Assembly: GCA_963930775.1 (NCBI GenBank)
Contig: OZ005689.1
Coordinates: forward strand, 29,527,079-29,591,078
From: Cliona cf. orientalis
Taxonomy: Eukaryota > Porifera > Demospongiae > Clionaida > Clionaidae
DNA length: 64,000 nucleotides
Direction: 5' to 3'
The notes beneath the pieces were generated by a model. That model saw nothing but the letters and a program-made list of their open reading frames with translations. It was not told the origin of the DNA and did not search any database. The stretch's first letter is position 1; the number at the start of each line of letters is the position of its first letter. The translations under genes were made by a program, and so were the position numbers. Below, one piece after another: positions 1 through 64,000 of this stretch.

Positions 1-1841
1 TATGCAAAACCTTCAAAACATTCGCTAGTGTAATATATGCACACCGTACAAGTTATTCATTTTTGAGAAACGAGACAGTCACTATATATTATACTCTCAT
101 CTAATCCCACTACATGCATGGCACCCCATCCAACCACTTACCAACATGTTCACAATCAATTATAATTGGGTATCGGGCAACTTCTCTGCACTGCAAATAG
201 GAGTCGCCGAGAGAGTGACTACTACTCAAAGCAAGGGGTTGGAAGATGTACTGATATACATGTACATGATTGCTATTATGGATGTATAATGTAATTCGCA
301 TAGATGTATACTTTAGGTGATTTCCAATAAGCGCCTGCGGCACAGTTAGAGCGGGTGGAAATCATCAAAAGTACTTGATATTGTTACCAGTGCTCGACCA
401 TACAGGCACTGTACACTGATTGAATTATTGTGGGCTAGGGTAGCTCTGTTCAGTTAGATTTTGAACATGACTTGACTATGGTCTTCGTGACATTAGATGC
501 TGTTACCATAGTAATATACGAAGTTGCTATGGTAACTGCTACCAAATAATTTTACTGCTAACATTTTCCTATTGGGTGGTCTGCTGTCATGGATTTTGGT
601 TCAGTTACAACAGAAACCTTGGATTGAGAGGTGCATACATGGTGCAGTCGCTCAGCTGTGATTCGAAAACCAAAGATATCACCCGTACAAGAAGAAAGTC
701 TCAAGTACATGTATCACAATAAAAAATCAATGGCATAAAGCGGGAGCCCAATTTGTTACTGATTCACTTAGGTCCTAAGAATATGGCCACTATCATTGTA
801 TACCACACACTTGTAGCACAGAAAAAAGTCATCCTCCAGCTCAGAGTCCCCCTCCTTGGCCTGCTCATCCTCTGTCAGCTCAGAGTTCCCCTCCTCCTTT
901 GCCTGACCTGTCAGCTCCCATTCCTCCACCATCTACTCTTCAGCCTAGAAAAGCTACTGAACAGCCTTGCATAGTATGTTAGATCAGTCCTCTGTATACA
1001 TGTCTTAGTTGATAAATTAAAATTTGGGTTACAAGTATCGGCTGAGATTATTAACATGCTATTACCACTATGGAAATGGAATGCGTGAATCCCCATCTTG
1101 TGCTCTGTGGCTGTTCTACACACAAACAAAAGGTTTACTTAATTTGCAGTGTTTATGTGAAGAGTGGACGAATGCACAGACATGTACAGGAGAGGGGCTG
1201 GGTTGGAATATGCTTGTGCAATTGACAGGGGTGAGGCTGAAATCATGACATTTGACCTTAAAAGAGGCGACCATTGATAGCTAAAAAAAACACCTAATCT
1301 GGTCGCCCAGAAGGCTGAAAGTGTTCGGTAAAGGTCAACCTACATACCAAATAACATCGATGGCTGATAAGATGGAGGTTGGTACGTGGTACACTGCTGC
1401 TGAAGATTGAAGAAGCCACCCTGCATATTGTGAATACAAAAGGCCTCATTACCTAATGCACACACATCAGTACAGGAGGCATAGGCCAGTTGCAAGACGT
1501 CACCATCACAACCGTCGACCAGTTACCACTGAATGCAGTTTAAGTCCAGTAGTATACAATGCCAAATCACTGCACCTTCACTCAGTAGTAGATTGTTGAG
1601 CAGAGACAGACACGTACCCTGAGGGGAAACAGTTATGACATTAAAAAGAGATAGAGAGGAGCAAATATACATGTACATGTTAATAGTATGCATCTACATG
1701 TACAGGTCCTATGGTGCTAACTTACTCCAGCACGACACACGCACGAATATTTCCCTTTTTGTGGCACTAGGCTTGCATGAATTACTCTGCAGACAAGATA
1801 CGTGGTACGTAGATCAAATTGATCTATCAACCACACCTAGC
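1..1841. other. Intergenic DNA, no supported gene
   Basis: No convincing gene was found. Around 831-974 there is a possible acceptor (ending gcacag) followed by a frame rich in proline, loosely like the proline-rich exon at 39635-40744, but it is short and may be a decayed fragment or chance. Around 1190-1260 the sequence resembles the start of a dispersed repeat that is better preserved at 54640-54720 and 36030. Confidence 0.5.
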
Positions 1842-2092
1842 CAGGGTTTCATCCAGTGACAAAAATTTGGGTGGAAGCGTGATAAATGAGTGGGTGTGTT
1901 CGTTGGGACATATTTTAGGAGAATTTCTCTAATTCTTCCATATTAATTTTCAAATGCTAGTGATGGTGATTTACTGTGATAATATTATGATGCTTAATAT
2001 AATTAAAGTCAAATTTTTAAGGGGGCCGGGGGGGGGGGGGGGGGAGTGAGGTAGTTTGGGCCCCCCCTCCTCCCCAATTGGATGAATCCCTG
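1842..2092. mobile_element. MITE with 5-bp target duplication
   Basis: The left end reads CAGGGTTTCATCCAG and the right end is its imperfect inverse (ttggatgaatccctg). Both sides are flanked by ctagc, a 5-bp target-site duplication. It has no coding capacity and contains a run of 17 G at 2028-2044. The same termini and TSD length recur at 37290-37605, so the copies belong to one family. Confidence 0.75.
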
Positions 2093-2215
2093 CTAGCAAA
2101 CAGTTCCACCTCATCATTAAAGAGGCTGGGCCTCCCTCCTTACTTGCCCATCTCTCTCTCACTCTCTGGTAATTTGCAATAGCACAGAAAAGCTGTTAGC
2201 TAGTTAAAAATAATG

Positions 2216-2406
2216 TATAGCCGGAAATTCGGTGGTTTGGCGGTCTATAGTACAACCACCAAATTAAAATCTGCCAAAATTTCCTACTCGCATATAGGTA
2301 TGGCTATCCCGTACCGAACCGCCAAATTTAAATCCGACAATATTCTCAAAATAGTGATTTTGGGCCCAATCGCCAAATTTAATTCCCGCCAATATTTCCG
2401 GCTATA
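2216..2406. mobile_element. Short MITE, 13-bp TIRs
   Basis: A 191-bp segment bounded by tatagccggaaat and its exact inverse. Inside, the phrase (ac)cgccaaatt(t) recurs several times in both orientations. There is no open frame of note. Similar 'ccgccaaa' phrases occur at 24270-24360. Confidence 0.55.
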
Positions 2407-5228
2407 CGGTAATAATTATTCAGATGCCTGTAAACACCTGCCCTCGCTGGATACATATACAATACTCTACTTGTTTACTCAAAAATTAATTATCTCATAA
2501 ACAACACCATAATTACCCCACATATAACCACAAAAAGTAAACTGCTGCTTGAGATACGTACATATAGACTGCATGCATATAAAGCAGAAAGCAGTGGGAC
2601 CACAGCACGTAGTGACACACGCACACACACACATGCACACATGAATGCATCCACACATAATAGTTATCTGCCAGTAATTGGGGTGCATGAGATGCATGGT
2701 CGAACGCACCCCAATTACTGGCAGATAACTATTTTGTTGGTAGTTGGATCTCTGTTCATCATTGGGTTACTTTATGATGATCCAACCCCTTCCCATAGCC
2801 GGCAAATTGCCTGCTCTTCATACCTGAATGATCACGTGCGATCATGTCTGACCTTGTCTGGGTATATGCTCGCAGAAGTAGGCACATTGATTTTGAGAAC
2901 CCTGATGAGCTGCAACAACAGTGAAATAGAACACATGTTCTGTTGGTGGTTCCCACTTCTTTAACAATATAGTCACCAGTGATTTTGATGTATCTATCTG
3001 GGTGACAATATTTTCTCTCTTGCCTCCTCTCCCCACATCCCCCCCCCCCCCCCCCCCACACACACACACAGGCTCATTTTCCCTACCCTTTTAACAGCGG
3101 CATTATTAGTTTTTCCCTACCCTCTTAACAGTTGCATTATCATTTTTGACAAGGTGTTGCTAAAGGGAAAGGAAAACATTCAGGCCAATAATAGGTTTAG
3201 TGGTATGCAATTATTTGATACTTGAATTTACCCTGAAGAGCTGCAATAACAGCGAAACAGAACACATGTTCTGTCGGTGGTTCCCTGCTTGAAATTTGTG
3301 TCATTTACTTGATTAATCCAGCGCAATGTTGCTGAAGCCTGCATTATCAGTAGTTATCTACTCCAAAGAGGACTATTTTTTTGAAGACAAGTTCCAGAGA
3401 CATTGTGGAGTCTTTTGTAATGAAAAATCAGTTGCAATACCTACCTACAGTAGTGAAGAAGTGATCCTTGTAATTGAGCATATGAATCTGGGTTTGGGTT
3501 GGTAGCTGCCTCTATCACTTTCTTTGTGATTGTAATATATACCGTCGTAAGTTGGCAATAATGCAGCACATTCCTCCCTCCCTTCCTCTCCGAGGAGTAG
3601 CAAGTAGCAAGGAGGGAACAGTTAACGTAGAAATATTTCTGTTTGTGAGTTGATCATTAAAATACACACATTGGTGACTTGGCTAGCAACCATAGTTAAT
3701 TGTTGGGTTAATAATTATGCTCCTGCTAATAATGAGAAGAGGTCATGGGTCAACAGAGATTATGCTCTCTTTCTCTCTCTAGAAGATGTAATTATTTATG
3801 TCTATTTCCAGGACAATTATCTCTCTCCATCTCTTTCAAGTTTCCACACAGTTTTATATACAAATCTATAGAGCCTGTACCCCATTGCAAAGCAGGTAAA
3901 GTAAATATGCACCACTAGGATCGATGCATCTTCTCTCATTTTCACAAATTTTTTCTCTCTCTCTTGTACATGTGTGTGTGGTGTGTATGTCTCCATGTGT
4001 GTGTTCGTGTGTCTGTATGTGTCACTACGCACAGTGTGGACCCACTCCTCCTCCAGCTCCATTTCTGCTCTTACTTTAAATTCTAAGGTGTGAATCAAAA
4101 TTCTTTCACTACTTTCGACCCATTCTGAGCTAGGAGACGTGCGTAATTTAAAAATCCATTTCAGCTATTAATAGTGCTAGTAATCTATTCCAAGTTTCTA
4201 TACAAACTCATAGAACAAGCACCCAATCTCGTACACTGGAGGTGTCTAAAAGGTGGAGAGGGGTAGGTGGGTGTGGTAACTATGCTAGGTAGAAGCAGTG
4301 CAGAGAACTGCAATGTGCACCACTAGGATGTATATATCTTCTCTCTCATTTCCACAAACATGCATGTACGTACATTTGTTGGTAGTTGCAAAGTGTTTAT
4401 ATGGTGGACTTAACTTTATGCTCACTACGAACGGTAGGGATTTAGCACACAGTTGTCTAGTAAAGAGGATTTAGTTAGGTGGCTTACGATTCCAATAGGC
4501 TGGATTGGTCAGTCCTGCATTTTTAGACGAAGACTTCCAACGTCGGCAAACTGCAGGTCCAAATTGCTGACAAGGTAATTTTGGCTTGCACGTGACTGTG
4601 TCCTACCTCCTCTGGTTTATACCTGGTGTGCGTGTGTGTGAAGAGAAAAAAACCACATCATAATCCCCGGTGACAATGTTATGTACAGAAAAAGTGAATA
4701 AAGTGACAAAATTTAAAGCTGGTGATGCTATATTAAGGGCTACCAACAAGTAGTATATACTTTCTAATATTATAGGCTGTGCTTAAAGCAGATCACTTTA
4801 ATTGGAACCAAAAAAATTCGTGAGCAGGTCAAAGGGCACCTAAGAGCTGCAATTAGAACAGTTGTGGAAGTGTAATCAGAGCAAAAGCGCCAACACTAAC
4901 CATACTATTTAGTGGCAGGGAATATCAGCAGCTGAAACAAAAAAATGGTTCTACTTTCATTTTCTTTTTGAATCATGCTTGAGTTGCTGGTACTGTAGCC
5001 ATCAGATGGTCGTCTCTAGCTCCAGCACTTGAACATTAAAGCAGTAGGTAAGAGACAGCTTAGTTTGCGATCAATGGCATTGCAACATTGAATGTGGCAA
5101 CATGTTCCAATTGAATAGGCACCGCCTAAAAATAAGTGATGTCCGGAAAGGCACCTTAAATATAATAATACAAGTTACAAACAAGTCAGAAGGGTGTACC
5201 TATGAACAGAAACAGAAATTTTAATATG
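2407..5228. other. Intergenic DNA with repeat fragments
   Basis: No gene is supported. It contains a perfect 26-bp-stem hairpin (2661-2731), a run of 19 C at 3039-3057, and a diverged repeat at about 3240-3460. That repeat is matched at 37210-37290 plus 37610-37770, where the other copy is interrupted by a MITE. Confidence 0.5.
2661..2731. repeat. Perfect 26-bp-stem hairpin
   Basis: Positions 2661-2686 and 2706-2731 are exact reverse complements, separated by a 19-nt loop. This may be a very short TIR element or a small-RNA hairpin. Nothing in the sequence decides between these. Confidence 0.85.
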
Positions 5229-5362
5229 TAGCGGAAAACTTTTGAAAATCCAGAGAGAATTTCACGGATTGCTTGAAACCACACATGAGTATCCCAAAAT
5301 TTTGTGGAGAAAACTTGCGCGGACGGCTCTCGAACCTCAAAATTCACAAAAGTTTCCCGCTA
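5229..5362. mobile_element. Short TIR element (MITE)
   Basis: Begins tagcggaaaacttttg and ends with the near-inverse caaaagtttcccgcta. It is 134 bp long with no coding potential. The target duplication is not clear. Confidence 0.5.
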
Positions 5363-5604
5363 TACTGTAGCATCTCCATTGGCAGTGCATCACACGTTCC
5401 GGGGTTCCTAAAAATTACTTAATTCTCACCTAAAGATAGCTCTGACCAGTGCCAGTCTTAAAGGCGCCTTATAAGCAAAACATAGCGAGCAAAGTGAAGA
5501 CGAACAGTTACTTTGGCTAGTGTGTAGGAACCCCTGCATGTGCAATACACTCCCAGGCCTCACGACATGGACGTTGAGATGCAGTGGAGGCCCAAAAATA
5601 GACA

Positions 5605-5668
5605 ACTTACCTTCCAGAATAAAGAGAAACAGAACAACTTACCTTCCAGAATAAAGAGAAACGACCAA
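5605..5668 (-). repeat. 32-bp tandem duplication containing a splice donor
   Basis: Two adjacent 32-bp copies each read on the minus strand ...TTCTGGAAG|GTAAGTTGT, a consensus 5' splice site. They lie downstream of the stop codon of the exonuclease gene (5817), with a plausible acceptor (cctcacag) between, so they may serve 3'-UTR splicing of that gene. This is an inference from the splice-site sequence alone. Confidence 0.45.
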
Positions 5669-5816
5669 GTCCTAGGAATCACATTCCACACATCTCTGCC
5701 TCGGCCTACTCGGACAAACAGAATACAACGCCAGGAGCTGTGAGGATACAGATTTCTCGCATGCAACTACACAGGCCGTGACCCAAACCCACGCAACCCC
5801 ACTAGTCCTAAGTCCC

Positions 5817-6572
5817 TTACTCTCCCCACCACTCTATATTACGCAGACGTTCAGGCTCTTCAATCTTAAACTGATCTAAAGCGTAAAGCTTCATAGTAGT
5901 CCGTGCATCTTCTATCGCGCTATGATCACCCTGTTGGACTTCTTCATGCAGTAGATGCAATGCTAGCGTTTTAAGGCTATAATCATGGCTAGGCTCTCCA
6001 AGGGGAGGAAGATGGAATCCCCGCACACTAAAGTCATGCTCACGCGCCCTTTGCTTTTGGATATCTATGATTACCTGATCAGGCAGATCTACCTCGTCGC
6101 TGATTCTCAGGCATGTGAAATCATTTCTAATGGCATGACCTATGACAAATTTACACCTACGAAGAAGTCCCAACACGTGACTACGAACATGCTCAAAGTC
6201 TGTACCATTACAGCCTCTGGCGATAGCAAACTGCTGATCAGTTACAGGGCAGTACTTCCTAGACCAACTGTTGAGGCGACAACCTCCAGGAGGAGGTACA
6301 TACACCTCATACAGGGAGACACCGTTAATGTCCACGATACCTACCGAAGCAAGACGGGTCCTATTCGAACTAATGCTCGCCTCAACCATGACCATCTCGC
6401 AATCGAGAGCAAGGCATCTGAACTCATAGGACTCGTCATGCTCTAAGTATGGCGTTGGCAGAAGATGTGACCGTTGAGAGGAATCCTCCCTGGACCCGGC
6501 CTTCTCTCTCTTCTTCTGGTTTCTCCTCCTCCTGGCTTCCACGCTCCTCTTCTTCTTTGGAGTCGCTGACAT
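5817..6572 (-). CDS. DEDDh 3'-5' exonuclease, REXO4/ISG20-like
   Basis: The predicted protein is a ribonuclease H-fold exonuclease of the REXO4/ISG20 type; family members trim RNA ends in the nucleus or nucleolus. Numbered from the upstream ATG at 6656, the five DEDDh residues are visible: D85 and E87 in LALDCEMV, D179 in VIGHAIRNDF, and H245 and D250 in DHSAIEDARTTM. The start is set at 6572 (residue 29 of the longer frame). The bases just before it form a strong 3' splice site (a T-run ending in ccag), with a GT donor at 6631, which suggests a 58-bp 5'-UTR intron at 6574-6631. From this start the protein is about 251 residues and opens with a very basic stretch (PKKKRSVEARRRRNQKKR), a likely nuclear or nucleolar signal. 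It ends NIEWWGE. The coding frame is otherwise intronless. The specific paralogue (REXO4, ISG20 or ISG20L2) cannot be settled by eye. Confidence 0.9.
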   Translation of the reverse strand: MSATPKKKRSVEARRRRNQKKREKAGSREDSSQRSHLLPTPYLEHDESYEFRCLALDCEMVMVEASISSNRTRLASVGIVDINGVSLYEVYVPPPGGCRLNSWSRKYCPVTDQQFAIARGCNGTDFEHVRSHVLGLLRRCKFVIGHAIRNDFTCLRISDEVDLPDQVIIDIQKQRAREHDFSVRGFHLPPLGEPSHDYSLKTLALHLLHEEVQQGDHSAIEDARTTMKLYALDQFKIEEPERLRNIEWWGE

Positions 6573-6656
6573 TCTGGAAAAAAAAAACGAGAGATAGTGC
6601 GAAATTTCACTGAACTGACGAAACAGCTGACCTTGTTGCAATTGAGAAGTTGACAC

Positions 6657-7213
6657 TTCGATCCTCGAGCTATGATTGACTCCTTTTTATAAGTGCGCGC
6701 GCAAGCATGCATAATAATTATTATTGCGATATGCATGCGCTTACGCACCCGCGCGCGCCAAGCGCTAGGCCAGCCAATCGGATCAGATTCCCTGATTTGC
6801 TGACTCAGCGGGTTGAAATGCGCTCTAACTAGAATCCGTGATCACTTGGCTCTGGAGGCTCCTCCTGTACCTGTCCACAGCATTGCGACAGGCGTTTGTT
6901 TGGGTCTGCTACCCGAAATCATCCACACTACTAGTACTAGATGGATTGTAAGTCTACGATAATGTTATTTCTTTGGATGTGTGGATGTGTTTTATAATTG
7001 GAAGTCCCCACATTGTACGAGTGTGTGTGTGTGTGTGTGTGTGTTTTGATTTGAATAAAGAAGAGAGAATAGAAAAGAATCTGGGAGCAACTTGTCCGCT
7101 GCTCACCAGAGCGGAGGCATATAACTCTGGGATGTGTTCTATTCCAATCAATGTGGTCCCCTCATTGTAGGGTTATGGTAGTCGTTCTGTGTGTTTGTAT
7201 CTTTCTGTCTGTC
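6657..7213. other. Upstream region of exonuclease gene; (TG)n tract
   Basis: GC-rich and alternating purine-pyrimidine sequence (cgcgcgc), a CCAAT-like motif near 6774 and a (TG)n tract at about 7021-7043. This probably includes the promoter of the minus-strand exonuclease gene. A GT donor-like site near 6949 could belong to an unseen plus-strand first exon. No coding exon is supported. Confidence 0.4.
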
Positions 7214-7215
7214 TA

Positions 7216-7285
7216 CAGTAGTTTGCAAGTTGGTTGTCTCAGCAGTTGAGAAATAGTGATGCGTGTGGTTTGTTCTTGAGTAAAC
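7216..7285 (+). repeat. Left terminal inverted repeat of the 7.2-kb element
   Basis: Seventy bases pairing with 9754-9823 inverted. The first 29 bases differ at one position; bases 31-49 carry most of the mismatches; the inner part (tggtttgt, cttgagtaaac) matches again. Conserved inner blocks are typical transposase-binding positions in this superfamily. Confidence 0.9.
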
Positions 7286-7517
7286 TATTCAGTGCAGGCA
7301 TCTGCAAGCATAGTATAAACACTCTACCCACAGTCTAGTATAGTACTATAGTACATACATTAGTGACAACAGGCAGGAAATAGTGAACACGTGTTCATAC
7401 AATGCCAAACACGTGATATCCGTTGATAGCTAAGCCCGCACGCGCAATTGTTGGAGCTGAGTGTCTCTGATCGTGCTGCATGTAGCTACCTAGTGGCTAG
7501 GCTACCTACTTCTAGAG

Positions 7518-8546
7518 ATGTCTCAACACTACTACGCTGTGAATAATCCGTGCTGGATGTACTATGGCCATCATGATCAGCCACAAATGCAACCGCCGCC
7601 GTATGTACCTGGTCAAAGTAACTATCAAGATCCAGTGGCACAAGCACAAGCTGAGCCAGCTGCCAGGAGTCCTGAATTTTACCAATCGACCAGCGGACCA
7701 CGTGACAACTACTCCACATACACTGTAAGTGTAAAAGTATTGAGCCCCTCGAATAAAAAGGATTTTAAAATGTATACGCTAAGAAATGTGGAGCTGAGTG
7801 TCATGAAGAGGCCTGATGATATCAAAAATGAAAATTTGGAGCAAATAGGTGGTCAGGTGGTGTCAGAATCACTTGAGTTTGACTTGGGCTATTACACGGG
7901 AAAGGAGAAAAAGTGGATCAATAATCAGGATGATGCTTGTGATGCTTTAGATATCCTAAAATCACAAAACAAGCTCACCCTATGGTGCACTGGAGTTCTA
8001 GAAAAAGAAAAAAGAAAGAGGGACCGTAGCGGATCAGAGTCAGATGATAACGCAACTGATACTGACACCAGAAACCCAAAACGCTCCAAGCAGAAGCATA
8101 CATCTGCTATTAAAGCAAAGGAGGCAGAACGTGACAGTATCGTTAGCGAGCTGCGTGAACGCCATGGGACTACCTACTCGGCTGTGCAGTACCATTTGTG
8201 GGCGGAAATGAAGATGGGCCACACATGGGACAGCCTTGAAAAGCATCCCCCTTACCCTATGTTTGGTGAAAAGAGGCACAAAGGACACTCTGCTTCTGGA
8301 GAACTAAATGAAGCCTTGACCGGTTTGGCCAAATCAATTGTAGGCTATCTTTCCCTGCAACCAAACACTAACCGTGTGACCTCTACCTCATGTGCAACGC
8401 TATCACCAGCAAAAACAGCTCAGCTTCGAAGTAAATACATGGAGCAACTATCTGATTTGGTGAAATTACGAGAAATTGGAGCTTTGACAAATGAAGAATA
8501 CGACGAACAGCGTCAAGTTATTGTTGACTCAATGAGAAAATTATAG
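7518..8546 (+). CDS. Passenger protein: PB1/ubiquitin-like fold plus SHOCT-like tail
   Basis: An intact 342-residue single-exon frame inside the transposon. Visible layout: a Q/P-rich tail (1-65); a beta-rich region at about 66-160 (YTVSVKVLSP... to LTLWCTGV) resembling PB1 or ubiquitin-like domains; a basic/acidic linker with nuclear-signal-like clusters (KEKRKRDR, NPKRSKQK; 162-195); a conserved-looking block at about 205-250 (ELRERHG, HLWAEMKMG, PPYPMFGEKR); and a C-terminal helix pair at about 300-340 (LVKLREIGALTNEEYDEQR) matching the short SHOCT pattern. No transposase or nuclease motif is seen. Its stop lies 46 bp from that of the opposing transposase. The frame has no lesion although the transposase has three. 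Domain names are my recognition, not search results. The function is unknown; a DNA- or protein-binding accessory role is a guess. Confidence 0.75.
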   Translation: MSQHYYAVNNPCWMYYGHHDQPQMQPPPYVPGQSNYQDPVAQAQAEPAARSPEFYQSTSGPRDNYSTYTVSVKVLSPSNKKDFKMYTLRNVELSVMKRPDDIKNENLEQIGGQVVSESLEFDLGYYTGKEKKWINNQDDACDALDILKSQNKLTLWCTGVLEKEKRKRDRSGSESDDNATDTDTRNPKRSKQKHTSAIKAKEAERDSIVSELRERHGTTYSAVQYHLWAEMKMGHTWDSLEKHPPYPMFGEKRHKGHSASGELNEALTGLAKSIVGYLSLQPNTNRVTSTSCATLSPAKTAQLRSKYMEQLSDLVKLREIGALTNEEYDEQRQVIVDSMRKL

Positions 8547-8592
8547 ACATTGCAATTGGAACAAAAACAAAACAATGATACTGTGAGTGCAA

Positions 8593-9557
8593 TTAATGCA
8601 TGTAACCACTATGTCTTATGTAATTTATGCAATCATCTTTGGTAATTGTACAAAAGCCATTAATACAACAGTGCATGGGGAGTGGATGCTCAAATATACA
8701 GTGTCATTTGCCCTCAAGAAAGCTTTGACTTTTGAAAATACATTTTCAATAGGGTTTAGTTCAGGGGAATATGGGGGAAGAAAGCGCACAATTGAACCAA
8801 CTCCAGTTATGATGTCTGCTACTTCTTCATAGTGGTGAACGGAAGCGTTGTCCATTACAACTACTGAATGACTATTAGTTCCATTAAAGGGTTCCAAGAT
8901 GGGTAGCAGACAATTTCAAACAAATTTAACAAATATTTCACCAGTAACATTTCCTTCTACAATATACACATCTTCCATCCCCTCTGTTGACATGGCTCCA
9001 ATGGCATTGATCCTTTGACCAGAAACCCTAAGCTCATGTGAAACTGCACGCATTCCTTTTAAACTATAACCATACGATCTCACAGAATTTCTCCGTGCTG
9101 ATCCAGTCTCATCAACCCAAATAATCATTTCTGGATCAAACATTGAGATTTCAGCCATGAACTGAAGTTGAAGCTCCTCACTACATTGAAGAGCAATCCT
9201 TTGCACCTTCTTTCTAGTTAGCCCAAGATGTTGTACAGTACGACAAATGGTAGAGACATGTACCCATGTACCTGTAAGCTCGTAGAGCTCAGATTGAAGT
9301 TCCTCTAGGTACATTGTTGGCTTATTGACCAGGGATTGAAGTAGGGATATTTGTTCAAATTCACTCAATACACGTGGAGGCCCATGACGCTGTTTGCTAG
9401 GTTCTACAGTGCCAGTTGATTGATACAGAGCTATGTATCTGTCCACTGACCTCTTAGACATGAAAAGGAGGTCAGCTATCTCATATCTGCTCCTGCCACA
9501 TATGAGATGAAGTCAAACAGCTCTCCATCTAAGATCCACAGAGTATCCAACTGGCAT
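8593..9557 (-). pseudogene. Tc1/mariner DD34E transposase, decayed
   Basis: The frame runs from ATG at 9557 (MPVGYSVDLRWRAV) to a tail reading ITKDDCINYIRHSGYMH and a stop at 8593. An N-terminal helix-turn-helix region (SRYEIADLLFMSKRSVDRYI, then a GPP-R stretch) is followed by the catalytic set: D in IIWVDETGS, D in VVVMDNASVHH and E in SPELNPIENVFSKVK, with 34 residues between the last two (DD34E). There are three lesions: two in-frame TGA codons (one just after LRWRAV, one between the first and second catalytic blocks, after IFVKFV) and a frameshift near 8650. Each TGA could be a single base change from a TGG or CGA codon. A dead gene is therefore likely, unless another copy acts in trans. 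Confidence 0.9.
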
Positions 9558-9753
9558 TGTATTAAACACACAACCTACTGCAGCAACATTCAAATTTGAA
9601 CTTGGCGCGCGTATGGCAACATACGCGTGCACTACAGGGCACTAGTGCAGTACAGTACAGTATTACATATCAAACATGCACTGCACCTGCAGTGGCTAGA
9701 CAATGTATGTTTACATGGTGTGGTACCCAGTTATGCTGTGCATGCTCAGCAGT

Positions 9754-9823
9754 GTTTACTCAAGTACAAACCACATGGATCAGGCTCTCTCTATTGCTGA
9801 GACAACCAACTTGCAAACTGCTG
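9754..9823 (-). repeat. Right terminal inverted repeat of the 7.2-kb element
   Basis: Inverse partner of 7216-7285. It ends exactly at the TA dinucleotide 9824-9825. Confidence 0.9.
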
Positions 9824-9849
9824 TATTACCATGCTAGCAGCTACATACC

Positions 9850-10196
9850 TAGCCTCGTCCCCAGGCTCTCTTGGGGGAGGGGAAAAGAGAGCCTGGTAAC
9901 GACTGCATGCGCATGCGCGAACCCTTACCAACAAAACATGGTAAGGCAGTTTTCACAGCTAAACGGCCTTTCGAGGGGACACGTTTGAGTGATTTACGTA
10001 CCACATTTAAGCCTCCTAGACACCACCACTAGCCAATAGCAAGATACTTTTCGAGTGCTTGGGCGACTTTTGAGCTTGATTGGTAGTATACGATCAAGTA
10101 GTCCACGGATAGTATACGGAGATTTTGGCGCATGCGCATGCAGTCGTTACTAGGCTCTCTTTTCCCCTCCCCTAAGAGAGCCTGGGGATGAGGCTA
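9850..10196. mobile_element. MITE, 9-bp target duplication (Mutator-like)
   Basis: A 347-bp palindrome-like element starting TAGCCTCGTCCCCAGG and ending with the near-inverse CCTGGGGATGAGGCTA. It is flanked by ctacatacc on both sides (9841-9849, 10197-10205), a 9-bp duplication as used by Mutator-like elements. The arms include long gcgcatgcgc palindromes. The termini match those at 29287-29609 (TAGTCTCGTGCCCAG). It sits 24 bp to the right of the Tc1-type element. Confidence 0.8.
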
Positions 10197-10205
10197 CTAC
10201 ATACC

Positions 10206-10967
10206 TTGTTTATATGTTGAAAACAAGGTGCCGTTAGGCTCTTTATGTCGATTTCAACACACCATAGTTAATCTAATGCAATGCAATTTTTAAAAAGTGT
10301 GCATTTTTCTGGTAAAGGTCGTCGATCGCTCGATATAAACATGAGAATTTAAGAGACAGCGATAGCTTCTTTTCAAAATGACTAGTGTGTAGAGTGAGCA
10401 ATAGTTCCTAAACTTGGCTGACTCATTAAGTACGCTTCTTGCCTTAGCCCTTCTTTGCATGTACTTAATCTGCTGATCTGGCATGGCACATGCGGTGCTG
10501 TGCCATATTATGTAATTACGTTCCTTATGAACTAGCCAAATATTAGCCATTTGCTAGTGTACCCTTCACTATGGCTACTAGTCCCTGGATTGAGTAGCCA
10601 TTATTGCAATTGTTTCCTATACAACCTTGAGATCAGCACTGGAAAATAGCTACAAGATTTTGTAAGCTTCGGGAACCCCTGATAATATTGTGTACCTTTT
10701 TGATAGGCTATTCTGACTCCTTCCTCTGTGAATGTCTTCTCCACTGCTCTCCCGCTGATTGGTGTTCCCACACTGACCGCCATCAAGGATGCACATGATG
10801 ACATTGTAAGCATTTACACAAATCTACAACAATAACCTCATGCCAAAATGCTCGTATAGTGTTAATAACTTCATCCACCACCCACCCTGCATGCAAAAAC
10901 ATTGCTAAAAATACGACCTTGATGTTAATGCTTCAAGTAGTGACACTACAGCTGCTCCAGGTAGTGT
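10206..10967. other. Intergenic DNA with one possible exon pair
   Basis: Mostly featureless. On the minus strand about 10804-10696 reads MSSCASLMAVSVGTPISGRA and continues to AYQK. A GT donor and a 57-bp intron ending in ttttccag follow, then a short frame to a stop at 10601. This could be a fragment of a host gene, but I do not recognise it and the second piece looks random. Confidence 0.25.
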
Positions 10968-11707
10968 CAGGAGCGCATAATTGAAAAAAAGGGAAGGGGG
11001 AAGGAGCGTGAAACGACCACGCATTTGATTAAAATCTCAGTTTTTACCCACGCTAGTCGTGTTACTAAATTTAGCACGTTTATTTTAAGACGAAGGCAGA
11101 GAAGCTTGGAGTTTCGACTTGTACAGCCAGATGACAAGGTTTTGAGAGCCTTCCCGTGGATCTGAGATCGTGTCGAAGCTTACCGAAGGTCCAAAGAACA
11201 GACTTGAAGCTTTTTGTGGAGTCTTGAGAGATCGTCTGTAAGTTATTCTAGCCGCGCCGGTTCAGCCATTCGCGTCGATCGGCCAGAAACGATGCTTGAT
11301 CGTTCTTCTAGCATAGCCTCGACCCTTGGCTCCCTTGAAAGAGAGCTTAGAGTCATCAAAGCTACTAGAATTTACCATCAAGCATCGTTTCTGGCCGATC
11401 GACGCGAATGGCTGAACCGGCGCGGCTAGAACAACTTACAGACGATCTCAAGACTCCACAAAAAATTTCAAGTCTGTTCTTTGGACCTTCGGTAAGCTTC
11501 GACACGATCTCAGATCCACGGGAAGGCTCCCAAAGCCTTGTCATCTGGCTGTATAAGTCGAAAATCCAAGCTTCTCTGCCTTCGTCTTAAAATAAACGTG
11601 CTAAATTTAGTAACACGACTAGCGTGGGTAAAAACTGGGATTTTAATCAAATGCGTGGTCGTTTCACGCTCCCTCCCCCTTCCCTTTTTTTCAATTATGC
11701 GCTCCTG
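10968..11707. mobile_element. 740-bp foldback element
   Basis: Two arms of roughly 330 bp are near-perfect inverse copies around a spacer of about 65 bp centred near 11340. The outermost bases are CAGGAGCGCATAATTG and the inverse. gtagtgt flanks both sides (10961-10967, 11708-11714), giving a 7-bp (perhaps 8-bp) target duplication. Short open frames inside are arm artefacts. The very low arm divergence implies a recent origin or gene conversion between arms. Confidence 0.85.
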
Positions 11708-11714
11708 GTAGTGT

Positions 11715-12021
11715 GTATAATAATTATAGTGGCCAGTATATTTTAGAAAACCATAGCACAGTTCCATGATGCCACAAACCAGACTACTGTCCACTATGCA
11801 GCTATTCATACACCCATCAGACTTCTCTGAGTACATGTAGTTTGTTTTTCCATCATAGAGATGTTTGCTGACTGGGCATGTAATTGTGCAATTCCATGTA
11901 AGGTAATTCAGTGGTTTTGTGGTGTTGTACTGAAACAGCTGACTTGCTTGTATTATCCTGAGCATACTATAGAATCATCCAAATTACACTTAGTAGAAAT
12001 GAGGTACATTTGTATGCCCCT
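11715..12021. other. Intergenic DNA
   Basis: No gene seen. The minus-strand frame reaching through this stretch begins in the foldback arm and has no recognisable features. Confidence 0.5.
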
Positions 12022-12333
12022 CAGTGGCGGATCCAGGGGTAGTTTGTTTGGTTCGTTCGAACCCCCCTGACCCCAAGCCTACCTCGAGTAATACTATACC
12101 TTCCTATGAAAAAAATGGAGTGTACCAGTGATTCTTGATGTGAAATTACACTATTTTGGGAGTCTTGGCCTTGTTTATGACAGCTACAATCAGGAAACTC
12201 ACGGGTTCTTTCGTAGTCTTTCTAGCGGCACGGTTCAGCCGTAAGCGCGATCGAAAAGGGGCGTGGCCCATACAAAAGTGGGCGTGGTCGACGAAAAAGA
12301 ACCCCCCTTCTCAATATCCTGCATCCGCCCCTG
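12022..12333. mobile_element. MITE with 5-bp target duplication
   Basis: Ends CAGTGGCGGATCCAGGGG and, inverted, CAGGGGCGGATGCAGG. It is flanked by cccct at 12017-12021 and 12334-12338. 312 bp, no coding capacity. The end sequence and TSD length put it with the elements at 1842, 37290, 38438 and 48988. Confidence 0.8.
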
Positions 12334-12599
12334 CCCCTGTATACAGAGCATGCAATGCTGCTGTTACAAGCCATTCCTTTATTTTCTCCCTTAAAGTTGA
12401 GCCAGGGCATTGTGACATGATACCTTGAATGAGCCTCACTGATACTATTAACAGTGATCCTGCCAATACCCAGCCAAGCACAACTGTCTCCAAACGTCAC
12501 ACAGAGAGGTCAACTAAGCAATAATTGAATCCAGAAACCAGACCAAGTGGGGGTAAAAGCAAAAGTACAATGCATCATGTGGATTGCCCTCTTGGCAAT

Positions 12600-12915
12600 T
12601 AACAATCAAGTGATTCCTGAATGTCAGGTCATAGGGTACAGGTACTGGTTATCAATCTTATCTGTAAGTGACACTGCCAAACCAGTTGACTGATTTTTTT
12701 GCACTACCTTATAAGGAAGTACACAAATGCCATGTCAGCTAACAGGTCTGCTCTGCCATAATATCTAGATGTACATGTATCTCTCCTTGTTGAAGTCAGT
12801 TGCCTGAAGCTCCCACCCTCAGGTGGCGTGATGAGTCGTTGATGGCTTCTGGTTTTCACATTGGAGATATGTTTCTCTCTTGTGTTCTCTATCCCAGTCT
12901 ATACTACATGTATGT
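12600..12915. repeat. Dispersed repeat, inverted copy at 42490-42800
   Basis: Reading 12610-12915 against the reverse strand of 42490-42800 gives long matching blocks (for example aggtcatagggtacaggtac, ggcgtgatgagtcgttgatg). A third, shorter copy lies at about 42110-42190. No coding capacity and no clear ends, so the class is unknown. Confidence 0.65.
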
Positions 12916-12923
12916 TTGTATTA

Positions 12924-15900
12924 ACAGATACTTCCACCAGGATAAGTAGCATGGAGATAACTCTGTGCCTTCAGTCTGTGACTGTTGTGGACTGACAAGC
13001 CACATTCACAGATACTTCCACCGGGATAAGTAGCATGTAGATAGCTCTGTGCCTTCAGTCTGTGGCTGTTGTGGACTGACAAGCCACTTTTGCAAATACT
13101 TCCAAAAGAAAAAGAAGTAGCATGGTGATGGCTCTGTGGCTGCAGTCTGTGACTGTCGTTGACCGACAAGCCACTTTCACAGATACTTCCACCAGGATGA
13201 GTAGCATGGAGATGGCTCTGTGGCTGCAGTCTGTGGCTGTCGTGGACCGGCAAGCTATTTACACAGATACTTCCACTGAAATAAGTAACATGGAGATAGC
13301 TCTGTGCCTTCAGTCTGTAACTGTCGTGGACCGACAAGCCACTTTCACAAGTACTTCCACCACAATAAGTTGCAAGTGAAGTATCTGTAAAAGTGGCTTG
13401 TCAGTCCACGACAGCCACAGACTGCAGCACATAGCTACTTATTCTGGTGGAAGTACCTGTGAAAGTGGCTTGCAGGTCCATGACAGTCACAGACTGAAGA
13501 CACAGAGCTATCTACATGCTACTTATCCTGGTGGAAGTATCCGTGAATGCGGCTTGTTGATCCACGACAGCCACAGACTGAAGGCACAGAGCTACCTCCA
13601 TGCTACTTATATCAGTGGAAGTATCTATAATAGTGGCTTGTCGGTCCACGACAGCCACAGACTGAAGGTACAGAGCTACCTCCATGCTACTTATCCTGGT
13701 GGAAGTACCCGTGAAAGTGGCTTGTCGGTCCACGACAGTCACAGACCGTAGCCCCAGAGCCATTACCATGCTACTTATTCTGGTGAAAGTATTTGTGAAA
13801 GTGCCTTGTCCGTCCACAACCATCAAAAATTGAAGGCGCAGAGCTATCTACATGCTACTTATCTTAGTGGAAGTATCTATAATAGTGGCTTGTCGGTCCA
13901 CGACAGCCATAGACTGAAGGTACAGAGCTACCTCCATGCTACTTATTCTGGTGGAAGTATCTGTGTAAGTGACGTGTCGGTCCACACAGTTACAGACTGC
14001 AGCCACAGAGCCATCACCATGCTACTTATCCTGGTGGAAGTACCTGTAAAAATAGCTTGTCGGTCCATGACAGTCACAGACTGTAGCCCCAGAGCCATTA
14101 CCATGCTACTTATTCTGGTGAAAGTATTTGTGAAAGTGCCTTGTCGGTCCACAACAGTCACAGATTGAAGGCACAGAGCTATCTACATGCTACTTATCTC
14201 AGTGGAAGTATCTGTAAAAGTGGCTTGTCGGTCCACGACAGCCACAGACTGCAGCACAGAGATACTTATTCTGGTGGAACTGAGTATCTGTGAAAGTGGC
14301 TTGTAGGTCCATGACAGCCACAGACTGAAGGCACAGAGTTACCTCCATGCTACTTATTCCAGTGTAAGTATCTGTGTAAGTGGCTTGTCGGTCCACACAG
14401 TTACAGACTGCAGCCAAAGAGCCATCACCATGCTACTTATCCTGGTGGAAGTACCTGTAAGAATGGCTTGTCGGTCCACGACAGTCACAGACCGCACCAT
14501 CACTCGCAACTTATTGTGGTGGAAGTACTTGTGAAAGTGGCTTGTCGGTCCACAACAGCCACAAACTGAAGGTACAGAGCTATCTCAATTCTGCTTATTC
14601 CAGTGGAAGTATCCGTGTAAGTGGCTTCTTGGTCCACACAGGTGTAGACTGCAGCCACAGAGCCATCACCATGCTACTTATCCTAGTGGAAGTACCTGTA
14701 AAAGTGGCTTGTCGGTCCTGAAGGCACAGAGCTATCTCCATGTTACTTATTTCGGTGGAAGTATCTGTGTAAATAGCTTGTCCGTCCAAGACAGCCACAG
14801 ACTGAAGGCACTGAGCTACCTCCATGCAACTTATCTCAGTGGAAGTATCTAAAAAAGTGGCTTGCCGGTCCACGACAGCCACAGACTGCAGCCACATAAC
14901 CATCAGTTGCAACTTATTGTGGTGGAAGTACTTGTGAAAGTGGCTTGTCGAAGTCTTCAGTCTGTGGCTGTCATGGATCGACAAGCCACATTCACAGATA
15001 CTTCCATCAGGATAAGTAGCATGGAGATAGCTCTGTGTCTTTAGTCTGTGACTGTCGTAGACTGACAAGCCACTTTCACAAGTACTTCCACCACAATAAA
15101 CTGCATGGTGATGGCTCTGGGGCTGTAGTCTGTGACTGTCATGGACAGACAAGCCACCTTCATGGGTACTTCCACCAGGATAAGTAGTCTGGTGATGGTT
15201 CTGTGGCTGCAGTCTGTAACTGTGTGGACCGACAAGCCACTTACACAGATACTTCCACCAGAATAAGTAGCATGCAGATAGCTCTGTGCCTTCAGTCTGT
15301 GGCTGTCGTGGACCAAAAAGCCACTTTTACAGATACTTCCACTGAGATAAGTAGCATGGAAGTAGCTCTGTGCCTTCAGTCTGTGGCTGTCGTGGACCGG
15401 CAAGTCACTTCCACAGATACTTCCACCAGAATAAGTAGCTCTGTGCTGCAGTCAGTGTCTTTCTGGAACTGCACACAGATACTTCCACCAGAATAGGTAG
15501 CATGAAGGTAACTCTGTGCCTTCAGTCTGTGGCTGTCATGGACCTGCAAGCCACTTTCACAGATACTTATACCAGAATAAGTAGCTCTGTGCTACAGTCT
15601 GTGTCTTCCTGGACCAACAAGACACTTACACAGATACTTCCACCAGAATAAGTAGCATGGAGATAGCACTGTGCCTTCAGTCTGTGGCTGTTGTGGACTG
15701 ACAAGCCACTTTTACAGATACTTCCACTGAGATAATCCACCCTTTGCCCCTGTCCACGACAGCCACAGACTGAAGGCACAGAGCTACTTATTCTGGTGGA
15801 AGTATTTGTGAAAGTGGCTTGTAGGTCCATGACAGCCACAGACTGAAGGCACAGAGTTACCCCCATGCTACTTATTCTAGTGGAAGTATCTGTGTAAGTG

Positions 15901-16720
15901 GCTTGTCGGTCCACACAGTTACAGACTGCAGCCACAGAACCATCACCATGCTACTTATCCTGGTGGAAGTACCTGTGAAAGTGGCTTGTTGGTCCATAAC
16001 AGTCACAGATTGAAGGAACAGAGCTACTTCCATGCTACTTATCTCAGTGGAAGTACCTGTGAAAATGGCTTGTCGGTCCACGACAGTCACAGACCGCAGC
16101 CACATAACCATCACTTGCAACTTATTGTGGTGGAAGTACTTATGAAAGTGGCTTGTCGGTCCACGACAGTCACAGACTGAAGGTACAGAGCTATCTCCAT
16201 GTTACTTATTTCGGTGGAAGTATCTGTGTAAATAGCTTGCCGGTCCACGACAGCCACAGACTGCAGCCACAGAGCCATCTCCATGCTGCTCATCCTGGTG
16301 GAAGTATCTGTGAAAGTGGCTTGCCGGTCCACGACAGCCACAGAGCCATCACCATGCTACTTATCCTGGTGGAAGTACCTGTGAAAGTGGCTTGTCTGTC
16401 CATGACAGTCACAGACTACAGCCACAGAGCCATCACTGTTGTGGACGGACAAGCCACATTCACAGATACTTCCACCAGGATAAGTAGCATGGTGATGGCT
16501 CTGTGACTGTAGTCTGTAACTGTGTGGACCAACAAGCCACTTACACAGATACTTCCATCAGAATAAGTAGCATGGAGGTAGCTCTGTGCCTTCAGTCTGT
16601 GGCTGTCGTGGAACGATAAGCCACTTACACAGATACTACCACTGAGATAAGTAGCATGGAGGTAGCTCTGTGCCTTCAGTCTGTGGCTGTCGTGGACCAA
16701 CAAGCCACAGACTGATATCC
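12924..16720. repeat. 84-bp satellite array with orientation switches
   Basis: About 45 copies of an 84-bp unit (for example acagata at 12924 and 13008), containing cttccaccaggataagtagc and tctgtggctgtcgtggac. The array reads in the forward sense from 12924 to about 13375, inverted to about 14940, forward to about 15740, inverted to about 16430 and forward to about 16700. Because 84 is a multiple of three, open frames persist across copies in several frames on both strands, giving 28-residue repeats such as SVHDSHRLKAQSYLHATY. I read these as satellite artefacts, not proteins, because both orientations are equally open and there is no start context or codon preference. Confidence 0.9.
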
Positions 16721-18322
16721 GTTTGCCCCGGATATCAATAAGCCATTGAGATATGTACTGATACCAGTGATATGTATGCTCGGCTACACCCATTATGTCT
16801 CGTGACCTCACTAGATTACACCTTGACAAAAAAAAATCTACTTCTTAGTCTACTTTTAGTGCTTGTAATAAACTTCTAGTCTACTAGTAGTCCTTTTAAT
16901 AAACTTCTAATAAACTTCTAGTGCTTCTTATAGTCAAACTTCTATTCTAGTATGAATCCAGACTTGCAACTGTGCTGAAAAGACCAGTAGAACTCTGTGG
17001 TACTACTTTTTGTCTTTAATTCATTATCCGTCAACACTCCTCTGTAGTTAATTTAAATTTCTGCCATAGTGTGTGTAATGCTACGCAATACAGATATCGA
17101 TGGCTATATTCCTCATACTGTAATAGCATCTTTAGCTGAAGTAGCATCTTTATTGCTCAAGACGTGGTACCATGCTCTTGTACTATAGTGAGTATCATGG
17201 CGCAAAGGCCAGTCAGCTGTTTTAAGTACAGCACCACAAATCCTTTGTGCTTCCTTGCGTGGATATGCACAAATGCCAAGTCAGCAAACATGCTACATCT
17301 GTGCTAATGATTTCCTGTTAATCCTGACCTACTAGCAAAGCCTTATCATAATTTATTATTGTGTACACAACACACACTCACACACACACACACAGAGTAA
17401 AGAAGCTAAGCTATGAAGAATGTGACAGTAAATATTTCTTGTGGACTGTGTGTAGCCCTGTGTGAGCATCCTCAAGAGTCTCATATAATGATCACCTATG
17501 CAAAAGCAAAATTCTTTGTGGAATTATAGCATAACTTTGCACCAATTTTGCACAATGCCATTATTGGCATTATATTGTTTATAATAGCAGATTGGTGTAA
17601 AACGATTTAATGAGCAACACCCAATCAACAAGTTCACTGAAAATAGGATAAATTTGAGCATAAATTTTCTCCTGGTGGATTCTACAGTACATTGATCACA
17701 TCCATTGCTGTGCAGTCTAATCTGAGTAGAAAGCACATGCCCAAGTTCATACACATGCACACACATACAAGCTCACATGATTGTATACGTCTCTCTCTCT
17801 CTTTCACACTAGGAACTGAGTGTATTCCTCCATTATTAAAGAGACAGCCACACACTAAGCAGGAAAAAATTGTCCAGAAACCACCAACTACATGCATTGT
17901 GGTATGGGTATGGGTATGGGCACGTGACCGATGACATACTTCATTGTATTACCTGTTACATATCTTATAGCCTCAGGTATACAGGTATACCGGTATCATA
18001 GTTGCAGACATCTGCTGCATGAGAGTAAGTGAAGAATAAGTAGCATGGAGTTAGCTCTGTGGCTGTAGTGGACTGACAAGCCACTTTCACGGATACTTCC
18101 ACCAGAATAAGTAGCATGGAGGTAGTTCTGTGGCGTCATGGACTGACCATAATACAGCATGATTAGCCACCTCCTAGCTCCACCCACTATTTAATTAACT
18201 GTATTGTACTGAACCCCCTTCACTTAAGTGACAGAAAAATTATATATAACATTACATGATCTTAGCTGATGCATAAGTTGTTATAATGTCTAGGGTTGGT
18301 AACCATATAGACTTTTCCTTGT
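16721..18322. other. Intergenic DNA with stray satellite copy
   Basis: No gene. A degenerate 1.5-copy fragment of the 84-bp satellite lies at about 18020-18150, detached from the main array. A short stretch at 17830-17895 (cacacactaagcag... gtccagaaaccacca) is repeated at 47650-47695. A CA repeat lies at 17372-17394. Confidence 0.6.
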
Positions 18323-19677
18323 TTAATCCTTGTTTAATTCTCGAAGTTGCTGATGCAAAATAAATCCAACTGAAGGATTAATTAGTTGATGTAGACCTCT
18401 GTTCAGGGCTTCTGATACAGGTAACTTTGTCGTTCCTCTATAAATTGTGGACTCTGAGGTAATAAAGTCAATAGATACCTTATATACTTCAGCTTCATTC
18501 CGAGTAAAATCAATTAGGAGAGAGTACACAATTACGGATGATATAAGCTTGCCAGTATCTCTAAAATATTGATGCACAATTTCTCCAGCTGCTTTTTCAC
18601 TTCCGGCTAAAGTCTGACCGACTGGATCCCCCTTTTTCGACTTTCCCAATTCTTTTTTGTTTTCTGTGGTGAGTCCATTTGGAATATCTTCATCCGTATC
18701 CGTTCTCATGACTGACCTCAGAATCATGATATCCGGTCTTGATTTTGCATACCTGGTTATTTGCATAATGCTTGAAGCTCCCTCAGTTAGTGCTTTATTT
18801 GCTGTCAAATGCAAATGAAGATCGGGATGTTGACATATAAACTTCATCATTTGGTCTTTGACACTTGAAGAGATGGAATTCTCATCAGGGTCTGTTACAG
18901 TTTCAGACATGAAAGGGGGAGAAGCTGGCTGTAGTGTGGATAGCTGTTTCTTGGCTTCCTCTAGGCTATGAGCTAGTTGCAACAGCTGCTGAATTTGTTT
19001 TTGATATTCAATAAGGTTTTGATAATTTTGTTTTTGATATTCAATAAGGTTTTGATAATTTTTTTTTTGGCACAACTATTACATCCACATCAATAACTAC
19101 GTATGTCATTGACTGAGGCAAAATTTCGTTTGTTTCTGCTTCAAGCAATGCAGGGAAATCCGTACATTTAGCTTCACTTGCGGGGATTGTATGTTCAAAT
19201 TTGTAGAAATAGATTCTACGACGTACCCATTCAAAGTTACCACCGTACTTCGTGGAATGGCACTTACTCGCTTCCACAGCTTTCTTAGCATCTTGTAGAG
19301 TAAAGCGCAATCTTGGACAATTCACATCCACTACATAGTAGTATCCACACTAGAGCAACAAAAGGATTATTCAAATATAATGTGTATATGAATTCCCATA
19401 AAGATGTAACCATGCACAGTAAAAACGTAAGTGTGATAGGGTGTGCAAATAGAGACATTTCAGCGTGCTGCTCACACTAACATCCCTATAGCTATAGGCA
19501 CACTAACATTTTTACAGTGTGTGAGTATCCATGTATGATAGCAATTATGGTGCATACCTCTATCAAGCGTTCGGTGAGAAGTAATGATATCTGGTGTGCT
19601 TCTTCGTGTTGAAAGTTTAATTCTCTTAAACATTTGTAAGTGGTTGAAGTCGCCATACTAGCACCATTAGGAGTATC
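18323..19677 (-). CDS. Hypothetical protein, two clear exons, unknown family
   Basis: Exon 19558-19677 (acceptor ctgtgcag, donor gtatgc) reads DTPNGASMATSTTYKCLREL and ends in LLTERLIE. After a 208-bp intron it joins in phase to 18323-19349, which starts CGYYYVVDVNCPRLRF and includes NFEWVRRRIYFYKFEHT and MTYVVIDVDVIVVPKK. A Q/N-rich coiled-coil-like stretch follows, with a tandem 11-residue repeat (YQNLIEYQKQN), then about 200 residues ending LRELNKD. One run of ten A at about 19061-19070 shifts the frame; nine A would keep it open, so this may be a true break, a slippage-prone site or an assembly error. Earlier exons probably lie upstream. I do not recognise the family. Confidence 0.55.
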
Positions 19678-19795
19678 CTGCACAGAATAAAATAGTAGGT
19701 TAATTTACAGGGGATAGTTCAGTTCATTTCCACTAACAAAAAATGCTATCCTATACATATTGTAGAGATTTCTCAGTTACTCCTGTAGTCATGAA

Positions 19796-20746
19796 ATGAT
19801 GAAGGTTCTCTTTGTAGACAACTTGATCACAAGAAACTCAAGCTGACCCCACCCTTCAGTTTCTTGTACAGTGGAACTTCTCATAACGGACCCTCCCAGG
19901 AGCGACCACCCACTATATAACGGACAACCGCTATGGAACGGATTGAATTTGCCATTGACTTAGTACATTACGAACCTCCGAGGAGCGGACAACCTCTCAA
20001 TTCTCTATAACGGACCGATTGTTCGGACCCGATTGAACATCTCAGTATACTTTTACTTCTAAATAGTGGACGGCCTGGAAGCCACACCCCTTTTAGCGGC
20101 CAGTGACGTAATCATGATAGCCTTCCCCTAGGAGGGGTGCTATCTTGAAGGTGGGTCTGGGGAAAGACTAATGCATCAATGCATGATACAATTCAAGTGT
20201 ATACACAGTACTTCAATAATTGAAGTAGACTCAAATCCAGCTCATATCCTGCTTTCCTGTTGATTCTTTCTCCAGTCACCTCTGCAAGCGCTAACTAGCT
20301 ATATAATAGCTATATCATAATGTGTAGACTATATTATATTGTTTAATACGTAAATTGTCTCCGCTTCTGTAAAGGGACAACCTCCATATAAAGGACAAAA
20401 GGTCTGCTCCCAATGTGTCCGTTATCCGGAAGTTCTACTGTATGTGGCAATCAATAGTCGGGCAGTTCATACCCGCTGTCTTGGTTGAAGCGTGCGTCTT
20501 TGGGTGTCGTACGTATGCTCAGCACCCACCGCACCCGCACAAACGCATGGGGCGCACATTCAGGCATGCGCACAAACAAGAATCAATTAGCTTACTGCAC
20601 TTTGACCCCCCTAGAGAAGCCTATAAATAGAGAGTCCCCACAAGCCTAGCTTCATCTCGCCTTGAGGAGGATTAGAACATCTAATCGAAATGTCGGCAAG
20701 ATAAGTTTCTTGTGATCAAGTTGTCTACAAAGAGAACTTTCATCAT
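19796..20746. mobile_element. TIR element with nested pogo-like MITE
   Basis: The 43-bp arms 19796-19838 and 20704-20746 are inverse copies with one mismatch (gttctctttgtagacaactt inside). The right arm is preceded by a hairpin gattagaacatctaatc followed by gaaatgtcggc. A separate TIR element occupies 19869-20440 within it. The class of the outer element is uncertain. Confidence 0.6.
19869..20440. mobile_element. pogo/Tigger-like MITE with TA duplication
   Basis: Starts CAGTGGAACTTCTCATAACG and ends with the inverse of CAGTAGAACTTCCGGATAACG. TA flanks both sides (19867-19868, 20441-20442). Repeated internal phrases (taacggac, gagcggac) are typical of pogo-group ends. 572 bp, non-coding. A relative lies at 53699-54000. 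Confidence 0.8.
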
Positions 20747-20793
20747 TTTAATGGCTATACATATTATTCAACATGATTAGGCTACCTTCTCAC

Positions 20794-21148
20794 CACATTA
20801 ATATGCTTCAGTTCCCTATCCAACATCAAGTATCCATCTTCAGAAATTTCTTTGCCAATTTGCTTGAAGACCTCTCTCAAACCTATACAAAAAGTGCTCA
20901 GTGAAGGAGTGATGATCTGAAGGTTTGTTGTACAAAACAAAGCTGAGATGTACCACAGCCACCGGACAGCTATCGACCACTGTCTAGTTGATTGTCATTT
21001 CCACCCCCTAGTTCGACTCTGAGCTTCTACCTGGGCAATTAAATCCCCTTTCCCAGCTTGAAATGAGGCACTTACACGATAAGAATGCCATCCTTTCTGT
21101 GCAAAATTAGGGTACAGATAGTTCACCAGCACTCCAAGAATAAATATC
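20794..21148 (-). other. Two possible upstream exons of the 18.3-kb gene
   Basis: 21076-21148 (acceptor ctctgcag, donor gtaagt) would encode IFILGVLVNYLYPNFAQKGW plus HSYR. 20794-20882 (acceptor gtatag, donor gtgaga) would encode LREVFKQIGKEISEDGYLML and more. Both lie on the strand of the hypothetical gene at 18323-19677, but their reading phases do not join directly to each other, so an exon is missing or one of them is wrong. Confidence 0.35.
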
Positions 21149-22022
21149 CTGCAGAGATAGAGGAGAGAGAAGTCAGTACTTTGATTTGCCCCCAAGTGAA
21201 TGGGTGCTTGAGGCTTATCATAAATCAGATCATAACGTGCCCATTTAAGAAGTTGTACTTGCTGCAGTGGTTAACCCTTAATTGCCGAGCGCCTTAGCTA
21301 CAATACAGATCCTAGGCAACTTAACGCTCGCCCACCCGCGAAAAGCAAGTGTGTGACGAGTGCGCAAGTTAGGGTTAGGGTTAGGGTTCTTCTAACCCTA
21401 ACCCTAAACCCTAACCCCTGAGGGTAACTTCGAGTACTCATGAGGCCAGGTTCGAATACTCGCAAGCGTATGCCGTGTGCGAGCGCACTCGAGGTATCCG
21501 GAATGAACGCGAGCACGTGCGCGCGTGCTATTGATCACATGCTGTATTATGATCGTGGACGTAGCTAGCTAGCTAGCTAGCTAGCTACATGCTCGTGTGA
21601 GTTTGTACGCGGACACATTGCATGCTAAAAGCAGATGCAGGTGTGGATTGAAGAAGTGAGCAACTCTTTTGATGCTTGTGGATTCAATTACCATAGGACA
21701 AAAATCAATAACCTATTGCGAGTACTGTCACAGTGCTACAAATCAGGCAACATCAGACACTTACATAGTGTGAGCTGTTGTTGGCTAAGCAGCAAGACTC
21801 ATGAGAAGGTACTAAGCCTCACAGAGGTAGGATTCGGCTTCATGCAATCACAAATATTTTGAGAGTGACAGGAGCAAACTAACAAGTTTCTTGATTTGGC
21901 CATGTGCACAAACTGGATGTAGTAAGCAAGCATGCAGAGCAGTACCAGCTATGAGCATGTGCTATTTACATAATCTGCATCCCTTTGTATCGCACAAAGA
22001 GCTGCTTTAAACAAGGAGGCGG
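21149..22022. other. Intergenic DNA with inverted telomeric motif
   Basis: No gene. Contains (TTAGGG)3 followed within a few bases by (CCCTAA)3-4 in a head-to-head arrangement at about 21367-21417, and a (gcta)n run near 21567-21590. Confidence 0.6.
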
Positions 22023-22031
22023 GGTATAAAA
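22023..22031 (+). promoter_or_regulatory. TATA box
   Basis: ggggtataaaagggc is a strong TATA consensus about 230 bp upstream of the ATG at 22259 of the decayed gene that follows. No start site is known. Confidence 0.45.
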
Positions 22032-22258
22032 GGGCCCGCCCTGGACGGAAGCAATCTTTATTTTACCACATCCGTCACATGAGCCAATATGGCTGTATTA
22101 CAAAAATTCGCGAGTTCACTGCCATGGCGCCAGCTATTTTACACATGATAGACACAGTACAGTACAGTACAGTACAGCGAACCCCATAGCGCGAATAATA
22201 AAGAAAGCGCGAGACACCCCAGAGACACCATTTCGAAGGCACCTGTAAGGGAAAAAAA

Positions 22259-23270
22259 ATGGCTACTTTGAATGAACAGAGAAAGAAGCGCGCGAGACTC
22301 GGATTTAGCTACACGATGGAGCTGAACTTCGCCAGTGAGGATACCAAGAAGGCGTTCTTGTCGAGGGTGGAGAGCGCTAAGCCGAGGCTTGCTCCCAGAG
22401 GCTCACCGCCGCTGGACAGTCGCGAGCTACTTAGCTCTCTATTGGATATGGCTGAAGCCACTCCTAGATCCTCCGCCTGCTACCACGTGCACTAGAGATC
22501 AGTTTCGAAGCCAGGCAGTCCCTACAGGATCTATGGCAATGCTGGAAAACTCAGGTGTGTATTAGATACATATAACTAGCTTAGTCATAAACAACAAACT
22601 AACTGTTGTGCTTAGGATTCTTTGTACCTGGTGATGAAGGCAATGATGAAGCCCAATCATTGTTTGTTTGTGAGCGCAAGACGTTTGAGGATCTTTGCGC
22701 TGGGTTCACATAACCATGTCCGTGCCAAGCTAGTGCACGGAGGATGATCAAGACTGCTCAGGTGTGCATGGCCCATTCAAGTGAACTCACCAAATATTTA
22801 GTTGGTGTTTATGCGTGTATCTCAGAGAGGACATATCCTTCGTGTCGAGTTTCAGTATCGGCAGTGTAAACAGAAGCAGCGGTGGGCCAGTTCACGAACA
22901 CTTGGAGGACGCTATTAACCAGAAGTAAGTTTCCATTACTTTCCCTTCATTATAAGAGGTACTGAAGTATGTTTAGAATCGTGCATTCGTTCAACCATCA
23001 GTTGTTCACTTACCTTCCCTAACGTATTCATTTTGGTTCTACAACCTTCAAGATAAGAATGGACCTTGCTATTATAGATTGGGTATTCATTTTATTGTGT
23101 TCATAAATGTTGACCCTCATCCTACCTCCACCCCCCCTCCCCCAAACGTAGAATGAGAATGTACAAAGAGCCAGTACAAGTGAGCGTTTTGTTCGGGATA
23201 TGAGGAGACCCAACCGAAGAACTCCCATGAAGGTGCTAGTCAAGAAGACTTTCTGGTGATATCTGAAGGA
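22259..23270 (+). pseudogene. Decayed multi-exon gene of a transposon-associated family
   Basis: ATG at 22259 follows a TATA box. Exon 1 reads MATLNEQRKKRARLGFSYTM, then a helix-rich stretch (NFASEDTKKAFLSRVESAK, DSRELLSSLLDMAE). The frame is shifted near 22470 but continues in another frame to a donor at about 22554. The next exon (about 22616-22710) reads FVCERKTFEDLC and runs into a TAA. A third (about 22827-22925) reads GHILRVEFQYRQCKQKQRWA and SSRTLGGRY, then a stop where one missing base would account for the break. The pattern (N-terminal helix block, C-rich block, RWASS.LGG block) resembles the N-terminal part of a protein family I have met in many animal genomes, often tied to mobile elements. 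The C-terminal part is absent here. Confidence 0.5.
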
Positions 23271-23777
23271 CATACATGTACATGTACATTCGCTGGAAGG
23301 TTACCGACCTCAGGTGAATGAGGTCTTATGCATCTTGTATGGTGGAGAATGGTGTGGTACTTCATGTATGCACATATTCACATACATGTACATGTACATG
23401 CATATGCATATTTACATGCATGTACACATGTATGCATCTCTCGCTGTTGCTCCCTCCCTCCCCCCCCCCCCCGGCCCCCTTCCCCATCCATAAGTGAATT
23501 CTAACCTGAAGTGATATTGAGGGTGGAGAGATGGTAATGAATACCACAGTGTGTTTTATTTTCTGCATAACCTTACAGAGAGATTGATGAGAACAACTAT
23601 GATGTGGATGTGGATGATGAGGAAAATGATTTGTTATATAGCTGATGGAGAAGGTATACCAGATGATGATACTATGGAGGTGCAACCACAAGAGTAAATG
23701 AACTAGCTACATGTAAGCATATGAAACTGTTTGCCTAGCAATGTGTGTGTGCATTAATAGTATGATACATCTAACGA

Positions 23778-26700
23778 TTAGAACTTGATGGTGAACCGTG
23801 ACGATGACTTGAAGTTGGTATAGGGCACCCCAGGTGGATTAGGGAATCTGCGACGCACCTCCTGAAAGGACCATACTCGATATTATTGTAAGCTCCTTTG
23901 GTTATAAAAGTAAATAGGCTTACCCTTACTACACAAGCAGGCAGCACATCCCTAGTGTCCATTACACTCGTCTTTGTACGCTTGTGTTGTAGGTATGTAG
24001 GATGGTTCCACACACCCAGCTGACGTAAAAATGTCCAAAACCTCCCATACAGCGTGAAACACTTGGAATTATTCCCAAGACTTGGTGCTGAAGAGCCCCT
24101 CACCCAACTGGATGGTCTCTCTATCACACAGGGAGACAAATGACAGTGTGGGCAGGCATTCGGACCATCGAGCACAGGAGGATCGTACCCACTTGGATCT
24201 ATAAAGATAAGTTACCACTATGCTAATATATTGGTGGGAATGACAAACACTACAAAGGTATTGGCGGACATAAATTTGGCAGTTCAGTATTGGAACGCCA
24301 TACATGTACGATGTCATAATATTGGCGGTTATAAAGATGGACTGCCAAACTGCCAAATTGTGACCGCCTACGGGAAAACAGGGCATATGGGACCCACGCA
24401 CAACTATGGATATGGGCGTTTTAGTGTCTCTGGCTCAATTTTACCAAAATCAATATTTGGACATAATTGAATAGACTAACCTTCCCTCTCTTCGATACAA
24501 TAGTTATAGGCGCTGAATCGCGGCGGCACGGGCGAAATAAGCCCAAACGTACAGACATGTCCGTGACCTGGCCGTTAGTGTACGGAGTGCGTTGCTACGG
24601 ACGCTAATTAGAAAGCGCGCGCGCGGGCTCGCTGGCCTCAGCTGTGACTTCAAGACGACGGTAAAGCCTTTGTGCCATGTCTAAGGACAGAGACGCTGCT
24701 CGTGCTCTCAACTCTCTGGCGAGGGAGTCGCTCCACCTCCTTGGTAGTTCGGACGGCCCCGCCCTAACCAACTTCCTCCAAGATTACTTCTGTGGGGACG
24801 ACCCCAATGATTCTCCAGGTAATGAATATTCAACGTACTTCCACTAAGTGGCACTTTACCCAATCAAAATACCTTGTGGCCACACACAGATGAAAATGAG
24901 GATGAAGACTCAATACACTTTGATGGTAAAACACACACTAAACTTCATTATAACTAGCTAAACATGACATACTAAAATTACAAAAAGCGTTTTATCTAGA
25001 CAATAGCTATGTTGACGACAAGGACAGTGATGATGACCAGGACAGTGGAGGGGATCAACCCTTGATCAATGTGGATGACCTCCAGTTGGATGTGGATCAA
25101 GTAGTGTCCCATCTCCCACGCGACCTCTTCGAGTTGTCCCCAGAGCAAGAGCGCACCACCACACCTGAGAATGAGAGAACCAATAATGTAATCACAATGA
25201 GATAATTGTACCTTAACTTACTGTCACAAACATAACAGGACAATCCAGATACAGACCTCACTGCATTCCTAGAGACAGGGTGTGGGTGTAAGTGGGCCAG
25301 TGGCAAGCCGTGCTACACGTCATTCTCCAGGGAGCATTACGAAGACATGCGGATGCAGTGTGCGGAACTCTCAAAGAAGGAGCTTGACTTGGTCATTCTG
25401 GGACAGATATCCGCCTTGCTGTCGAACGACACCAACACAAGGTCCCACAGACCAACGACATCCCGCCAGAGGTCATCTATGGGCTTTTATCATGGGGGCG
25501 TCCGTGTGTGTAGAAAAACTTTTCAAAAGCTACACGGAATAGGTACATTCTTATGAATACAATAAAACTTAATTAGTATACACAAAACAATACACAGGAA
25601 AGAATCACTTCATGGCCCTAAAAGCTAGCTTTCTAGCTAGTGGATTGACCACAAGGGTACATGGAAACACCTCCCGCGCCCCTAAGAATGCTCTCAAGTT
25701 TGACGAGATCAAGAATCTCGTCAACTTTATCACCATCTATGCCGAAAGGCATGCTATACTGCTACCTGGGAGAATACCAGGATACAAGAATGATCGCATG
25801 CAGCTTTTGCCATCAAGCACCACAAAGAAGGTACAGCACATGCACATGCATGATACTGTGTAGTGAATCACCCCACCCTACCCTGGCCCCCCACGTCACA
25901 TGCACGTCATCACCCAGTAAGCATACACACAACATACCATCAAGTATCACAAAGAAGGTACAGCACATGCATATGCACGATACTGTGTAAGTCAATCACC
26001 CCACCCCGGCCCCCCCCCCCCCACCCGCATGTCACCACCCAGTAAGCATACACACAACATACCATCAAGCATCACGAAGAAGGTACAGCACATGCACGAT
26101 ACTGTGTAGTGAATCACCCCACCCCACCCCGGCCCCCCACATGTCACATGCATGTCATCACCCAGTAAGCATACACACAACGTACCATCAAGCATCACGA
26201 AGAAGGTACAGCACATGCATGATACTGTGTAGTCAATCACTCCACCCCACCCCCCCCCCCACATGTCACATGCATGTCATCACCCAGTAAGCATACACAC
26301 AACATACCTTGGTACTATAGGCAGTGTGGATAGAGTACAAGCTCTCCGCAGATGAGGCTGAAGTGAAAGCAGCTGCGTACTCGACATTCTGTATCCTGTG
26401 GAAACAGCTGACCCCCCAAGTAATGGTAATGAAGCCAATGTCGGACTTGTGCTGGGTGTGTCAGAAGAATAGCATGGCCATAATGAGAGCAGCTAATACT
26501 CCAGACACGGAGAAGTCACAGGTAATCAAGGATAAAAAAACACAAAACAATAATCATGCACACATGTACGTACCTTTAGGTTCTTAAGGATGCCGAGGCA
26601 CATCTGTCCCTAGCCACACAGGAGAGATCACACTACACCAGTGCCATTGAGACTTCAAAAGAGGTCTTAAAGAACACCTTCACTGTGGATGGCAAACTCA

Positions 26701-28073
26701 TCATTCCTCCTGTAAATGCATGCCTGCCAGCAAAAGTGAACGATATCACCATGCATTTCAGTTTTGATATGGCCCAGCAAGTATGTTTACCACTTCAATT
26801 TACAAAGTATATAACTCACATGAGTATCCACAAATCAACAGGTTCACTATCCTTCCGATGCACAGCAGCCTGGGCCAATAAGCAGCCTTAAAAGGCATCA
26901 AGTCCATGCACCACCTCACTTTCACAGACACAAAGCCAGGGTCAGCCGTAGTAAAGGATACAGTGAACAGCCCTGAACGTGAGATAGTCCTTGTGAAAAA
27001 CAGTAGCTGGGAGCCAAACAAGGACGATTTACCATCTATCATCCCACCACCAGGACTGTCTATGGAAAGAAGGCAGTATCTATTTGATAAGATACGGGAA
27101 TTTTGCCCTCCCCACTGCCAGGATCTTGTCTGCCCGGACCCTACAGTAGAATACAGCACGCCCCCTCCACCAAAGAGAAGGCGGCCCGAATAAACTTTAT
27201 TTTTTGTTTATAGTTGCCTTGGATTATGTATCTAGCCATGCACATACACATACACACGAGCGGCACGTTTCTGTACGCTACATGTACTACTTGTATCTGA
27301 GTTTTATGTTTCCTAGCCAAATACAAACTTACTTCTACAGTTTCTTCCCTCCACAGACAGAGTTGCGCTTCTTGGAAGGCCACATTTACGATCTCCTTGG
27401 TCCCTTCAACATTGGCTCGTATCTGCTTGCGTTTGGCTCCTGGCCTCGCTCAATTAAAAATCAGCTGATCGTTACGTAATCCAGCGCATTGCGCGAGGCG
27501 CGCGCGTATACTAATAGTATGCGGAAATGGTTCATACGTGCATAGCAACGCGTTTGGATCGTAATTTCTCAATAATAATGATACGGGCGCAAGCGCACAA
27601 AAAGTGTCATAGCTAAAAAAATAAGCGGGCGATCGCTCTCAAATTTGAACGGGAAGTAGTTCAAAGGTCATAGATATGACCTGTGCAACAATCGCGATTT
27701 TTGGGAAAAATCCCATATGCCCTGTTTTCCCGTAGGCGGTCACAATTTAATCCCCACTGATTTTTCTGACTGTATACAGTATTAAATTTTATGTTTAGTG
27801 ACTGCAGGATAACCTTTCTTTGCTGGGGGAGCAGTGGCTTGGCCAGTAGCAGAGGAGCTGGAGGAATTCTCGGTTGGACAGCTGTCACAGATACACTTCG
27901 TGGATACTAGCTCTATCTCTGGATGAGAGCCTATCAGTAGCCTGAGCTCCTCCAGAAAGTCACTTGGAGCCTGTTCCTTATAATGTACCTCAAGCTAATG
28001 GATATTTAGTTATTATTTATTATGTTTTGTTGATATTCATCTAGCTCACCTTGAGTTTTGCCTGTGAAGCCAT
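23778..28073 (-). CDS. Four-exon gene, 187 codons, C-rich CPHCHLSPCV protein
   Basis: Exons: 28050-28073, 27814-27994, 23924-24198 and 23778-23861. All junctions are GT..AG and the phases agree (introns of 55, 3,615 and 62 bp). The protein starts MASQAKLKLEVHYKEQ, continues FLEELRLLIGSHPEIELVST with a C.C..C cluster, then a Ser-rich linker. It goes on to YDPPVLDGPNACPHCHLSPC, GSSAPSLGNNSKCFTLYGRF, LGVWNHPTYLQHKRTKTSV and VREVRRRFPNPPGVPYTNF, ending FTIKF. The central block matches a widespread invertebrate and fish family I know only as uncharacterised. The cysteine/histidine pairs suggest metal binding. The large third intron holds a complete TIR transposon on the opposite strand (24355-27748), so the gene either survived the insertion by splicing or belongs to a larger composite element. 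All exons are open in frame. Confidence 0.6.
24677..27193 (+). pseudogene. Multi-exon transposase-like gene with deleted core
   Basis: Exons: 24677-24818, 24890-24925, 25000-25187, 25239-25542, 25598-25830, 26321-26521, 26589-26780 and 26842-27193, all GT..AG with agreeing phases up to the last. The protein opens MSKDRDAARALNSLARESLH, has an acidic region (DENEDEDS, DSDDDQDSGGD), a C-rich block (TGCGCKWASGKPCYTSFSRE), YAERHAILLPGRIPGYKND, KPMSDLCWVCQKN and FSFDMAQQVHYPSDAQQPGP. The family's usual central region should follow here. Instead, near 26887, the frame jumps to LKGIKSMHHLTFTDTKPGSA and the C-terminal SIIPPPGLSMERRQYLFDKI ... FCPPHCQDLVC. The catalytic core is thus missing and the frame shifts at the join, so this copy is an internal deletion derivative. 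The family is recognised by pattern (FDMAQQVHYP..., HHF..., PPGLS), not by name. Confidence 0.7.
25811..26308 (+). repeat. Four tandem 123-127-bp repeats with splice donors
   Basis: Copies begin at 25811, 25938, 26063 and 26186 (catcaag...). The first includes the last 20 bases of exon 5 of the transposase-like gene and its donor (aagaag|gtacag); the other three carry the same exon-end plus donor. The rest of each unit is C-rich and ends gcatacacacaacatacc. Alternative donors could add up to three cryptic exon ends. Confidence 0.85.
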
Positions 28074-29286
28074 TATTTACTTTGTTTTTTGTTATGAAAC
28101 TGTCAGACACCAGCTGTTCAAATCTCTTTTGTTTGGCGCGCTTGTATGGTACCGCGCATGCTATGTAAAGTGCATTGTAAGGGCTTCACAGTGGTAAGAG
28201 ACTGGCTATACAGCCATGGCAAACTCGCTGAATTTGAATCTTGGCGGCGAGGTCAAAGGTCGTGCCCTGGGCACGCGCCTTAAATACCCGCAGTCCGCAA
28301 ACGATCGCGCGTTGGAAACTTTCGCGTATTGCAATATTTAACCCCAACTTCCTCGTTTAAATGGTGCAAGATCCACACCTTCCTCATCACCTTGCCCTGA
28401 CCTCCAATACATCTATCTAGTACAGCCAATCTTGACTCTCAGATGATTCACATTATCTTTGCCTATGCTTCGTACTTTTTGTATGCTTGTGTTAACAGTT
28501 AGCTATAAATTCAGATATAAGAGTCAGCAGCTGAAAGGAAGTTCATTGATCAACCGTTTAATAGCCGCAAGTGGGCATGCAGCCCCCCCCCCACCACCTT
28601 CACAGTGTTGTAGCCAGCTCGTATTTTAAAGGGGATGATGCTTAAAAGATCAAAGCATTATTGTGGCTTTAAAAACCACATCAAACGAAACTGAGGTCAG
28701 AAAGGAGGGTGACCGCACTGAGGTGTGTAACATACAGTTACATACCATGGGCCCTGGGCTACGTGGCCCTGACAATGCATTCACTCCGTAGCAACTCGGG
28801 CATTGGCTATAAAGAAAGGCTCAACCACGTTCCTCAGCTATCGTAGCAACCGTAGCTACTCACCGTCGCTTGAATCAGGCCACTCGATGTCGCCGATAAC
28901 AACGTCATTTTCGTGGCTTTCTTCCTGCCCGTTCAGAATCGTAAGTTTGCTGGTGTCCAGCCTGGCAAGGTTGGTCGGCCGCGGCTAATAGCTTTTCCGG
29001 TGTACGTCTATAAGAATAGTATGCAGTTTTTCACGAATTTATTCCTATCGCACACCAAACGGTTTGCATGTACGTACTATTAATTTCGCATTTGCATGTA
29101 TTTGAGAATGGCGTAGGTGTACTTCGACTGTCATGTGACAGGTTTACTCGGATCTGATTGGCGCGCACTATACGGTGCGCGGAGGAGACACAGGGCCTAT
29201 ACGGTTTTGACCAGATTCCTTCTCGCTTTTTTGCGTTAGAGGGGGCTGGCTTGCAAGACTAGTAGCTGAATAGGACTCCCATGCTC
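28074..29286. other. Intergenic DNA
   Basis: No gene is supported. The open frame at 28803-28988 has no recognisable content. A diverged copy of the 29287 MITE end appears at 29195-29265 (gaccagattccttctcgc... gggggctggc... agacta). Confidence 0.5.
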
Positions 29287-29609
29287 TAGTCTCGTGCCCA
29301 GCCCCCTTCATGCACGCGCGAGAAAGGGTCTGGTGAAAAGGGTCGTACTACCGTGTCCCCACGTTGAAAATCGAACGTGGCCAATCAGATTGCAGTAGCC
29401 TAGTCACATGACTATTGGAATGTAATCTTCTATTGCACGCATGCGCCCGACCTATTGCTATATATAGCTATGCGCGCGCATGGTATGGTTTATTTCTTAT
29501 TTAACGCACACCAAAACGACAATTATTGCATTCCAGAGGGACACGGTAGTGCGGCCCTTTTCACCAGACCCTTTCTCGCGCGTGCATGAAGGGGCTGGGC
29601 ACGAGACTA
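29287..29609. mobile_element. MITE, 9-bp target duplication (Mutator-like)
   Basis: Ends TAGTCTCGTGCCCAGCCC and the inverse. The inverted repeats extend over about 75 bp (catgcacgcgcgagaaaggg, ggtgaaaaggg). cccatgctc flanks both sides (29278-29286, 29610-29618). 323 bp, non-coding. Relatives: 9850-10196, a half copy at 40866-41031, and fragments at about 29968, 53360 and 58016. Confidence 0.85.
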
Positions 29610-29847
29610 CCCATGCTCATAAGTGAGCTGATTGACAAGCGTTGATATCAACATGTGATGCCCTATTTCACTGTGCGAGTGGTCAGTGTTAAGGATGTAG
29701 AATTCTTTATCTACTGGTGCTGTCACAACTGAGCTAAATAAGTGGCCCCAACCTGTTTTAAATTTTGGCTTGTATGTGTGGTGATTATTTTTCAAATTTT
29801 GGCTTGTATATGTGCAATTATTTTATCTCTACTCACTGACTAGAGCT

Positions 29848-29916
29848 GAAGACGAGGGAGCTGACGACGACCTGAAGACGAGGGAGCTGACGACGATCTG
29901 AAGACGAGGGAGCAGG
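29848..29916 (+). repeat. Tandem 28-31-bp repeat
   Basis: Three copies of ctgaagacgagggagc with tgacgacga spacers. Non-coding context; adjacent to one arm of a possible long inverted repeat (29927). Confidence 0.7.
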
Positions 29917-29926
29917 TATATACGAT

Positions 29927-31066
29927 CATAGATAATAGAGGGATTGGAAACGCCACGTAGTTACGTACGTTATAGTCTCGTCCCCAGACCCCGATCAGAA
30001 AACGAGGTTGGACACGCGTCATCAAATGTCACCAATGTGTCACGTGCACCAATATAAAATGTATAGAAACATATGGCAGGTATCAATCGCGCACTCCTGC
30101 GCTTCGCGAAGGATGCCGTTGGGAAAGAACTCGGTGAGCCTTGATAAATCAACCTTTCAACCCCGTTCAACCCCTGCCAAATAAGCGAGATAAGAGGCTT
30201 TGTTGTCGTTCATAATGAATCAAAAGTCAGCATTTCAGGCAGATTAAGACTTCGTTGGTCTGTTCTCCCTCTCTGGATTTGAAATCAGGCTAAGAAAGTT
30301 GTCGTTGACTAAATCTGCGATCGAAACAAGTACAATACTAAGTCGCTAATTTATGCAGGAATGCTAATTTTGTCACGTGCACATGACGTATCATGATGCG
30401 TGGCCAACCTCCTCTGATTCCGGGTCTCTAGACAAAAAAGTATGGCTTCATCCACATTCCTCGCGTTCTTGTAAAATGTTGTTCTTGCTCGCCATATCGA
30501 GTTGCTTTCCATCGCCAACTGTCAGATTGCCAAACATGGATTTCTATCTTCACAAGAACACAGAGCGGCTACAAGCCAGCAGATTTGCCGAATTTTACCT
30601 ATCTTGTTCAAAAGTTCGCGTCGGCTTTATATCTTCGCCCATCTTCTCGATAGCCTCTTGCTGCTTCTTTGTGCTCCTGATACACGTCAAACATGGATTT
30701 CTATTCTCTGAAAACTTAATACCACCAACGCTCTGCCAGTTTTGGTGAACTGTACTCCCTCGATGGCTCTAATGTGCGACCCACAAAAAATGGTCGCCCG
30801 TTGTTGAATCGTGGTTGCTGACACTTTCACCAACAGTCATAGATAGTAAACTACCTTGTCTACAATATAAACTGATTCCTAGCTTTAGATCTTCTACAAG
30901 TGCCGTTTAGTAAGCACTTTTGTTGCACCTATGTATTGCAAGATTTGTTTACCTCGCATTGTGGCACTGAACTATAGGGAGTTCCCCGTAAGCACATGGT
31001 TGCCATTGCGCGTGCGCACTGCCTCCCTGAGCTGCACGCAGTGTACCGCTAGTATATGTACACATT
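29927..31066. other. Upstream region of the P-linked passenger; possible element end
   Basis: 29927-29953 (catagataatagag then ggattggaaacgc) is matched inverted at 35992-36029, where an extra 11 bases separate the two blocks. This could mark the ends of the P-type element, but no target duplication is visible. No gene is seen from 29953 to 31066; frames there lack recognisable content. Confidence 0.35.
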
Positions 31067-32111
31067 ATGGCGAGCGGTTTGGTTTCTTCTGTTCTTACAG
31101 ATTCTACGTTCAGCGGTCGCTCACAACGAGGAAAGGAAGCCTTGGAACAAGTAAAATGTCTGCTCTCTAAAATTTCGGAAGGAAATAACATCGATGCCTA
31201 TGATGAATTTGCTAAACTTATGGATGCTCTAGAGCGGGTATACGCCAGTGCTTCAAGCACCTGTACTGGGAAGATAATGCTAAAAGAGCGGCTGTGGAGG
31301 CAGTTTCATGCCGTACGACTCACAAAACTCTGTGAAATTTGGACAAGTTTCTTGGCTACTTTGAAATCTAACCTCGATCCATTAGTACAACAGTATGCCA
31401 GGGTGAACCAGGAACTTTTTTCAAGTACAATTAAATCCCACTGTGGTTCTTACCCTACTTTATCTATGAAGGTAGCATCTATGACAAGCGAAGAGGAAAA
31501 TATTGTGTGCTGTGCATCTGGTTATGTTCCATATTCTTTAATGAAGAGATATGAGAAACACGTGACAGAAAAGTCGGCGTCTTGTGGAATGTCGGAGTAG
31601 CATGGCTGTCAATGGAGAGGAGGAATCCTTTTTGGAATATACTAATGAGTGGGTGAGCAGGGTGAATAGAGGAGGCTTGTTTGAGGTGAACGACACAACA
31701 TTTGCATTATTTCGAGAGATAGAGCTTTGCGTTCGAGATCAACTTACCTCGGTACTCGCTTCTTCCACTACACAACCAGATCAAAAAGATAAACTTATCA
31801 AAGCAGCACAGGAGGATATCGATGTCCAGTTCTATTGGTCGCTGTTGTCAATTGATCTTGATACTTCAACTCTTTCCGATGAACTTTTAGAAGACATCAT
31901 AGAACTTTGGCTCAGTATACGTGGATTTTCGATTGCTGGACAATGGGTGGAAGTGTATAAACACAAGAAGTCAAAGACAACGAAGAAGACCAAGTCACTG
32001 CGCAAGACATTAAAAAGGCAGGGTGAGAGTAGCACATCAAAGAAGATGAAAGAAATATCACTGAAAAAGACACTTGAGGAAAGTAGAAGTCAATCTGATA
32101 ACAATCATTGA
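31067..32111 (+). pseudogene. Passenger gene beside P-type transposase, one frameshift
   Basis: Two overlapping frames (31067-31600 and 31584-32111) form one protein of about 350 residues broken by a single frame change near 31580. The first half reads MASGLVSSVLTDSTFSGRSQ, GKEALEQVKCLLSKI, ENIVCCASGYVPYSLMKRYE. The second reads SSMAVNGEEESFLEYTNEWV, VNRGGLFEVNDTTF, ELWLSIRGFSIAGQWVEVYK and a Lys-rich tail (KKTKSLRKTLKRQ). Largely helical, with no transposase or nuclease motif. I associate these phrases with uncharacterised proteins of sponges and cnidarians. Its stop is 63 bp from that of the opposing P transposase, which repeats the convergent layout of the Tc1-type elements. Function unknown. 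Confidence 0.6.
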
Positions 32112-32174
32112 TAACATTACACTTGCAATGTAATTAATAATAATTATTATTATCATCTTGTTATGCCATTAGTG

Positions 32175-35100
32175 TTAACTCTTGCTCAACCTTTTACGTT
32201 TTGGGAGAGGGTTATCATCCAGGTGCAATGGCTCAGATTTTCTCTTCCCACTACAGTTACCTCTGAGAGGTTCAAGGGCAGCTGAACCTTGTACTCGTAA
32301 ACTCACAGCCCTTGTAACGCTGCTTTCCATTCAAGTGGGTCCCGACAAAACTTCTCACTTAGCAAAAATTGAACACCTGGTACCGCAAAAAGTAGAGTTG
32401 TCACTTCAACAAATGAGAGTACTGCATAATGCAGATCATAAAAATTTAATAGTATCATAATAATTGACTAGAATCATACCTGTTACCCTCAGTCCTTCCA
32501 GAGTTTCCCGTGATAATTGCATCATTTGCTTCTGACCTGGTGTGAACCCTTGTCGTCCTTTCACACTCTCATTCCAGCGATCCAAGTAACCCAGGAAGTC
32601 ATCTTTTAGCCACTATAGTGTTGTGTATAATAATATCCGTTCAGAGACTCATATGATAATATGATGCATGTTCACAAACCTTTAACCTGGGATCATCCGG
32701 ACTTCTGTAAGGTCTTAAATCTGGTTTTCATCGCTGCACACAAGCTGATATGCAGCGTACGTTGAGGCAATCGAAGAATTTATCAAACATGCGTATAAAG
32801 GTCTCTGTTTCCTTCGTCTCTTCTAAGCCATAGAAATCTAGGCCATTTGCCACAGAGGTACTTAGTACCTTTGAGAAATAGAATAAATTGACAAGTGTAT
32901 CTTCATAATAATATTATTATTATTACCTGAGCTGCCAAATTGACTTTCATTCTTGAATATGAGTTTAAGTGCAGGTGCTCCTTTTTCAACTTCGGAATTA
33001 AACTGAGGCCAGAACCAAAGCGACTTTTGTCGTACAAGGAAGTGAGATGAGTCCAGCTGATATGCTTTCCATCCTTCTGTACATCATTGCATACAAAATA
33101 ATTAGTCGGTTATCAGAGGAAGAGGAATTTTTTTTTATTTTGGGGGGGGGGGGGGGGGGGGGGAGGGGAATGGGGATTGGATGAGCGGCGCTACTTATTT
33201 ATTTATAGAATTTCTACATTAGTTTCGACCTTCCTCTATGTTTGGAATTAAGTTAACATATTTCAGGCTTGTTGGGTGGAGGTGTGCCCCTGTTACCACA
33301 CCTAGACTATCATTCATGCTGTACCTACGTCACTAACCCAGAGAGCTCTTGAGTGACTGTGGCCAAAAGAATTCGACCAACAATTCCGAGTTGTCTTGAT
33401 GAGATGTGGTACGTCTGACATGAAGTAAATTTCTCTGCCGTCTGGACTGTATGGGTTTCTGGTTTTGTTCCTGTTTGTTTTGATGTGCTATGCATCTTAA
33501 AGAATTTTCTATTGGGAGATGCTCCATCACATGTAATAACCATCATGTTAAAGCCACTCTCCTCCAAATTTCTCACACCATCCCACACGAGTGGAAATAG
33601 CTCCTCGCCTGTGGCTCCTTTTGTGGGGAAATGGGCATAGGGAAACTCAAGTCCTGAGAAAATTCCCCTGACCATGAACACCAGCATATGTGAAGCAACT
33701 TTGTCGGCTGTGTCATTGCTTTCACCTTTGCACTGTCGTTCAAAGTCATCAAGTGTATTAGATACATCTCCTAAATCAGTAAAACCGAGTAATGAGCAGG
33801 AGTGTTTATCGAAAACTAAGTCTTCTCGAATTTTCATCTCATCAAAGCTGAGAACCACATACTTATCCTTCTCATCTTTAATGTTTGCTTCTTCAATGAG
33901 CTGTGCATTCACTGCGGTATGGAAACCTACATCTCCGTTATTCCAGTGGGAATAATCGAATAATGTTCTTTCAGATGGTAGAGTAAGAACACCGGTACTC
34001 CTCAATGCATGGTAGGCACCTGTTGACTTGAACTTCAGGTGCAGGCACCACTTTATGAGTGCTGGATGCCAGCGAATTTGTCGGTGATCTTTCATCTGCA
34101 TTGCTTCAAGCTGAGATTCCCAAAATATGCGTCGGAATGAATCATCTGAATGCTGATCTCTGACTTTATTGGTCATCTCATTCATTATGGACTGTAGATC
34201 ATGATGCATACCTTCATCCAATTGAACTCCATCTTTGTCTGTCAACTTGTCCAACATTCTTTTCACTCTTCTTTCAGCCGTATCCGAACGAACTTTCAGC
34301 TTGCGGTAGCGCTGTTGTCTTTGAGGGGTGTCCAGATATCTTAGCTAGGTTGGTATGGCTAGTAGATGCAGTATTTCTGCATGGTGAGGTATTGATCTTC
34401 TTCTTCCAGCGGTGAAATGATTTTCTGAGCGTATCTCTGTATTGGACACACTTTGCACACTTGGTATCATTGGTGAGAATTGCACAAGATTTATGCCTAA
34501 CCGTCTGGGTGTATAAATCACCATTTAATTGGACTGGCACAGCTGAGTCAATAGTAGCTACAACTTCTTTATTAATGGAAGTGAGTTTCCCCTTCTTTGA
34601 TATCACCATTTCTACGAATTTCTTGTCTGGATGGCCAGGGCACACCCGGCAGCTATCAAGCTTGGCTACTAACACTTTGAGCGATTCACTGTTGAGCTGA
34701 TGTGGGACGTCCGATAAAGGGGTACATTTGGTGCTGTTCACTTGGTGCCCATGAACAAGTGCCGTCCAAGATAAATCTTCGCTGATGGTGAGGCTGTGTG
34801 TTACAATGCATGCTGCAGAATCAGATTCAATCTGGGGAAACTTAAGCTTGCATAAATGCAAGGACTCAGAGCTGATATTACTGATCCACTGACTCGGTAG
34901 TTGCAAGGAACTTGTGAGAGTTTCGATAGTAGTTATTGTGGTATTGGGACTATTCTCCTGTAATAAATTAAAGCAGGTGATATGCATGATTGATTTAATC
35001 TTTATTTATAGTACCTGCTGTCTAGCTTGGGGTTGTTGCTGGGGTTGGGGTTGGGGCTGGGTCTGGGTACATGGAATCTGAATCTTGGGAGATTGACCAA

Positions 35101-35261
35101 GTGGTCTCTTCTTTAGTTGCTGTGTTTTTTGCTCATAATTCTTCACTCTACGAGACAATGAGAACTTTCTTCCCATATTTGCTGCTTGCAGTTGCACACT
35201 AGATAAGGTGGGAGTGAAGTTGGAGTCATCACTGGGTAATACAAATCTATCATACTCAAGC
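32175..35261 (-). pseudogene. P-superfamily (THAP9-like) transposase, decayed
   Basis: Several exons can be read from 35261 to a stop at 32175. 35015-35261: LEYDRFVLPSDDSNF and a P/Q-rich tail. About 34270-34957: a C-rich block with CRVCPGHPDKKFVEM and CAKCVQYRDTLRK. 33330-34266: the catalytic region with VVLSFDEMKIREDLVFDK, SHMLVFMVRGIFSGLEFPYA and VITCDGASPNRKFF. Then smaller exons: HISWTHLTSLYDKSR and VNLAAQ; VLSTSVANGLDFYG and FDKFFDCLNVR; WLKDDFLGYLDRWNESV; and a C-terminal block VQFLLSEKFCRDPLE...LEPLRGNCSGKR. This order is diagnostic of P-element/THAP9 transposases. There are several lesions: frameshifts near 34345, near 33440 and in the C-terminal block, and a TGA in the exon around 32735. 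No N-terminal THAP zinc finger could be read. Confidence 0.85.
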
Positions 35262-35365
35262 TAAAAGTACACAAAATGTGACCCAACATCAATAATATGA
35301 TAGGATATTATCAAAATTTTTATTATTGAATTTCAGATTTAACAGCTGCATTGCATGGGTTGTAT

Positions 35366-35655
35366 CAGGAGTAGATTAGATAGGAGTGTTGAACTCCCAT
35401 ACAGAAGCCTGTATAGCATTCCGGTAGGATGACGCAAGCAAAATAGTAATCAGTGCCTCATGCTGTGTAGCTTAAGTAGGTGTTATGTAAACTCAGACCT
35501 GTGGTTGCCATGGCTCACTAGATGCAGCTGTGCCCGGCTGTGTCACTATAATAAACTGGGAGGTACAGCTTGGTTTCATTACAAGCCATACTACTACGTC
35601 ATCCTACCGGAACACTGTTGTATGCAGTTCAACACTCCTATCTAATCTACTCCTG
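35366..35655. mobile_element. 290-bp MITE, 7-bp target duplication
   Basis: Ends CAGGAGTAGATTAGATAGG and its inverse, with about 60-bp inverted arms. gttgtat flanks both sides (35359-35365, 35656-35662). The first bases (CAGGAG) and the 7-8-bp duplication resemble the foldback at 10968-11707. It lies just upstream of the P transposase exons. Confidence 0.85.
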
Positions 35656-35662
35656 GTTGTAT

Positions 35663-36029
35663 TAATAGCATAGCAGAAATGTATTTAGTAAACCAATGTT
35701 ACTTACTATAGAGTCAGGAAAAGTACACAAAGAATTATTGCTTACCGGATTTAGAGAAGTTGTGCCAGAAAGTATGCAGAAACCAAAGCTATCAAAAAGT
35801 TTCTCCCGTCAAATAGCTGTTGTGGCAGTCGCAGATCTGTGTACGTACATGTGCGCAGAACAGCGGCGTAGAACCTAGTAACCGCCTTGCCGGTGTCATT
35901 CCAGTACTCGCAGATTCATAGTACCGCCAAAAATGGTTGTGGGCGTGTCCGTGTCGCGGATTCAGTAACAGAAGTGCATATCCGTGCACGCGCGTTTCCA
36001 ATCCCTACTCCCAAACTCTATTATCTATG
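35663..36029. other. Non-coding DNA between MITE and dispersed repeat
   Basis: No convincing exon; a minus-strand donor-like site near 35745 could end an unseen exon of the P gene. 35992-36029 is the right arm of the possible inverted repeat matched at 29927-29953. Confidence 0.4.
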
Positions 36030-36407
36030 CTTTGACCAATTGACGACCGACAGCCGATACCAAACGGAGTCATTACAACGCTAAAAATTCTCAGCAAAGG
36101 GTAAGCGGCTAAAAGAGCTCGAGAATTATGTGAGCGCTTCTGAGGCAATTTCAGTGTGTATATACCACTGGATTACCACTATTGTGTCACAAGATTATAC
36201 TAGATACAACATAAACAATGTACAAGCTCTAACTCCAATAGTTGATGCACAGGTAGAACAACAACATAGATATTAAATATTATAAGAAGTAGAAACAAGC
36301 AGATGGTAGGAAATGACTGCACCAATGCAGAAAGAAAACCTTCTCGCGCATAAAGAAAGAACCAGCCATTGCATACATATGCCTTCACATGCATCACCAA
36401 GGAGTTC

Positions 36408-36495
<88 letters not shown>

Positions 36496-36500
36496 GCAGG
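36030..36500. repeat. Dispersed repeat ending in (GA)n, uninterrupted copy
   Basis: This copy matches 54690-54937 plus 56880-57060, where a LINE has split it (shared: caaagggtaagcggctaaaa, gttgatgcacagg, aagaagtagaaacaagcaga, catcaccaaggagttct). It ends in a GA microsatellite (36411-36492). It serves as an empty-site control for the LINE insertion. The frames across the microsatellite are not genes. Confidence 0.8.
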
Positions 36501-37289
36501 CTCACTGATGGACTGAAAAACATAAGATCTATAAATTATGGTTACAGTATTTCTATCTGTGAGTCTGTTATCTTGTTTTATTCCATTGAACTTGTACCCA
36601 TTCTTGTACACTGTGGAGGTGGGTGCATGTGGTCCCAGTTGCTCTTCCGCCATCAATTATGAAAATATTTTGACACCCGACTGATGCATCCATATCCCCA
36701 TCCCCAAACATCATCACTGAGGCTGAACTTCCCTTGTGATTCAGTTTAGGACAATAAGATACATTGTATGTGCAGTTGCTCTACCTCTCTCTCCCCTTGC
36801 ACATACTTGCTTTGTCGTAGTTCAAAGACAGATGCACGTTTTCTACACAGTATGTATCATATTATTTTAAGGGATGCTAATTTTGAATTAGCTTAGTTAG
36901 CTTTTGTGGTTTTTTGTGATATGGACGGACATTTTTACAAGCAACCATAAAATCATAGTAGTGATTGCCATCCATAGCCTCCACTGCTGGTCTAAATCTG
37001 CCAGCTTCACTACTGTATAGCAGGAAAATTTCGTGGTAGCATAATAATTATGGGAATTGTTGAAAAGGTCATGATACAAAAAGTGGACACGCCACTGATA
37101 TTACAGGCATGTTTGGGTCATTGTGCATGCAAATGCCAGTAACATAACAAGATTATATGCATATTTCATATAGGGTGTAGAGACAGCTAGGGACCCACAA
37201 TATGCTCAGTTTCAAGGATGCATGAAATTTGTGTCATTGTTTACTTGATGAATCCAGTGCAGTGTTGCTGAAGCCTGCAATACAATCAG
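36501..37289. other. Intergenic DNA
   Basis: No gene seen. From about 37210 the sequence belongs to the repeat also found at 3290-3350. Confidence 0.5.
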
Positions 37290-37605
37290 CAGGGTTTCAT
37301 CCAGTGGGGAAGAGAAGAGGAAAGAGAGAAAGAGAGAGAGAAGAAAAGAGGAAAAGGAGAGAAAGAGAGGGAGGTGCATGGTGTGGGAATTAAAGGGAGC
37401 GTGTACATTTTTGCGTTGCATTGCAAGTGATCAGTATTCTCCTACTTCAAGACTCAATTATTTAAGAGCACTAGATAAAACTATGCAATACCTCAGTGAC
37501 ATCAGAAAGCACAATTATTAATCGATATCAATTCTTAATTGGGGGAGGGGTGAAACTGCCACGCCTACTTCTCCCCCAAAATTTTTTTTTCTGGATGAAA
37601 CCCTG
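37290..37605. mobile_element. MITE with 5-bp target duplication, inserted in a repeat
   Basis: Ends CAGGGTTTCATCCAG and its exact inverse. atcag flanks both sides (37285-37289, 37606-37610). The related repeat at 3290-3400 lacks it (gcattatcagtagttatct), which gives an empty site. The interior is rich in GA. Confidence 0.85.
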
Positions 37606-37801
37606 ATCAGGTTTTAGTAGTTATCTGTTCTAAAGAAGTCCAACTCACTTTTTCGAAGATAAGCTTCAGTGGAGTCTTTTATAATGAAACACCAGTTGCA
37701 ATACCTGCAGTGGAATAGTGGGAACCACCGACAGAACATGTGTTCTGTTTCGCTGTTATTGCAGCTCATCAGGGTGGCGTACCCGAAAAATTAATCACAT
37801 A

Positions 37802-37981
37802 CAGTAAATCGCAAATATTTTGTTGTTAAAATATTTTCGGACAGACAGGCTTGTGCGAAAATAGAACGCGAAAAAATACATAATATGCAATATTAAAGAT
37901 ATGGCGGTACAGAGCTGTTTGTCCGAAAATTATGTATTATTGCACGGAATGGTTGTGATACCAAATATTCGCGATTTAGGG
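37802..37981. mobile_element. 180-bp MITE, TA-flanked
   Basis: CAGTAAATCGCAAATATTTT at the left and the inverse of CCCTAAATCGCGAATATTTG at the right, flanked by TA. Internal repeats tccgaaaat and ttttcgga also pair. Probably Tc1/mariner-derived. Confidence 0.6.
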
Positions 37982-38204
37982 TACCAGTAATATAGCAGGG
38001 ACAACTCAAAATTACAACTATCAGGAGTAAAAATATTCTGGAAAATCAGGATCATTGGGTTGCTAACTGTAATGATTTCTAATTGAAGGGGATAAGAGTG
38101 CTCTGTCGACCTGGAACTGCTTTGCTGTTCAGTAATACACTCTGTCATAAATAGTAGTACATATGAAGCACTTCATCGTATCCTCATAAAAGAGAGGAAA
38201 GTAT

Positions 38205-38300
38205 GACCTTCCTTGACCCTTACACCTAGACAGTGTGACTACAAGCACCATGCTACAATGAAACACATCAAAATGACCACCAGTTTTAGAGACAGAGAGG
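38205..38300. repeat. Dispersed repeat, second copy at 41727-41830
   Basis: The two segments share ttccttgacccttacacctag, cagtgtgactacaagcacca and related blocks in the same orientation. Class unknown. Confidence 0.6.
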
Positions 38301-38437
38301 GAAGGTATATCCGTGAAATCATATTACATTCATTCTCGTTTTGCCAGTGTTAGTGTAACAAGAATGAGTCTCAAATCTGTAACCCTAAGCACAGCTACAG
38401 TACACCCAATCCCCAACTGAACGGAACCCAGGGCATG

Positions 38438-38790
38438 CAGGGGCGTACCCAGGATTTAATACAGGGGGTTTCTAAGTAGTTGCGCGCAAAGCGCGCGTGA
38501 AAAATGTAGCGACCACGCCTACTTTTGGGGCCACGCCCTCTAATTATTGATCGCCGTTTAGCATATTTCAGCAAAAGTTTGCCAGATTCTCGACGATTTT
38601 AGTAAAGAAACACACGGAAAAACACCAGAGGAGAGTTCTAAGATAGGTTTTAAGAGATTTTAGTGCCTGCAGATGGAATCTGGAAACCAAGGGGGTTTCC
38701 TATAGCAGCTAAGTCATACTAAGATAATGCTGAATCTGACTGCCAAGGGGGGTTTCTGGGCAACGAGGAAACAACTAAGGTACGCCCCTG
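38438..38790. mobile_element. 353-bp MITE with 5-bp target duplication
   Basis: Ends CAGGGGCGTACCCAGG and the inverse of CAGGGGCGTACCTTAG, flanked by gcatg (38433-38437, 38791-38795). An inner 'gggggtttct' motif is repeated near both ends. Confidence 0.85.
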
Positions 38791-38904
38791 GCATGACCGC
38801 ATTCTAGGACTGCCAATCAGTGCAAAATCACAGGTTTTATGGGGTTAAAGGTGAATACAAGTCCAGTCCAGTGAATAGAGATTACCACCTCAAAGCTGTG
38901 CAAA

Positions 38905-39200
38905 ATGCTCTCACCACAATCTTCATTAGACAGAGAGCAGGCAGCAGCATGCCTCAAAGCTGTAAAGCTGTGGGAAATGCTCTCACCACAATCTTCATTA
39001 GACAGAGAGCAGGCAGCAGCATGCCTCAAAGCTGTAAAGCTGTGGGAAATGCTCTCACCACAATCTTCATTAGACAGAGAGCAGGCAGCAGCATGCTTCA
39101 AAGCTGTGGGAAATGCTCTCACCACAATATCATTAGACAGAGAGCAGGCAGCAGCATGCCTCAAAGCTGTGGGGAAAGCTTTCTTCATTAGACAGAGAGC
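38905..39200 (+). repeat. 72-bp minisatellite upstream of the proline-rich gene
   Basis: About four copies: tctcaccaca recurs at 38909, 38981, 39053 and 39117; the last spacing is 64. Each unit carries cattagacagagagcaggca and gcatgcctcaaagctg. The last copies end some 40 bp before a TATA box. The length, a multiple of three, keeps frames open on both strands; these are not considered genes. Confidence 0.85.
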
Positions 39201-39238
39201 ATGCAGCAGCATGCTGCTTTCTTGCAGTGCCTAGGTGC

Positions 39239-39248
39239 CTATATAAAT
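39239..39248 (+). promoter_or_regulatory. TATA box of the proline-rich gene
   Basis: ctatataaatacccc lies about 45-50 bp upstream of the ATG at 39292, the right distance for a start site near 39270 and a very short leader. It directly follows the 72-bp minisatellite. Confidence 0.65.
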
Positions 39249-39291
39249 ACCCCCTCACAGCTACCAAAGTCTCATTCACATTACTGGGAAA

Positions 39292-40744
39292 ATGGGACAG
39301 CATTTATCAAGTAAGGATACAATACTACCTTGAAAAGTTTATCCTCTAGTCTGACTTGCAGGGTATGTTGCAGATGAGCTGCAAGAAAGGGAGAGAGAGG
39401 TGCAGCACCTACAGCGGCTACAACAGCAACTTGGTCTTAGAGGTACTAGTTACATGTATACGCTATAGGCTGCATGCTTCACTATGTATAGTCCTTACTC
39501 ACTAATACTTTCTAGGCCAGCGATACCAGCCATATAAGACAAAAAAAAGGTAAAAGAACATCTCAGGTAAGTGCAAATGACAAAGAGCAATCTCTAGAGG
39601 ATCGACAGTAACATATTTATTTCTCCCAACACAGAAATCACAAACTCACCTTGTCGCTCAATCAGTTCCTCCTCCAGCTGGTCAGCGACCCTCTGCTCCT
39701 CCTCCACCAGTGAGTCCTCCTCCTCCAGCTGGTCAGTGGCCCTCTCCTCCTCCTCCAGCAGCGAGTCATCCTCCTCCGGCTGGTCAGTGGCCCTCTCCTC
39801 CTCCTCCGGCTGGTCAGCAACCCTCTACTCCTCCTCCGGCTGGTCAGTGGCCCTCTCCTCCTCCTCCAGCAGTGAGTCATCCTCCTCCGGCTGGTCAGTG
39901 GGCCTCTGCTCCTCCTCCTCCAGAAGTGAGTCCGTCTCCTCCAGCTGGTCAGTGGCCCTCTGCTCCTCCTCCTCCAGCAGCGAGTCCTCCTCCTCCGGCT
40001 AGTCAGTGGCCATCTGCTCCTCCTCTTCAGGCTGGTCAGTGGCCCTCTGCTCCTCCTCCTCCAGCAGTGAGTCCTTCTCCTCCAGCTGGTCAGTGGCCCT
40101 CTCCTCCTCCTCCAGCAGCGAGTCCTCCTCCTCCAGCTAGTCAGTGGCCATCTGCTCCTCCTCCTCCGGCTGGTCAGTGGCCCTCTCCTCCTCCGACTGG
40201 TCAGTGGCCCTCTGCTCCTCCTCTGGCTGGTCAGTGGCCCTCTCCTCCTCCTCCAGCAGTGAGTCCTCCTCCTCCGACTGGTCAGTGGCCCTCTGCTCCT
40301 CCTCCTCCACCAGTGAGTCCTCCTCCTCCGACTGGTCAGTGGCCCTCTGCTCCTCCTCCTCCACCAGTGAGTCCTCCTCCGACGACTGGTCAGTGGCCCT
40401 CTGCTCCTCCTCCTCCAGCAGCGAGTCCTCCTCCTCCGACTGGTCAGTGGCCCTCTGCTCCTCCTCCTCCAGCAGCGAGTCTTTCTCCTCCGGCTGGTCA
40501 ATGGCCTTCTGCTTCTCCTCCATCAGTAATGAGTCCCTCTTCTCCAGGTAGTCAGTTCTCTGCTCCTCCTCCTCTAGCAGCGAGTCCTCTTCCTCCTCCT
40601 GCTGGTCAGTGGCCTTCTGCTCCTCCTCCGGTTAGTCAGTGGCCCTCTCCACCAGTGCGTCCCCCTCCTTCAGCTGGTCAGCAGCCCTCTACTCCTCCTC
40701 CTCCATCAGTGCGTCCTCCTCCGCCAGCTCCACCAGTTACGTGA
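39292..40744 (+). CDS. Proline-rich repeat protein with MGQHLS N-terminus
   Basis: Four exons: 39292-39310, 39362-39442, 39516-39566 and 39635-40744, all GT..AG. It starts MGQHLS, an N-myristoylation-type motif (G2, S6). Exon 2 encodes a charged coiled coil (ADELQEREREVQHLQRLQQQ). Exon 3 is basic (GQRYQPYKTKK, KRTSQ). Exon 4 is about 370 codons of near-tandem repeats around PPPPAGQWPSAPPPP and its variants (PPPAVSP, PTGQWPS), roughly 20 copies, ending VRPPPPAPPVT. The A-run at 39541-39548 has eight A; seven would keep exons 3 and 4 in one frame, so a frameshift, slippage or assembly error sits there. A membrane-tethered scaffold binding SH3/WW domains is a guess. No known family recognised; repeat number is probably variable between individuals. 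Confidence 0.6.
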
Positions 40745-40865
40745 CCTACTTCACCAACTCCCCTTTACAGTCATAACTGCATAATATGCTAATATTTTAT
40801 GGTTTTCGTTATTTTGCAATAGGATTGAGATCAAGTTACTGTGAAATCTGGCTAATAACACTTAT

Positions 40866-41031
40866 AGCAGTGTAGTATATACCACGCACAATTACATTCC
40901 ACTAATGTCATGTGACCATGGTTCTGCAATCTGATTGGGCCGCAATATACGTACCTCGAGGACAAGAAAGTGCAACCCTTTTGATCAGACCCTTTCTCGT
41001 GCGTGCATGAAGGGGGCTGGGCACGAGACTA
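40866..41031. mobile_element. Half copy of the TAGTCTCGTGCCCAG MITE
   Basis: Its right end matches 29287-29609 (cagaccctttctcg, gcgtgcatgaaggg, ctgggcacgagacta). The left TIR is missing or too diverged to see. Confidence 0.6.
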
Positions 41032-42981
41032 AAAAGAGACAGCGATGGTGTGCATCCTTTGGCTTCAGAGTTACATGTACAACGGAACCACAAACTATAG
41101 TGATATAGGAACCTGATTATGGAGACACCTCTTTGCACATGTAACTCCTATCCCAGGTCACGCCACGCGGAGGCAGATGCACAGGTGACCCTCGAGGCAT
41201 TATGTCTACTGCATAATGCCCCGGCACAAATTCAAGGGAGAGAAAGAAGGAATGGCTGATTCCTGGATCGAACTGTAAGCACACAAACTAAATATCTCCC
41301 CACCCTACTCTCATTACAAATCAGATGTGTACTCATAGCTGCTTTGGAAAACATTCTCTAGCTAAATCATCCAAAGCTGACCAGCCAAGAATCAGCCATT
41401 ACATACATACATACACAACAAGCCTTCACATTCGTCCCGACTGAGCTCTAAGAAGAGAGGAAAGATATAGAACAATACAGACCATTCACTAACACAAAAA
41501 CGCCACAGAAAACGAAGTCTGTATCAGTACATGCCATATATCTCCACTGACAGGAGCAATAAGTGCTCCATCATGGACGGCTCAATCATGCTGTAACTGG
41601 AGGAGCTCTACATAAACACACGCGATATAAAGAGCCCGGGCCACACTGCCTCGGTTTATGGAGGAAGCTAAATGAGTACATACATATTGATGTAAAGATA
41701 GCGGCCTAAACATAATAGCAGCTGACACTAGTATGAGCTTCCTTGACCCTTATACCTAGACAGTGTGACTACAAGCACCACGTTACAATGAGCACATCAA
41801 CATGACTGCCAGTTTTCAAGAAAGAGAGAATGAGAGCTCTGTAGAGCACATACCCCGTGTGCACAATTAGTAGCCTAGTGTGTGCTCTTGCATTCATTTA
41901 CATGTACGCGTCATAATATTATACATGTAGATGTGCAGTACGCGGTGGAAACAGCACATGGCACACCTGATGTGATTTGTACAGTTCGTCAACATTATGA
42001 GGTGAAACAAACGTCAGCTTTGACATTTTTGATGAATATTATTATACTCACCACTCGCTAAGATTGCCTCTATGCTGATATCAGGTAATATTTTTAGAAC
42101 AGAGAGAGAAATATTAGTCCGATGGGAAAACTAGAAGCCATCAACGATTCATCATGCCACCCGAGCTTCAGGCAGCTGACTTCAACGAGGAGAAAGAGAG
42201 AAAATGCCAAGCCACTCGATTACTTTACTATGCACACGGAGGTAATACCATAGTGTCCCAGGCAAGTGCCCATGACACTATAATAATAATATTATTATAC
42301 TGATAGAGTACATGTACTGTAGAGCAGATTATATTTAGAGCAACATGATACAACTTGATATTACGTTTTCACTCATAAAAGTTTTGCTCGGTAACCTGCT
42401 CTGTAATATAATCAGCGTTGAACAGGCAACAAACAACTGTACCAAGTGACCAACACAAACAAGTATTGAGATGATACAGAGAGGGAGAATGCAGCCATAT
42501 TAATACAAACATACATGTAGTACAGACTGGGATAGAGAACATAAGAGAGAAACATATTATCTCCAATGTGAAAACCAGAAGCCATAAACGACTCATCACG
42601 CCACCTGAGGGTGGGAGCTTCAGGCAACTGACTTCATCAACATGTACATCTAAATATTATGGCAGAGCAGAGAACAACCCTGTTTGCTGACATGGCATTT
42701 GTGTACTTCCTTATAAAAAAATCAGTCAGCTGGTTTGGCAGTGTCACTACAAGCATACTGATAACCAGTACCTGTACCCTATGACCTGACATTCAGAAAC
42801 CACTTTTAACCCCAAAATAAAATTCAAGAAAGGTAGAGCCTACAACTGCATAAACCTTCCCTGTGTCAGGCTTATTGAGTTGATGTGCCCACTCAAGAAA
42901 ACACAGGTATAAAGAGAAATAACACTGAGAAAAAAAAATAATATTATTATGGTAATACATGTATTAGTATTGAGACGAGCA

Positions 42982-43056
<75 letters not shown>

Positions 43057-43198
43057 TATACATGTACATGTATACAATAGAGGGAGAGGTAATATCATGT
43101 CCCAGAGAGAGAAACATAAGAGAGAGAGGATGGATTGGTAATCAATACATGTGGCCACACCTGGGTATACGATATACAACAAAATACTAGGTAGAGTT
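41032..43198. other. Repeat-rich intergenic DNA
   Basis: No gene. Contains repeat copies matching 38205-38300 (41727-41830), a gagctctgtagagcacatacc motif repeated at 46771, inverted copies of 12610-12915 (42110-42190, 42490-42800) and a (GA)n microsatellite at about 42984-43047. Confidence 0.6.
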
Positions 43199-43456
43199 TC
43201 ACACTGCGGCACATGATTTACACTTCCAAGGGACATCTTTTTTTTCAAAAACATAGTTAGGAACGTCCATGCAGTGTTTGTGGTACCAGGTTTTAGCGCA
43301 TTCGGCCATTTTATCACCTAATTCCTTGGGCAAGCGGCAGGAGCAGTGAAGGTCCACTGACTGGGTGTGCCTGACACCGACAGTCCTGCGCTCACCGACC
43401 GCTGGGAAGCGAGAGAGGCGACATTTCTCCAAGCTCTCTGCCAAGTGCTGCCTCAT
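43199..43456 (-). pseudogene. PHD-like zinc finger, tail of the Ulp1-MULE protein
   Basis: Reads RQHLAESLEKCRLSRFP, GERRTVGVRHTQSVDLHCSC, MAECAKTWYHKHCMDVPNY, VPWKCKSC. The Cys/His order (C.C...C...H..C...W.C..C) is PHD-like, but the expected second cysteine pair after MAEC is missing, as if two codons were lost. It follows the protease frame with a one-base shift at about 43455. In intact relatives I would expect it to be the C-terminal domain of the same protein. Confidence 0.65.
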
Positions 43457-44493
43457 AGACCTGTGATTGTACTTGATCTTACATGGTCATTACCACTGCA
43501 AATGTCGTATGCAAATGCTAAGGCAAGGACTCCACAATCGGAACCATTTGACTGCCTTCCAACATCCATCATTCTCACTACAAGCTGTTTAGCAGGACTG
43601 AACACAAGGCTGGCAATCAATTTGACCGTCCCACTGGAAGCACTGGAGTACATGCTGTCGTACACATTGACCACTCCATCGTCACATCCAACGTTGGAAA
43701 TAGTACACCAGTGACAGCCTCCAACAAAGATGATCTGCACAAATTCTCCTCTGAGGATTTGGAACGACAGACTCCTGTGAACTGCCGGATCTTGCAGGCC
43801 GGCTATGTTTGGGAATTCCTGCAAGATGAGCAACTGACCGGCCCTAATGACTGTGTCTGAGAGCCAACCATCAGATGAAACAATTTCCCGTTTCTTATCT
43901 ATGTGCAAGGTGTACAGTGGAGTGGACACCCAGGTGTTGCTTACAACTGCAGAACCATCGGCTGAAGACAAGGCTGTGGGATCGTCAGTCAGGTCAAAAA
44001 CATGCTCAACAACATGCTCAACAACAGGCTTGGCTAGGCCACAGTTACACACTTTGAGATTTGCAGAATCATTTGCTACATCTCGTAGTGAGATCCTTCC
44101 TGCAGTTCGCCAGTTGTCTACTGAAATGGATGGATCACCACTGATAGCCGTCAACTGCCCCTTTGCATAGCCAGTAGTGAGAACTCCCTTGTGACAACAT
44201 AGTAGGCATCGATCACCAAACACTTGCACAACGCAGCAAGGAAGGTGACATTTGCCCAATTTGCTATCATGCAAATTCACGCAGTCACCCACCTTGAAGT
44301 CGGGCCTAGGCCTTTTCGCTGGGGGAGGCTTCTCATCACCTGGCTTTTCTCTCTTTCCTCGACGAGTGGACCTCGTATCGACCGGCTTGCTTGCTTTAGG
44401 AGGTTTGGATTTCACACAAGCATCATCCTTGCCATTCTTGTCAGAGTCAGCAGAAGAGGCCTTGGGAAACAATGTGCACCCAACGTAAAGATT
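43453..44493 (-). pseudogene. Ulp1/SENP-type (C48) cysteine protease domain
   Basis: Continues in frame from the transposase at 44494 after one TGA (AHKRDCPSNS, stop, NLYVGCT). It begins with a basic, low-complexity stretch (RSTRRGKREKPGDEKPPPAK), then VGDCVNLHDSKLGKCHLPCC and the C48 catalytic set. Counting from the TTG at 44472 these are H254 in GGCHWCTISN, D272 in VNVYDSMYS, Q307 and C313 in RQSNGSDCGVLALAF. All four residues are present. In this family Ulp1 proteases cleave SUMO or related modifiers; some plant MULEs also carry such a domain. The TGA could be a CGA (Arg) change, since SSR would fit the join. Confidence 0.75.
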
Positions 44494-46629
44494 TCATGAG
44501 TTTGAGGGGCAATCCCTCTTGTGTGCTCGTCCGAGCGCTCCGCACACGCAGATACCACTTATTACGTCATCTTCAAAACACCAACTAGTGTCACCAGTTG
44601 GGGTAGGCATACTTTTTTCCAAAGAAATGCTTTCTGCGTCTGACAGGGTATCCTCAGAATAGGAAATGACATCAGTATCGTCAGATGCTCTGTCATCCAC
44701 AGAAACACCACTTCTCTGATTTTTTATGTTCAAAGGACATTCACTATGGTTGGTACGTAGGTGAGTGGTGGACCCACACTTGCACGTCCCTCCAGTTGTA
44801 TGCTTCTTCTGTCCTTTTCGTTTGAGTTCATCTTCGTCTATGTCACTGTCGTCACTGCCATAGGTATCGTGGCCATGCTTCTTTGACCACAGCTTGCGAC
44901 ACTGTGCATCCACTGTTCGCTCACTTTTCAACTGCATTCGCCTCCGCTTGGAGAAATCGGTCTTTTCGTGATCTAAGTACATCATTCTCTGTCGATTGAA
45001 TGTCTCCAGATCAGCCTGAACATCATCAAACACAGGTAGCTTCAGACGCTCAAACAGCTCAACTACCCAATGATATTGTGGCCCACGTTTCTTATACATG
45101 TATGTCATGTTGGATTGCAGCAGAGCCAGCTCGGTTGAAACCACATAGTGTAGCCTCTTGAGGAAGATGTGCTTTGGTCTGAAGCGAATGAACACATTGT
45201 GGGAGGCCTCCAACCAATTGGAATGCCCCCTTTTAAGAATGGGGTGAACCAGCTGTTCGGCTATTTCTGCTCTCTCATGGCATTCAATTTCGTAAGCCAG
45301 AGAGTGGAAAGGACATGTCAGTGCATGCCTTGTGTGATAGTCTGTTCCTTCGCACTTCAAATCCTCTCCATCCTCACACTCGCCACAGCTGCATACTCGA
45401 AGTTGGTGAAAGTCACACCTACCAAACCCCCAATCGTGCTCGTTGCGGGCATGTCTGGCCAATCCTTTCATCCTGGTCGCAAACTCTTCGGCAGATTCAC
45501 TCATCGACAAAATTCGAAAAGTAGTTTCTAGCCTTTTCAATGAACGCCTTGGAGAAGCAACCACATCCCTGTTTGTGCCTTGAGCAATGACAGACCACGT
45601 CGCCAACAGAGGGAAAAGTGTCTTTATACTTTCTTATTAAATCAACAGTGAAGGACTTGATTTTCTGCAGCTTTTCCAGCTGCTTCTTGTGGGCCCTACC
45701 GGCATGCCCACCACAGATCATGATCTCTGCATTGGGAAAGTGGTCTGTCACTGCCTTAGCAGAGGAGTCGGCATCTTGCCACTGAATGGCAATGTTCATT
45801 CCTTCGTCCTTGGCTTTTTTGAACGTAAGGCGTGCGGCATAGCCTTCGGCACCCTTGGAGGTCCCCTGGTAGAGCTCTTCTTTAATTATGTCATCTCTGC
45901 CTTTCTGATAGAGATGCTTGCGGTAAAGAAGAGCTCCATTGTAGTAGTTTCGAATGCTGAAAGTAGCATTATTGCTGTGATGACCACGTGTCATCCACGT
46001 GCCGTCAGCGGACGTAACGGCACGACTCCACGAACCCAGTTCATTTTGGTCCATGCGTTGCATGTCATCCTTTGCATCACTGCACATCTTATCGACCATC
46101 TCTTTGACAATAGGGTACATTCTCTTGATGGTCGAGTCAAACATTGGCCAACTAACTCCTTCAATCCCAAGTGCATGCTTCAATACCTTGTAATAAGTCA
46201 CATGCGTGCAACCAGCTATGATAAAAGCCACCTGCGCAGCAATACTAATTTCGGTAGCACAGCCAAGTTCGTATTTAGATGATGTTTCAAACAATGCCCA
46301 CTGACTAGCACAACCGTTACAAGCATAGGTGATAGAAAGAGCACCACCCGGCCCAAGGCTTTTCACATGAATGGGACACAATGCACCTTTACAACCAGGT
46401 GTGGCACAAGAACGTATTTGATTCACTTGCTTAATGAACTTGTTCAATTGTTTCAAGTCCATGAAGCAAATATTTGATGGAATACACGACGTATTTTCTA
46501 TCCTCTCTCTAACCTTTCTTTGAGGGGTTGGAACATACAGGGAGCCATCATTGTCACGTTGAGACTGTCAGTCTCTTCATCACCCTCCACTGTCACATTG
46601 AGACTATCATTATTTGATGTGGGAGTATC
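44494..46629 (-). pseudogene. Mutator-like transposase region
   Basis: An exon starts at about 46629 (acceptor catttag), reads NDGSLYVPTPQRKVRERIEN and runs into MDLKQLNKFIKQVNQIRSC. The catalytic part has AVTSADGTWMTRGHHSNN (first D), IAIQWQDADSSAKAV (second D) and ICGGHAGRAHKKQLEK. A CHCSRHKQGCGCFSKAF zinc knuckle follows. The frame then shifts at about 45525 into RILSMSESAEEFATRMKGLA, HSNWLEASHNVFIRFRPKHI, LQSNMTYMYKKRGPQYHW, a CKCGS...C motif and AHKRDCP. DGTW and the QDAD spacing fit MULE/Mutator-like transposases. There are at least two frameshifts plus the TGA at 44494. TIRs were not identified. Confidence 0.75.
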
Positions 46630-46793
46630 CTAAATGGCAAAGAAAACTTATGGTGATGTGCATGCATACAGACAACTTCTTTCAATGAACATGTACAATG
46701 TCATATAGGCAAAATGTATCAGCCTCCCAGTCTAGTGTACACCCACCAGGCCTCCCCCAATAGCCAGACTTAACTGGAGCTCTGTAGAGCACA
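46630..46793. other. Upstream flank of the MULE-Ulp1 gene
   Basis: No earlier exon recognised. Contains the gagctctgtagagcacata motif in the same orientation as at 41829. Confidence 0.4.
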
Positions 46794-47429
46794 TACCCCG
46801 CGCGCACATTGCACAATCTATAGAATTACTTTGTGTGCATGGCTATAATTTTGCGAACTTCAGAAAATTAGTGGAAATGCTGTTTAATTGTACAATGTCA
46901 TACGCAGCTACCGGAGGTCCCGGTGACAAAGCACTCTCTCTGTACTCAGGCTAGATCTAGACTACTAGGAGATATGAACTGATACGTTCAATAGTCTGTT
47001 GTAATAGTATAACCGTCTTATATTATATTTTGGTTCCATAGGGCTGCAGATTTCAGATCCGTCAGCGGATTCGGATTTCAAGAACATTATTAATTTCGAC
47101 GATCTTTACCAGTCATAATAATTATTCTCGGCTACTTAGTTGTGCGCATGAGCAGACAACACAATGAGCCAGCATTATGCATTGAGTAGGCACTGTCGAT
47201 AGGCGTGGCCACGTTAGCTAACAAAAAGGCACTATTGTGACGCCCATGGACCGTGTTCATCAATTTGATGCACACTGAAGCCAGTTTTTCGTCGAATTCG
47301 ATTGATTCGTTGTGCTTACGAGTCGCTTAGACGTCTACATCTCGAGATATGGCGATTTTTGTGCTCACGACGACAACAACAACAACGACACGACCGATTA
47401 CTTTACCCCTTGCGCATGCGCGCGGGGTA
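46794..47429. mobile_element. Possible 636-bp TIR element
   Basis: Left end taccccgcgcgca, right end the inverse (gcgcgcggggta). The target duplication is unclear. The right part (gactactttacccc-like, gcgcatgcgc) resembles the right end of 48182-48677, so both may belong to one family. Confidence 0.4.
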
Positions 47430-48181
47430 ACAAAATGGTAAAGCGTCATCACTCCTTGGTCATGTAGTATGTAAACTATATCCTTTGGAAGTCTCATGCC
47501 CGCCCACTGTGTGTCTACTTATAATTATGCGTAACTACATCTCTCCAGTTCTTCTTATTCTACCCAGGATTCCTCATATTATTGGGACTTTTTTAACATT
47601 CTTACAACACTGAGAATTTCGTGTTTTTTTTTGTTTTTTCAAGCAGATCACACACTAAGCAGAAAAAGAATTGTCCGAAAACCACCACATAGTTGAGCTG
47701 GATGCATAGTAGAGCCATACAAACATATGGGAAAACTTCAAAGGGCCATAACTTTAATTGTAAGGTGTGAATCAAAAATCAAACCTCTAGTTTGGACCCA
47801 TTATGCATGCTCATGCAAAAATTATCCCCCCAAGTGCTCCCAAACCCCCCATGAATTAGATTATTTAATTATTTATTAATCTAAATATAGTGTGTTCTAC
47901 TTAGGGACACGCACATTATGCTTTTTAAAGCTCCTATTATGCTATGCTCTAATTCCTAAAACCAAGCCAATTATGCTCATTGTTTTGTACCTATTATGCT
48001 CTTAATTTCTCTCAATTTTTAATATTTTACATATTAATCTGTGATAATTCGTTCGGAAACTTACACTTTATGACAGCTTTGTTTCAAATAACTACCCAGA
48101 AAAGACAAGTTACAACCATACTAGACTACACTACTCACTAGAAGTACTATGTACTAGATTAATGAAGCACTATAGTGCAAA
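47430..48181. other. Intergenic DNA, AT-rich
   Basis: No gene. 47650-47695 repeats a stretch found at 17830-17890. Confidence 0.5.
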
Positions 48182-48677
48182 ACCCTCGGCGCAATAGTCT
48201 GTATGTGTGTAAGCCAAGCAACAGTAGAGCTCTGGTTGTAGAATAGCCACAAGAATGCCGATTGCATGGTATTACGTATTAGTACCACGTGCATGCCAGA
48301 TCAGCAGATCTAGTACAAAGTAAAGCCAAGAAGCGTAGTTGATAGCCTACTGAGATCGGTGAAGAGTTAGTCAAGTTCTAAGAACTATCGCTAGAGCTAC
48401 ACACTACTAATCTTGAAATGAAGCCATCGCTGTCTCTTTCATCGATCGAGAGCTCGTCAAGAAGCGAAGAAGTCCATGATGGTCAGCAAATGTCGCCAGA
48501 ACTTTTTAATTAAGTGTTTTCAATGAAATCCACACAATTCAGATCTTGAAAATGCCGCAAAAAGCCTAATGACACCTTGTTTGCATCGTATTAACCGGGT
48601 ATGTAGCAGCTGGCGTAATAACAGACACACACACACACAGAACGACTACCGTACCCCTCGCGCATGCGCCGAGGGTT
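48182..48677. mobile_element. Possible 0.5-kb TIR element
   Basis: aaccctcggcgca at the left and its inverse tgcgccgagggtt at the right. An inner CA repeat (48630s) precedes the right end, as in the 46794-47429 element. No coding capacity. Confidence 0.45.
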
Positions 48678-48987
48678 AATTACCTGACTACCTCATATTT
48701 TAACCCTATTATGCCAGCATTATGCTGGCATAACAAAACTACCTATTATGCCCAAAGCAATGTCAGCATATTGTGCTTGTCTCTAGTTCTACTTAGTGTG
48801 TAATTAGTGTGTAAATAGTGTGTAATTTTCCTACTTTATGGTTATATTTGTGCCCAAGACATGTCCTTATAGTGCACAGAAGGGGGACAGAGGGGGGACA
48901 TAAGAGGAAGCCACCAGCACCCCGCTGGTATCACTGGTATCACTGGTATGCCGCACCATCAAAATTATGAAATCACTGCATGCCATG

Positions 48988-49132
48988 CAGGGCTAGAAAT
49001 AAGGCTCATGTTTTGGTCGGACATTGCTAGGACACAGTATAAGACTTTATGGAGTTGCATGGGGAATTTGATCGGTCATTTCAACAATTTGGTCGGAAAA
49101 TGTCCAATGACAAGCTGTTATTTCTAGCTCTG
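48988..49132. mobile_element. 145-bp MITE, 5-bp target duplication with one mismatch
   Basis: CAGGGCTAGAAATAA at the left, ttatttctagctctg at the right, flanked by ccatg/ccgtg. The inner ggtcgga motifs also pair. Confidence 0.65.
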
Positions 49133-51144
49133 CCGTGATGTGTGGCCAAACTCCTGACGTGGGAATATAACGTTCAGTATAATTATTATGAGGTTGATCC
49201 AAATTAAGGGGCTGAGTTTAATATTCCATCTCGCTACTAAGATAAGTTACTAAAGGATGGAAGATTGTTCCAGCCTTGAACATTGCATTTTTTTATGCAA
49301 TTTGCGTTTCTTGTCTGTCGCTGGTATCAAGCATGGAATTTGTGTAACCACTGACTCGGAGGAGCTAAATTTTTATGGTGATGACTGTGATCGCTATGAT
49401 CTTCAGTCCAGAAAGAAAAGTATCATCGGACGATATTTGTGCTGATCTTGCCTCTCATCCGATATTCTGGTACAAAATTCATAATAGTCATTTTCCATAC
49501 ATAGCTTTCAATCTTTTTGTGTATGCCTCAACCATCAGGAAAAGCCGGACATGCTCTCAGCGTAATTCTATCTTACATGGTTTGCTCATTCAACCGATTA
49601 TAATTAAGTAGACTCCCCCCCCCCCCCTCAGAATCATCAGGTGATATACATGTAATAATCTGCCTATGAACATTGGCGGAAATTAAACTTGGAGATAGGA
49701 CCCAACCTCGTTATTGCAAAAATACTCCCCCCCCCCAAACAAACTCTTATAACATGCGTTTGTCACCTTACCTTGATAATACTGTCTATCACCGATCTTT
49801 CTGGTGTATCACCAGACACAGTATTCATACCCAGTGTAACACACACATCCTGTATAAAAACAATAATAATTAAAGTTAATCGCTCAGGTCCGACGCTAAT
49901 CTTTTCTTCAAGTATTCACATTTTGTGCATCAGCACTCTCAACTGACTTCATATCACTGCAGAAGATGAATAGATACAGTATCACCATGCAAGCACTCCA
50001 TTATGGTCACAATCACACTATGGTACGTATACTCACGTTAATATGTTGAATAACAAAACTTGGATGAACTGTTGAAATTTCCAACACAAATCTCTGTAGA
50101 AATCAGCACAACACGTAACAGACCATACACCTGTACATGTACCTTGAGTTTCAGAAAATTGTAGCAATAATCATAGAGTCGGTAGACTCTATAAGTAGGG
50201 ATGGCCCGGATATGCCATATACATGTAATACATTCATTACAAATACCCAAATATCTCAAAATAGGTAATTTTGTGAGATTTCTGAGTGTGAAAATCAGAA
50301 TCTCCAGCAGATTGTGCATCTAATACGACCAAGATCATTCATCAAAACAATTGTAGACGTCAGAACCAGATGTTTGAAAAATAGCCCATTTGTCAATCTT
50401 TCTTCTTTCTTTCTTTTTCATTATCAGGGCTAACTCAAGACTGCCTTCACTGCTCATCTTACTTTGAGTATAAATCCACTCTATTTTGTAGCGCGCAGTG
50501 CAGTGGTACGCTAGTTTGTCGTTATCTCGACAGTTACGTAATAGTGGGTGTGTACGGCGCATTATCGAATGGGTGTGTCTAATATCGCCATTTTGTGATA
50601 TAATGCGCATGCTCGGAATATGTTGCCATGGTGAAGTCATGTGACAGCGCCTGGCCCTAGGTGCTTGGCGCTAGTGTGTGCAACGGCGCGCTGGGCCGAT
50701 CATGGATATGAAGGTTCAAGGTTCGAGGAGCGGTAAGGCACTAGGTATAGGTGAGCTACTCACTAGCGCTTGCAGTGCTAGTGCTACGCTGGATCGGTCA
50801 TAGATATGAAGGAACAAGGCTCGAGCAGCGGTATTAAAACGTACCATATGAACCGTAGTACAGATCATAAATTACGCCGGGTAGCTAGCTGCTGCCAACA
50901 GTAAAACATAGGACTTGGTTTTCTCCCTAAGCGGAAAAGTCTCATCACTACTTGGGTCGCCTAAAGCAGCCTTCTTTGTCATCCTGTTCATCGTCATCAT
51001 CATCATTATTATTATTAATATTATGAACGAAAGTTAATGAGGGGCGTGGCAAAGAATCTTGCGCACCTCCCATCTTCAGAAGTTGTGAGCAAACCATAAG
51101 ATGGCATTGATAAATTACACTAAGTGCAATAAAAAAGAACAGAA
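49133..51144. other. Intergenic DNA
   Basis: No gene is supported; frames at 49257-49611 and 50038-50640 have no recognisable motif. 50665-50830 holds two diverged tandem copies of a segment with gatatgaagg(t/a)(t/a)caaggctcgag and gagcgg. Confidence 0.45.
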
Positions 51145-51532
51145 ACAAGTATAAAAACAATTGAATAAAATTGAAGAATGAAGTAGGGATGGCAGGATCA
51201 AAAAGTACACAAACAAGGGATAATCACATCTACTATACATCCCTACGCTTGCTTTTTGAGGGGTGCAACAATAGCCAGTAATAACTATGATGCGATTGAA
51301 TCAAAACTGATAAACCGAACCATCGTGACAACTAGGGAACAACCTGCATGAATGTCTCCCACATACCGCACTCAACAAACACGTCAACCATGATTAATAG
51401 GTGCACAATACTACGGTCGAGAAAAGCAAGCGTAGGGATGTATAGTAGATGTGATTATCCCTTGTTTGTGTACTTTTTGATCCTGCCATCCCTACTTCAT
51501 TCTTCAATTTATTCAATTGTTTTTGTACTTGT
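51145..51532. mobile_element. Inverted-repeat element, arms over 100 bp
   Basis: 51145-51262 and 51421-51532 are near-identical inverse copies (acaattgaata, gaatgaagtagggatggcag, cctacgcttgctttt). The spacer is about 160 bp. No coding capacity; the arm identity implies a young insertion or arm conversion. Confidence 0.8.
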
Positions 51533-52793
51533 AACTATATTATGGATACACCCACATTTGATAGTAACCCAGTATTGCTCTGCAGACCTCTAAATGACCA
51601 CCCCCAAATAAGATGGATACCCTTCTCACAAAGTGACTACACCCTCCATAATTATGACACTAATATAGCCCCATACACAGCTGAGCTAGTGAACAGCACC
51701 AGGAACACATTACCAGCTCACATGCACAAGGGATAAAGTAATTGGTTTTGTCCGTCTGTCACCACAAAATCGCCAGATCTGGACATCTAGGCATCTGAGC
51801 GACTAATAAATAATATGACAAATCCATACAAGTCGTCCAAAATTTGTCTTCATTATGCTTCAAATGGTTTGGCAAGGCCCACGAGCATCGCAAACACTGC
51901 GTCTTTGTTGGCGACACCTATCGACTCGACCCATGCACTGCAGGCCATGCGTATACGTCAGCTACATACATGTATGCCCACTACAGCTGCAGCTCTCATT
52001 TCTATGCAAACAGATGTGGATGCAGACGCAATGTGCGATGGGGTATGTGTTCTATAAAGCTCAAGTTGTTTCGTAGTGCACTGGGTGTGGGCAAGATTAT
52101 GCGTGACCCTGCCCCTCACGTAGCACATGGGCGGAAAACATTGCAAATGTGTGGTAGCAAGATTATTCCTGCCTTTGACTTGAAAGGCTTCATTAGGTAT
52201 TATCAGGCCATGTCAGCAGATCTGATTGTAGATAAATTTCACTGATGCAATGGGCAAAGCAGGGGGCCACAATATGCAGGAGTGTCATCATGGAATGAAT
52301 GATATTGCACAGCTCTGAGACTAAGATTATAGGCCTTGAAGTTGCTGGTCCAAAGGAAGCTCATTGCTATTCATAACCCAGTCAGTCGTTCACTTCTGGG
52401 CTACAAGTGTGTATAGGCTCTGCCAGTTTTACACAAGTAAGAGGTGCTGTACGTACAATTGCCCCATAGCCTTGCCAATTAACTAGCAAGTAGCGGAAAC
52501 GTTTGCTGTGTAAAACAATAGAGTACTCGAGTTATTAGCTCAAGGTATAGACCAATGCTAACTAGCTTGTCTGCATGACGAAAAGACCTAGCTGCTCCGG
52601 GGGCGTATGGCAGCGACTCCCTTGTTGAGCACATAATTTACTCTGTTGGGCAAAGCGTAAACAATGTTCATCACATTGTCAAGCGCAAACAGTAGGTATT
52701 TTCAGGTACATTTTCATCAGTTCTTATTCATACACGGGCACAATGTATGGCTAGTTATAGCCTAGCTTTAGTTTCTGCAGAGACTGTTTTCAA
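51533..52793. other. Intergenic DNA, unrecognised open frames
   Basis: A plus-strand frame at 51844-52245 (134 codons, Cys-rich, ending RYYQAMSADLIVDKFH) and an overlapping one in another frame at 51815-52057 are open, but I recognise neither and see no splice or start context that favours one. Confidence 0.35.
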
Positions 52794-53247
52794 CACTGTG
52801 TCTACTGTACTGGCACCGGTACCCAAGATTTAGTGCTTGGAGTACCGGAAGCTCTAATATTAGCTATAGCTAATAGCCACTAATACTGAGTGCTAGACGG
52901 CTAGCGATGCTAGTAGTGGGGGGGGGGGGGGGGGGGACGGGTTTCGCTAATCTGTTAGTGATGAGGGGTTTTGGATTTAGGCTATGGTTGTTGACAAAGG
53001 GTTAGTATTATAGTGACAAGGTGTATAAAGGTGGCACAAAACGACATTCAGCAGCAGCGAGCTGGGTTAGCAGAGCGGACTAGGGCTAGGGCTGGTGGAG
53101 CGGTGGTGGTGGGTTCGAGTCCTGCTTGATCTTTAGATTTCTTTTTTTATTCCACTTTCGAAAAATTTTTTACGTTTTTTGGCGGGCTAGTTTGCCGGTA
53201 TTCGAGCGCTAAATTTCAGTACCGGTGCCAGTACGGTAGACACAGCG
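52794..53247. mobile_element. 454-bp MITE containing a tRNA-like pol III promoter
   Basis: Ends cactgtgtctactgtactgg and the inverse of cgctgtgtctaccgtactgg; caccggtac continues both. The flanks tgttttcaa and ttttttcaa suggest a 9-bp target duplication with one mismatch. Inside are 19 G (52918-52936), a tataaa motif and the tRNA-like segment 53061-53133. Confidence 0.7.
53061..53133 (+). ncRNA. tRNA-derived pol III promoter sequence
   Basis: An A-box match TAGCAGAGCGG at 53068-53078 and a B-box match GGTTCGAGTCC at 53112-53122 are 44 bases apart, the spacing of a normal tRNA. A run of seven T follows at about 53142-53148, as for a pol III stop. The acceptor stem does not pair and no anticodon arm is clear, so this is a tRNA relic or SINE head, not a working tRNA gene. 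Confidence 0.5.
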
Positions 53248-53698
53248 TTTTTTCAATTGTTGCTGTTTGAGTTAGCACTGTACATCAATCTGTGATGGCA
53301 ATTTTGATCTCGCTACAATGCATGGTGCAAGTACAAGCCACATTGAGACTACTATCCCCGTAATCAGTAGTCTCGTGCCCAGCCTCTATGTTGCATGCAG
53401 AAAATAAAAGTATGGTGAAATGTGCATGGTTCCGGCAATATTTCATTGCGTCCTTTCAGAATAGTGTCCGTAAAGTTCAGATGAGGGCAATAAGCTCAAA
53501 TGTAGCTGGCGAGGATGTGGATGATCCATGCCTACCTACTGGGAAAGGAAAATCTCATTTATACAGCTGCCGTTTGATCGTCTGGTTGAGAATCAGGCAC
53601 TGACACACTCGGACTCCATAATTTGCCAAAATTGTGCTTTCAAGGTGTAAGGCTGCGTGAATTGTGCATAATAAGCGATAACACTATCACTGATAATA

Positions 53699-54000
53699 CA
53701 GTGGAACCCTGCATGACGGACACCCCTCAACGGCGGACACCTGCGATATAATGGAAAATTCTGAATGTCCGGATTGTATTTCCATAGACTTCAATATATT
53801 CAAACCCCCTCAACAGCGGACACCCCGCTATTCCGTATAACGGATACTTATTTTGGTCCCGCAGTGATGCTTTATCATAGCTGGCCTCGATTCGATTGTA
53901 GGAGGGGCATGGTCAACCACTACCCCTGAGCTAAGGACACTTCGCTATAGCGGACTAAAATTTTGGTCCCAATGGTGTCTACTTTTGAGGGTTTCCACTG
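53699..54000. mobile_element. pogo/Tigger-like MITE with TA duplication
   Basis: CAGTGGAACCCTGCATGACG at the left and the inverse of CAGTGGAAACCCTCAAAAG at the right, TA on both sides. Inner ggacacc/gcggacacc phrases repeat. A relative of 19869-20440. Confidence 0.8.
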
Positions 54001-54914
54001 TATTTGTTTGCGTGTCATAATAATATTATGTCTTGTACATCTGGAACCAAAGTTGAAAAAACATTTCACCACGCTCTTTTTCCGATCTGCGTATGAGTAC
54101 GAGAATATGCAATCAGGTACTTTGGGAAACTTCCGTTCTGTTTGTATACATATCAGGAGGAGGAGGAAGGATCAGATTCTGGTGTTGCGCCCATACTGGA
54201 GTTGTACCAGTGCTTAGCTGCTATGCTTGTGTGCAAACCTCACTTGTGAGATGTAGTCTAGTAGCCTAGCAAGCCCTGTAAAAATTGGTGATGACGTGGA
54301 GCAATCTGATTGAGCTCCACTCCTGGCTGCAGCAGGTACTAGTCTCGTATACATAGGCATAACACCAGAGCCTTCCTCCTCCCCAGTCATAACAATACAA
54401 ACCTAGCGTTCCAAGCCCAGTAAATCAGGCGACATGCATACAGTTCCACAGTCAGGAAAGGCGAGAAAACTATCAGTACGCCATATTATTATATTATGCT
54501 CACACAAATAGGGATCATCTCACACACGACAGACACAGACACAGACACACACACACACACACACACAAAACTTACCAATTATCTCGGTAGTGCGCAGACG
54601 AAGTTCGCGTGGCACGATGGACGATATGCGCATGCGCAGTTGGACAGGGGAGGGGCTGATGCATGTGTATTTGGAAGGGGTGGGGCTGAAAGCACGACCT
54701 TTGACCTTAAAATTGACGACCAACAGCAGATACCAAACATGTCTCCTACAACGCTAAAAATGCTCAGCAAAGGGTAAGCGGCTAAAAGAGACTTATATCA
54801 GCGCTTCTGGGGCAATTTGGGGATATATCCACCCACTCAATTAGCGTGTACCACTGGATTACTATTGTGTCACATGATTATAGCTCTAAGTGAACATGTC
54901 AACTCCAATAGTTG

Positions 54915-56624
54915 ATGCACAGGCAGAACAACAACATGCTTCGAATACCTGACACTGGTCCTGTGTGTAACGACATGGAAAAAGCTAATATTCTTAATAA
55001 TCAGTTTTTCAGTAACTTCAATCATGCAACCTCCTCACTTAGGGACAGTAGTATCACCTATAACTTTGAAAACCTCAGCCCATCTAATTTTCCTGAGGAA
55101 TTCCTGTGCACAGAGGACAAGATGCTTTCTCTAATCACTTCCCTAGATACTACCAAATCTACGGGAGCAGATGGTGTTTCTGCCAAAATGCTTAAATCCA
55201 CTGCTCCATATATAGCGAAGAGCCTCACCAACCTATTTAATACATCTCTAAAGAGTGGGAAATTTCCCTCTGACTGGAAGGTTGCAAGAATAGTTCCAAT
55301 TCCAAAAGGAGGAGACCCTGAAAATCCAGGAAACTATAGACCAATATCTATTTTACCTGTTCTGAGCATACTTCTGGAAAAACACCTGCATGATCTCTTA
55401 TCTCGCCACTTAAACATGTACTCTCCGTTATCACAACATCAATGGGGCTTTACTTCGGGGAAATCAACAACCTCAGCCCTCACCTCCTTCACTCACGACT
55501 GCCAGGAAGCTCTTGATTGTGGGAACGAGGTTTGCTCAGTGTTTTTCGATCTAAGTAAAGCTTTCGATACTGTCCCCCATCAGCAACTTTTACACAAACT
55601 TTCTAAACTTCATGTCGATCCCTTTCTCATAAGATGGGTCAGCAATTATCTAGCCGACAGAACCCAGACAGTTGTATTAGGAGGAGCTCAATCTACCTCT
55701 TTACCTGTGGTATCTGGTGTCCCACAAGGGTCAGTGCTTGGGCCACTGCTCTTCTTGATATACATTAATGGTGTCTCTGCCTCTGCAACGGACTGCAAGA
55801 TTACTATATATGCTGACGATATTGCTCTTTACAAAATCATTAGAAATCCTAGGGACTACACGTTGCTGCAGGGAGACATTACTTCAATATGCAACTGGAT
55901 AGTGGACAATCATCTTATCTTGAATTTCTTGAAATGTTGTTATATGATCTTCTCTAGAAAGCATCATCCATCCCTGCCAGATTCTCCACTCTATGTCGGA
56001 GAAAATCATGCTCTCAATAAAACAGATCATTTCAAATACCTCGGTGTCAACTTCTCAACTGATCTTACCTGGTCACACCACATTAATGCAGTATGTAAGA
56101 AAACACGAAAACAAATAGGATTGCTCTATAGGAACTTTTACCAATTCTCTGATCCCTCAACACTTTTAAAATTATACAAGTCGTTAATTCGCCCCCACAT
56201 GGAATATGCTAGTGTAGTCTGGGACCCTCATCTTGCAAAAGATATCAAGTTGATAGAAGATGTACAAAAATTTGCACTGAGAGTATGTTCAAAAACCTGG
56301 AACGCAGATTACGAGTCACTTCTGAAGTCATGTAACTTACCTTCGCTATCAGACAGAAGAAAATTTCAAAAGCTCTGCCAACTGTATAACATCTTAACTG
56401 ACAGGGTCACCTACCCTGATAAACCACTTGAAAGGATAGCTACCCTCTATCCCAATCGTCATGCTAACACCATTCAGCTATCTGTACCGTTCGCTAGAAC
56501 AAATAATTTCAAAAATTCATTCTTCCCTTCAACTGCTACCCTGTGGAACTCATTAAATTGTGATATCAGCCCCATTAATTCTCTGGCATCATTTAGGCAT
56601 GCATTAAATAAACATCTCTTTTAG
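54915..56624 (+). CDS. LINE reverse transcriptase (Jockey/CR1/L2-like), open
   Basis: Open for 569 codons with no lesion. Reverse-transcriptase motifs in order (residues numbered from the in-frame TTG at 54912): VPIPKGG and NYRPISILPV (about 128-150), QWGFTSGKSTTSAL (about 177), FFDLSKAFDTVPH (motif A, 211-219), VSGVPQGSVLGPLL (about 268-280), IYADDIALY (catalytic YADD, 300-303), HFKYLGVNFSTDLTW, RPHMEYASVVWDP. The motif set matches Jockey-superfamily LINEs (CR1/L2/Crack-like) with no RNase H. The first seven codons (to NNN) come from the host repeat and not from the LINE, so the ORF start is chimeric. Whether it is expressed is unknown; the intact frame suggests a recent insertion. Confidence 0.85.
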   Translation: MHRQNNNMLRIPDTGPVCNDMEKANILNNQFFSNFNHATSSLRDSSITYNFENLSPSNFPEEFLCTEDKMLSLITSLDTTKSTGADGVSAKMLKSTAPYIAKSLTNLFNTSLKSGKFPSDWKVARIVPIPKGGDPENPGNYRPISILPVLSILLEKHLHDLLSRHLNMYSPLSQHQWGFTSGKSTTSALTSFTHDCQEALDCGNEVCSVFFDLSKAFDTVPHQQLLHKLSKLHVDPFLIRWVSNYLADRTQTVVLGGAQSTSLPVVSGVPQGSVLGPLLFLIYINGVSASATDCKITIYADDIALYKIIRNPRDYTLLQGDITSICNWIVDNHLILNFLKCCYMIFSRKHHPSLPDSPLYVGENHALNKTDHFKYLGVNFSTDLTWSHHINAVCKKTRKQIGLLYRNFYQFSDPSTLLKLYKSLIRPHMEYASVVWDPHLAKDIKLIEDVQKFALRVCSKTWNADYESLLKSCNLPSLSDRRKFQKLCQLYNILTDRVTYPDKPLERIATLYPNRHANTIQLSVPFARTNNFKNSFFPSTATLWNSLNCDISPINSLASFRHALNKHLF

Positions 56625-56825
56625 TGATGTGTTTCTGCTTGTAACTTACGACTGTAATTACTAATAATTATTGTATTCTTTATTTTTTGTCTATGCACAT
56701 TTAATTTACTTAGTCTCTTGTTTTTGTTGTTGTTATTGTTGTTGTGTAGGGTCTAAGATTAATATTAGCTATTTTATGTACATAGCTACCTTCTTATGAC
56801 CTTTGCTCATGCATAAACATGTTTC

Positions 56826-56860
<35 letters not shown>
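54938..56860 (+). mobile_element. 5'-truncated non-LTR retrotransposon (LINE)
   Basis: A 1.9-kb insertion in the repeat, ending in 32 A (56829-56860). The flank reads aacaacat before it and aaacat after it, which suggests a short target duplication. It has the reverse transcriptase and a C-terminal region but no endonuclease, as expected for a 5'-truncated copy. Confidence 0.85.
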
Positions 56861-56861
<1 letters not shown>

Positions 56862-57041
56862 ATGTTAAAAAATATAACGGATATTATATATAAGAAGTAG
56901 AAACAAGCAGATGGTAGGAAATAACTGCACCAATGTGGAAAGAAAACCTTCTCGCGCATAAAGAAAGAACCAGCCATTGCATTACATAAATATGCCTTCA
57001 CATTCATCACCAAGGAGTTCTATAGAAGAAGAAGAAGAAGA

Positions 57042-57065
<24 letters not shown>

Positions 57066-57072
<7 letters not shown>

Positions 57073-58166
57073 TTGATAAATATACACACATGCGTGTGCA
57101 CTATTATGTATTTTGAGTAGCTCTCTCTCAAGTGTACATGTCTGTAGCAGTAGAACAGTACACAGATCACGTGCGCAGCTAATCCTGCCCATGTGCTGGA
57201 CCCAATTCTACCAATTAGGTTTCGGCCAATGCCAGGCCTCATCAGCAGCACTGTGGGCTTCGAATTCTCCAATGTCATCCAGTTTAGTCACAACTTAGAC
57301 CGAGTCAGCAACTGTACCGTGCTAATTCCACAGAGAGAGGAGTGTGTGGCAGCGTTGATAGGTACACACACATACATGTACATTGCTTTTTCTTTCTTCT
57401 ACTCAATATGTAACAGTAAAACAGTACATATATAGATCACAGCACTCACCCAAGCCTAAGTATTGTGCATGCACACACTGTATTAGATGTTTGCTGACTT
57501 AGCAATTGTGCAAATATAAGGTAACTAAGTGGTTTTGTGGTGGTGTACTGAAACACTTCATGACTATTGCTGTGCATACACAAAAATTAATGCTGAGTGT
57601 GCCAATTCTAATATTGCAGTGTATGTTGAGTAGCTGATCTCTCTCACTTTCAATGCACTTGTACACTGTAACATACATCTGTAGCACTCTGGCCAATTTG
57701 GAGTACATGTATAACTCGAAATAAACGTGAATATGTTTTCAAGCAACACATTATACATTGTTTTCAGAAAAAAAGATTGTCGCAAAAAAGCATCAGTTAC
57801 TGCACTGCGTGTGCACAAGCTAAGGCTGAACATGCAGCTGTTTATATCTATGTGGGCAACAATACCGTCACCATAACACACCACCTATGCTTGATAAGCT
57901 ACCTCGAGAGTTATGTACATGTATGTGTTCCTTCCAGATACAACCCTAACCAAATGACCACTTCCACACACTCACATCAGCAATCCCCCGCTACAGGTGT
58001 GTAGTGTATAGCCATCATAGCCTTGTCCCCAGCCCACTCCTGATTTTTTCAGTGAAGGGTATTCTTTGTGGCATATTTTTTTTTAATTTTTTACTAGGAC
58101 CCCAGGGGTCACAACACACAGAGTAAACCCCTTAGAAACCAAGAAGTACATGTGCATGTAGGTACA
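57066..58166. other. Flank with one possible exon (+)
   Basis: About 57171-57360 (acceptor gtgcgcag, donor gtacac) reads DPILPIRFRPMPGLISSTVG and NLDRVSNCTVLIPQREECV in one frame with balanced composition. It could be an exon of an unrecognised host gene. Nothing else is supported; 58016-58040 is a fragment of the TAGTCTCGT-type MITE. Confidence 0.25.
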
Positions 58167-58168
58167 TA

Positions 58169-58196
58169 CAGTAGCGGTCAATAAAAAGTTAACGTT
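58169..58196 (+). repeat. Left 28-bp perfect TIR of the Tc1 element
   Basis: Exact inverse of 62616-62643. Starts CAG after the TA. Confidence 0.95.
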
Positions 58197-58498
58197 GCGT
58201 TTTCCGTTCTACGATCGTGCAACGATACGAACGTTCTAAAAAACCGAATTGCGAACGTGCGTGCGCGTGCAAATAATATACGGTACGGTACAAAGGTGCG
58301 ATCGTTTGACAAGCGTTGAGACGTTCGCACGTTGGTATTAAAACGCAGCGAGCAGGGCCATGGGACTTTCATCGTTTCAACGGTACGAAAAACTCTCGAG
58401 ACTCAAGATCCAGGACCATCTAATCGAAACTCTTGTTCCATTTCTATCAACGAATTTTTGATCGCCGCGAGTTCAACGCCCGTACACTGTCTACAGCC

Positions 58499-60073
58499 AT
58501 GGCATTTAGAAAAGAACTCAAGAATCTCCATGACAAAAAAAGTAAGTGCTACAGTACAGGGTAACTCTTAGTGAATAAATATTTAGCTGAAGAGCAATAA
58601 CTCTATTCGCTGTCCGTCAAGCTGGCTCAACTATGTTTCAACAGTATCATGAAATGTGGGCACGGTGTTATTATTAAATTTTATTTTACTCAGAGCGCTA
58701 CTGTTTGATATACTGGCCGGAAGAAGAATGTTATAGTGAAGTGATGGAGTCTAAACTTGTGGAGCCAAGGGAAGCGAGTATTGGAGCAGTAGCTAAAGTA
58801 AAGCAAGCAGGCAAAGTCTATTGTGGAAGTATCGTTGCTGTTGGAACCAAAGCAGAGATTGAGAAGAAATGGAAGGAACTGGAAGGTGGTGATGATTCTG
58901 ACAAAGCTACGAAGGAGGTGGATAAAGGTTGTATGCATGCTGAACATAACAGTGTGCGTGTGTATGTGCATGCATATTGTACATGTATGTGTATAATGTT
59001 ATAGTACATGTACATGTAGACATGTCGTGCATGATATGCTGGTATGGTGCTATGTGTTACTGTACTTGTACTCATACCTATCGACAGCTGAAGATGAGGA
59101 AGAATCAAGAGGTACTGTACATGGCAGCGAAGCAAGTGGAACAGAAACCAACAAGGAGAAAGGTATGTCTCATGCAAGTACATGTATGCATGTACATGTA
59201 CATAGGCAATTCATCCTTAGTTCTCTTGCGTGTTGTGTATAAATACAGGTACGTGCAACATTATGCATGTGTGCATCAATCTTCATTTTATTGTTTACAG
59301 GTAGAAAGAGGCCTAGAGGACAAGGATCAGATGAAGGAAAACCGAAGAAGAAGAAAGCTGAAGGTTAGTGATGTGCTCTGTACTTAGATATGTGCATGTA
59401 CATGTATGTATACATGTACATGCACATGTACATGTATATATCATACCAGCCCCAATACTCCCCTCCTTCCATCCAAATATCTTGCTGTCCAATGATTATT
59501 TACCCCATATTGTGTTGATATTATCTTATATCAATTGTACAGTTCAAAATCAAATGGAAAGGGACAGAAAAAGAAGACCAAACCTGAAGGTTGGTGTACA
59601 TGTAAAGCTAGCTTATGCAAATTTTGTGTATATAGTGTTTAACTTTTGTCATCGTATTCTCAGGCAAGATCCTTGAAATAATGGCTCATGATTGTAGTGT
59701 ACCACCCCATCCAATGTATTCTACCGCGGCAGTTCAATCCCAGGAACAGTCACAGTCCTCCACTGCGGCAGCTCAATCCCATCAACAGTCACAGTCCTCC
59801 CCCACGGCGGCTCAACAGTCACAGTCCTTCCCCCCGTGGTGGCTCAACAGTCACGGTCCTCCACCGCAGCAGTTCAACAGTCACAGTCCTCCCCCGTGGT
59901 GGCTCAACTGTCACAGTCCTCCACTGCGGCAGCTCAATCTCAGCAACAGTCACAGTCCTCCACCGCAGCAGCTCAACAGTCACAGTCCTCCCCCGTGGTG
60001 GCTCAACAGTCACGGTCCTCCACCGCAGCAGTTCAACAGTCACAGTCCTCCACCGCAGCAGCTCAACAGTCAC

Positions 60074-60105
<32 letters not shown>

Positions 60106-61307
60106 GTGGTGGCTCAACAGTCACAGTCCTCCACTGCGGCAGCTCAATCTCAGCAACAATCTTCTCCACAACCAGGACCTTCTGGTATAGCAACTCAATC
60201 AAAACAGCCATACACTAGATACAGTATTTCCAGTGTTTCCACTGTGTCCCCACTCCCATCACCAGTTGGGCCCTTCGTGAGTGGTATCTCTGTCTCACCT
60301 GTTAAGCCCAAAGCACCACATGAAGGTGTTGAATCACTAACTCTAGAAATAGAAGTACAAGACCTCCTAGACCGAGTAACTACTTTGGAAGAAGGGCACA
60401 CACACGTGATCGAGATGCAAAAATCTATTCTTCAAAAGCAAAACGAAATTTTAAGCAGACTTGTACAACTAGAAAACAATCAGTCTCACCACCATCACCG
60501 GATGTACAGTTTTGACAATGAACAAGACTATTCATTTGTCGAACTTGATGATCCACCTATGTACATACCTCCTCCACCATCTCACCCACCCACCTCCAGT
60601 GCCTGCGGGGACACCACTACGGCCTCCACCACCAACACATTCCCACCAACGTGCAAGGCATCAGCCAGCACAGTGTGCTCAATCAGAACATCTACATGTA
60701 CCACCAGTGCCCCTCCAACCAACAGCCGATCTGCCACCAACACCAACACACCCATCACCAGGACATATACAAACATCTCATCCATCACTAGGACATTTGC
60801 CACCAGCTCGAGTGCACCCTTCATCACAGCCACTGGCTATGTCTTCACCATCCAACCAAGGTCAGAGTCAATGCACCCGCCCACCATTCCGCCAGATTCA
60901 GCCATCAAGTCTGCCTGATAACACCATTCAAAGAAAGAAGAAGAAGCCTCCCAACCAGCCACCCTTGCCGTCCTCAGCCATCGACACGACCTCACTGTTG
61001 CCAGCAGATACTGTCATCAGGAAAAACCAAAAGCTTCTGTGTGAGAGCAAGCTTCCAACCTTGGCTCAGAAGCTTGCTAAGGATGCCTACTTTGGTGAAT
61101 CAGTTATGTTACAGTGTACTGTGGCTGGTGAACGGGACCTCCCTGGGCTTCCGGAGCAAGAGCTGAAACAGCTAAAGAGAAAGCTTCTTTCTCTTCCCAC
61201 AGTACTGGCGGTCCCCCTTTGAGTTTGAAGCACAATGGAGGCATGCTGAGGAGTCAATCGGCCAAGCATGTAAACGACTGAGAGCCAACTCCAGGAAGAT
61301 TTTGTAA
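58499..61307 (+). pseudogene. Passenger gene with BEN-like C-terminal domain, frameshifted
   Basis: Exons: 58499-58541, 58694-58927, 59088-59162, 59301-59363, about 59542-59589, and a long last exon from about 59665 to the stop at 61307; the first four share phase-1 junctions. The N-terminus reads MAFRKELKNLHDKKK, then RYCLIYWPEEECYSEVMES and AKVKQAGKVYCGSIVAVGTK, a small beta domain. Exons 3-5 are acidic then Lys-rich (KPKKKKAE). The last exon has a 33-bp Ser/Gln repeat (QQSQSSTAAAQ, with 29 C at 60077-60105), a coiled coil (IEVQDLLDRVTTLEEGHTHV), a Pro-rich linker, KLPTLAQKLAKDAYFGESVM, LPGLPEQELKQLKRKLLS and FEFEAQWRHAEESIGQACKR. This last block matches the BEN-domain pattern. Frame changes occur in the repeat (about 59830), near 60590 and near 61195, and exon 5 is one base short. 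BEN proteins bind DNA; the role here is unknown. Confidence 0.7.
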
Positions 61308-61533
61308 CAGTTGCCTGTCACTAGTGGACATACATGTACTCAGGACATCCTATGATAAGTTGTTAGTATTAAGTACATAATATTATTAAATTTCATTATT
61401 ATCCATGTTAACTAATATTATTATTATTGTAACAGTTGCTGTTGTGGTTAATGAAGTTGTGGTCAGAGAAACATAATGTACTTGCTATGGGATAGGTGAT
61501 AGGTACATACATGTATGCATACATAGAATATGA

Positions 61534-62441
61534 CTAGTAACCTGTAGCAGCTCCTTCTAATTCTATTACTTTAGGTATAACCTTTCTAAGATGTCCTATA
61601 TACTTTAAGCACTTTGCCCTGTCCACGGTTCCCCAAAATCTTAGAATACCTTGGATTAGCTCCTCCTTCACTTTAGGCTTGACCTCTCTTCTAATATACT
61701 CCTTCAGTTCATGCCAGATGTTTTCAATAGGGTTGAGATCAGGGGACTCGGCAGGAGTTTTCCACCAGTTCTTCCTCGCTTACTGATTCCAGCCCAAACG
61801 TGCACTTTAGTCGGATGCTTAGGCCTATACAGTACAATGACATGTACAATTTCATATAAATTTAGCTCGAGTACCATCCACTATTAAAATATTAAATACT
61901 AGCTATCTTACCTTGGTTTTGGACGAGGAGGTTCACCGCGCTTCCTGCAGGCAAATCTCCTGTGGCTCTCCATCTGGACTGAACATTCGTCAGTCCAGAT
62001 AACATCCTCGAAAGAATCACCGAGGTGCTTCTGGGCCCATGCCAGTCGCTTCACTTTGTTTGCCTCTCGAATAAGTTGGCAATAGGCGCTGCTGCGAAAC
62101 GTCCATCCCAAAGATCTTCTACATCGAAGTATCGTGCGAAGGCAGATCGAGTAGCCCTTCTGTGTAAGGAGGCGGTGAAGCTGATAAGCAGTAGTTTCAT
62201 CGTCGGCTCTCATCTGCTCTTCTACTATCTGCTTGATTTCAGCCGTGATCTTCGATGGACGTCCAGACCCAACTCTCCTTCCGATCGATCCAGTCGCTTC
62301 GTATTTCTTCAAAAACTTGTAGATACCAATCCTAGAACAATTTAGATCTTCCTTGCGTAGTTCTTTTGCTATGGCGGGAGGTTTGAGGCCTTGCGAAGCG
62401 AAAAACAGAATGCGTTGCTTCTTGTACGTCGAGAAAACCAT
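61534..62441 (-). pseudogene. Tc1 transposase, spliced, catalytic middle deleted
   Basis: Exon 61912-62441 encodes MVFSTYKKQRILFFASQGLK, a paired helix-turn-helix region (AKELRKEDLNCSRIGIYKFL, GSGRPSKITAEIKQIVEEQM) and the first catalytic D in EDVIWTDECSVQME. An 87-bp intron (61825-61911, GT..AG) joins in phase to PKHPTKVHVWAGISKRGRTG. There the normal second catalytic D region is absent. The sequence jumps, with a frame change, to WWKTPAESPDLNPIENIWHE, which holds the final E, and runs to EGAATGY and a stop at 61534. The missing piece is probably 60-80 codons. An intron inside a Tc1 transposase is itself unusual. Confidence 0.85.
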
Positions 62442-62615
62442 CTTTCACACGTCAAATCTAACCGTGCGGTAGGCGTGACCGTTTATTATGGAAAACGATC
62501 GTGCGCGCGAGCCGCGTTGTGAGACCAAGAACGGAAGCGCGCTGATAATAGCGCTGGCAAGAACGGTGTGAAAACCAATCGCTTGGTGCGTTACTACGAT
62601 CTTACAACGGAACTG

Positions 62616-62643
62616 AACGTTAACTTTTTATTGACCGCTACTG
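62616..62643 (-). repeat. Right 28-bp perfect TIR of the Tc1 element
   Basis: Exact inverse of 58169-58196, followed by TA. Confidence 0.95.
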
Positions 62644-62645
62644 TA

Positions 62646-64000
62646 CCTTGAGCCAAGCACTCCACATATAGATATGGACTGTCATAGTGCTGTGTGTCTG
62701 TCTGTCTCTGATCATGAGCCACCCTTAGCTGCTTCTCCAGGAATACCACGCTCTGACAACATCCAGTTCAACCTTCTTAAGCCTGCAGCAATCATAGAGG
62801 GGAAAAAGTAGATTAATTCGTATTATTACTAGTGACATGCAGGGCCTGTTTGGGGCGAGCCTGAGCTGAGCCTCTGAAAGTCTCTATCAGTAGCTGTGAC
62901 TCAAAAACTTTAATCAAAGCCATAGCACAATAGATCTTGAAGACCACTGATACAGATCCAAGCAAACAATGACAGATAGTCTTATAGTGCCGTGTAGGCC
63001 TGTAGGTCTACAGCTGCATGATAGTCCCCTCCATCCTTCAGTGCCCGACAGTCAATACGTACGTTTTACTCAGTATTGCCTCTGTTATCAGAGTCATCAG
63101 TGAGCCTCAGCAGCACGTCTAGTCTATCTTTATCGTGTTCTTAGCTGGTCCTTGCGCTATTGAGCTGATGACAGGCTCTATCTCGCTCAGAGTCTCCTCC
63201 TTTGGAGCCTTCTGCTTGCTTCTGTACGGCGCGGTACGGCAGCTTGCTTGATCAATGCAATACAAGCTTGAGTGTAAATTTACAATTCGCAAAATTAGAA
63301 CGGCGTATATACGGCCCGTGTCCCAGGCACGAGAATGCGCAATAGAATATTTCGCGTCTATGTCCGTAGAGCATCACTGGGTATATAATTTCGCGTGACC
63401 GACGTACCATAATATATATATATATATATTATATACACAATTCGCGCACAGCTGTACCGTTTATGTGGGGCTCGCTCAGGCTCGCCCCAATTAGTAAAGT
63501 AATGTAGGCATATATATATATGTGCTACGTACCATCTTTGAATACAGGGTGGGTGGATGAGGGAGACGAAGATCTGAACATAATATTTGAGAGGGGAAAG
63601 ACAGCTGTGTGTGCATGGTGGTGTGGGGAATAAAAAAACATATCTTGGAGGGACTGGCGATAAGCAATACTAAATTACCTGCCATTGGCTGGCCTTGCTG
63701 TTGACTAGTGTCATGATTTGACATGATTCGGAGTCTTTCCCCATGGTTGCTGACCTGACCCTCCAGAGGATGGCATTCCTCTCCTCCAACACACGACAGT
63801 GAGAGCCAGCCTTAGACAAGGCTACCTGGATGGTGAGGGATGACACAATAATGCATCAGAATTGCCAATATACATCTCGGGGTGAGCCTGAACGAGCACC
63901 GAATACACGAGGTACAGGAAGCAATTTTCTTAATGTATATATAATTATATATATATATACTTGTACGTGCATGTGTTTGTGGGGTACGTGATCACTTCAG
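62646..64000. other. Right flank with one possible exon (-)
   Basis: On the minus strand 63679-63825 (147 bp, phase 0, acceptor ccatccag, donor gtaatt) reads ALSKAGSHCRVLEERNAILW and SQIMTLVN-like text, a helix-rich exon. Minus-strand pieces near 63210-63120 (KQAEGSKGGDSERDRACHQ) and 62780 could be partners, but no full gene can be joined. AT dinucleotide runs lie at 63411-63430 and 63509-63521. Confidence 0.3.

Follow-up and report, generated by a model that had tools for sequence, protein, structure and literature searches.

Tc1/mariner transposons are the textbook case of self-sufficient one-gene transposons and underlie gene-transfer tools. For Tc1 elements, a length of about 1300 bp and a single transposase ORF are described, while the ciliate TBE and Tec elements are of the ITm type and have extra ORFs, namely a zinc-finger protein and a small ORF in TBE and a site-specific recombinase in Tec (PMC7325037). 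In the passages considered, no PB1 or SHOCT protein is named for TBE or Tec, and only transposase ORFs are described for the HvSm family of Hydra and Schmidtea, characterized by DD34E, TA and lengths up to 2751 bp (PMC7325037). In PIF/Harbinger elements, transposition requires ORF1, and in zebrafish Harbinger3 the transposase also depends on ORF1 to localise to the nucleus; the Harbinger transposase is without an obvious DNA-binding domain and ORF1 is Myb-like (PMC2836001, PMC3158080). Harbinger provides the model of an element with two proteins (PMC2836001), though the families differ. In plants, the MUSTANG-B proteins are domesticated MULE transposases with PB1 within the host protein, a domain called usually not associated with TEs (PMC8616336); they are the only link between PB1 and transposons found in the literature searched. 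In the same literature, we found no description of a Tc1/mariner transposase paired with a PB1-SHOCT companion. The terms 'two ORF' and 'extra ORF' are absent from PMC7386202, 'ORF2' and 'two ORFs' from PMC8533490, and PB1 and SHOCT from the main text of a survey, covering Amphimedon among others, of transcription factors derived from transposons (PMC10027918).

The locus analyzed here lies in a 64,000-nucleotide stretch of the genome of the sponge Cliona cf. orientalis (the window; contig OZ005689.1). On balance, we read it as a decayed member of a large family of IS630-Tc1-mariner-type transposons with two genes, the second of which, referred to as the companion, would help transposition.

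The window element and its classification

The two-gene element spans 2612 bp from the TA at 7214 to the TA at 9825, both TA included (Table 1). Its arms (87 nt) are 82% complementary and their outer 72 nt are 86% identical (E 1.9e-21), in agreement with the original prediction of matching inverted repeats of about 70 bp at TA. The plus-strand companion gene and the minus-strand transposase remains converge. As also predicted, the former is open throughout and the latter is dead: TGA codons interrupt its frame at 9513-9515 and 8913-8915, and the frame changes near 8650. DDE_3 (Pfam) matches both transposase pieces (E 4e-9 and 8e-17), and the first piece matches HTH profiles (Pfam) below their cut-offs.

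Table 1. Features of the two-gene element, in window positions
Feature	Positions	Strand	Basis or remarks
Left terminal inverted repeat (outer 70-85 bp) with its TA target site at 7214-7215	7214..7300	+	
Companion (passenger) gene, 342 codons, without lesion	7518..8546	+	
PB1-fold domain, residues 66-160, strand-strand-helix-strand-strand-helix-strand	7713..7997	+	Structure model, structural matches
Basic/acidic low-confidence linker, residues 161-187	7998..8078	+	NLS-like K-K/R-X-K/R at residue 165
Central region, residues 188-252: two helices, conserved motif	8079..8273	+	Alignments A1 and A5; helices
C-terminal SHOCT-like helical hairpin, residues 297-342	8406..8543	+	Profile matches, model
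DD34E-type transposase remains (HTH and DDE_3)	8596..9557	-	Two in-frame stops and a frame change
Right terminal inverted repeat with its TA target site at 9824-9825	9739..9825	-	

One alternative offered in the original prediction was that the passenger serves the host after insertion while the transposase decays. The 342 codons without lesion beside a transposase with three lesions would fit this, but all three lesions would fall in the transposase by length alone with p 0.11, so the contrast between an intact passenger and a dead transposase says little. Among 30 loci examined, only the transposase is broken at three, window included, and the opposite pattern, with only the companion broken, is seen at two. 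Moreover, the window companion has private residues at three conserved columns (106, 226, and 280), as expected of a decaying copy. Host service of this copy is thus highly improbable and that half of the prediction found no support, whereas the other half, that the passenger is part of the transposon system, is supported.

Among 15 transposases of the family, DDE_3 was found in all 15 and the D-D-E triad in 14, with a spacing of 34 residues from the second D to E (counted in L037). HTH_23 matches 14 of the 15, which thus keep their own HTH region, and the NCBIfam IS630 profile scores 138 bits against a cut-off of 100 in L037, the sole transposase scanned. DDE_3, the D-D-E triad with its spacing, TA and the terminal inverted repeats place the family in IS630-Tc1-mariner, an assignment made at group level only. 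In L050 the third catalytic acid aligns to K although near-identical copies of this element exist; this may be a misalignment, a real change, or a sign that the element moved in trans.

The family shares with Tc1/mariner the TA target, inverted repeats, HTH and DDE_3 regions, and the 34 residues from the second D to E, but its units are mostly 2.5-2.7 kb (2465-2719 bp in 10 of 11 elements measured, 4582 bp in L033) and have a conserved second gene. With two genes and larger units, they fall outside the Tc1 family proper as defined by size and ORF content (about 1300 bp, single ORF), and their two ORFs differ from the three-ORF plan of TBE and Tec. HvSm has DD34E, TA and a similar length range, but in the section considered it is described with transposase ORFs only. 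PIF/Harbinger elements also encode two proteins, but they have another transposase superfamily, a 3-bp target and a Myb-like ORF1, whereas TA ends, DDE_3, an HTH transposase, and a PB1 companion are found here. In MUSTANG-B, PB1 is likewise tied to a transposase lineage, but as part of a host protein and not as a separate mobile-element gene.

Several other features were observed in the window. Directly right of the element, a MITE-like inverted repeat of 72 nt (9850-9921 and 10125-10196, 203 nt apart) is 94% complementary, and an RNase_T exonuclease ORF lies to the left (5817-6656, minus strand). A TNP-like RNase H domain at 33325-34266 (minus strand) is what we take to be a P-element/THAP9-like transposase piece. 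The region 43453-46462 (minus strand) has a Mutator-like transposase ORF (PF20700) near an ORF matching an Ulp1-type C48 peptidase, possibly a MULE carrying a protease, and a reverse transcriptase ORF of 570 codons is found at 54912-56624 (plus strand; RVT_1, E 3.5e-34).

Pairing, mobility and selection of the two genes

As DNA, the 87-nt end matches only the two ends of this copy in the 216.8-Mb genome. At the protein level, the window transposase fragment gave 150 scored matches, itself included, out of 408 candidates, and the 29 sister loci with the best transposase match were examined together with the window. A convergent companion relative adjoins the transposase at 27 of the 29; the two loci without their own companion (L024 and L049) both have broken transposases, and the companion found close to L049 is that of an adjacent element. 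Using an HMM-coverage rule on all 30 loci, both genes were scored intact at 20, only the companion at three, only the transposase at two, and neither at five. The search for sister copies lacking the passenger, proposed in the original prediction, returned none among the 22 loci with an intact transposase, two of which carry the gene broken.

In the wider genome, a pair was defined as a convergent transposase and companion within 3 kb after merging the matches listed. A first comparison gave 80 of 120 paired versus about 0.22 expected by chance among the matches listed. With the window included, 112 of 170 transposase loci and 113 of 162 companion loci are paired among the matches listed. Most passengers listed are therefore found beside a transposase and not outside such elements, although the remaining 49 have no transposase among the matches listed, many of them being partial or with stops. 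Of the listed transposases at least 40% identical to that of the window, 76 of 86 are paired (31 of 32 at 50% or more, 20 of 22 at 45-49%, and 25 of 32 at 40-44%), and below this level the numbers are 20 of 59 at 36-39% and two of five at lower identity. This drop is due, at least in part, to the reach of the companion search. For 58 listed transposases, no companion is among the matches listed; the 3' flank was examined in six of them, chosen from the full-length matches, and in every case it holds a convergent companion, open over 261-321 codons (HMM E from 3e-24 to 4e-36); a seventh such transposase, on C3, has a partial companion at the edge of L036 (E 1.3e-17). At C4:5069723-5074056 (G000), two two-gene units form a mirror-image array with the transposases back to back and equal companion match scores.

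Near-identical elements (96.3-99.9%) were compared in seven pairs. In six of these the match begins at TA and runs to a TA or to no more than 3 bases from one, and the sequences outside it differ; the alignment of the remaining pair (L050/L051) does not reach the left end. Both genes were scored intact in all near-identical elements compared. The companion has thus moved recently together with the ends, and the passenger belongs to the mobile unit, as had been proposed. In six near-identical pairs, the companion shows 22 nonsynonymous changes over 4843 sites and 25 synonymous over 1358 (pN/pS 0.25, p 2.7e-6), and the transposase eight over 4418 and 26 over 1285 (pN/pS 0.09, p 3.8e-11), so that the suggested comparison of synonymous and nonsynonymous change revealed purifying selection on both genes. 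In gene trees of 15 companion-transposase pairs, each of the six groups with a star in the companion tree also has one in the transposase tree, where an additional group is starred that does not resolve in the companion tree, and the two distance matrices correlate at 0.49 (0 of 5000 permutations). Joint movement, joint conservation and purifying selection are shown for both genes, and there is little doubt that they form a two-gene mobile family.

These results also bear on whether the companion is a captured host gene that merely hitchhikes. The 49 of 162 companion loci for which no transposase is listed could be read in this way, and the plant MUSTANG-B proteins are suggested to owe their PB1 domain to capture (PMC8616336). 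Purifying selection during recent spread, the presence of the companion in all six distant relatives examined, and the co-divergence of companion and transposase argue against it, and as a present state hitchhiking is very improbable.

Profile searches for companion relatives found 38 and 94. Those named by organism are an uncharacterized protein of Amphimedon queenslandica (A0A1X7UBP1; E 3.7e-30 against profile A5) and a protein whose contig was assigned to a Nitrosopumilus MAG. This 4.9-kb contig (L059, JACERO010000096.1) carries the companion relative and an open convergent transposase frame of 340 codons (E 1.5e-94), and is probably host DNA misbinned into the MAG. In P0006, a public 267-residue protein, the companion frame runs on into antisense sequence of the transposase end, so that it looks like a copy of different origin with an internal deletion.

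Domains of the companion protein

The companion family has a disordered N-terminal tail, a PB1 domain, a basic linker, a central helical motif, and a SHOCT-like hairpin. PB1 domains are familiar mainly as parts of scaffolds in signalling and autophagy; type II has a basic lysine and type I an acidic OPCA motif. In the structure model of the window companion, pLDDT by blocks of 10 residues is 82-94 over residues 71-160 and 62 for block 61-70, and the PB1 region has the five-strand, two-helix beta-grasp fold. The model thus supports the PB1-like identity guessed in the original prediction, while the Pfam PB1 profile matches two of the 26 members of alignment A1 with E no higher than 1 (0.011 at best). 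Strand 1 has a nearly invariant lysine (K73), and the acidic cluster appears reduced by eye. The predicted SHOCT-like partner matches the Pfam profile weakly in the window companion (E 0.0019, 18.3 bits, below the cut-off of 27); in the family, 22 of 26 members of A1 match with E no higher than 1 (1.1e-7 at best) and eight of 11 members of A5 at E up to 0.1. In both alignments, the central motif has an invariant H and W, a near-invariant Q, and PP.

In addition to the NLS-like motif in the linker, the window companion has a second K-K/R-X-K/R at residue 188. Four K/R in a row occur in 11 of 16 companions (1.3 when shuffled) versus none of 16 transposases, a set that includes two fragments (the window and L041). 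In the distant branch, the short motif K-K/R-X-K/R is found in three of six companions and four K/R in a row in none.

Possible roles of the companion

The chances that the companion is a helper of transposition appear about even. In such a helper, the PB1 and hairpin parts would make the protein oligomeric, the basic linker would bring it, together with a transposase bound to it, to the nucleus or to the element ends, and there it would scaffold or tune the cut-and-paste complex. The transposase keeps its own HTH domain, so that, unlike in Harbinger, a helper would not be needed for DNA binding. Tc1-like transposases conserve a bipartite nuclear signal (PMC3158080), and by a simple pattern this signal is absent from 16 of 16 transposases here. 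However, it is also absent from 16 of 16 companions, and the L059 transposase frame does contain a short basic motif; import is therefore only one option and is unlikely to be the main role of the companion.

The companion evolves faster than the transposase (mean pairwise identity 0.29 vs 0.52), its N-terminal tail being the most variable part (identity 0.20, compared with 0.34 in PB1, 0.35 in the central helices, and 0.39 in the hairpin). Such divergence could point to a host-facing factor that acts outside the transposition reaction, in anti-silencing or counter-defence, and some Mutator-type elements carry host-facing accessory proteins. Against this, the distant branches sampled keep a companion with the same conserved parts, and no silencing-related domain was recognized in Pfam scans of members of A1 (26; best 25 of 34 families) and A5 (11). 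We regard a host-facing role as rather unlikely.

The convergent genes end close to each other: with the longest ORF taken for the transposase, the stops are 33-197 nt apart at 15 of 16 loci and 372 nt apart in the window, so that their transcripts could interfere. Together with oligomerizing folds suited to inhibition, this would be compatible with a self-limiting regulator, a PB1/SHOCT oligomer damping transposase activity, but a pure repressor should be hard to keep under purifying selection in spreading selfish copies, and we consider this role distinctly unlikely.

Returning to the helper, a tentative and less likely extension is that an entire lineage within the Tc1/mariner-type transposons now forms an obligate two-protein system in which the PB1-SHOCT companion polymerizes, imports the transposase, and assembles or gates the synaptic complex. 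The presence of a second conserved PB1-type gene in a transposon class usually described with a single gene suggests a two-protein mode of transposition. A selected and structurally distinct second gene raises the question of what a single transposase could not do, and provides a testable system in which to ask it. If true, an obligate two-protein lineage would break the rule that Tc1/mariner elements need transposase alone.
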